A stretch of DNA of 35,504 bases from Acidobacteria bacterium ADurb.Bin340. GTDB taxonomy: Bacteria > Acidobacteriota > Holophagae > Holophagales > Holophagaceae. Every line of letters begins with the position of its first letter. The stretch's first letter is position 1. Shown here in pieces: positions 1 to 35,504 of this stretch. A model generated the notes under the pieces. The model was not told where the DNA came from. It worked only from the letters and a program-made list of their open reading frames with translations, and did not search any database. The stretch spans positions 1 to 35,504 of the forward strand of contig MWBB01000002.1 of assembly GCA_002068835.1 (NCBI GenBank). Direction: 5' to 3'. The position numbers were made by a program, and so were the translations under genes.

Positions 1-1
1 C

Positions 2-2686
2 GCCCAGGCTTCCCCCCAGGATCCCGCCCAGCTCCTCCAGTCCCTCCAGGGGGCTCAGCAGGGAGCGCCCATGCCGGGTGTTTCCGTCCAGGGGGTTCCC
101 GCTGGACTGGGGGAGTCCCTGACCCGCGGGGGACGCAAACCTGTGGCGGGGGCCACGGAAGCGAAGGAACGCAAGCTCGATGAGGAATTGAAGGCGCTTC
201 GGGCCCGGGATAAGGGGCCCCGGCGGTTCGCGTCGGACCTGTTCGAGACCCGGGAACTTTCCCCCCTGGGCACTGAGGGGGGGATCTCCGAGGACTATGT
301 GCTGGGGGCCGGCGATGAACTCCAGGTGAATGTGTTCGGCAGCGCCACCTTTGAGGTGCCCGCCCAGGTGGATGGCCGGGGCGAACTGGTGATCCCCAAG
401 GTGGGCGCCGTGAAGGTGGGCGGGATGACCCTGGGGCGCGCCCGTTCCGCAGTGCAGGCCAAGGTGGGCCAGAACTTCAGCCGCGCTTCGGTGGATCTGG
501 CCGTGACCAGGCTGCGGGAGGTGCGGGTTTTCGTGCTGGGCGAGGTCTATCGCCCGGGCAGCTACCTGGTGCCGAGCCTCAGCAGTCTGGTGAACGTGCT
601 GGGCCTGGCGGGCGGGCCCACCCGGGCCGGGAGTTTCCGGGAAATCCGCGTGGTGCGGGGCGGCAAGGTGGTCCACACCGTGGACCTCTACCCCCTGCGG
701 GCCGAGGGCCTGGGCAACATGAACCTGGGGCTCCAGAACGGCGACACCGTCTTTGTGCCCCTGGCCTTCAACGTGGTGACCCTGGAGGGCGCTTTCGCCC
801 GGGTGGTGGCCGCTGCGGATCTGGAGGCCGCCCAGGCAGAAACCCAGTCCGACGAGAACGAAGACCTACCGGAATCCCAGCGGAGCCTGCTGCGGCAGAT
901 CCGGCACCTCGAAACCCAGTTGGGGAAGACCGAGGCATCACCCGCTGCGGTGATCGCCGAGACCGGAGAGGAGTACCTGCCGCCAGCGCCCACGCTGAGC
1001 CCCAAGGAACGGATGGCTCTGGAGGAGCGCCTGGATCTCCTCAAGGACGAACTGAAAACCCTTCAGCGCATGGCCCGGGGCGACCACCGGGTGGAGCCCG
1101 AGGTCCGTCTGCGGTCCGAGTTCTCGGGGCAGGCCGGTTGGCTGGCCCGGTGGCAGGAAGGGGGCGAGGTTCCCGTCATGCAGTTCGAACTCCGCCCCGG
1201 CGAGACCGTGGCGGAAGCCCTGCGCTTTGGGGGCGGTTTCGCGGTGGAAGGTTTCGCCGGGCGGCTGAGCCTGCGGCGCCTGGATGTGGGTGGCCGGAAG
1301 GTGGCCCTGGATGTTTCCGTGGCCACGGCCGGGACTGTGGCGCTCCAGCGGGGCGATGTGCTGTCGGCCCTGCCGCGGCGGGACGAGGCCGACCGGGCCA
1401 TCGAAGTGGCCGGCTGGGCCCGGGTGCCGGGCTTCTTCGCCCGAACCGAGGGGCTGACCTTGGGCGCCTTCCTCAAGCGGGATGGCCAGGTGTTGCCCGA
1501 TACCTACATGGCCCGGGGCGAAGTGGTTCGCACCCACGAAGACGGCCGCACCGCCCTGCTGGTGTTCGATGTGGCCAAGGCCCTGGGCGGCGACCCCGCC
1601 CATGACCTGAAGCTGGAGGACCGGGACCGGATCACCCTCCATCGCATCGAGGATCTGCGGGTGCGCAAGACCGTTAAGGTGACCGGTCCCGTGAGCCGCC
1701 CCGGCACCTTTCCCTTCCACGAAGGCATGCGGGCCGCGGACCTCCTGTTCATGGCCGGTGCGCCGCTGCTCAAGGCCGACCGCTTCGTGGCGGAGCTGGC
1801 CCACACCCGGGACGGCAAGCCTTCCGAAGTGCGCAGCCTCGATCTCACGAAGCTGCTCAGCACCGAACAGGGCAGCCCCGTGGATCTGAAAGATGAAACC
1901 CTGAATCCCCGCATCCTGCCCTTCGATCAGCTCAGCATTTTCGCGAAGCCCGACTACCGGCCCCATCGCACCGTGACCGTCTCGGGCCAGGTGGCCCGGC
2001 CCGGTGCCTACAGCCTGGACCAGGATCGCGCCAGCCTGAAGGATGTGCTGGTCCGGGCTGGAGGGCTTACGCCAGAGGCCATGCCTGAAGGTGCCATCTT
2101 CCTTCGCAAGATCGGCAGCCTGGATCCTGAAAAGGTTCGGGCGGCGCAGTTGGCGGGCATCGAGGCCAAGGATCCGACGTCCGGAGGCATCAACGACATC
2201 CTCAAGCGTCTGTCCGAAACCAAGCGCCAGGGCAACACGGGGAAGCTCCTTGAAAGCCCCGTGCTGCACGGACTGGAGATGGGGAACATCAACCGCATGG
2301 TGATCCGGCTGACGGACATCCTGAAGGGCGATGCCGCTGCGGATGTGGAGCTGCAGGATGGGGACGAGCTCATCATCCCCCGGCGCACGGATGCGGCCTA
2401 CGTGGTGGGCGAAGCCGCCAGCCCCTTCGCGACCTACAAGGTGAAGCCCGGAACCACGGTGCGGGAGCTGCTCCGCATGGCCGGCGGCACCACGCGCAAT
2501 GCGGATCGCTGGAACATCCGCCTGCTCAAGGCCGACGGCCGGATCCTGGACTCCTGGGTCATGGGCAAGAAGGTGGAGCCGGGCGATGCCGTACTGGTGC
2601 CCCAGCGCTTCCGCCGCGACAGCTCCTGGCAGGAGAACCTGAATGCCCTCACGCCCTTGGCGCTGATCCTGAACGCCCTGAAGTAG
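2..2686 (+). CDS. SLBB-domain polysaccharide export protein (5' partial)
   Basis: Outer-membrane/periplasmic export protein of the Wza/polysaccharide-export family, probably part of a capsule or exopolysaccharide exporter. The frame is open to the left edge, so the start and signal peptide lie outside the window; the first in-frame ATG is at 71. Counting codons from base 2: a Poly_export domain near 98-175 (DYVLGAGDEL start), a first SLBB domain from about 175 (LGEVYRPGSY), a charged probable coiled coil at about 290-365, then SLBB-like units near 558 (VTGPVSRPG), 658 (VSGQVARPG) and 800 (VVGEAASP). At 894 or more residues it is more than twice Wza length, which fits multi-SLBB exporters. No partner kinase or polymerase gene is visible. 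The family is sure, the substrate unknown. Confidence 0.88.
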   Translation, partial: AQASPQDPAQLLQSLQGAQQGAPMPGVSVQGVPAGLGESLTRGGRKPVAGATEAKERKLDEELKALRARDKGPRRFASDLFETRELSPLGTEGGISEDYVLGAGDELQVNVFGSATFEVPAQVDGRGELVIPKVGAVKVGGMTLGRARSAVQAKVGQNFSRASVDLAVTRLREVRVFVLGEVYRPGSYLVPSLSSLVNVLGLAGGPTRAGSFREIRVVRGGKVVHTVDLYPLRAEGLGNMNLGLQNGDTVFVPLAFNVVTLEGAFARVVAAADLEAAQAETQSDENEDLPESQRSLLRQIRHLETQLGKTEASPAAVIAETGEEYLPPAPTLSPKERMALEERLDLLKDELKTLQRMARGDHRVEPEVRLRSEFSGQAGWLARWQEGGEVPVMQFELRPGETVAEALRFGGGFAVEGFAGRLSLRRLDVGGRKVALDVSVATAGTVALQRGDVLSALPRRDEADRAIEVAGWARVPGFFARTEGLTLGAFLKRDGQVLPDTYMARGEVVRTHEDGRTALLVFDVAKALGGDPAHDLKLEDRDRITLHRIEDLRVRKTVKVTGPVSRPGTFPFHEGMRAADLLFMAGAPLLKADRFVAELAHTRDGKPSEVRSLDLTKLLSTEQGSPVDLKDETLNPRILPFDQLSIFAKPDYRPHRTVTVSGQVARPGAYSLDQDRASLKDVLVRAGGLTPEAMPEGAIFLRKIGSLDPEKVRAAQLAGIEAKDPTSGGINDILKRLSETKRQGNTGKLLESPVLHGLEMGNINRMVIRLTDILKGDAAADVELQDGDELIIPRRTDAAYVVGEAASPFATYKVKPGTTVRELLRMAGGTTRNADRWNIRLLKADGRILDSWVMGKKVEPGDAVLVPQRFRRDSSWQENLNALTPLALILNALK

Positions 2687-2707
2687 TTCTGCTACCCAAG
2701 TAAGTTC

Positions 2708-2738
2708 GCGTCCCGCCTGCGGCGGGACGCGCCTTTTT
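2708..2738 (+). terminator. Intrinsic terminator after the export gene
   Basis: Perfect 10-bp GC stem, gcgtcccgcc (2708-2717) with ggcgggacgc (2721-2730), loop tgc, followed by a T5 run at 2734-2738. It starts 22 nt after the stop at 2686. The T run ends at the last base of the opposing rfaE2 gene, so it protects that gene from read-through. Confidence 0.85.
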
Positions 2739-3229
2739 CAGGGGAGTTCCACGCCACGTCCTTCTCGGATGCGGGCTTCAATGGCCGTGGTGCTGTGGCC
2801 CGGGAGGAAGGGCAGGATGGCCACCCGACCGCCCCGGGCTTCTACCACCTCGCGCCCCACCACGGTTTCGGGGGTGTAGTCGCCGCCCTTGGCCAACACA
2901 TCAGGCTGGAGGGCGGCTATGAGGGCGAGGGGTGTGTCCTCCTCGAAGCGCACCACGGCATCGACGCTGCGCAGGCCCAGGAGGACCCGGGCTCGGGCCC
3001 GTTCATCCTGCAGGGGGCGTCCAGGCCCCTTCAGGCGGCGCACCGAGGCATCGCTGTTGAGGCCCACCACCAGGAAATCGCCCAGGGCACGGACCTCTTC
3101 GAGATACTGCACATGGCCGGGATGCAGCAGGTCGAAAACCCCGTTGGTGAAACAGAGGATCCTTGGCCGGTCCGGGAAGGCGGCCTGGAAACCCTCTGCG
3201 TTCATGAAGAAACGGTCCCGTGCGTGCAT
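2738..3229 (-). CDS. rfaE2: D-glycero-beta-D-manno-heptose 1-phosphate adenylyltransferase
   Basis: Cytidylyltransferase-fold enzyme that joins ATP and heptose 1-phosphate to ADP-heptose, the precursor of the lipopolysaccharide inner core. The 163-residue protein has the nucleotide-binding HxGH signature (HPGH, residues 36-39) in the context [14 protein letters not shown], and the family's LAKGGDY segment near 115. It equals the C-terminal half of E. coli HldE, so the kinase must be a separate gene elsewhere. The start at 3229 has an AAAGGA ribosome-binding site a few bases upstream. It is divergent from the zinc-ribbon gene at 3291, with only 61 nt between them. Presence of the enzyme supports a diderm with heptose in its LPS. 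Confidence 0.93.
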
Positions 3230-3290
3230 CCAAGTCCTTTGCTAGGCTGAAGGGTTGCGGCCCATCGGCTGCTGACACATCGAGGTTGCC

Positions 3291-3566
3291 ATGCCGATCT
3301 ACGAGTATCGCTGCGAAGCCTGCGGTGAGCGCGAGGAGAAACTGGAAGGCCTCGCGGCACCGGAGCAGCACGCCTGTCCCACCTGCGGCGCCTCCGAGGG
3401 CATGCGGCGGCAGGTGTCCCTGGCCTCGTTCGCGCTGTCGGGCGGGGGCTGGTACGCCCAAGGCTATGGGGCCGGGTCATCCCCGACCGCGAAGCCCGAG
3501 GCCAAGGCGGAACCGGCTCCGGCGAAGCCTGCCGGCGGGTGCTGTGGGGGATGCGCCTGCCACTGA
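3291..3566 (+). CDS. FmdB-type zinc-ribbon protein with Cys-rich tail
   Basis: Small 91-residue protein that opens [12 protein letters not shown], the hallmark of FmdB/CxxC regulatory-type zinc ribbons, with the second knuckle CPTCG near residue 29. The ribbon is expected to bind one zinc. Family function is poorly defined (a proposed regulator next to formamidase genes, and many unlinked copies). After a linker rich in Ala, Pro and Lys the protein ends in [10 protein letters not shown], which adds four Cys and one His. A possible -10 (TAGGCT, 3243-3248) lies upstream without a good -35. It stands alone between divergent rfaE2 and the str operon promoter. Confidence 0.85.
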
Positions 3567-3589
3567 GCCGTTCGTCACGGCACTTTTGC

Positions 3590-3617
3590 TTGACCCGTCA
3601 AGCGCTTTTGCTAGGAT
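3590..3617 (+). promoter_or_regulatory. Sigma-70-type promoter of the str operon
   Basis: TTGACC (3590-3595), 16-bp spacer, TAGGAT (3612-3617); five of six and four of six consensus positions. It lies just after the fmdB stop and leaves a leader of about 110 nt before rpsL. The leader is GC-rich and includes a small hairpin, gcggga/tcccgc at 3699-3713, ahead of the ribosome-binding site aaggagc (3724-3730). Confidence 0.7.
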
Positions 3618-3736
3618 CGAAGGTTCCGGCCCTGTCAGGGCTGATCGTGTTCGTCCGATGTCGCCCCGTGCCGGGAAGCGACCGCTCGGGCCCCGGGCGC
3701 GGGATGGTCCCGCTGCCCCACCTAAGGAGCGTTGGC

Positions 3737-4126
3737 GTGCCAACCATCAACCAGCTCATCCGCTTTGGGCGGAAGACCTTTGAGAACAAGACCAAGAGTC
3801 CTGCTCTCGACTCTTGCCCGCAGAAGCGCGGCGTCTGCACCCGCGTTTTCACCACCACCCCCAAGAAGCCGAATTCCGCGCTTCGCAAGGTGGCTCGCGT
3901 CCGTCTCACCAACGGCATCGAGTGCACCACCTACATTCCGGGCGTGGGCCACAACCTGCAGGAGCACAGCATCGTGCTCATCCGCGGCGGCCGTGTGAAG
4001 GATCTTCCCGGCGTGCGCTACCACGTGGTGCGCGGCACCCTGGATGCCACCGGCGTGGCCAACCGCAATCAATCCCGTTCCAAGTACGGCGCGAAGCGGC
4101 CCAAGGCCGCCGCGGCCAAGAAGTAG
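3737..4126 (+). CDS. rpsL: 30S ribosomal protein S12
   Basis: Decoding-centre protein of the small subunit. The GTG at 3737 is chosen because it gives [13 protein letters not shown], the family N-terminus, and sits 6 nt after aaggagc; the frame open from 3539 has no such support. 129 residues, within the usual range. The streptomycin-determining loops are wild type: Lys residues are intact in [12 protein letters not shown] (about 42-51) and in [13 protein letters not shown], including the Asp that is methylthiolated in many bacteria. First gene of the str operon, followed after 15 nt by rpsG. Confidence 0.97.
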
Positions 4127-4612
<486 letters not shown>

Positions 4613-4629
4613 TTACCGATTGCCGAGGA

Positions 4630-4661
4630 CGGGGCCGATCGCCGGATCGGCCCCGCCTTTT
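4630..4661 (+). terminator. Hairpin between rpsG and fusA, partial terminator or attenuator
   Basis: Perfect 11-bp stem cggggccgatc (4630-4640) with gatcggccccg (4645-4655), loop gccg, then cc and T4 (4658-4661). The short T tract suggests incomplete termination, which would lower fusA and beyond relative to rpsL-rpsG. No clear new promoter is seen in the remaining 48 nt before fusA. Confidence 0.65.
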
Positions 4662-4709
4662 GCCCTGAGCATGTTTCCGGTTCTCTGACACCCCACCCAG
4701 GAGGCCTTT

Positions 4710-6818
<2,109 letters not shown>

Positions 6819-6827
6819 GTTTTGAAA

Positions 6828-6850
6828 CCGGGAGGCTTTTGGCCTCCCGG
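6828..6850 (+). terminator. Hairpin after fusA
   Basis: Perfect 9-bp stem ccgggaggc (6828-6836) with gcctcccgg (6842-6850), loop ttttg, 9 nt after the fusA stop. No T tract follows, so it is a weak intrinsic terminator or an mRNA 3'-end stabiliser. It marks the end of the str operon. Confidence 0.5.
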
Positions 6851-6961
6851 CTGATGTCCACAGCCCTCCGTGCGAGGGTGAGGCCGCACCACGTCCCCGA
6901 CGAGGGCCTCCTGATACTTCCCCACCCGGCGCCCTTCGGGGCCCCGGAACCGAAAAAGCCA

Positions 6962-6989
6962 TTGCGTTTGCAGTGGCTTTTGTTAATCT
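6962..6989 (+). promoter_or_regulatory. Extended -10 promoter of the S10 operon
   Basis: TTGCGT (6962-6967), 16-bp spacer, TAATCT (6984-6989) with TG one base upstream of the -10 (6981-6982). It lies in the 264-nt gap between fusA and rpsJ and gives a leader of about 85 nt, which contains a short hairpin ggacg/cgtcc near 7052-7065. The rest of the gap shows no gene, and no tuf remnant. Confidence 0.65.
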
Positions 6990-7082
6990 GATGGGCCCTG
7001 TCCCCGTTGACGGGACACCCCTTAATCGGGCGGTCAGCGCCCCACATCTATGGACGGCTTCGTCCGTCCCAATGGAGTGAGC

Positions 7083-7409
7083 ATGAAGGACAACATTCGC
7101 ATCCGACTGCGAGCCTTCGATCATCGTCTGCTTGACCAGAGCACCCGCGAGATCGTGGACACGGCGAAGCGCACCGGCGCGCAGGTGGCGGGGCCCATTC
7201 CCTTGCCCACGCGCATCAACAAGTTCACGGTGAACCGCTCCCCGCACGTGAACAAGAAGAGCCGCGACCAGTTCGAGGTCCGCACCCACAAGCGCCTCCT
7301 GGACATCCTGAACCCCACCCAGACCACGGTGGACACCCTGATGCGCCTCGACCTCCCTGCGGGTGTCGATGTGGAGATCAAGGTGTTCAGCCGTCAGGGC
7401 AACCGGTAA
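7083..7409 (+). CDS. rpsJ: 30S ribosomal protein S10
   Basis: Small-subunit head protein, also NusB partner in antitermination in well-studied bacteria. ATG 7083 is preferred over the in-frame ATG at 7050 because it gives [19 protein letters not shown], aligned with the family start, and is preceded by ggagtga. 108 residues, slightly above the usual 102-105. The conserved [26 protein letters not shown] segment positions are present at about residues 38-63. First gene of the S10 operon; rplC follows after 14 nt. Confidence 0.96.
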
Positions 7410-7423
7410 GGAAGGGGTGAAGC

Positions 7424-8050
7424 ATGGCTAAAGGAATCATCGGCAAGAAGCTGGGCATGACCCAGATCTTCAACGAGAAGGGCCAGGTCGTCCCCGTGAC
7501 CGTCATCCAGGCGGGCCCCTGCGTGGTCGTTCAGCGCAAGACCTCTGCCAGCGAAGGCTATGACGCCATCCAGATCGGCTATGTCGATCCCCAGGGCGGC
7601 AAGCGTGCCTCCAAGCCCGAGAAGGGCCACTGCGAAAAGCGCGGTGTGGCCCCCGTCCGCGTGCTGCGCGAGATGAAGGTCGAGGCGGAGAGCGCCCTGA
7701 AGGAAGGCGACAGCATCCTGGTCACCGAGTTCGAGGCGAAGGCCAAGGTGCATGTCACCGGCATCAGCAAGGGCAAGGGCTTCCAGGGCGTCATGAAGCG
7801 CCACAACTTCAAGGGCGGCCGTGCGACCCACGGCTCCATGTTCCACCGCGCCCCCGGCTCCATCGGCGGCTCGTCCTATCCCAGCCGCGTGTGGCCCGGG
7901 ATGCGCATGGGCGGCCAGATGGGCGCCGAGCAGGTGACGGTGCGCAACCTCGAAATCGCCCAGGTGGACGCCGAGAACAATCTGCTGCTCGTGAAGGGTG
8001 CCGTTCCGGGCCCCAAGGGTGGCTATGTCGTGATCAAGCAGGAGGCTTGA
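7424..8050 (+). CDS. rplC: 50S ribosomal protein L3
   Basis: Early-assembly 23S rRNA binder whose long loop reaches the peptidyl-transferase centre. 208 residues starting MAKGIIGKKLGMTQIF, the family signature. The loop region at about 125-170 (GFQGVMKRHNFKGG, then PSRVWPGMRMGGQMG) is intact. A ggaagggg-type ribosome-binding site precedes the ATG. It is followed one base later by rplD, so translation is probably coupled. Confidence 0.97.
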   Translation: MAKGIIGKKLGMTQIFNEKGQVVPVTVIQAGPCVVVQRKTSASEGYDAIQIGYVDPQGGKRASKPEKGHCEKRGVAPVRVLREMKVEAESALKEGDSILVTEFEAKAKVHVTGISKGKGFQGVMKRHNFKGGRATHGSMFHRAPGSIGGSSYPSRVWPGMRMGGQMGAEQVTVRNLEIAQVDAENNLLLVKGAVPGPKGGYVVIKQEA

Positions 8051-8051
8051 G

Positions 8052-8687
8052 ATGGCTGCATTCCAGCACCCCGTCCTGAGTCTGGAAGCCAAGCCGGTCG
8101 GCACCGTCGACCTGATGCCTGAGGTCTTCAAGCTCGAGGAAATCAACCAGCACCTGATGTGGGAAGCGGTCCGCCACTTCCTGGCCAAGCGCCGCGCGGG
8201 CACTGCCAAGACCAAGGACAAGTCCGAAGTCTCTGGTTCCGGCCGCAAGCTCTGGAAGCAGAAGGGCACGGGCCGCGCTCGCGTCGGCTCCATCCGTTCC
8301 ACCCTCTGGAAGGGCGGCGGCACGGCCCATGGTCCGAACCCCCGCTCCTACGATTACGCCTTCCCCAAGCGCGCTCGCCGCGCCGCTCTGCGCAATGCCC
8401 TCTCCACCAAGATGGCTTCCGGCCAGCTGATGGTGGTCGAGGACTGGAGCGTGGAAACCCACAAGACCAAGGCTCTGGCCGCCACCCTCGCCAAGCTGGG
8501 CGTGGCTGGCAGCGCCCTCCTGGTGGGCACCGAGGCTTCCGAGAAGGCTCAGTTCGCCGCCGGCAACAATCCGCGGTTGAAGACCATCGAGAGCCTGGGC
8601 GTGAACGTCTATGACCTTCTGAAGTACGACCAGGTCGTCTTCTCCAAGGAGGCCATCCTGGCCCTCCAGGAAGTGGTGAAGCCATGA
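8052..8687 (+). CDS. rplD: 50S ribosomal protein L4
   Basis: 23S rRNA binder whose extended loop lines the exit tunnel; in gammaproteobacteria it also represses the S10 operon. 211 residues. The tunnel loop is recognisable at about 60-100 (GSGRKLWKQKGTGRARVG). The macrolide-relevant KGTGRAR segment is wild type. The start is one base after the rplC stop, and the last four bases overlap the rplW start (ATGA). The short S10 leader here gives no sign of an E. coli-like L4 control hairpin. Confidence 0.96.
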   Translation: MAAFQHPVLSLEAKPVGTVDLMPEVFKLEEINQHLMWEAVRHFLAKRRAGTAKTKDKSEVSGSGRKLWKQKGTGRARVGSIRSTLWKGGGTAHGPNPRSYDYAFPKRARRAALRNALSTKMASGQLMVVEDWSVETHKTKALAATLAKLGVAGSALLVGTEASEKAQFAAGNNPRLKTIESLGVNVYDLLKYDQVVFSKEAILALQEVVKP

Positions 8688-8962
8688 CGAAGATTTTCGA
8701 AGTGATCCGCAAGCCCCTCCTCACGGAGAAGGGCCAGGTCCTGCGCGAAGGCAACATCCAGGTGTTCGAAGTGGCCCTTTGGGCCAACAAGCACCAGATC
8801 AAGGAAGCTGCTGAACTTCTGCTGCAGGCCAAGGTCAAGGCCGTGCGCACCGTCAAGGTGCCCGGCAAGGCGAAGCGTCTGGGCCGCTGGATCGGCCACA
8901 CCAGTCCGATGAAGAAGGCCTACATCGAACTGGCGGAATCCCTCCCTGGCGAGCAGGCGTAG
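8684..8962 (+). CDS. rplW: 50S ribosomal protein L23
   Basis: Tunnel-exit protein that docks trigger factor and SRP. 92 residues, usual length; opens MTKIFEVIRKPLLTEKG and contains the family segment VKAVRTVKVPGKAKRLGR near 47-64. It begins inside the rplD stop (4-nt ATGA overlap). A 72-nt gap follows before rplB, which is large for this cluster and can fold. Confidence 0.95.
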   Translation: MTKIFEVIRKPLLTEKGQVLREGNIQVFEVALWANKHQIKEAAELLLQAKVKAVRTVKVPGKAKRLGRWIGHTSPMKKAYIELAESLPGEQA

Positions 8963-8980
8963 CGCCATCCTTCACAACCC

Positions 8981-9026
8981 GCGGGCGGACAAGGCTTGCC
9001 ACTATCGCCCGCACCATTTAGGCAAG
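8981..9026 (+). promoter_or_regulatory. Possible pseudoknot leader before rplB
   Basis: In the 72-nt rplW-rplB gap, gcgggcg (8981-8987) can pair with cgcccgc (9006-9012), and cttgcc in its loop (8995-9000) can pair with ggcaag (9021-9026), which adjoins the ribosome-binding site aagagga. This is H-type pseudoknot geometry. It is seen in the bases only; folding and any control of rplB are inference. Confidence 0.4.
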
Positions 9027-9034
9027 AGGAACCC

Positions 9035-9856
9035 ATGAGCATCAAGCTGCTCAAGCCGACCACCCCGGGTCAGCGCGGGATGTCCAAGCAGGGCTTCGAG
9101 GAGGTCACCACTGACCGTCCCGAGCGCTCCCTGGTCGTCAAGCTGTCCCGCACCGGTGGCCGCAACAACAACGGACGCATCACCTGCCGCCACATCGGCG
9201 GCGGGCACAAGCGCCGCTACCGTGTCATCGACTTCAAGCGGAACAAGGTCGGCGTGCCGGCCCGGGTCGCTACCATCGAGTACGATCCCAACCGCAGCGC
9301 CCGCATCGCCCTGCTGATCTACGCCGATGGTGAGAAGCGCTACATTCTGGCCCCCGAAGGGCTGGAAGTGGGCCGCACCGTCCTGGCGGGCAAGGAAGCC
9401 GACATCCTGGTGGGCAACACCCTGCCCCTGCGGAACATTCCCCTCGGCACCGAGCTCCACAACATCGAGCTGAAGCCCGGGAAGGGCGGTCAGATCGCCC
9501 GCGCTGCCGGCACCTTCGCCCAGCTCGTGGCCAAGGACGGCGATTACGCCCAGCTCCGCATGCCTTCGGGCGAGATCCGCAAGATCCACCTGGATTGCTC
9601 CGCCACCATCGGCAAAGTGGGCAACCTCCAGCACGAGAACGTCTCGCTGGGCAAGGCGGGCCGCAAGATCTGGATGGGCATCCGGCCGACCGTCCGCGGC
9701 GTCGTGATGAACCCGGTGGACCACCCGCACGGTGGCGGCGAAGGCCGCACCTCCGGTGGACGGCATCCTGTCACCCCTTGGGGGCAGCCGACCCGCGGTC
9801 ACAAGACGCGGCATAACAAGCGGACTGCCAAGTTCATCGTCAAGCGGATCAACTAG
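9035..9856 (+). CDS. rplB: 50S ribosomal protein L2
   Basis: Largest 50S protein, needed for subunit association and peptidyl transfer. ATG 9035 gives [17 protein letters not shown], the family start, with aagagga just upstream; the frame open from 8996 does not align. 273 residues, standard. The C-terminal [13 protein letters not shown] segment (near 229-241), which includes the conserved His, and the basic tail [11 protein letters not shown] are intact. rpsS follows after 11 nt. Confidence 0.97.
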
Positions 9857-9867
9857 GGGAGGCACCT

Positions 9868-10152
9868 ATGGCTCGTTCACTGAAGAAGGGCCCGTTCTGC
9901 GACGCCCACCTGCAGAAGAAGGTCGAGACCGCTCAGGCGGCCATGGACAAGCGCGTGATCAAGACCTGGTCCCGCCGTTCCACGGTTCTGCCGCAGATGA
10001 TCGGCCTCACCATCGCCGTGCACAACGGCAACAAATTCATTCCCGTGTATGTGACCGACAACATGGTCGGCCACAAGCTGGGTGAGTTCTCTCTCACCCG
10101 CACCTTCAAAGGCCATGCCGGCAAGTCGGACGCCAAGGCGAAGGGGAAGTGA
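9868..10152 (+). CDS. rpsS: 30S ribosomal protein S19
   Basis: Head protein that contacts L5 across the subunit bridge and lies near A-site tRNA. 94 residues, opening [15 protein letters not shown], with the conserved [20 protein letters not shown] region at about 33-52 and [14 protein letters not shown] near 71-84. Ribosome-binding site ggagg is 7 nt before the ATG. rplV begins two bases after the stop region. Confidence 0.96.
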
Positions 10153-10153
10153 G

Positions 10154-10501
10154 ATGAGCGAAATCGTCAGCACTGCGACCATTCGCCACCTCCGCGGTTC
10201 GGCCCAGAAGGCCCGCCTCGTGGTGGATCTCATCCGCGGCAGGCGCGTGGGGGAGGCCCAGTGGATCCTGGCCTCCACCAAGAAGTACGCGTCCGAGCAC
10301 ATCAAGAAGCTGCTTGATTCCGCCGTGGCCAATGCCATCGACAAGAACCCGGCCGTGAACCCCGACGAACTGATGGTCGCCAAGGCCTACGTCGACGAGG
10401 GCTTCCGGATGAAGCGCGTCCGCCCTGCACCCATGGGCCGGGCCTACCGCGTCCAGAAGCGCACCTGCCACATCACCCTCGAACTGGGTCGGGAGGAGTA
10501 G
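10154..10501 (+). CDS. rplV: 50S ribosomal protein L22
   Basis: Large-subunit protein whose beta hairpin lines the exit tunnel. ATG 10154 is chosen because it gives [21 protein letters not shown] and a 115-residue protein; the longer frame from 10082 would overlap rpsS by 71 nt. The hairpin tip segment [18 protein letters not shown] (about 86-103) is intact, with no macrolide-resistance type deletion. Ends two bases before rpsC. Confidence 0.96.
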
Positions 10502-10503
10502 CC

Positions 10504-11151
10504 ATGGGTCAGAAGGTTCATCCGTACGGCTTCCGCGTTGTCCACACGAAGAACTGGAAGAGCAAGTGGTTCGCCAAGCGTGAATACGCTGCTCTGCTGC
10601 ATGAGGACCTGAAGCTCCGCAAGGAGCTGAAGGCTAAGCTCCACGGCCTCAACGCCATGGTGTCCAAGATCGATATCGAGCGCGCTGCCGACAAGGTGAC
10701 GGTCCGCATCTTCACCGCCCGGCCCGGCATCGTCATCGGCCGCAAGGGCGCCGAGATCGACAAGCTCCGCGAGGATCTCCAGGCCCGCCTGAAGCGCCCC
10801 GTGAGCGTGGACATCCAGGAGATCAAGAAGCCTGAGATCGACGCCCAGCTCGTGGCCGAAGGCGTGGCCCAGCAGCTCGAGCGCCGCATCGCCTTCCGCC
10901 GCGCCATGCGCAAGGCCGAAGAGGCCGCCATGCGTTTCGGCGCCAAGGGCTTCAAGATCAAGGTTTCAGGCCGCCTCAACGGCGCCGAGATCGCCCGGAC
11001 CGAGGACTACCTCTCCGGCCAGATGCCCCTGCAGACGATCCGGGCCAATGTCGACTACGGCTTTGCTGAAGCCCGCACCACCTACGGCATCATCGGCGTC
11101 AAGGTGTGGGTGAATGCCGGCGAAGCCGCCCCTGAAACCGTGAAGCGCTGA
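10504..11151 (+). CDS. rpsC: 30S ribosomal protein S3
   Basis: mRNA-entry-channel protein of the 30S head. 215 residues: N-terminal helix, a KH domain with [18 protein letters not shown] at about 76-93, and the C-terminal S3 domain ending near the [10 protein letters not shown] segment. Start [12 protein letters not shown] is canonical. It lacks the long basic tail of some S3 proteins. Confidence 0.97.
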
Positions 11152-11160
11152 GGTAGCACC

Positions 11161-11580
11161 ATGTTGATGCCTAACAAGGTCAAATACCGGAAGCTGCAGA
11201 AGGGCCGCACCCGCGGTGTCGCGACGCGCGGCAACGAGCTGTCCTTCGGCGACTACGGAATCCAGGCCATCGAGCACGGCTGGATCACCAACCGCCAGAT
11301 CGAGGCCGCCCGTATTGCCATGACCCGCCACATCAAGCGTGGCGGACGCATCTGGATCCGCATCTTCCCCGACAAGCCGACCACCTCCAAGCCTGCCGAA
11401 ACCCGCATGGGCTCCGGCAAGGGCGCTCCCGATGGCTGGGTGGCGGTGATCCGGCCCGGCAAGGTCCTGTTCGAGATGGAAGGGGTGGACGAGAAGACTG
11501 CCCGTGAGGCCCTGCGCCTGGCTCAGATGAAGCTGTGCGTGGCCTCCGAGTTCGTCTCCCGCACGCCGCCGGAAGAGTGA
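11161..11580 (+). CDS. rplP: 50S ribosomal protein L16
   Basis: Late-assembly protein beside the A-site and central protuberance. 139 residues, opening [19 protein letters not shown], with the conserved [20 protein letters not shown] region at about 69-88. The Arg that is hydroxylated in some bacteria (RMGSGKG context) is present. Ends 11 nt before rpmC. Confidence 0.96.
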
Positions 11581-11591
11581 GGAGGACTGAG

Positions 11592-11795
11592 ATGAACAAG
11601 AAGAACCCCTATAGCGATCTGCTCGCCAAGAGCCTCGATGAACTGGCCCAGCTCGAAGCCGAGCTGGCTGCCAAGCGCTTCACGCTCCGGTTCCAGCATG
11701 CCGTCGGCCAGGTCGAGAACACCGCCGAGATCCGCAAGACCCGCCGGGAACTCGCCCGGGTCAAGACGGCCCTCCGCCACAAGCTGGCCCAGTGA
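11592..11795 (+). CDS. rpmC: 50S ribosomal protein L29
   Basis: Small helical-hairpin protein beside the tunnel exit that helps bind trigger factor and SRP. ATG 11592 has aggactga upstream and gives 67 residues with the family core LAQLEAELAAKRFTLRFQ and the conserved RKTRRELARVKT segment near 48-59. The longer frame from 11535 overlaps rplP and is not used. Confidence 0.94.
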   Translation: MNKKNPYSDLLAKSLDELAQLEAELAAKRFTLRFQHAVGQVENTAEIRKTRRELARVKTALRHKLAQ

Positions 11796-11803
11796 GGTGA
11801 CCC

Positions 11804-12061
11804 ATGAGCCTTGAAAACAAGATGATCCGCAGCGGCGTCGTGGTCTCCAACAAGGCCGACAAGACGGTTGTCGTCAAGGTGGAGCGCAAGTTCCAGCACC
11901 CGCTGTACAAGCGCACCGTCAAGCAGAGCAAGAAGTTCATGGCCCACGACGAGACCAACGCCTGCCAGATCGGCGATGTGGTCAAGATCGTCGAATCCAG
12001 GCCCCTGTCCAAGCAGAAGCGCTGGATGGTCCTCGAGATCGTCCAGAAGGCCGGCGAGTGA
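11804..12061 (+). CDS. rpsQ: 30S ribosomal protein S17
   Basis: OB-fold 16S rRNA binder of the 30S body. 85 residues, usual length, with the conserved core [21 protein letters not shown]-like segment at about 10-30 and [19 protein letters not shown] at about 33-51. Last gene of the canonical S10 set; rplN follows after 8 nt with no terminator, so the S10 and spc operons are continuous here. Confidence 0.95.
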
Positions 12062-12069
12062 GGTAGCAC

Positions 12070-12438
12070 ATGATCCAGATGGGAACCATGCTCACCGTCG
12101 CCGACAACTCGGGCGCCAAGAAGATCTGCTGCATCCTGCCGCTGGGCGGCGGGGTGGGCAAGATCGCCCAGCTCGGCGACGTCATCACGGCTTCCGTGAA
12201 GGAAGCCATTCCCGGCGGCACCGTCAAGAAGAAGGCCGTGGTGCAGGCCGTCATCGTCCGGCAGCGCAAGGCTTACCGGCGGAAGGACGGATCCTACATC
12301 CGCTTCGACGAGAACGCGGCCGTCATCATCAAGAAGGACGGCGAGCCCGTTGGCACCCGTGTGTTCGGGCCCGTGGCCCGCGAACTCCGCGAGCGGAAGT
12401 ACATGAAGATCGTCTCCCTCGCCCCTGAGGTGCTGTGA
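12070..12438 (+). CDS. rplN: 50S ribosomal protein L14
   Basis: Intersubunit-bridge protein and docking site of the silencing factor RsfS. 122 residues, opening [19 protein letters not shown] and ending with [25 protein letters not shown]-type family residues at about 98-122. Its stop (TGA, 12436-12438) shares the A with the ATG of rplX, so the two are translationally coupled. Confidence 0.96.
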
Positions 12439-12716
12439 TGGAGAACCAGCCTGTCAAGATGAAGCTCAAGAAGGGCGACGAAGTCCTCGTCATCGCCGGC
12501 AAGGACCGCGGCAAGCGCGGACAGGTCCTTCGCGTGATGCCCACCACCAACAGCGTGGTCGTGGCCGGACTCAACCTGATCAAGAAGGCCGTCAAGCCGA
12601 ATCCGCAGACCGGCCAGGAAGGCGGCATCATCACGAAGGAGGCCCCGATCCACGCTTCCAACGTGATGCTGATCGACCCTTCCACCCAGAAGCCCACCCG
12701 CAAGCGCCCTGCTTGA
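12438..12716 (+). CDS. rplX: 50S ribosomal protein L24
   Basis: Assembly-initiator 23S rRNA binder with a KOW motif ([21 protein letters not shown], about 11-31). 92 residues from ATG 12438, which overlaps the rplN stop as TGATG; a GTG three bases earlier (12435) is the alternative. gagg at 12427-12430 serves as ribosome-binding site. It is followed by the longest intergenic stretch inside the ribosomal run (190 nt). Confidence 0.94.
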
Positions 12717-12720
12717 GGAC

Positions 12721-12796
12721 CGAAGGATTCCGCTTGGAATCCTTCGAGAAGCTGAGATAATGGAGATTCCGCCGATGGGACGCCATCGGCGGAATC
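12721..12796 (+). promoter_or_regulatory. Twin hairpins with interchangeable arms in the rplX-rplE gap
   Basis: Hairpin 1: cgaaggattcc (12721-12731) pairs with ggaatccttcg (12736-12746), loop gctt, 11 bp perfect. Hairpin 2: gattccgccgatgg (12765-12778) pairs with ccatcggcggaatc (12783-12796), loop gacg, 14 bp perfect. The left arm of hairpin 1 (12721-12733) can instead pair over 13 positions, one of them G-U, with the right arm of hairpin 2 (12789-12801). Hairpin 2 is followed by only T3, so it is at best a weak terminator. A switch-like or attenuator role is inference. Confidence 0.55.
12734..12761 (+). promoter_or_regulatory. Candidate internal promoter for rplE onwards
   Basis: TTGGAA (12734-12739), 16-bp spacer, GATAAT (12756-12761), four of six and five of six consensus positions. 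The -35 lies in the loop and right arm of hairpin 1. Transcripts would start inside the left arm of hairpin 2, giving a leader of about 138 nt to rplE. This could set the level of the spc and alpha genes apart from the S10 genes. Confidence 0.5.
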
Positions 12797-12815
12797 CTTT
12801 GAAAACCCCGAGGCT

Positions 12816-12890
12816 GGGAGGAAACGGGCCGGACCGCCGGCTCCAAGCCCTCCCGCTCTCCCGAACCCGGCGGGCGTAGCCGCCCACCGG
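12816..12890 (+). promoter_or_regulatory. Structured rplE leader
   Basis: Three further pairings precede rplE: gggagg (12816-12821) with cctccc (12849-12854), enclosing gccgg/ccggc (12828-12832 with 12837-12841), and gggcg/cgccc (12872-12876 with 12881-12885) flanked by ccgg pairs. The last one ends 4 nt before the tggaggaa ribosome-binding site. It matches no leader I know; an autoregulatory site for an spc-operon protein is possible but unproven. Confidence 0.35.
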
Positions 12891-12906
12891 AAATGGAGGA
12901 AACCCA

Positions 12907-13461
12907 ATGCCCACCAAGGCAGAGCCCCGCATCAAGGCTCGCTACACCACGGAAGTGGTGCCCAAGCTCAAAGAGGAGTTCGCGTTCACCAGCGTCATGC
13001 AGGTGCCTCGTCTCCAGAAGATCGTCATCAACATGGGCGTCGGCGATGCCATCCAGAACATCAAGGTCCTGGACGGCGCCGTGGAGGAGCTCACTTCGGT
13101 CTCCGGTCAGAAGGCCGTGGTCCGCAAGGCCAAGAAGAGCGTCGCGCAGTTCAAGCTGCGTGCCGGCATGCCCATCGCCTGCATGGTGACCCTGCGTGGC
13201 GAGCGGATGTGGGAGTTCTTCGATCGGCTCGTCAACCTGTCCCTGCCCCGTGTCCGCGATTTCCGCGGCGTGCCCACCAAGTCCTTCGATGGCCGCGGGA
13301 ACTACACCCTTGGCCTGCGGGACCAGCTGATCTTCCAGGAGATCGATTACTCCAAGGTCGAGAAGCTCAAGGGCATGAACGTCACGTTCGTGACCACGGC
13401 CAAGAACGATGCCGAGGCCCGCGCTCTGCTGGCCCATCTCGGCATGCCCTTCCGGAAGTAG
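12907..13461 (+). CDS. rplE: 50S ribosomal protein L5
   Basis: 5S rRNA binder of the central protuberance that bridges to S13. 184 residues, with conserved [14 protein letters not shown] at about 35-48, the REPLACEABLE-loop region [23 protein letters not shown] near 75-97, and [20 protein letters not shown] near 116-135. Start ATG 12907 follows tggaggaa with proper spacing. First gene after the structured 190-nt gap; rpsN follows after 11 nt. Confidence 0.95.
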
Positions 13462-13472
13462 GAGGAGAACCC

Positions 13473-13658
13473 ATGGCTCGCATCGCCAAGAGGTACAAAG
13501 ACAGCGTCAAGCCCAAGTTCTCGGTCCGCCACCGGAACCGTTGCAAGGTTTGCGGCCGCCCCCGGGGCTTCATGCGCAAGTTCGAACTCTGCCGCCTCTG
13601 CTTCCGCAAGCACGCGCTTGCCGGTGAGCTGCCCGGCGTCCAGAAGTCCAGCTGGTAA
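13473..13658 (+). CDS. rpsN: 30S ribosomal protein S14 type Z
   Basis: Short, zinc-binding form of S14 in the 30S head. 61 residues from ATG 13473 (ggaggag just upstream), with [10 protein letters not shown] and CRLCFRKHA giving the CxxC-CxxC zinc knuckle at about residues 24-43, and the terminal KSSW. Longer open frame upstream to 13209 overlaps rplE and is not coding. The zinc-free long paralogue is not in this window. Confidence 0.95.
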
Positions 13659-13670
13659 GGGGAGGACACG

Positions 13671-14066
13671 ATGTATACCGATCCCATCGCAGATTTCCTC
13701 ACCCGCATCCGCAACGGCATCATGGCCGGCCACGATGCCGTGGTGATTCCGGCTTCCCGGATGAAGAAGAACCTCGCCGCCATCCTCCTGCAGGAGGGCT
13801 ACATCCATGGCTTCAAGGCCGTGGAGCACGAGGGCCGCGACTACATCATCGTGAACCTGAAGTACGTGAAGGGTGGCGATCCCGTCATCCACGGACTCCG
13901 GCGCATTTCCTCCCCTGGCCTGCGCATCTACGCGGGCGTGAAGGAGATTCCGGAAGTCAACGGCGGTCTTGGCATTGCCATCCTCTCCACCCCGCGCGGT
14001 GTCATCACGGGCAAGGATGCCCGCAAGCACAACGTGGGCGGCGAGGTCCTCGCGCACATCTGGTAG
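13671..14066 (+). CDS. rpsH: 30S ribosomal protein S8
   Basis: Primary 16S rRNA binder of the 30S platform, and in E. coli the repressor of the spc operon. 131 residues, opening MYTDPIADFLTRIRNGIMAGH, with the RNA-contacting C-terminal segment LSTPRGVITGKDARKHNVGGE (about 104-124). ggggagg precedes the ATG. An E. coli-type S8 site would lie at the start of rplE; I cannot identify one by eye. Confidence 0.96.
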   Translation: MYTDPIADFLTRIRNGIMAGHDAVVIPASRMKKNLAAILLQEGYIHGFKAVEHEGRDYIIVNLKYVKGGDPVIHGLRRISSPGLRIYAGVKEIPEVNGGLGIAILSTPRGVITGKDARKHNVGGEVLAHIW

Positions 14067-14098
14067 TCCGTCCCGAACCCATTCCCAAGGATCACATC

Positions 14099-14635
14099 AT
14101 GTCTCGCATCGGAAAGAAGCCCGTGACGCTGCCGAAAGGCGTCAAGGTCACTGTCAACGGGGCTGAGGCCGTCGTCGAGGGCGCCAAGGGCAAGCTGTGC
14201 TGCCCGGTCCCCAAGGGGATCAGCCTCGATGTCCAGGCCGATTCCATCGTTCTTGCTCGTGCCAACGACGAGGCGCAGACCCGCGCCTTCCACGGCCTGA
14301 CCCGCGCCCTCCTCCAGAACGCCGTGACCGGCGTCTCCGAGGGCTGGAAGAAGGAGTTGGATGTCATCGGCGTGGGCTACAAGGCCTCGCTGGAAGGCTC
14401 CAAGCTCAAGCTTGAACTTGGCTACAGCCACCCCATCTTCTACGACGCTCCCCAGGGCATCACCCTGGCCGTGGAGAAGAACACCCACATCACCGTGACC
14501 GGCCATGACCGCCAGCTGGTGGGCCAGGTGGCCGCCGACATCCGGAAGTTCCGCAAGCCCGAGCCCTACAAGGGCAAGGGTGTCCAGTACACGGGCGAAG
14601 TCATCCGGCGCAAGGCCGGCAAGACCGGTAAGTGA
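14099..14635 (+). CDS. rplF: 50S ribosomal protein L6
   Basis: Two-domain 23S rRNA binder near the GTPase-associated centre. 178 residues, opening [19 protein letters not shown] and ending in the family motif [23 protein letters not shown]-like region at about 153-176. Lies 32 nt after rpsH with a weak aagga ribosome-binding site. rplR starts 9 nt after the stop codon's last base. Confidence 0.96.
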
Positions 14636-14643
14636 GGTGCAGC

Positions 14644-15006
14644 ATGGCCAATGAAATGAAGCTTCGCCGCGAAAAGACCAAGAAGCGTATCCGGGGCCGG
14701 GTGGCCGGAACCCCCGAGCGTCCTCGCCTTACGGTCTTCAAGAGCCTCAAGCGCATCTATGTCCAGGCGGTGGATGACACCCGCGGGGTGACCCTCGCGG
14801 CCGCCTCCAGCCTGGAGAAGGATCTCCGCGCCGATCTGCAGAACGGTTCCAACATCAACGCCGCCAAGGCGGTTGGGGCCCGCATCGCCGCCCGCCTTCT
14901 CGAGCAGGGCATCAAGGCCGTGGTCTTTGACCGCAACGGCTATGTGTACCACGGCCGCGTGAAGGCGCTGGCCGATTCCGCCCGTGAAGCCGGGCTGCAG
15001 TTCTGA
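14644..15006 (+). CDS. rplR: 50S ribosomal protein L18
   Basis: 5S rRNA-binding protein of the central protuberance. ATG 14644 gives [22 protein letters not shown], and the four-codon longer start at 14632 overlaps rplF and is less likely; gaggtg lies just upstream. 120 residues with conserved [15 protein letters not shown] at about 29-43 and the C-terminal [21 protein letters not shown] near 97-117. Confidence 0.95.
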
Positions 15007-15017
15007 GGAGGGGGCCA

Positions 15018-15533
15018 ATGTCCATGGAATCGAAGAACGCCATTGAGACCTCCCAGCAGGGCGAGTTCAAGGATCAGGTCATCTACGTGGGCCGCGTCAC
15101 CAAGGTGGTGAAGGGGGGTAAGAACTTCTCCTTCTCCGCGCTGGTGGTCGTGGGCGACGGCAGGGGCAAGGTCGGATTCGGCCTCGGCAAGGCTCTGGAA
15201 GTGCCCTCCGCCATCAAGAAGGGCATCGAGAGCGCCAAGCGCAACATGATCAAGGTGTCCGTCACCCCGAACGGAACGATCCCCCATCCGGTGCTGGGCC
15301 GTTTCGGCTCCGGCTCCGTGATGCTGAAGCCCGCCCCTGAGGGCACGGGCGTGATCGCCGGGGCGACCGTGCGCGCCATCATGGAGGCCGTCGGCATCAG
15401 CAACGTGCTCACCAAGAGCCTCGGCTCCTCCAATCCCCACAATGTCGTCCGCGCGACCTTTGCTGGGTTCCAGAACCTGATGGATCCCTACACGGTCATG
15501 ACGAACCGCGGCATCGACCAGGCGGAGGCCTAA
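15018..15533 (+). CDS. rpsE: 30S ribosomal protein S5
   Basis: Decoding-fidelity protein at the mRNA entry. 171 residues: N-terminal dsRNA-binding-like domain with [20 protein letters not shown] at about 44-63 and the C-terminal domain with [18 protein letters not shown] at about 111-128. The spectinomycin loop region ([16 protein letters not shown], about 28-43) is complete. rpmD starts one base after the stop. Confidence 0.96.
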
Positions 15534-15534
15534 C

Positions 15535-15732
15535 ATGTCCCAGCTGATCGGCAAGCAGGTCGTCCTGACCCTGAAGTGCTCTACCATCTGCACCGTCCCC
15601 AAGCACCGCGCCTTCGTCCAGACCCTGGGCCTGAAGAAGGTCGGGGACACCCGCCAGTGCGAGTACACGCCCAACGTGCACGGCATCGTGAAGCGGATCC
15701 CCTACCTGGTCGAAGTCACGGTGAAGGAGTAG
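15535..15732 (+). CDS. rpmD: 50S ribosomal protein L30
   Basis: Small 23S rRNA-binding protein. 65 residues, opening MSQLIGKQVVLTLKCSTIC and containing the family segment KHRAFVQTLGLKKVGDTRQCE at about 22-42. Two Cys pairs differ from most L30 proteins but no zinc geometry is evident. Starts one base after rpsE and ends three bases before rplO. Confidence 0.92.
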   Translation: MSQLIGKQVVLTLKCSTICTVPKHRAFVQTLGLKKVGDTRQCEYTPNVHGIVKRIPYLVEVTVKE

Positions 15733-15735
15733 GCC

Positions 15736-16194
15736 ATGAAGCTCAATGAACTGAGGCCCGCTGAAGGGGCCGTCAAGGACCGCAAGCGCGTGGGCCGGGG
15801 CAAGGGCTCCGGCATGGGCAAGACCGCCACTCGTGGCGAGAAGGGGCAGAAGAGCCGCCGCGGCTACAGCCGCCAGCGCGGTTTCGAGGGCGGCCAGATG
15901 CCGCTCCACCGTCGCCTGCCCAAGCGCGGTTTCACCAACATCTTCGCCCCTGTGACCCAGGAGATCGCTCTGTCCACCATTTCCGCCAATTTCCAGGATG
16001 GCGAAACGGTGACGATCGAAACCCTGCGGGAGCGTCGCCTCGTCTCTTCCAAGATCGAGCGCATCGTGGTGCTGGCTTCTGGCGAGCTCACGTGCAAGGT
16101 GACGGTGGTCGTGGACCGGGTCACCAAGGGCGCCCGGGAAGCGATTCTGGCCAAGGGTGGCGCCGTGCAGGACCTGGCCCCCCAGGCTGAGTAG
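15736..16194 (+). CDS. rplO: 50S ribosomal protein L15
   Basis: 23S rRNA binder with a long basic N-terminal extension into the subunit. 152 residues, opening MKLNELRPAEGAVKDRKRVGRG, with the Gly/Arg-rich tract GRGKGSGMGKTATRGEKGQK at about 21-40 and the GFEGGQMPLHRRLPKRGF region at about 50-67. ggagtag overlaps the rpmD stop as ribosome-binding site. Ends 11 nt before secY, as in most spc operons. Confidence 0.95.
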   Translation: MKLNELRPAEGAVKDRKRVGRGKGSGMGKTATRGEKGQKSRRGYSRQRGFEGGQMPLHRRLPKRGFTNIFAPVTQEIALSTISANFQDGETVTIETLRERRLVSSKIERIVVLASGELTCKVTVVVDRVTKGAREAILAKGGAVQDLAPQAE

Positions 16195-16205
16195 GGCCGG
16201 GGACC

Positions 16206-17567
16206 ATGGAGAAGCTCAGGCAGATCTTCACCAACCCCGAGCTGCGCAAGCGGCTGTTGTTCACGCTCGTCATGCTGGCGGTGTTCCGGCTCGGCGTTCA
16301 TGTTTCCGTCCCGGGAGTGAATGCTGAGAACCTCTCCGCCAACCTCGGGAAGGCGGGCGATCTGCTCGGCGTCGTGGACATGCTGTCCGGCGGCGCCTTC
16401 AAGAAGTTCTCGGTGTTCGCCCTCGGAATCACGCCCTACATCACGGCCTCCATCGTGATCCAGTTGATGGGGGCCGTGATTCCCTCCATCGAGCAGCTCC
16501 AGAAGAAGGAAGGCGAAGCTGGACGGCAGAAGCTCAACCAGTGGACCCGCTACTTGACGCTTGTCCTGGCCTTTGTTCAGGGGATCGGCATCGCAAGCAT
16601 CGCCCAGAACATGGGTCTGGATGTGGTCGCCAACCCTGGGCTGGGTTTCCGGCTGATGTGCGGATTCACCCTTGCCGTGGGCTCTGTTTTCATCATGTGG
16701 ATTGGCGAGCAGATCACCGAGCGGGGCGTTGGCAACGGCGCATCGCTGCTGATCTTCGCGGGGATCATTTCCGGGCTGCCCAAGGCCCTGCAGACCATCG
16801 GCCAGATGTTCCGTGATTCGCTTTTCCCGGAACAGGCCGCAGGCGCCACGGCCCCTCCCGGCGTGTTCCTGCTGCTGCTGGCCGCGATGGCTGCGGTTCT
16901 CATTGCTGTGGTGCTTGTGGAAAGTGCTTTCAGGCGCATTCCTATCCACTATGCCCGCAGGGTGGATTCCTCCCGCATGGCGAGCCAGCGCAGCTCCTAC
17001 CTGCCCCTGAAGGTGAACACCGCTGGCGTGATGCCCGTGATCTTCGCCAGTTCCGTGATCTTCTTCCCGGCCACCATCGCCCAGTTCACCAAGTGGGAAT
17101 GGCTGGCCAAGGCATCGGGCTACATCAGCCCCCAGACGCACTTCTGGATCTACACGCCGGTCTTCATCGCCACCGTCATCTTCTTCGCCTTCTTCTATAC
17201 GAGCATCGTCTTCAACCCCGACGAGACGGCCGAGAACATGAAGCGGAGCGGCGGCTACATTCCAGGCATCCGGCCGGGCAAGGAAACGAGCATCTACATG
17301 GACGGCGTGCTGTCCAAGCTCACCTTCGCAGGTGCCGTTTACCTTGGTGTGATTTCGCTGGTGCCCCTGGTCATTCTCAACAAACTGCCGGGCCTGAACT
17401 TCTACTTCGGCGGCACCTCCCTCCTCATCGTGGTGGGTGTGGCGATGGATTTCGTTTCCCAGCTGGAGAGCTATCAGGTCATGCGCCACTATGATGGTTT
17501 CCTGGAGCAGGGCCGCATGCGCGGTTCCCGCATGGCCCGGGCGGCTGCTGGAGCGCGAGGGCGATGA
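16206..17567 (+). CDS. secY: Protein translocase subunit SecY
   Basis: Central inner-membrane channel of the SecYEG translocon. 453 residues, opening MEKLRQIFTNPELRKRLLFTLVML-type cytosolic start then ten hydrophobic helices spread to about residue 430. Family signatures include the plug/TM2 region SVFALGITPYITASIVIQLM-like at about 73-92 and RGVGNGASLLIFAGI near 176-190. An Ala/Gly/Arg tail closes the protein. It overlaps adk by four bases (ATGA), so the two are coupled. Confidence 0.96.
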   Translation: MEKLRQIFTNPELRKRLLFTLVMLAVFRLGVHVSVPGVNAENLSANLGKAGDLLGVVDMLSGGAFKKFSVFALGITPYITASIVIQLMGAVIPSIEQLQKKEGEAGRQKLNQWTRYLTLVLAFVQGIGIASIAQNMGLDVVANPGLGFRLMCGFTLAVGSVFIMWIGEQITERGVGNGASLLIFAGIISGLPKALQTIGQMFRDSLFPEQAAGATAPPGVFLLLLAAMAAVLIAVVLVESAFRRIPIHYARRVDSSRMASQRSSYLPLKVNTAGVMPVIFASSVIFFPATIAQFTKWEWLAKASGYISPQTHFWIYTPVFIATVIFFAFFYTSIVFNPDETAENMKRSGGYIPGIRPGKETSIYMDGVLSKLTFAGAVYLGVISLVPLVILNKLPGLNFYFGGTSLLIVVGVAMDFVSQLESYQVMRHYDGFLEQGRMRGSRMARAAAGARGR

Positions 17568-18220
17568 AACGCGCCCACGTCTTCCTTGGCCCCCCGGGGA
17601 GCGGGAAAGGCACCCAGGCCAAGCTCCTGGCTGAGCGATTCGCGTTGACCCACATGTCAACGGGTGATATTCTGAGAGATGCCGTCTCGAAAGAGACGGA
17701 GATTGGCCTTCGGGTCAAGGCCGTTATGGCCGCTGGCAACTTGGTGGACGACGACACGGTCAATGGGCTTGTCTTTGCGCGGCTGCAAGGCAAGACCACC
17801 GACGTGCTGTTCGATGGCTACCCACGAACCCTTCAACAAGCTGAAGCCCTCGCGGAATTCCTCTCCTCGCGCGGCCTCGAGCTGGGGCTCGTCGTGGACA
17901 TCGAGGTTCCCGAGGCAGCCTTGGAAAGCCGGGTGGTGAAACGACGCGTGTGCAGCGAAAGCTCCTGCGGCGCCATCTACCACCTGGACCGCAAGCCCCC
18001 GAAGACGACGGGCCTTTGCGATCTGTGCGGAAGTCCCCTGAAGCACCGATCCGATGACACCGCCGAAGCCTTCAGGAGCCGAATGGAGACGTTCAACGCC
18101 ACCTTCAAGCCCCTGCAGGCCTATTACGAGGGCAGTCCCAACTACCGGCTGGTGGACGGGTCCGGAACGCCGGACGAGGTCTACGAGGTCGTTGTCAAGA
18201 TTTTCGAGGAGCGCGCTTGA
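17564..18220 (+). CDS. adk: Adenylate kinase, zinc-lid type
   Basis: Interconverts AMP, ATP and ADP in the cytosol. 218 residues with P-loop GPPGSGKGT (9-17), the AMP-site [10 protein letters not shown] near 29-38 and [11 protein letters not shown] near 84-94. The lid carries four Cys: C130 and C135 (spacing C-x4-C) and C152 and C155 (CDLC). Most zinc-lid kinases have C-x2-C in the first knuckle, so the spacing here is unusual. It overlaps secY by 4 nt and infA by 4 nt. The map gene often found after adk is missing. Confidence 0.95.
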
Positions 18221-18435
18221 GCAAGGAAGAAGCCATCGAGCTGGAAGCCACGGTCGTGGAATCCCTTCCCAATGCGGTTTTCCGTGTGGAGCTCGAGAAC
18301 AAGCACCAGGTCCTTGCCCACATCAGCGGCAAGATGCGGAAGAACTTCATCCGCATCCTCCCCGGAGATCGGGTTCTCGTGGAGGTCACGCCCTACGACC
18401 TCTCCCGGGGCCGCATCATCTACCGGTTCAAGTAG
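18217..18435 (+). CDS. infA: Translation initiation factor IF-1
   Basis: OB-fold factor that occupies the 30S A site during initiation. 72 residues, the standard length, with [20 protein letters not shown] at about 17-36 and the conserved [21 protein letters not shown] near 49-69. The start is TTG at 18217, within the adk stop (TTGA), with gagga at 18206-18210; no ATG or GTG fits. The rare start and the overlap suggest translation coupled to adk and held low. Confidence 0.93.
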
Positions 18436-18459
18436 CTCACCCCAACGAGAGGCATACCC

Positions 18460-18576
18460 ATGAAAGTCAGGCCCTCCATCAAGAAACTGTGCGAGCACTG
18501 CAAGGTGGTCCGGCGCGAAGGCATCATCCGGATCATTTGCAAGAAGAACCCTAAGCACAAGCAGCGTCAGGGTTAA
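18460..18576 (+). CDS. rpmJ: 50S ribosomal protein L36, zinc form
   Basis: Smallest ribosomal protein; stabilises 23S rRNA near L16. Read directly from the bases: [20 protein letters not shown] then [18 protein letters not shown], 38 residues, TAA stop at 18574. Cys 11, Cys 14, Cys 27 and His 32 form the zinc site, so this is the zinc-dependent C+ form. gagagg lies 9-14 nt before the ATG. In its usual place between infA and rpsM. Confidence 0.95.
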
Positions 18577-18585
18577 GGAGTCAGC

Positions 18586-18954
18586 ATGGCACGTATCGCT
18601 GGAATCGACCTTCCCGTCGGCAAGCGCATCGAGATCGCGCTGACCTACATCTATGGTATTGGACGGGCCAAGGCCCACAGCATTCTCGACCGCGCCAAGG
18701 TCGATCATGGAACGAAGGTCCGTGATCTGACCGAGGACGAAGTCGGCCGCATCCGCCGCATCATCACCGCCGAGGAGACGGTGGAGGGTGACCTCCGCAA
18801 GAACATCTCCCTCGACATCAAGCGGCTGATGGACATCGGCTGCTATCGCGGCATCCGCCACCGCAAGGGCCTTCCGGTCCGCGGCCAGCGCACGCACACC
18901 AACTCCCGCACCCGCAAGGGCAAGCGGAAGACCGTCGCCGGCAAGAAGAAGTAG
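18586..18954 (+). CDS. rpsM: 30S ribosomal protein S13
   Basis: Head protein that contacts P-site tRNA and bridges to L5. 122 residues, opening [22 protein letters not shown] with the HhH-like [12 protein letters not shown] at about 23-34, and the basic C-terminus [21 protein letters not shown] near 94-115. aaggag ribosome-binding site at 18575-18580. First gene of the alpha-type segment; rpsK follows after 19 nt. Confidence 0.96.
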
Positions 18955-18973
18955 GAAAGGCTGAGGACGAGAT

Positions 18974-19381
18974 ATGGCTAAGACCCAGACCAAGACCGCC
19001 GGCAAGAAGGTGGTCAAGAAGAAAGAGAAGAAGAACGTACCCCACGGGATCGCCCACATCCAGGCGTCCTTCAACAACACGATCATCTCCATCTCCGACC
19101 CGATGGGGAACATGCTCTGCTGGGCTTCCAGCGGCAACCAGAACTTCCGGGGCACCCGGAAGGGCACGCCGTTCGCAGCTCAGATCGCCTCCGGCATCGC
19201 TGCCGAAGCTGCGAAGGAGCACGGCGTCCGCTCTGTGGATGTCCGCGTGAAGGGTCCCGGCTCGGGCCGTGAGAGCGCAGTGCGCGCCCTCAACGCCGCC
19301 GGCATCCAGGTGACCAGCATCCGCGACGTCACCCCCATCCCCCACAATGGCTGCCGCCCCCCCAAGCGGCGGCGCGTTTAA
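18974..19381 (+). CDS. rpsK: 30S ribosomal protein S11
   Basis: Platform protein beside the E-site codon and the anti-Shine-Dalgarno helix. 135 residues with a Lys-rich N-terminal tail (about 1-22), then [21 protein letters not shown] at about 27-47, and the typical C-terminus [18 protein letters not shown]. aggacgag precedes the ATG. Ends 18 nt before rpsD. Confidence 0.96.
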
Positions 19382-19399
19382 GAGAGGAGGAGGAGAGAC

Positions 19400-20032
19400 A
19401 TGGCACGATACTGCGACGCTGTTTGCCGCCTCTGCCGCCGCGAAGGCATGAAGCTGTACCTCAAGGGCGAGCGCTGCTTTAAGGAGAAGTGCTCGTTCGA
19501 AACCCGCAAGGGCAAGATTCCGGGCCAGCATGGCGCCGGCAAGATGAAGAAGCCCACCGGCTACGCCCTCCAGCTTCGCGAGAAGCAGAAGGTGAAGCGC
19601 ATCTACGGTGTGCTGGAAAAGCAGTTCCGGCTCTATTTCGAGAAGGCCGAGCGGCGGAAGGGCCAGACGGGCCACAACCTGCTGATCATGCTCGAAACGC
19701 GCCTGGATAACGTGGTTTTCCGCCTGGGCTTCGCGCCCAGTCGCGCCGCTGCCCGGCAGATGGTCATGCACGGTCACGTCCGCGTGGACGGAATGCGCGT
19801 GGACATCCCCAGCTACCAGGTCCGCTCCGGTCAGGCCGTCGAGATTTCCGAACGCGCCCGGCAGAACGACTTCGTCAAGAACGCCGTGGACACCGCCGCC
19901 GGCCGAGGGATCCCCAAGTGGCTCACCCTCGAAGCCGCCGCCTTCAAGGGCCAGGTGATTTCCACCCCGACCCGCGAAGATGTGCCCCTGGACATCAACG
20001 AGCAGCTGATCGTTGAACTCTATAGCAAGTAA
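19400..20032 (+). CDS. rpsD: 30S ribosomal protein S4, zinc form
   Basis: Primary 16S rRNA binder and assembly initiator of the 30S body; in E. coli also the alpha-operon repressor. 210 residues with a zinc knuckle at the N-terminus (C9, C12, C26, C31; C5 is extra) and the S4 RNA-binding domain around 98-160 (LDNVVFRLGFAPSRAAARQ). Strong purine-rich ribosome-binding site gaggaggagaga directly upstream. rpoA follows after 9 nt. Confidence 0.96.
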   Translation: MARYCDAVCRLCRREGMKLYLKGERCFKEKCSFETRKGKIPGQHGAGKMKKPTGYALQLREKQKVKRIYGVLEKQFRLYFEKAERRKGQTGHNLLIMLETRLDNVVFRLGFAPSRAAARQMVMHGHVRVDGMRVDIPSYQVRSGQAVEISERARQNDFVKNAVDTAAGRGIPKWLTLEAAAFKGQVISTPTREDVPLDINEQLIVELYSK

Positions 20033-20041
20033 GGGGGGACG

Positions 20042-21013
20042 ATGCTGAACATCAGCGACTTCCAGCGTCCTCGCTTCGCGGAAGTGGACGCCGCCACCAA
20101 GACGGAGAAGTACGGCGAGTTTGTCGCCTACCCGTTCGAGCGCGGCTTCGCCACTACCTGCGGCCATGCCCTGCGGCGCGTCCTGCTCAGCTCCATCCGG
20201 GGCGCAGCGGTGACATCCGTCCGCATCAAGGGCGTGCAGCACGAATTCACAACCCTTCCCGGCGTCTGGGAGGACATCACCCACGTTCTCCTGAACCTCA
20301 AGGAAGTCCCCTTCCGGCTCCACAACACCGACAGCGCCGTGGTTACCCTGCGCGCCAAAGGTGAGGGCGTCGTGAAGTCCGGGATGATCCAGGGCAGCCA
20401 GAACGTGGAAGTGATGGATCCCGACATCCACCTGGCCACCCTCAATGAGGACGGCGAGCTGGAGGTGGAGATCCAGGTCCGGCTCGGCCGCGGTTTCGTC
20501 ACCGCCGACCGCAACCTGGACGAGAAGCTCGGCCTGGGCTGGATCCCCCTGGATTCCAACCACAGCCCCATCAGCCGTGTGAACTACATCGTCGAACCGG
20601 CCCGTGTGGGCCAGAGCACCGAGTTCGAAAAGCTCACGCTGCAGGTGTGGACCAACGGCACCGTGGATCCCAAGGAGGCCGTTTCCGACGCCGCCCTGAT
20701 CCTCCGGGAGCACTTCCTGATCTTCGCCCGCCAGGACGAGCAGGTGGTGGAAGCCGAAGTGGGCTTGGCCGTCCCCAGCAGCGAGAACGTCAGCAACCTT
20801 CTCGGGAAGTCCGTGGAAGAGCTGGAGCTTTCCGTCCGCGCCAACAACTGCCTCCGGAACGCCAACATCACCACCATCGGTGAGCTGGTGCAGAAGACCG
20901 AAGCCGAACTCATGAAGACCAAGAATTTCGGCAAGAAGTCCCTGCAGGAGATCAAGGATGAGCTGGCCCGCATCGGCCTCTCCCTTGGCATGCGCATCGA
21001 GCAGGAAGTGTAA
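20042..21013 (+). CDS. rpoA: DNA-directed RNA polymerase subunit alpha
   Basis: Assembly scaffold of RNA polymerase and contact for activators and UP elements. 323 residues. N-terminal dimer domain with [20 protein letters not shown] at about 23-42, insertion domain with [15 protein letters not shown] near 75-89, linker near 235-255 and alpha-CTD at about 258-318 with [20 protein letters not shown], which holds the Arg that contacts UP-element DNA. Complete. Between rpsD and rplQ as in most bacteria. Confidence 0.97.
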
Positions 21014-21022
21014 GGAGACCCC

Positions 21023-21421
21023 ATGCGTCACAATGTTGCCGGCCGGCGCCTGGGCCGCACCACGAACCAGCGCAAGGCCCTCATGAAGAACCTCGCCACG
21101 GCGCTCATCCAGAACGAGCGTATCGAGACGACCCTTCCGAAGGCCAAGGAGCTCCGCAAGTATGTGGAGCCCTTCATCACCCTCGCCAAGACCGATTCCG
21201 TGGCCAACCGGCGCCTCGCCATGGCCCGCCTCGGTTCCAGGACCGCCGTTCAGAAGCTTTTCGCTCCTGAATTCCGCGCCCGCTTCAGCGAGCGCCCCGG
21301 TGGCTACACCCGGATCCTCAAGCTGGCCCATCGCCTCGGCGATGGTGCCGACATGGCCCTGGTGGAGCTGGTGGACTATGTCCTGCCCGAGCCCAAGGCC
21401 GAAGAGGCTGCTGCCGAGTAG
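21023..21421 (+). CDS. rplQ: 50S ribosomal protein L17
   Basis: Tunnel-exit protein of the large subunit. 132 residues, opening [20 protein letters not shown] and containing [19 protein letters not shown] at about 27-45; the C-terminus adds a short Ala/Glu tail beyond the family core. aaggaga lies before the ATG. Last gene of the ribosomal run, followed within 15 nt by a strong hairpin and convergent purA. Confidence 0.96.
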
Positions 21422-21435
21422 GATCCTTCAGGATT

Positions 21436-21479
21436 CCCCAAGGAAACGGCGCCCCTCGCGGGGCGCCGTTTCCTTGGGG
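21436..21479. terminator. Bidirectional terminator hairpin between rplQ and purA
   Basis: Perfect 20-bp inverted repeat: bases 21436-21455 pair with 21460-21479 around the loop tcgc. The outer half holds aaggaaac against gtttcctt, so a partial U-rich side exists on both strands, but there is no T run right after the stem; T4 occurs at 21485-21488 in the plus direction. Placed between two convergent genes, it can stop both. Confidence 0.7.
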
Positions 21480-21494
21480 GGAGGCTTTTCCAGG

Positions 21495-22799
21495 CTAGAG
21501 GCGGCCTTCGAGGCAGGAGCCGGGAAGGGTGAAGCCCTCGGCCCGGTCAGGTCCGGTGCTGAGGTAGGCGATGGGCGTGCTGCAGCACTCGGAAAGCACG
21601 TCCATGTAGGCACGGGCCTCGGGGGCCAGATCCTCCAGGCGTTGCAGGCCACGGGTGGGGCGACTCCAGCCCTTGAGCATCCGGACTTCCGGCCTCAGGT
21701 GGTCCCAGTCGGAGGCGCAGGCGGGCAGGCGCTTGACCAGGCCGCCTTCGCCATCGCGGTAGCCCACCACCACACCCACCTGATCGAAGCCATCGAGCAC
21801 ATCGAGTTTCATGATGGCCAGGCCGTCCACGCCATTGGTGCGGCAGGCGTGGGCGGTGATCGGGGCGTCGAACCAGCCGCAGCGGCGTGGGCGGCCCGTG
21901 GTGGTTCCGAATTCGCGCCCGGCTTCGCGCAGTCGCTCGCCGGTGGCGTCAAAGAGCTCCGAAGGCATCGGGCCGGCACCCACGCGGGTGGTGTAGGCCT
22001 TGGCCACGCCGACCACCGTCCCGAGGGCCTTGGGCGGCATGCCCGTGCCCGTGAAGAGGCCGCCGATGCTGCAACTACTGCTTGTCACAAAGGGATAGGT
22101 GCCGTGGTCCAGGTCCAGGAGGGTGGCCTGGGCGCCTTCGAAGAGGATGGGTTCCTGGCGGCCCCAGGCCTCCATCAGGTGACCCTGGGAATCGCCAATG
22201 AAGGGCAGCAGGGGCGCGGCCTGATCCATCAACTCCTTCATCACCGCTTCAAGGGATGGAAGCGCCGAAGGGTTGTTCAGCCGGAGCCGCACTTCCTCGT
22301 AGCCCGGACGGATGCGATCCGCCAGGGTGTCCGGGTGCAGAAGGTCCGCCAGGCGCACGCCCATGCGGGCGGCCTTGAATTCGTAGGCAGGGCCGATGCC
22401 CCGCCCCGTGGTGCCGATCTTGATCGCGCCGCCCTCGCGCCCCTGGTCCAGCGCGATGTGGTGGGGCAGGATCAGGTGGGCCTTGTCGGAAAGAAGCAGG
22501 CGGTCGGAGAGATCAATTCCGCGCTGGGCCAGCCGATCCAGTTCCTGTCGGAAGACCCCGAGGTTGAGCAGCACCCCGGAGCCCACCACGAGGAAACAGC
22601 CCTGGTGGAGAGCGCCGCTGGGCACCTGGTGGAGGGCAATGCTCTGGCCTGCCACGACCACGGTGTGGCCTGCGTTGTTGCCTCCCTGGAATCGCACCAC
22701 GTGGCGGAAGCCTGCTGCGAGCAGGTCCACGAGCTTTCCCTTGCCCTCATCCCCCCACTGGAGGCCGAGGACGGCGAGGTTCGGTGATCGGTGGGTCAT
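21495..22799 (-). CDS. purA: Adenylosuccinate synthetase
   Basis: GTP-dependent first step from IMP to AMP. ATG at 22799 gives MTHRSPNLAVLGLQWGDEGKGK and 434 residues, close to the family's 430; the frame open to 22871 adds a non-homologous leader. Catalytic Asp 17 (WGDEGKGK loop) and His 45 (GGNNAGHTV) are present, as are TTGRGIGPAYE near 130 and the base-binding TTTGRPRRCGW near 300. gggag lies 6 nt before the ATG. Divergent from clpC and convergent with rplQ. With purC downstream it covers two purine steps, though the genes are unlinked. Confidence 0.95.
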   Translation of the reverse strand: MTHRSPNLAVLGLQWGDEGKGKLVDLLAAGFRHVVRFQGGNNAGHTVVVAGQSIALHQVPSGALHQGCFLVVGSGVLLNLGVFRQELDRLAQRGIDLSDRLLLSDKAHLILPHHIALDQGREGGAIKIGTTGRGIGPAYEFKAARMGVRLADLLHPDTLADRIRPGYEEVRLRLNNPSALPSLEAVMKELMDQAAPLLPFIGDSQGHLMEAWGRQEPILFEGAQATLLDLDHGTYPFVTSSSCSIGGLFTGTGMPPKALGTVVGVAKAYTTRVGAGPMPSELFDATGERLREAGREFGTTTGRPRRCGWFDAPITAHACRTNGVDGLAIMKLDVLDGFDQVGVVVGYRDGEGGLVKRLPACASDWDHLRPEVRMLKGWSRPTRGLQRLEDLAPEARAYMDVLSECCSTPIAYLSTGPDRAEGFTLPGSCLEGRL

Positions 22800-22818
22800 C
22801 GGCGGCTCCCGAACTCCT

Positions 22819-22847
22819 AGGATAGCGCCGCCCCCGCTTTCTTCCCA
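22819..22847 (-). promoter_or_regulatory. Weak promoter candidate for purA
   Basis: On the minus strand, TGGGAA (22847-22842), 17-bp spacer, TATCCT (22824-22819). The -35 is poor. Transcription would start about 13 nt before the ATG, just including the gggag site. Low confidence. Confidence 0.3.
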
Positions 22848-22873
22848 GCGTGGAAGGCGGCCGGGCGGCATCG

Positions 22874-22902
22874 GAGACAGTGGGGTTGCGAGGCGCTACC
22901 CT
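22874..22902 (+). promoter_or_regulatory. Weak promoter candidate for clpC
   Basis: GAGACA (22874-22879), 17-bp spacer, TACCCT (22897-22902), about 23 nt before the likely transcript start-to-ATG region at 22932. No CtsR-like tandem heptad and no CIRCE element are visible in the 132-nt purA-clpC gap. Confidence 0.3.
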
Positions 22903-22931
22903 GATGCCAAGCTCACCCCCAGGGGGTTCCG

Positions 22932-25385
22932 ATGTTCGAAAAATTCACCGAGAAAGCTCGCCGGGTGATGTTCTTCGCTCGCTACGAAGCCTCCCAGTTC
23001 GGGGCCGAGAGCATCCAGAGCGGTCATCTGCTGCTTGGGCTGCTGCGCGAGGCCGAGAAGACCTCCACTGCCCTGCTGGAGCGCATGGGCGTCCAGGCGA
23101 GCGTGCTCCGTGAGCGGCTGGTGGCGGCCTTGACTCCCCGGGACCGGAAAGTCGTTCCCAGTTCCACCTCCATCGACATCCCCATGGAGGATGAGGTCAA
23201 GCGCATCCTTCAGCACGCCACCACCGAGAGCGGCAAGCTCAACCACAAGCATGTGGGCGCTGAGCATCTGCTCCTGGGGATGCTCAAGGAAGAGGGCTGT
23301 CTGGCGTCGCGCCTGCTGCGGGAGATGGGTGCCGATCTCATCACCGCCAAGGAGATCCTCCTGGAATCCACCAAGGAGGAGAAGATCGCGAAGAAGAAGA
23401 AGGAGCATCCGCTCCTGTCGGAATTCGCCCGCAACCTTTCGGAGCTGGCGGAGCGGGGCATCTTCGACAATCTGATCGGGCGCGATACGGAAATCGAGCG
23501 CATCGTCCAGATCCTCAGCCGCCGCCGCAAGAACAACCCGATTCTGCTGGGCGAGGCTGGGGTCGGCAAAACGGCCATTGTCGAAGGGTTGGCCCAGCGC
23601 ATCTTCGAAGGGAAGGTGCCCCCGAGCCTCCAGGACAAGCGGATCTACGCGCTGGACTTGAGCCTGGTGGTGGCCGGGACGAAGTACCGCGGGCAGTTCG
23701 AGGAACGCCTCAAGAGCATCATCCAGGAGGCCTCGAAGGATCCCAGCGTCGTGCTCTTCATCGACGAGATCCATTCGATCATCGGCACGGGGGCCGCGGA
23801 GGGCAGCCTCGACGCTGCCAACATCCTGAAGCCGGCCTTGAGCCGGGGCGAGATCCAGTGCATCGGGGCCACCACGCACAAGGAGTTCGCCAAGTACATC
23901 GACAAGGACCGTTCCCTGGTCCGCCGCTTCCAGCCTGTGAACGTGAATCCGCCGGACGAGGCGGAAACCTTGAAGATCCTGGAGGGCATCAAGAACCGCT
24001 ACGAACTGTTCCACCGGGTCCGCTACCTGGTCCCCACGCTGGAGGCTTCGGTCTACCTGTCCAACCGCTACATTACGGACCGCTTCCTGCCAGACAAGGC
24101 CATCGATCTGCTGGATGAGGCCGGAGCCCGGGTGAAGCTGCGGGAGGGCTCCACGGGTGGCGAGGATGGTCAGGTGGAGGAAGAACTCCACCGGGTGGTC
24201 AACGAGATGAACGAGGCCGTCCTGAATCGCGATTTCGAGCGGGCGGTGCTGCTGCGCCAGAAGGAGATCCAGCTCCGGGAACAGTTGGCCGGAACGCGGA
24301 AGGAACTGACAGAAGCCGACTACGAACGGTTCTCGCCGGTCACCGAGCAGGACATCGAGGATGTGGTGGCCAGCTGGACGGGGATTCCCATCAAGGCGCT
24401 CAAGAACGAGGAAAAGGCCAATCTCGCCCACATGGAGGACAAGATCAACCAGCGGGTCATCGGGCAGTCCGAGGCTGTTTCTGCTGTGAGTCGTGCCGTG
24501 CGCCGGGCACGGACGGGGCTCAAGAATCCCAACCGCCCCATGGGCAGCTTCCTCTTCCTGGGCCCCACGGGGGTCGGGAAGACCGAATTGGCCAAGACCC
24601 TGGCCGCCTTCCTTTTCGGCGATCCCAAGAAGATGATCCGGTTCGACATGAGCGAGTTCATGGAGAAGCACGAGGTCTCCAAGCTGCTCGGAGCGCCTCC
24701 GGGGTACGTGGGCTATGAGGAGGGCGGCCTGCTCACCGACCGGGTGCGCCGCAATCCTTACTGCGTGCTGCTGTTCGACGAGATCGAAAAGGCCCATCCG
24801 GACCTGATCAACGTGCTCCTCCAGGTCTTCGACGATGGCCAAGCCACGGATGCCTTCGGCAACACTGTGGATTTCAAGAACACGATCATCATCATGACCA
24901 GCAACGTGGGCAGCCGGGAGCTGCTTTCGGACAAGTCCATGGGCTTCGGAGATGCGGGTCCGCGGAGCGAAGTGAAATCCGGGGACGCCATCAAGGTGCT
25001 CAAGCGCACATTCCCGCCGGAGTTCCTGAACCGCATTGACGAAATCGTGGTCTTCAACCGCCTGGGGGATCCGGAACTGGGTCAGATCGTTCACCTGCTG
25101 GTGAAGGATCTGAACCTGACCCTGGAGAAGCACCACCTTGAAGTGGCCCTCAGCGACGAAGCCGTGGGGGTCATCCTGAAGACCACGGCCCGGGATCGCT
25201 CCTACGGTGCGCGCCCCCTGCGTCGGGCCATCCAGAAACATGTGGAGGACCCCCTGGCCGAGCTGATGGTGGCTCGGGAGAGTCTTCCTGCGGGCCTTGT
25301 CCGCTTCGAGGCCGGCGAGGATGGACTGGTTCCCATCCTGGAATCGCCCCGGGAAGAGGCGGAATTGGCCGTGCCCAGACCCTGA
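22932..25385 (+). CDS. clpC: ATP-dependent Clp protease ATP-binding subunit ClpC
   Basis: Hexameric AAA+ unfoldase that feeds substrates to ClpP. 817 residues. Clp N-domain repeats at about 1-145 (MFEKFTEKARRVMFFARYEA), D1 Walker A GEAGVGKT at 207-214, a UvrB/C-type middle motif near 428-455 (NRDFERAVLLRQKEIQLREQ), which separates ClpC from ClpA and ClpB, and D2 Walker A GPTGVGKT at 544-551. The ClpP-docking tripeptide is MGF (670-672), a mild variant of the usual (I/L/V)GF. The usual Gram-positive partners ctsR, mcsA and mcsB are not adjacent. ggggg before the ATG is a weak ribosome-binding site. Confidence 0.95.
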   Translation: MFEKFTEKARRVMFFARYEASQFGAESIQSGHLLLGLLREAEKTSTALLERMGVQASVLRERLVAALTPRDRKVVPSSTSIDIPMEDEVKRILQHATTESGKLNHKHVGAEHLLLGMLKEEGCLASRLLREMGADLITAKEILLESTKEEKIAKKKKEHPLLSEFARNLSELAERGIFDNLIGRDTEIERIVQILSRRRKNNPILLGEAGVGKTAIVEGLAQRIFEGKVPPSLQDKRIYALDLSLVVAGTKYRGQFEERLKSIIQEASKDPSVVLFIDEIHSIIGTGAAEGSLDAANILKPALSRGEIQCIGATTHKEFAKYIDKDRSLVRRFQPVNVNPPDEAETLKILEGIKNRYELFHRVRYLVPTLEASVYLSNRYITDRFLPDKAIDLLDEAGARVKLREGSTGGEDGQVEEELHRVVNEMNEAVLNRDFERAVLLRQKEIQLREQLAGTRKELTEADYERFSPVTEQDIEDVVASWTGIPIKALKNEEKANLAHMEDKINQRVIGQSEAVSAVSRAVRRARTGLKNPNRPMGSFLFLGPTGVGKTELAKTLAAFLFGDPKKMIRFDMSEFMEKHEVSKLLGAPPGYVGYEEGGLLTDRVRRNPYCVLLFDEIEKAHPDLINVLLQVFDDGQATDAFGNTVDFKNTIIIMTSNVGSRELLSDKSMGFGDAGPRSEVKSGDAIKVLKRTFPPEFLNRIDEIVVFNRLGDPELGQIVHLLVKDLNLTLEKHHLEVALSDEAVGVILKTTARDRSYGARPLRRAIQKHVEDPLAELMVARESLPAGLVRFEAGEDGLVPILESPREEAELAVPRP

Positions 25386-25434
25386 ATCCGCACAGGCTCC
25401 GCAGTTGGTGAACCCTTTCGGGCGGGAACGCACC

Positions 25435-25468
25435 TAGAATGTCGGAACGGCCCCCCTTCAGGGGGGCC
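25435..25468 (+). promoter_or_regulatory. clpC-bamA gap: -10 candidate and GC hairpin
   Basis: TAGAAT at 25435-25440 is a good -10 without a matching -35 (ctttcg at 16 bp is the nearest). Just after it, ggcccccc (25449-25456) pairs with ggggggcc (25461-25468) around ttca, 8 bp perfect, no T tract. The hairpin may be a 5' stabiliser of the bamA mRNA or a weak terminator for clpC. Confidence 0.35.
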
Positions 25469-25505
25469 TGTCGTGAACCCCGAACCTCCGAACCCTGGAT
25501 CCTGA

Positions 25506-28082
25506 ATGACGCCCTCGCCTGTCCGCCTCCCTGAACGATTCTGGCGTCCGACCCTGCGGGGTGGACTGCTGCCCCTGCTGCTGGTGGCAGGGCTCCATGC
25601 ACAGGATCCAGAACAGCTTTCCGAGATCGCCGTGATCGGGGCCCAGAAGCAGACTCCGGAAACGGTCATCTTCAAGGCCGGCCTCAAGGTGGGGGATGAT
25701 CTTCGGGCCCTGGATCTCACCGCGGTGGTGGAGCGCCTGTGGGCCTCGGGGGCCTTCGAAGACATCAAGCTTGAAGTCCTCGAAGGCAAGGGCGGCAAGA
25801 AGCTGGTGATCCGTGTGGTGGAGCGCCCCATCATCAAGGAAGTGGATTATCGAGGCGGCACGGAAGTGGGGCTGTCGTCCTTGAAGGACAAGATCAAGGA
25901 AAAGAAGCTGGAAATTGGTGAAAATGCGGTCTACAGCCCCGAAGATGCCCGCAAGGTCAAGGAAGTCATCGTTGAGCAGTGCGCCGAGAAGGGCTTCCGG
26001 AACCCGGTGGTGGATGTAAGTCTGGAGCCCATTGGGCCAGGCCTTTCCCGTCTTGTTTTCGACATCAAGGAAGGCGCCAAACTGCGCATCTACACTGTGA
26101 AGTTCAAGGGCAACACGGTGATCAGCAGTGCGAAGCTGCGTCGGGTCATGGAGAAGACCCGCCAGCACTGGATGTTCAGCTGGCTGACCAGTCATGACCT
26201 GCTGGTGGACAAGAACCTGGAGGAGGATCTCCAGAGCGTGAAGAAGGCCTACTGGCGCAAGGGCTACAAGGACGTTTTCGTCGGTCAGCCCGCGATCCAG
26301 GTGGATGACCACACCTCCGAACGCCAGAAGCAGAAGAACATCAAGCGGCAGAAGGAAGGCAAGTCCCCCAAGAACGATTTGAGGGCGACCCTGACCATTC
26401 CCATCCTGGAGGGGGACCTGTTCTACGAGGGCCACCTGACGGTGGTGGGGAATGAAAAGGTCTTCAAGGGCAAGCGGGGTGAAGAGTTCTACCGCCTCAA
26501 GATCGCGGAAGCCAAGCGGGACAACCGCTCCTGGCTGGCGAAATTCCTGGACCTGAAGCCCTCCACCAAGGATCTGCCTTCCAGCGAGAATCGCCCCTTC
26601 GACCTCGATGCCCTTGAAAAGGGCATCGACAAGATCCGTGAAGCCCACTCCAACATGAGCTACATCATGTTCCGGTCCGAGAAGAAGCTCGAGGTCCGGG
26701 AGGAGAACGGCGTCAAGAAGGTGGATGTGGCCCTGAAAGTCGACGAAGGTGAGCCCTACACGATCCGGCGCATCAACTTCGAAGGGAACACCACCACCAA
26801 GGACAAGGTCCTGCGCCGGGCCCTCATGGTGAAGGAAGGGGATCCCTTCAGCCTCGAGGCCTTCAAGGATTCCTTCACGGGACTGGGCCAGCTTGGCTTC
26901 TTCGATGTGAAGACCCAGGAGCCCAAGATCGATCCCCTGCCGGACAAGCCCCAGGTGGACATCACCATTCGGGGCGAGGAAGCCGGAGTCAACGAACTCC
27001 TCTTCCAGGGCGGGTATGGCTCCCTTTTCGGGTTCAGCCTGGGCGTGAGCTTTTCCACCAAGAACCTTGGGGGGGGCGGCGAAACCCTGGGGTTCAGCTA
27101 TAATGGTAGCAAATTCAATAAATCCATTTCCGTCCACTTCACCGAACCCTATGTGTTCGATATGCCCTATTCGTTCTCCGCAAGCGTGGGGGCTGGCAGC
27201 ACGGACTACGATGCTTCCCGGGTAGGCGAGGCCTACGCCTATCAGCAGCATTCAAAGAGCTTGGGCGTAAGCGTCGGGACACGCCTCAGCACCTTCTTCC
27301 CGGGGCGCCGCTGGGCGTTCTTCACCACCTACGGCGTGGGCTACAACTTCAGCTCCATCCGCCTCGATGGTGGCCGCAACTACTATTTCCGCGACACGAG
27401 CACCCAGCTCACCAGCAGCATCAACCAGAGCCTGACCTACAGCACGGTGAACCACCCCTTCAAACCGACGGCGGGCACGAAGCTGGGCTTCAATCTGGAG
27501 TACGGCGGCTGGCAGATGGGGTCGGACAAGCCCTACCTGAGGGCCACCTGGGAATTCACCAAGATCGGCAACATCGCGGAACGGCACATCTTCGCGGCCA
27601 ACATGGCCTATGGCTACCTGAGGAACCTGGGGAACCAGGCCTTGCCGGTCTACCAGCTCTACCGGCCAGGGGGCGAGAACTCCATCCGCGGTTACCGCTA
27701 CGGACAGGTGGGTTCCGTGGTGTTCGACCCCTACGGCAATCCTGTGGTCATCGGTGGCAACAAACAGCTGATCGTGAACCTGGAGTACCAGTTCAAGATT
27801 GCGGATCAGTTCCGGGTTGTCGCCTTCTACGATGCCGGCAATGCGTGGGCGCCGGGCACCAAGATCTTCAGCCGGGATCCCGTGTCCTACACCCGCTATG
27901 ACGGTGTGGACGTGAACTACGTCAACCCGGCCCTGGTCCGGTCCGCGGGTCTGGAACTGCGCTTCTTCCTGCCCATCAGTCCCGCGCCTCTGCGCCTCAT
28001 CTGGAGCCGCAAGCTGAATCCGTATCCCTTCGATCCCGATGGGAAGTCGGACTTCCAGTTCAGCATCGGCACCACCTTCTGA
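25506..28082 (+). CDS. bamA: Outer membrane protein assembly factor BamA
   Basis: Omp85-family insertase for outer-membrane barrels. 858 residues: signal peptide with GGLLPLLLVAGLHAQ at about 19-33, five POTRA domains at about 37-106, 107-190, 191-303, 304-415 and 416-496, then a 16-strand-type barrel to the terminal Phe (SIGTTF). The L6 motif IRGYR (727-731) is present. POTRA3 holds a Lys/Arg-rich insertion at about 269-291 (ERQKQKNIKRQKEGK), and POTRA4 is longer than usual. skp follows after 32 nt, the classic pairing. ATG 25506 has no strong ribosome-binding site. Confidence 0.93.
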   Translation: MTPSPVRLPERFWRPTLRGGLLPLLLVAGLHAQDPEQLSEIAVIGAQKQTPETVIFKAGLKVGDDLRALDLTAVVERLWASGAFEDIKLEVLEGKGGKKLVIRVVERPIIKEVDYRGGTEVGLSSLKDKIKEKKLEIGENAVYSPEDARKVKEVIVEQCAEKGFRNPVVDVSLEPIGPGLSRLVFDIKEGAKLRIYTVKFKGNTVISSAKLRRVMEKTRQHWMFSWLTSHDLLVDKNLEEDLQSVKKAYWRKGYKDVFVGQPAIQVDDHTSERQKQKNIKRQKEGKSPKNDLRATLTIPILEGDLFYEGHLTVVGNEKVFKGKRGEEFYRLKIAEAKRDNRSWLAKFLDLKPSTKDLPSSENRPFDLDALEKGIDKIREAHSNMSYIMFRSEKKLEVREENGVKKVDVALKVDEGEPYTIRRINFEGNTTTKDKVLRRALMVKEGDPFSLEAFKDSFTGLGQLGFFDVKTQEPKIDPLPDKPQVDITIRGEEAGVNELLFQGGYGSLFGFSLGVSFSTKNLGGGGETLGFSYNGSKFNKSISVHFTEPYVFDMPYSFSASVGAGSTDYDASRVGEAYAYQQHSKSLGVSVGTRLSTFFPGRRWAFFTTYGVGYNFSSIRLDGGRNYYFRDTSTQLTSSINQSLTYSTVNHPFKPTAGTKLGFNLEYGGWQMGSDKPYLRATWEFTKIGNIAERHIFAANMAYGYLRNLGNQALPVYQLYRPGGENSIRGYRYGQVGSVVFDPYGNPVVIGGNKQLIVNLEYQFKIADQFRVVAFYDAGNAWAPGTKIFSRDPVSYTRYDGVDVNYVNPALVRSAGLELRFFLPISPAPLRLIWSRKLNPYPFDPDGKSDFQFSIGTTF

Positions 28083-28114
28083 ACCTCGCCAACCCACTCT
28101 CAACTGGAGCATTC

Positions 28115-28684
28115 ATGCGCCGACTTCTCGCCGCTCTCGCCTTCTGTCTGGCTCTGCCGGTCCTCGCCCAGGATCCCGGCGGGGTTCGTTTTGCCGTCTT
28201 CATCCCCCAGCAGGTCATCACCACTTCCGCCCGGGCCCAGAAGGTTTTCGCGGAGCTCAACGCCCGCGGCAACACCCTCCAGACCCAGCTCAACAGCCGC
28301 GTGGAGGAGATGAAGAAGCTGGAGCAGCAGCTGAAGAGCCCCTCCCTTTCGGACGAGGGCCGCGCCAAGATCCAGCGGGAATTCCAGGATGGCGAGATCT
28401 CTCTGAAGCGCATGCAGGAGGACAGCCAAGTCGAACTGCAGAAGCTCCAGCAGAAGGCATTCACCCAGTTCGAAGAGGAAATCGCGCCCATCCTTGGTGA
28501 TGTGGCCAAGGAGTGGAAGCTCCAGGTGGTCATGCAGTACCAGAACGGCCTGTTCCTGAAGGTGGACGAGGCTTGGCTGGTGGCCTTCTCCAACGAGATT
28601 GCCAAGCGCTACGACGCCAAGTACGAGGGAGGCGCCAAGCCGGCGGCCGCTCCCAAGTCGGCCGCGCCTGCTCCGAAGAAGTAG
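28115..28684 (+). CDS. skp: Periplasmic chaperone Skp/OmpH
   Basis: Trimeric holdase that carries unfolded outer-membrane proteins to BamA. 189 residues with signal peptide MRRLLAALAFCLALPVLAQ, a short beta segment VRFAVFIPQQV, and two long charged helices (about 40-130) with Glu/Lys-rich heptads that form the coiled-coil tentacles. The C-terminus has an extra low-complexity Ala/Pro/Lys tail of about 18 residues not seen in E. coli Skp. The lpxD-fabZ genes that usually follow are absent; the gene is convergent with dut, three bases apart. Confidence 0.88.
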   Translation: MRRLLAALAFCLALPVLAQDPGGVRFAVFIPQQVITTSARAQKVFAELNARGNTLQTQLNSRVEEMKKLEQQLKSPSLSDEGRAKIQREFQDGEISLKRMQEDSQVELQKLQQKAFTQFEEEIAPILGDVAKEWKLQVVMQYQNGLFLKVDEAWLVAFSNEIAKRYDAKYEGGAKPAAAPKSAAPAPKK

Positions 28685-28687
28685 ACG

Positions 28688-29149
28688 TCAGCTCCGGCCG
28701 GTGGAGCCGTAGCCCCCCTCGCCGCGCTGGGTCGCTCCCAGCGCGGCGAGATCCGTTTGGGGGCTCCAGGCGCAGGGCGTCGCGGGAGCCACGACCAGTT
28801 GGGCGATGCGATCCCCCCGGCGCACTTCGAAGGGGGCCTCTCCGTGGTTGATCAGGACCACTGCCACTTCGCCCCGGTAGTCCGCATCGATGGTTCCCGG
28901 GGCATTGAGCACCGTTACGCCGTGGCGCAGCGCCAGGCCGGAGCGAGGTCGGACCTGGCCTTCGAAGCCGGTGGGCAGGGCAAGCACCAACCCTGTGGGC
29001 ACGAGGCGGCGGCTCCCCGGCTCCAGCGTCCAGATCTCGCCTTCGGGCAGGGCTGCGCGAAGGTCCATGCCGGCCGCATGCGGGGTGGCGGGTTCCGGAA
29101 GGCCGAGGTCCTGGCCGTGGGGCAGCAGGTGGATGGCAACGGTCAGCAT
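28688..29149 (-). CDS. dut: Deoxyuridine 5'-triphosphate nucleotidohydrolase (dUTPase)
   Basis: Trimeric Mg-dependent enzyme that splits dUTP to dUMP and pyrophosphate and keeps uracil out of DNA. 153 residues with all five motifs: AGMDLRA (26-32), PRSGLA (68-73), [10 protein letters not shown] (85-94), RGDRIAQL (111-118) and [10 protein letters not shown] (142-151). The motif-5 coding DNA contains a 14-bp perfect inverted repeat. A gagaga-type ribosome-binding site precedes the start at 29149. Convergent with skp with almost no gap. Confidence 0.95.
28718..28750. terminator. Hairpin inside the 3' end of dut, possible skp terminator
   Basis: ctcgccgcgctggg (28718-28731) pairs with cccagcgcggcgag (28737-28750), 14 bp perfect, loop tcgct. 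It lies 34 nt past the skp stop in the plus direction and inside dut coding in the minus direction. It has no T tract. As there is no non-coding space between the genes, it is the only candidate stop signal for bamA-skp. Confidence 0.4.
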
Positions 29150-29300
29150 GGGCAGATCTCTCGCGGCAGGGTGGATGCGAAACCCCTCAACTTAGCATCC
29201 GATCTCGCCGTTTGCCCCGGAGTTGCTAACCTCGGAAGGGTCGCTCCGCGTTCTACTGCTGTGCCGGTTGTCCCGGTTCTTTCTAAGGAAGGGGTGCCCC

Positions 29301-30209
29301 ATGCTCCGAACCCGCCCCCACGCCCTCCTCGCAACCCTGCTGATCGGGGGAAGCCTTGTGGGACAGGCTCCGCCGCCGCCCCCGCCTCCTCCGCCCCCGC
29401 CGACCGTCGAGGCTCCGGCGCCTCCGGCCTTGCCGGGTGCCACCCGGACCGAGCGACGGAATGAGCCGTTGGCGTTCAAGGCCAAACTCTGGGTGAAGAA
29501 CCGCAACGGCGGCATCCGGGTGGTGGGATGGGCCAAGGAGGAAGTGGCCCTGGTGGCCGAGATTCGCGACTCCGAGCGCCGCAAGGTGGATCTGGTGGTT
29601 CAGCGTCGGGGCGCGGACCTGGAGATCGAAGCGGTCTTCCAGCAGCCCTCCTGGTCCTTCGGTTTCGTCCAGAGCCCCCGCTGCGAGATGAGCCTCAGCG
29701 TTCCTCACAAGCTCCTGGGGCATTTCCGCACCACCAACGGTCCGGTGGTGGTCACTGGGCTCGAGGGCTACGCCCGCTGCGAAACCACCAATGGTGATGT
29801 GCGTGTGCGGGAGGTGACGGGGGAAGTCCATGCGGAAACCACCAACGGCACCCTGGATGCCCGGAACCTCAAGGCTCGCCTCCGGGGTGAGACCACCAAT
29901 GGCCGCATCCTGCTCGATGATGTGGAGGGCGGTGTGGTCGCCGAAACCACCAACGGTTCCATCCGAGCCCGGAACCTTGATGGCTGGGGGGAGGGCATCG
30001 TGCTGGAAACCACCAACGGCAGCATCGAGGTGGAACTGGGTCGGGCCGCAGGCGAACTGCGGGCCTCCAACAGCAATGGCAGCCTGGATATCCGGATTCC
30101 TGGGGCCGAGGTGGTGGAGCTCTCCAAACATTCCGCACACCTCCGGATTCCCGGCAAGGCCCAGCGCATCGTGCTGGAAACCACCAACGGCAGCATCCGG
30201 GTGAAGTAG
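29301..30209 (+). CDS. Exported DUF4097-like TTNG-repeat protein
   Basis: Probable secreted or periplasmic protein of the DUF4097/beta-strand-repeat type; function unknown. ATG 29301 is chosen because aaggaagggg stands before it and it yields the signal peptide LLATLLIGGSLVGQA; 302 residues. After cleavage comes a run of eleven Pro (about 24-34), a first beta domain, then from about residue 143 repeats with core ETTNG(S/T/D)(I/V/L), exactly 18 residues apart for five copies, then irregular. This predicts a stacked beta solenoid. A TAACCT -10 candidate lies at 29227-29232. The gene is followed by a start-burying dyad and two M16-like genes that may share its role. Confidence 0.75.
   Translation: MLRTRPHALLATLLIGGSLVGQAPPPPPPPPPPPTVEAPAPPALPGATRTERRNEPLAFKAKLWVKNRNGGIRVVGWAKEEVALVAEIRDSERRKVDLVVQRRGADLEIEAVFQQPSWSFGFVQSPRCEMSLSVPHKLLGHFRTTNGPVVVTGLEGYARCETTNGDVRVREVTGEVHAETTNGTLDARNLKARLRGETTNGRILLDDVEGGVVAETTNGSIRARNLDGWGEGIVLETTNGSIEVELGRAAGELRASNSNGSLDIRIPGAEVVELSKHSAHLRIPGKAQRIVLETTNGSIRVK
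29727..30197 (+). repeat. Tandem coding repeat, 54-nt period
   Basis: Core gaaaccaccaa(c/t)gg occurs at 29727 (variant cgcacc), 29781, 29835, 29889, 29943, 30006 and 30177. The first five are spaced exactly 54 nt (18 codons). Bases 29995-30026 and 30166-30197 are an exact 32-nt duplicate, a sign of recent internal duplication or recombination. Confidence 0.85.
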
Positions 30210-30214
30210 CTTCG

Positions 30215-30244
30215 TTGCGGAAGGAGGCGCATCCGCTCTAACCT
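30215..30244 (+). promoter_or_regulatory. Leaderless-type promoter for the M16-like pair
   Basis: TTGCGG (30215-30220), 18-bp spacer, TAACCT (30239-30244), then six bases to the ATG at 30251, so transcription would start at or beside the A of the start codon. The usual Shine-Dalgarno region is empty; an aaggagg lies 24 nt upstream but inside the left arm of the dyad. Confidence 0.45.
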
Positions 30245-30264
30245 GGGCGGATGCGCCTCCTTCC
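30219..30264 (+). repeat. 18-bp perfect inverted repeat across the M16-like start codon
   Basis: Left arm ggaaggaggcgcatccgc (30219-30236), right arm gcggatgcgcctccttcc (30247-30264), 10-nt loop. The right arm covers the ATG at 30251 and codons 2-5; the left arm covers the only aaggagg. In a read-through transcript from the repeat-protein gene both would be buried in a very stable stem. It could also act as a terminator (no T run) or as an operator. Confidence 0.8.
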
Positions 30265-31876
30265 TGTCGCGGCCGCGGTTCTCAGCCTCGTGGCGCCCCT
30301 GGCGGCCCACCTTCCCGAGGTCCAGGAACGGCGCCTTGGGAATGGCCTCCGGGTGCTGGCGGTGGCTCGGCCCGGTTCCGGCGCGGTGCATGCCCTCTGG
30401 GCGGTGCGGGGGGGGGCGGCGGATACGGGCGCCCTTCCGCCGGTCGCCGCCGAGGCACTGGCGCAGTGCCTCTTCAATCCGGCTGGGCCTGGGGATCTGG
30501 GACGCCTGGAGGGGCTCGAAGACCTGCTCCGAGCCGAGGAGGGGGCTTTCGAAGCCCTGCGGCTGGCGCGGCTGCGACGGGCAGGGCCGGAGGCGGAAGC
30601 CCGGGAACAGGAGGCCCTCCGGGTGCACCACGTGAACACACGGGCTCGACTGGAGGCGGCCCTGGGCGATGCCCCGGCCGTGGCTTCCGCAGGGTGGGCT
30701 GAGGCCGATCTCCTTGGGGGGGGCGTGGATCTGGCCCCGGGAGCCCTGCAGACTTGGCTCCGCACTGAAGCCGAGCGGTTTCGCCGACTGACCCTGTCCG
30801 GCTACCCCGGGGTTCGGGACCGTCTGCTGGCTTCCGTCGAGGGGCCGGGAGGCGCCCAGCGCCGGGCTCTGGATGCCCTGCTTACGGCGGCCCTGCCGGG
30901 CGAAGCCTACGGCCGGGTCGCCGCCGCGCCGCGGGAGGCGCTGGAGGGGCTGGGCTGGTCTGCCTTGCGAACCTGGGCGCGCCGTCTGGTGGTCCCGGAA
31001 AGGTTGCATCTGGTGCTGGTGGGCGACCTCGATCTGGAGGCCCTGGTGCCGGTGCTTGAAGCCACCCTGGGCAGCCTGCCGGAGGTCCGAGGGGCCACAG
31101 GCAGCGAACGGTCCACAGGGATTCCGGAACCTGTCGGAGCCCGTCGCCTCCAGGCCAGTCTGGCGGTGGAACCCCAACTGGCTGCGGCCTGGCGGATCCC
31201 CAGCGGCTCCCACCCGGATCATCCTGCACTGGAACTGCTGGCCCAGGCCCTGGCCACCCGCCTGAAGGAACGCTTCCAGGCCCCGGAACGACCCCTGGCT
31301 TCGGAGGTGGAGGTGGCGTGCGGCCTGCCCGGTCTCCGGGACCCAGGGCTGTTCCTGATCCGGCTGCGACCGGCGCCGGGGCAGGGGCTGGCAGCCCTGG
31401 AGGAGGCCCTTCGCTCCGAACAGGTGCGCCTGCAGCGGGAGGCTTTCCCGGAGGAGGCGCTCCGCCGGGCCCAACGCCAGCTGGAAGCAGCCCAGATCCA
31501 GGTCCAGGAGGGCGCCTCGGCCCTGGCGGTGGCCTTGGCCCGGGCCCAGGTGCAGCAGGGGGATTGGCGGCGGGCCTTCCGTTTCCGGACCCTGGGCCGC
31601 GATCTGGGGGCCCCTGAAATCCAGGCCGTTGTTCGGACCTATCTGCTGCCGGAACGGGCCACCACGGTGCTGCTGGAGCCCGATCCGCTGCTGGCCCCCC
31701 AGGATCCTCTGGAGGCCCGTCTGCTGGAAGTGCTGCGAAAGCTGGTCCAGCGTCAGGTCAGCGATCCGGCCCAGGCCGATGGGATCGTCCGGGAGGCCCT
31801 TCGGCAGCTCCGCATGCTGACCTTGGCCGAGCGGGAGCAGACGCTCAAGCTGCTGCAGGGCCAGGTGAAACCATGA
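30251..31876 (+). CDS. Exported M16-peptidase-like protein lacking the zinc site
   Basis: 541 residues with signal peptide MRLLPVAAAVLSLVAPLAAH. Residues 25-75 match the start of an M16 N-lobe (RLGNGLRVLAV, then the strand with AVHALWAVRGG), and 190-280 match the M16 C-domain (YGRVAAAPREALEGL, then LVVPERLHLVLVGDLDLEAL). Where active enzymes have HFLEH this protein has EALAQ (68-72), so all three zinc or catalytic residues are replaced. A non-catalytic or scaffold role is inferred. The frame is closed upstream at 30241, so ATG 30251 is the first possible start. Overlaps the next gene by four bases. Very GC-rich, Ala/Leu/Arg-rich. Confidence 0.7.
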   Translation: MRLLPVAAAVLSLVAPLAAHLPEVQERRLGNGLRVLAVARPGSGAVHALWAVRGGAADTGALPPVAAEALAQCLFNPAGPGDLGRLEGLEDLLRAEEGAFEALRLARLRRAGPEAEAREQEALRVHHVNTRARLEAALGDAPAVASAGWAEADLLGGGVDLAPGALQTWLRTEAERFRRLTLSGYPGVRDRLLASVEGPGGAQRRALDALLTAALPGEAYGRVAAAPREALEGLGWSALRTWARRLVVPERLHLVLVGDLDLEALVPVLEATLGSLPEVRGATGSERSTGIPEPVGARRLQASLAVEPQLAAAWRIPSGSHPDHPALELLAQALATRLKERFQAPERPLASEVEVACGLPGLRDPGLFLIRLRPAPGQGLAALEEALRSEQVRLQREAFPEEALRRAQRQLEAAQIQVQEGASALAVALARAQVQQGDWRRAFRFRTLGRDLGAPEIQAVVRTYLLPERATTVLLEPDPLLAPQDPLEARLLEVLRKLVQRQVSDPAQADGIVREALRQLRMLTLAEREQTLKLLQGQVKP

Positions 31877-33021
31877 GGCGGGCTGCCGTCCTGATGGGGA
31901 TTCTGCCGGTCCTGGCGGCCACGCCGGAGCCGCTTTTCCGGATGCCCTCGGGGCTGACGGTGGTGCTGCGCCCTGAACCGGTCCGCCCCCTGGTGAGGCT
32001 CACCTTGAGGGTGGATCTGCCTTCGGATCTGGCCGAAGCCGATCTCCAACTACTTGGGGCGGCCATGGCCCGGGGCGGGGCAGGACCCTTTCCGGCCCAG
32101 GTCCTGGCGCGGCAGATGGCGGTGGAAGGGCACGCCTGGGCCTTTGGGGTTCGGGGGCGGACCCTGGTCTGGTCCGTGTTGGCCGACAGCCAGGACCAGG
32201 AGGGCGCCGCAGAGCTGCTGGCCCACCAGGTGCTTCGTCCCGATTTGGTGGAGGGTTGGCAGCGCCTGCAGGCGGAAGGGAAGGATCGATCCGGGCGTCA
32301 GGTCTTTCGTGCCTTGCGGGCCCAGGATCCCGCTCACTGGGTTCTGCCAGAAGGCGGGACCTTGCCTCGTCTGCTGGCCCTGGGACGCAGCCTCCTGCGG
32401 CCGGAGCGGGCCTCCTTGACCCTCCAGGGGGATGTGACGGCTGCTCAGGCGCGGCAGCTGGCTCTGCTCCAGTTCGGTACCTGGCGGCCGGGAGATCCGG
32501 ATCCGCTGCCGGATCCCGCGCCCCGAATGGCCGGGGCCCGGGTCCTCGTGGCCCCGGGCCCGGAGGGCCGTGTCCTCCGGGTGGCTCTGCGACCCATTTC
32601 CGGTCCCGAGGGGCTCCAGGCCGCTTCGAAGGCGCTGCTGACGTTCCGCCTTCGAGGGCTTTTCCTGGCCGGGGATGATGGTCTGGTCCATCAGCGGGTT
32701 CTGGAGGGCGGGGAGAACCATCTCAAGGCCCTCCAGGCCCTGCTCGCGGAACTGGATCGTCGTCTGGCTCGGGCGCCCGGAACCCCGGACCTCCATGCTC
32801 TGGAGGCGGCCCGGGCCGCAGAGCGTTTGAGGCAGGGACTGGAGCCTGCCCGGGCCCTTGAGGCACTCCCGGACGCGCTGTCTCCGGATCAGATGCCCCC
32901 CCTGTTGGATCCGGCTGCCCTCCGCTCCCGCCTCGTGGTGCTTCTGGAAGGCGCCGGGCCCGAGGATCAGGCCGCCTTGGCGAACCTGGGCCTCGGGCCC
33001 GTTCAGCCCTTCAATCGCTAG
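31873..33021 (+). CDS. Second exported M16-like protein lacking the zinc site
   Basis: 382 residues; ATG overlaps the previous stop (ATGA), so the two are coupled and probably form a complex. N-terminal hydrophobic segment AAVLMGILPVLAATPEP looks like a signal peptide. RMPSGLTVVLRPEPVRPLVRLTLRVDL (about 23-49) matches the first M16 strands, but the expected HxxEH helix reads ADLQLLGAAMARGG. The central ERASLTLQGDVTAAQARQLALLQFGTW (near 180-206) matches the end of an M16 lobe. It resembles the inactive subunit of two-gene M16B enzymes, yet its partner is also inactive. Its stop shares ctag with the stop of convergent purC. Confidence 0.6.
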   Translation: MRRAAVLMGILPVLAATPEPLFRMPSGLTVVLRPEPVRPLVRLTLRVDLPSDLAEADLQLLGAAMARGGAGPFPAQVLARQMAVEGHAWAFGVRGRTLVWSVLADSQDQEGAAELLAHQVLRPDLVEGWQRLQAEGKDRSGRQVFRALRAQDPAHWVLPEGGTLPRLLALGRSLLRPERASLTLQGDVTAAQARQLALLQFGTWRPGDPDPLPDPAPRMAGARVLVAPGPEGRVLRVALRPISGPEGLQAASKALLTFRLRGLFLAGDDGLVHQRVLEGGENHLKALQALLAELDRRLARAPGTPDLHALEAARAAERLRQGLEPARALEALPDALSPDQMPPLLDPAALRSRLVVLLEGAGPEDQAALANLGLGPVQPFNR

Positions 33022-33902
33022 AGCTCGATCCCGAAGCGGCTCGCCAGATCCAGGTAGCGGGCCCGCACCGCTTCCACGACCTCCGTGGGCAGCGCAGGTG
33101 CGGGGGCCTGCTTGTTCCAGTCCTCCAGGGTCTCCAGGTAGTCCCGCAGATACTGCTTGTCGAGGCTGGGCGGGTTCTGGCCTTCGCGCCAGGTCTCCTT
33201 GGGCCAGTAGCGGCTGGAATCCGGCGTGAGCACCTCGTCGATCAGGATCAGGGTGCCGTCTTCCAGCAGGCCGAACTCGAACTTGGTGTCGGCCAGGATG
33301 ATGTTGCGCTCCAGGGCCAGTTCGTGGCCGCGCCGGTAGAGGGCCAGGCTGGCCTCCTTGAGACGGGCGCCCAGCTCGGGACCCACGATGCTGCACATCT
33401 GTTCGAAGGAGATGTTCTCGTCGTGGCCTTCGTCGGCCTTGGTGGAGGGCGTGAAGATGGGTTCCGGCAGTCGGCTGGCCATGCCGAGTCCCGCCGGGAG
33501 GGGAATGCCGCAGACGGTGCCCTGCTTCTGGTATTCCTTCAGGCCGCTGCCCGCCAGGTAGCCCCGCACGATGCATTCCACGGGCAGGCCCTTGGCCTTG
33601 TGCACCACCGTGGCCCGGCCTTCGAGCTGGTCTCGGAACGCGTGCAGTTCCGCCGGGAAATCCTCCACCTTCGTTGCCACCAGGTGGTTGGGCAGCAGGT
33701 CTTCGGTAGCCTTGAACCAGAAATTGGCCACCTGGGTGAGGATGCGGCCCTTGTCGGGGATGGGCTCGCCCATGACCACGTCGAAGGCGGACACCCGGTC
33801 CGAGGCCACGATGAGCAGCCGGTCGCCGAGGCTGTAGACATCGCGGACCTTGCCGCGGCGGAAGACCGGAAGGGGCAGGTTGGAGTTGAGCAGGGCGGCC
33901 AT
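33018..33902 (-). CDS. purC: Phosphoribosylaminoimidazole-succinocarboxamide synthase
   Basis: ATP-dependent ligation of aspartate to CAIR in purine synthesis. ATG 33902 follows a gaggag site and gives MAALLNSNLPLPVFRRGKVRDVY; 294 residues, the size of the longer (yeast-like) PurC group rather than the 237-residue E. coli form. GKVRDVY (17-23), SDRVSAFDVVMGEPIPDKG (34-52) and the EVLTPDSSRYW motif near 215-225 are intact. Eight bases lie between it and the upstream TPR gene stop, so the two are one operon. Convergent stop overlap with the M16-like gene. Confidence 0.95.
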   Translation of the reverse strand: MAALLNSNLPLPVFRRGKVRDVYSLGDRLLIVASDRVSAFDVVMGEPIPDKGRILTQVANFWFKATEDLLPNHLVATKVEDFPAELHAFRDQLEGRATVVHKAKGLPVECIVRGYLAGSGLKEYQKQGTVCGIPLPAGLGMASRLPEPIFTPSTKADEGHDENISFEQMCSIVGPELGARLKEASLALYRRGHELALERNIILADTKFEFGLLEDGTLILIDEVLTPDSSRYWPKETWREGQNPPSLDKQYLRDYLETLEDWNKQAPAPALPTEVVEAVRARYLDLASRFGIEL

Positions 33903-33910
33903 GGGGCTCC

Positions 33911-34954
33911 TCAGGAAAGCTCGGGGATGTGGCGGGGGGTGGGGGCCATCCAGTGCAGGCCCATCGGCAGGAGCTGATAGCGGTTCTGCAGGGTGACCCA
34001 TCGGTTCAATTCGGATTCCCGGATGCCCCCGCGGGTTCCCGTGGCCGGGAGTCCTCGATTCTGAAGGTAGTCCTGGATTTCCGAAGGGCTGACGCCCAGC
34101 AGGTCTGGCAGTTCGGTGATCGGGTAGACGGTCTCGCCGGACAGGCTGGCGAGCACCCGGTAGTCGAAGGTCTCACGCAGCACCGAGCGGGCGGCCTCGG
34201 CGTCCAGCTCCATGGCGGCGTCCAGGTGGGGGCAGGGGTCGCCGCCCGCGAGGCTTCGGGCCTGGGCCGCGCCCAGGTGGGCCAGGGGGTGCACGGGGTT
34301 GACCTTGAGGACGGCTTCGAAGGCGACCCGCGCCTCCGCGAAGCGCTCCAGATGCAGGAGCGCCTCCCCGCGGCGGAGCAGGGCATCCGGCTGGTCCGGC
34401 TGGATCTGCAACCAGCGGTCCGCCATCCCCAGGGCCTCCTCGATCAGGCCGTGATCCCGCAGCAGGGCGCTCAGGCGGATGATCCCCGGCAGGTGGTTGG
34501 GGGCCAGCAGCAGCAGGCGTTCGAAGAAATCGATGGCCTTCACGGCATCACCGGCCTGATCGAAGCGCTGGGCCCACTCCCAGAGGATCTCGGCCTGCCG
34601 GGCCACCGCGTGGTTCAGGGTGCCCCGGCGTTCGTCCGTGGGATGCAGCACCTGGGTGCGGACCCAGCGGTAGCGGCTCACATGGCGCCCCTCCGGGCCG
34701 CCCATGTCGTCTTCCAGGGCTCGGATGATGAGCTTCAGGCCCTTGTCCCAGAGGGGGGGGACGGTGGCCAGGGCGTGGGTCTGGAGTTCCCGGCGCAACG
34801 GCAGCAGCACATCGCCGCCATGCCCCAGATGGAGTTTGAGGCGAAGCATCCGTTCAGCCTCTTCGCCATCCCCGTGGAGGACCACCCGCAGGGCGAGCTC
34901 CCCGGTATCGGGGTCGAAGCCATCCAGCAGGAGGAAATGGAGCTGAGCCTTCAT
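33911..34954 (-). CDS. TPR protein with C-terminal excisionase-like winged helix
   Basis: No named family recognised. 347 residues without signal peptide, so cytosolic. N-terminal domain of about 110 residues, unknown, with charged beta-like segments. Three or four TPR-type helix pairs at about 118-255 (AIDFFERLLLLAPNH, EEALGMADRWLQIQPDQPDALLRRGEALLHLERFAEA). At 279-319 a MerR/excisionase-like fold: ITELPDLLGVSPSEIQDYLQ, NRGLPAT, then GGIRESELNRWV. That module usually binds DNA but can bind proteins. There is no Shine-Dalgarno site; a TATCCT lies six bases before the ATG. Same operon as purC. Confidence 0.65.
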   Translation of the reverse strand: MKAQLHFLLLDGFDPDTGELALRVVLHGDGEEAERMLRLKLHLGHGGDVLLPLRRELQTHALATVPPLWDKGLKLIIRALEDDMGGPEGRHVSRYRWVRTQVLHPTDERRGTLNHAVARQAEILWEWAQRFDQAGDAVKAIDFFERLLLLAPNHLPGIIRLSALLRDHGLIEEALGMADRWLQIQPDQPDALLRRGEALLHLERFAEARVAFEAVLKVNPVHPLAHLGAAQARSLAGGDPCPHLDAAMELDAEAARSVLRETFDYRVLASLSGETVYPITELPDLLGVSPSEIQDYLQNRGLPATGTRGGIRESELNRWVTLQNRYQLLPMGLHWMAPTPRHIPELS

Positions 34955-34960
34955 GGATCG

Positions 34961-34966
34961 AGGATA
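34961..34966 (-). promoter_or_regulatory. -10 element, leaderless type, for the TPR gene
   Basis: On the minus strand TATCCT (34966-34961) is followed by six bases and the ATG at 34954, the same spacing as before the M16-like gene. No good -35 is seen at 16-18 bp. Confidence 0.35.
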
Positions 34967-35029
34967 AGGCAGGCTGCCGAGAATGCGCTGGGGTCCTCCA
35001 AGGTTCCCGATTTTTTCTCGGAATCCCGT

Positions 35030-35057
35030 TGACGGCGCCCCGGGTGCGGACGACCAT
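35030..35057 (+). promoter_or_regulatory. Promoter candidate for the last gene
   Basis: TTGACG (35030-35035), 16-bp spacer, GACCAT (35052-35057). The -35 is good, the -10 poor. It lies 28 nt before the ATG at 35085 in the divergent gap with the TPR gene. Confidence 0.4.
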
Positions 35058-35084
35058 GAAGGGGTTCACCCTTCGGAGGTCCCC

Positions 35085-35504
35085 ATGCGCGCCCGTCTGC
35101 TGCCTGCGCTCCTTGTCCCCATGCTGGCCCTTCCCGCTTCCTCCGCCGAACTGGGGCTCCTGCTCGACAAGCAGTTCGGCAAGGCGCAGACCGTGGCGGC
35201 CATCGGTGGAATGCCGGTCGGGAAGTTTGATGCCATTCAGCCTGCAGGCTTTGGGATTCGCGCCGGGTTCAGCGTGCTCGATCTGAAGGTGGCGGAGCTG
35301 GGCCTGACGGCCACCTACCATCCCAAGGCCGAAGAGGATCTGGTTGTCCAGAACGTCAAGGCCGGCAAGTACAGTTCCGAGTACATCGCCCTCGGAGCCC
35401 AGGTGGACTGGAAGTTCCTGGTGAACCTCCACGCGGGCGTGGATCTTCGCCGCGAGAAGCTCACGACGGATGTGGCCGGGGTGGAGGACAGCAACACCGT
35501 GACC
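35085..35504 (+). CDS. Exported beta-barrel-like protein (3' partial)
   Basis: ATG 35085 follows ggagg (35075-35079) with good spacing and gives a signal peptide, MRARLLPALLVPMLALPASS ending near AELG. 140 codons are visible to the window edge with no stop. Alternating hydrophobic and polar residues with Gly and aromatic turns (GFGIRAGFSVLDLKVAELGL, YIALGAQVDWKFLVNLHAG, VDLRREKL) suggest an outer-membrane beta-barrel of the porin-family/OMP_b-brl type. Specific function unknown. A competing frame starting at 35029 lacks a signal peptide or family features and is dropped. Confidence 0.65.
   Translation, partial: MRARLLPALLVPMLALPASSAELGLLLDKQFGKAQTVAAIGGMPVGKFDAIQPAGFGIRAGFSVLDLKVAELGLTATYHPKAEEDLVVQNVKAGKYSSEYIALGAQVDWKFLVNLHAGVDLRREKLTTDVAGVEDSNTVT

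Follow-up and report, generated by a model that had tools for sequence, protein, structure and literature searches.

In the spc operon, rplX is usually followed directly by rplE, and the 35,504-nt stretch of DNA analysed here (the window) raises the question of why the two genes are separated by 190 nt (12717-12906, rplX ending at 12716 and rplE starting at 12907). A preliminary description made from the sequence had noted this gap as structured and atypical, and both its size and its fold bear this out. Indeed, the entire gap folds with -100.6 kcal/mol (z -6.1), a value equalled by 0 of 200 shuffles. Across the 33 measurable genomes of Acidobacteriota outside the Holophagaceae, rplX and rplE lie a median of 9 nt apart, with a gap of at least 100 nt in only one of them, and the gap of Escherichia coli is 14 nt. 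The additional hairpins announced 5' of rplE were also seen. No Rfam family matched the window at gathering score, and none of relevance was obtained even at E up to 10. A repeat or REP-like element was rejected, the gap having no second copy in its own genome, as was an intrinsic terminator, there being no T-run 3' of either of the two upstream hairpins and no terminator in a + strand scan of the gap.

In our judgement, the gap almost certainly holds a structured cis-element, and this element is probably a ribosomal protein (r-protein) leader restricted to the Holophagaceae, a family from soils and sediments. The preliminary description stressed the upstream part of the gap, but the key and most conserved part is its 3' half (12805-12900). 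The features of the locus are listed in Table 1.

Table 1. Features of the rplX-rplE junction and neighbouring genes (positions in the window)
Feature	Position	Strand	Basis
rplX (uL24), upstream of the element	12435..12716	+	Pfam ribosomal_L24 and KOW
Hairpin 1, perfect palindrome over the -35, peculiar to the window's genome	12721..12746	+	Fold; absent in relatives
Predicted internal promoter: -35 TTGGAA, spacer 16, extended -10 TGA-GATAAT (12753-12761)	12734..12761	+	Sequence; conservation in relatives
5'-end hairpin (hairpin 2 of the preliminary description)	12765..12796	+	Fold; conservation; stem starting near the predicted transcript start
Conserved leader domain P1-P4, ~95 nt	12805..12900	+	Alignment, consensus fold, covariation, model R1
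Stem P1 (12815-12821 with 12849-12855)	12815..12855	+	Covariation
S8-like internal loop: GAAACGG (12821-12827) opposite CCAAGCC (12843-12849), P2 between	12821..12849	+	Conserved in 59/59; resemblance to E. coli operator
P2, inward from 12826-12827/12843-12844		+	Consensus fold
Predicted anti-Shine-Dalgarno strand UCUCC (5' side of P3)	12857..12861	+	Consensus fold; CUCC/GGAG invariant
Hairpin P4 (12867-12874 with 12883-12890)	12867..12890	+	Covariation
rplE Shine-Dalgarno GGAGG (3' side of P3), 7 nt before ATG 12907	12895..12899	+	Sequence; conserved GGAAATGGAG
rplE (uL5), first gene 3' of the leader	12907..13461	+	Pfam Ribosomal_L5 / L5_C
rpsH (uS8), third gene 3' of the leader, encoding the favoured ligand	13671..14066	+	Pfam Ribosomal_S8

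Internal promoter and upstream hairpins

The predicted internal promoter TTGGAA-16-GATAAT is found where it had been described and is conserved across genera. By consensus score it is not unusual in the window (3 such sites per 18.5 kb against 2.0±1.3 expected), and its weight comes from its conservation, not from the match alone. The family consensus, drawn from 55 distinct sequences, is an extended -10 (TGnGAnnAT), and similarity to TTGACA is maximal at a spacing of exactly 17, with a mean of 2.75 of 6 matches versus 0.6-2.1 at other spacings. Since a pattern served to locate the -10 in the relatives, part of its conservation is built in; the -35 peak does not depend on that pattern. This would be an internal sigma70-type promoter, with a predicted transcript start at about 12767-12769.

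The two perfect hairpins around this promoter were confirmed: hairpin 1 (12721-12731/12736-12746) has 11 bp, -17.1 kcal/mol and z -5.3, and hairpin 2 (12765-12778/12783-12796) has 14 bp, -28.1 kcal/mol and z -6.9. Conservation of the stems in relatives holds for hairpin 2, and covariation for P1 and P4 of the 3' domain, but hairpin 1 is not conserved. Indeed, a 5' hairpin with a stem of at least 7 bp is present in 57 of 57 testable sequences (44 distinct stems), where it begins a median of 5 nt after the -10. Palindromes spanning the promoter exist in several relatives, with other sequences and at other positions, and only that of genome G053 is of a strength similar to hairpin 1 (z -4.6).

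The arms of the two hairpins had been described as interchangeable, with readthrough and internally started transcripts folding differently as hairpins 1 and 2 swap arms. The complementarity is real in the window, where 12723-12733 can pair with 12789-12799 over 11 exact bp (13 bp with one G-U), but it occurs only there: in the other genomes tested, leaving out the mis-anchored row of G064, the best complement runs to 4-8 nt, a length that shuffles also give. With both hairpin 1 and the exchange pairing confined to the window's genome, a switch between alternative hairpins is unsupported and appears highly improbable, and the comparison across relatives speaks strongly against a general role of hairpin exchange.

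Several local peculiarities surround the promoter in relatives. In brief, the spacer and -10 of Geothrix loci (e.g. L022, L026, L032) are often self-complementary (ATCCTCC...GGAGGAT, CTTCACAGG...CCTGTGTGAAG), with sequences that differ among loci and a fold z of only about -1 to -3; this region could possibly be an operator or the 3'-end hairpin of an rplN-rplX transcript. Repetitive AGTCAGTGGTCAGCGATCAGT-like sequence upstream of the promoter lengthens the gap at loci L004 (genome G072) and L006 (genome G071), and in Geothrix the part of the gap between rplX and the promoter contains C-rich palindromes; all of these look like inserted repeats.

Covarying 3' domain

In an alignment of 31 sequences, 96.8% of the cells of the 3' domain are paired (87.5±0.7 when shuffled), and double-sided changes occur in 11 of 23 pairs. 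These amount to 82 double-change cells versus 23.1±6.0 in shuffles, and controls slid by 1-3 columns reach 10-23. P1 has double-sided changes in 5 of its 7 pairs, with 99.1% of cells paired, and P4 in 4 of 7, with 94.5% paired. A covariance model of the domain (R1) matches the window at E 9.6e-18, the window sequence being part of its training set. Comparison of sequences thus supports P1, P4 and the 5' hairpin as paired elements, together with their conservation throughout the family and their fixed place before rplE.

P3 hardly varies and therefore cannot be tested by covariation; the pairing of UCUCC with the rplE Shine-Dalgarno is predicted from the consensus fold and from the overlap with the Shine-Dalgarno. 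Partition functions of single sequences are split between CUCC-GGAG and an alternative in which CUC pairs with a conserved GAG further upstream, the latter being often preferred. These two pairings are mutually exclusive and could be the switch. Between P3 and P4, a 4x4 internal loop CGAA/AAAU (12862-12865 with 12891-12894) is invariant in 31 of 31 aligned sequences.

Distribution in the Holophagaceae

The three-part element (promoter, 5' hairpin and RNA domain) precedes rplE in 58 genomes of Holophagaceae (Acidobacteriota) from 11 genera, some of them as small as 0.9-1.2 Mb (G001-G003), and every located copy of the leader lies directly before rplE. The window itself belongs to this family, since the genomes with which it has the element in common are Geothrix and other Holophagaceae. 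These 58 genomes yielded 59 copies, G072 being a mixed bin with two copies; as its two rplE regions, L034 (contig C32) and L075 (contig C108), include one of Geothrix type, this genome is probably contaminated. A DNA search of 150 relatives recovered the gap from 57 members of the family, counting the window's own genome, and gave outside it a single short match (31 nt, E 5e-5). When R1 was searched against 396 genomes of the phylum, it matched all sampled Holophagaceae whose rplE was assembled (E 8e-12 to 3e-21); the single sampled genome of the family that gave no match, G035, also has no assembled rplE. Outside the family nothing fell below E 0.04, and the weak matches at E 0.045-0.71 were taken as chance.

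Furthermore, 84,980 species were scanned for exact occurrences of CTCCCGAACCC-N12-36-GGAAATGGAG, with 55 matches, of which 53 are the leader and two (L215, L233) are chance. The P1/P2 strands are as written in 52 of the 53 leaders, and L197 (Geothrix limicola) has UCAAGC for CCAAGC. Two loci recorded as Bacillota and Deltaproteobacteria (L211, L231) have rplE of Holophagaceae type and are probably misnamed bins. One of the 53 leaders lies on a contig labelled Proteobacteria (L240, JAIUNP010000321.1), which has a Holophagaceae-like rplX end, promoter and leader at its start (1-300) and, further 3', an rplE and spc genes that look alphaproteobacterial; this contig is probably a chimera with its junction in the first codons of rplE, the alternative being a transfer.

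Resemblance to S8 sites

In E. coli, S8 represses at the rplE start through a site resembling 16S helix 21 (PMC10931766; PMC4176348). The strands of this operator, read from the E. coli rplE sequence, are GAAACUG (+6 to +12) and GCAAGUC (+78 to +84), consistent with the published triple A80-(A81-U11). An internal loop GA-N(1-2)-AC-GG ... YCAAGC is present in 59 of 59 copies of the leader. It has equivalents of G639, A640, N641, A642 (A12824 in the window) and C643, and of A595, A596 and G597. Its variants (GAGAC, GACAC, GAACAC, GAAAAC) are changed or lengthened at position 641 alone, the position written N641 in natural S8 sites (PMC4176348). The loop is without U644 and has C in place of U598, which precludes A596-U644 and U598-A640 in the form known from natural S8 sites; U644 and U598 are both present in the family's own 16S helix 21. 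An aptamer lacking the conserved motif can still bind S8 by rearrangement (PMC4176348), and these deviations are therefore compatible with binding.

A two-strand S8 pattern has the E. coli operator as its sole + strand match across 5 kb of S10-spc. It has no match in 40 junctions (20 kb) outside the family and five on both strands of the 35.5-kb window, and it arises in 68 of 5000 shuffled gaps (1.4%). The loop match would thus arise by chance in about 1% of cases if free of position, and less within the conserved loop, which is suggestive but not proof. A second S8 motif was sought around the rplE start in the window and none was found. Linear rRNA mimicry was rejected, similarity being at chance level for 16S, 23S and 5S rRNA (279, 107 and 121 of 300 shuffles equally good). 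The best linear 23S match was CCAUGACAACUGAGGUUGG with CCUUGAC-AUUGAGGUUGG; likewise, a 23S segment UUGACAUUGAGGUUGG (L094:5688-5705) resembles UGACAACUGAGGUUGG of the leader, at chance level against shuffles.

Compared with the S8 site of 16S helix 21, the leader shares GA-N-AC opposite AAG, the variable base at 641 and helices on both sides, but the order of the strands is reversed. With the E. coli spc operator it shares the rplX/rplE junction, core strands GAAAC...CAAG in the same order and a predicted block of rplE initiation, yet no sign of common descent. That operator lies inside the rplE coding start (+6 to +84), after a 14-nt gap, and has U644 and U598, whereas the leader is a separate 95-nt UTR domain reaching up to the Shine-Dalgarno, with a predicted promoter and 5' hairpin of its own. 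It shares the position at the rplE translation start (location only; domain 12805-12900, ATG 12907) and is wholly upstream of the start codon, not in the first rplE codons. Because it lies outside rplE and agrees with the S8 core only in part, the leader was not classed with the E. coli S8 operators, although with S8 as its ligand it would work in the manner of these.

Candidate ligands and proposed mechanism

S8 is, in our judgement rather than by computation, the most likely ligand, with about an even chance of being the right one. Besides the missing U644, the C for U598 and the frequency of the motif in shuffles, S8 leaves the invariant CGAA/AAAU loop unaccounted for. A combined reading, in which the S8 operator re-evolved as an independent domain and the CGAA/AAAU loop binds a second ligand such as L5, the leader sensing both subunits, is possible but improbable. 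Binding by L5 alone, the P3/P4 loop imitating loop C of 5S rRNA through UCCCGAAC, is scarcely more probable: L5 binds 5S rRNA (PMC10931766), rplE is the next gene and the invariant leader stretch CUCCCGAACCC has the 8-mer UCCCGAAC in common with the family's 5S loop C, but the linear similarity to 5S is that of shuffles, the partner strand GGAAAUGGAG is unlike the remainder of loop C, and a literature search found no L5 leader.

In r-leaders that control several genes, the gene immediately downstream frequently does not encode the ligand (PMC7247131), and the internal loop fits S8 imperfectly, which leaves room for a true r-protein leader with another spc ligand (L24, L14, S14, L6, L18, S5 or other). 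This is unlikely, if the least so of the alternatives to S8; no comparable resemblance to other rRNA sites was found, in comparisons that were linear for 16S and 23S and used a two-strand motif for S8 only. Somewhat more doubtful is a conserved, folded 5' UTR of the internal transcript that governs how fast the mRNA is translated or how stable it is without binding any r-protein, e.g. through a temperature- or ribosome-responsive Shine-Dalgarno helix. The hairpin at the transcript start and the paired Shine-Dalgarno would suffice for this; however, more than 30 invariant bases, many of them in internal loops, exceed the needs of simple masking.

With S8 as ligand, the element could work as follows. 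Transcription would start from the internal promoter at about 12767-12769, giving an RNA with a stable hairpin first and then a two-part domain, in which the P1/P2 internal loop would imitate the S8 core of helix 21 and P3/P4 would hold the rplE Shine-Dalgarno paired with UCUCC. S8 in excess of free 16S rRNA would bind the P1/P2 loop and stabilise the closed form, which would block initiation of rplE and, by coupling, of the downstream spc genes including rpsH. These steps, from the transcript start and the binding of S8 to translational repression and coupling, are all proposed here, and this whole explanation, an internal promoter and a Holophagaceae-specific leader with S8 feedback, stands at roughly equal odds of being right or wrong.

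Relation to known leaders and significance

The suggestion of an undescribed r-protein leader remains the best reading of the gap, given the conservation throughout the family, the covariation, the constant position before rplE and the lack of an Rfam match. The leader shows two general features of this class, namely a structure supported by covariation and a constant place directly upstream of an r-protein gene. Like other r-leaders (S4, S15, L20, L31 etc.; Eckert and Weinberg 2020, PMC7247131), it is an RNA with covariation that occurs exclusively upstream of r-protein genes and in a single lineage, and it is suspected of rRNA mimicry; unlike them, it lies in mid-operon, behind a predicted internal promoter. 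The 20 new motifs of that study include no S8 or L5 leader and none listed for Acidobacteria (PMC7247131). According to a 2024 review of extraribosomal functions, the phylogenetic study of spc autoregulation has not progressed, and spc regulation in Bacillus subtilis or outside E. coli-like species is not known (PMC10931766).

In summary, the leader is a concrete element of Acidobacteriota, backed by covariation and placed at the junction that also has the E. coli S8 operator, and is probably a new r-protein leader acting as a feedback switch on ribosome production. If S8 is indeed its ligand, imitation of the same rRNA site would have arisen independently in the Holophagaceae, and at the same place in the operon.
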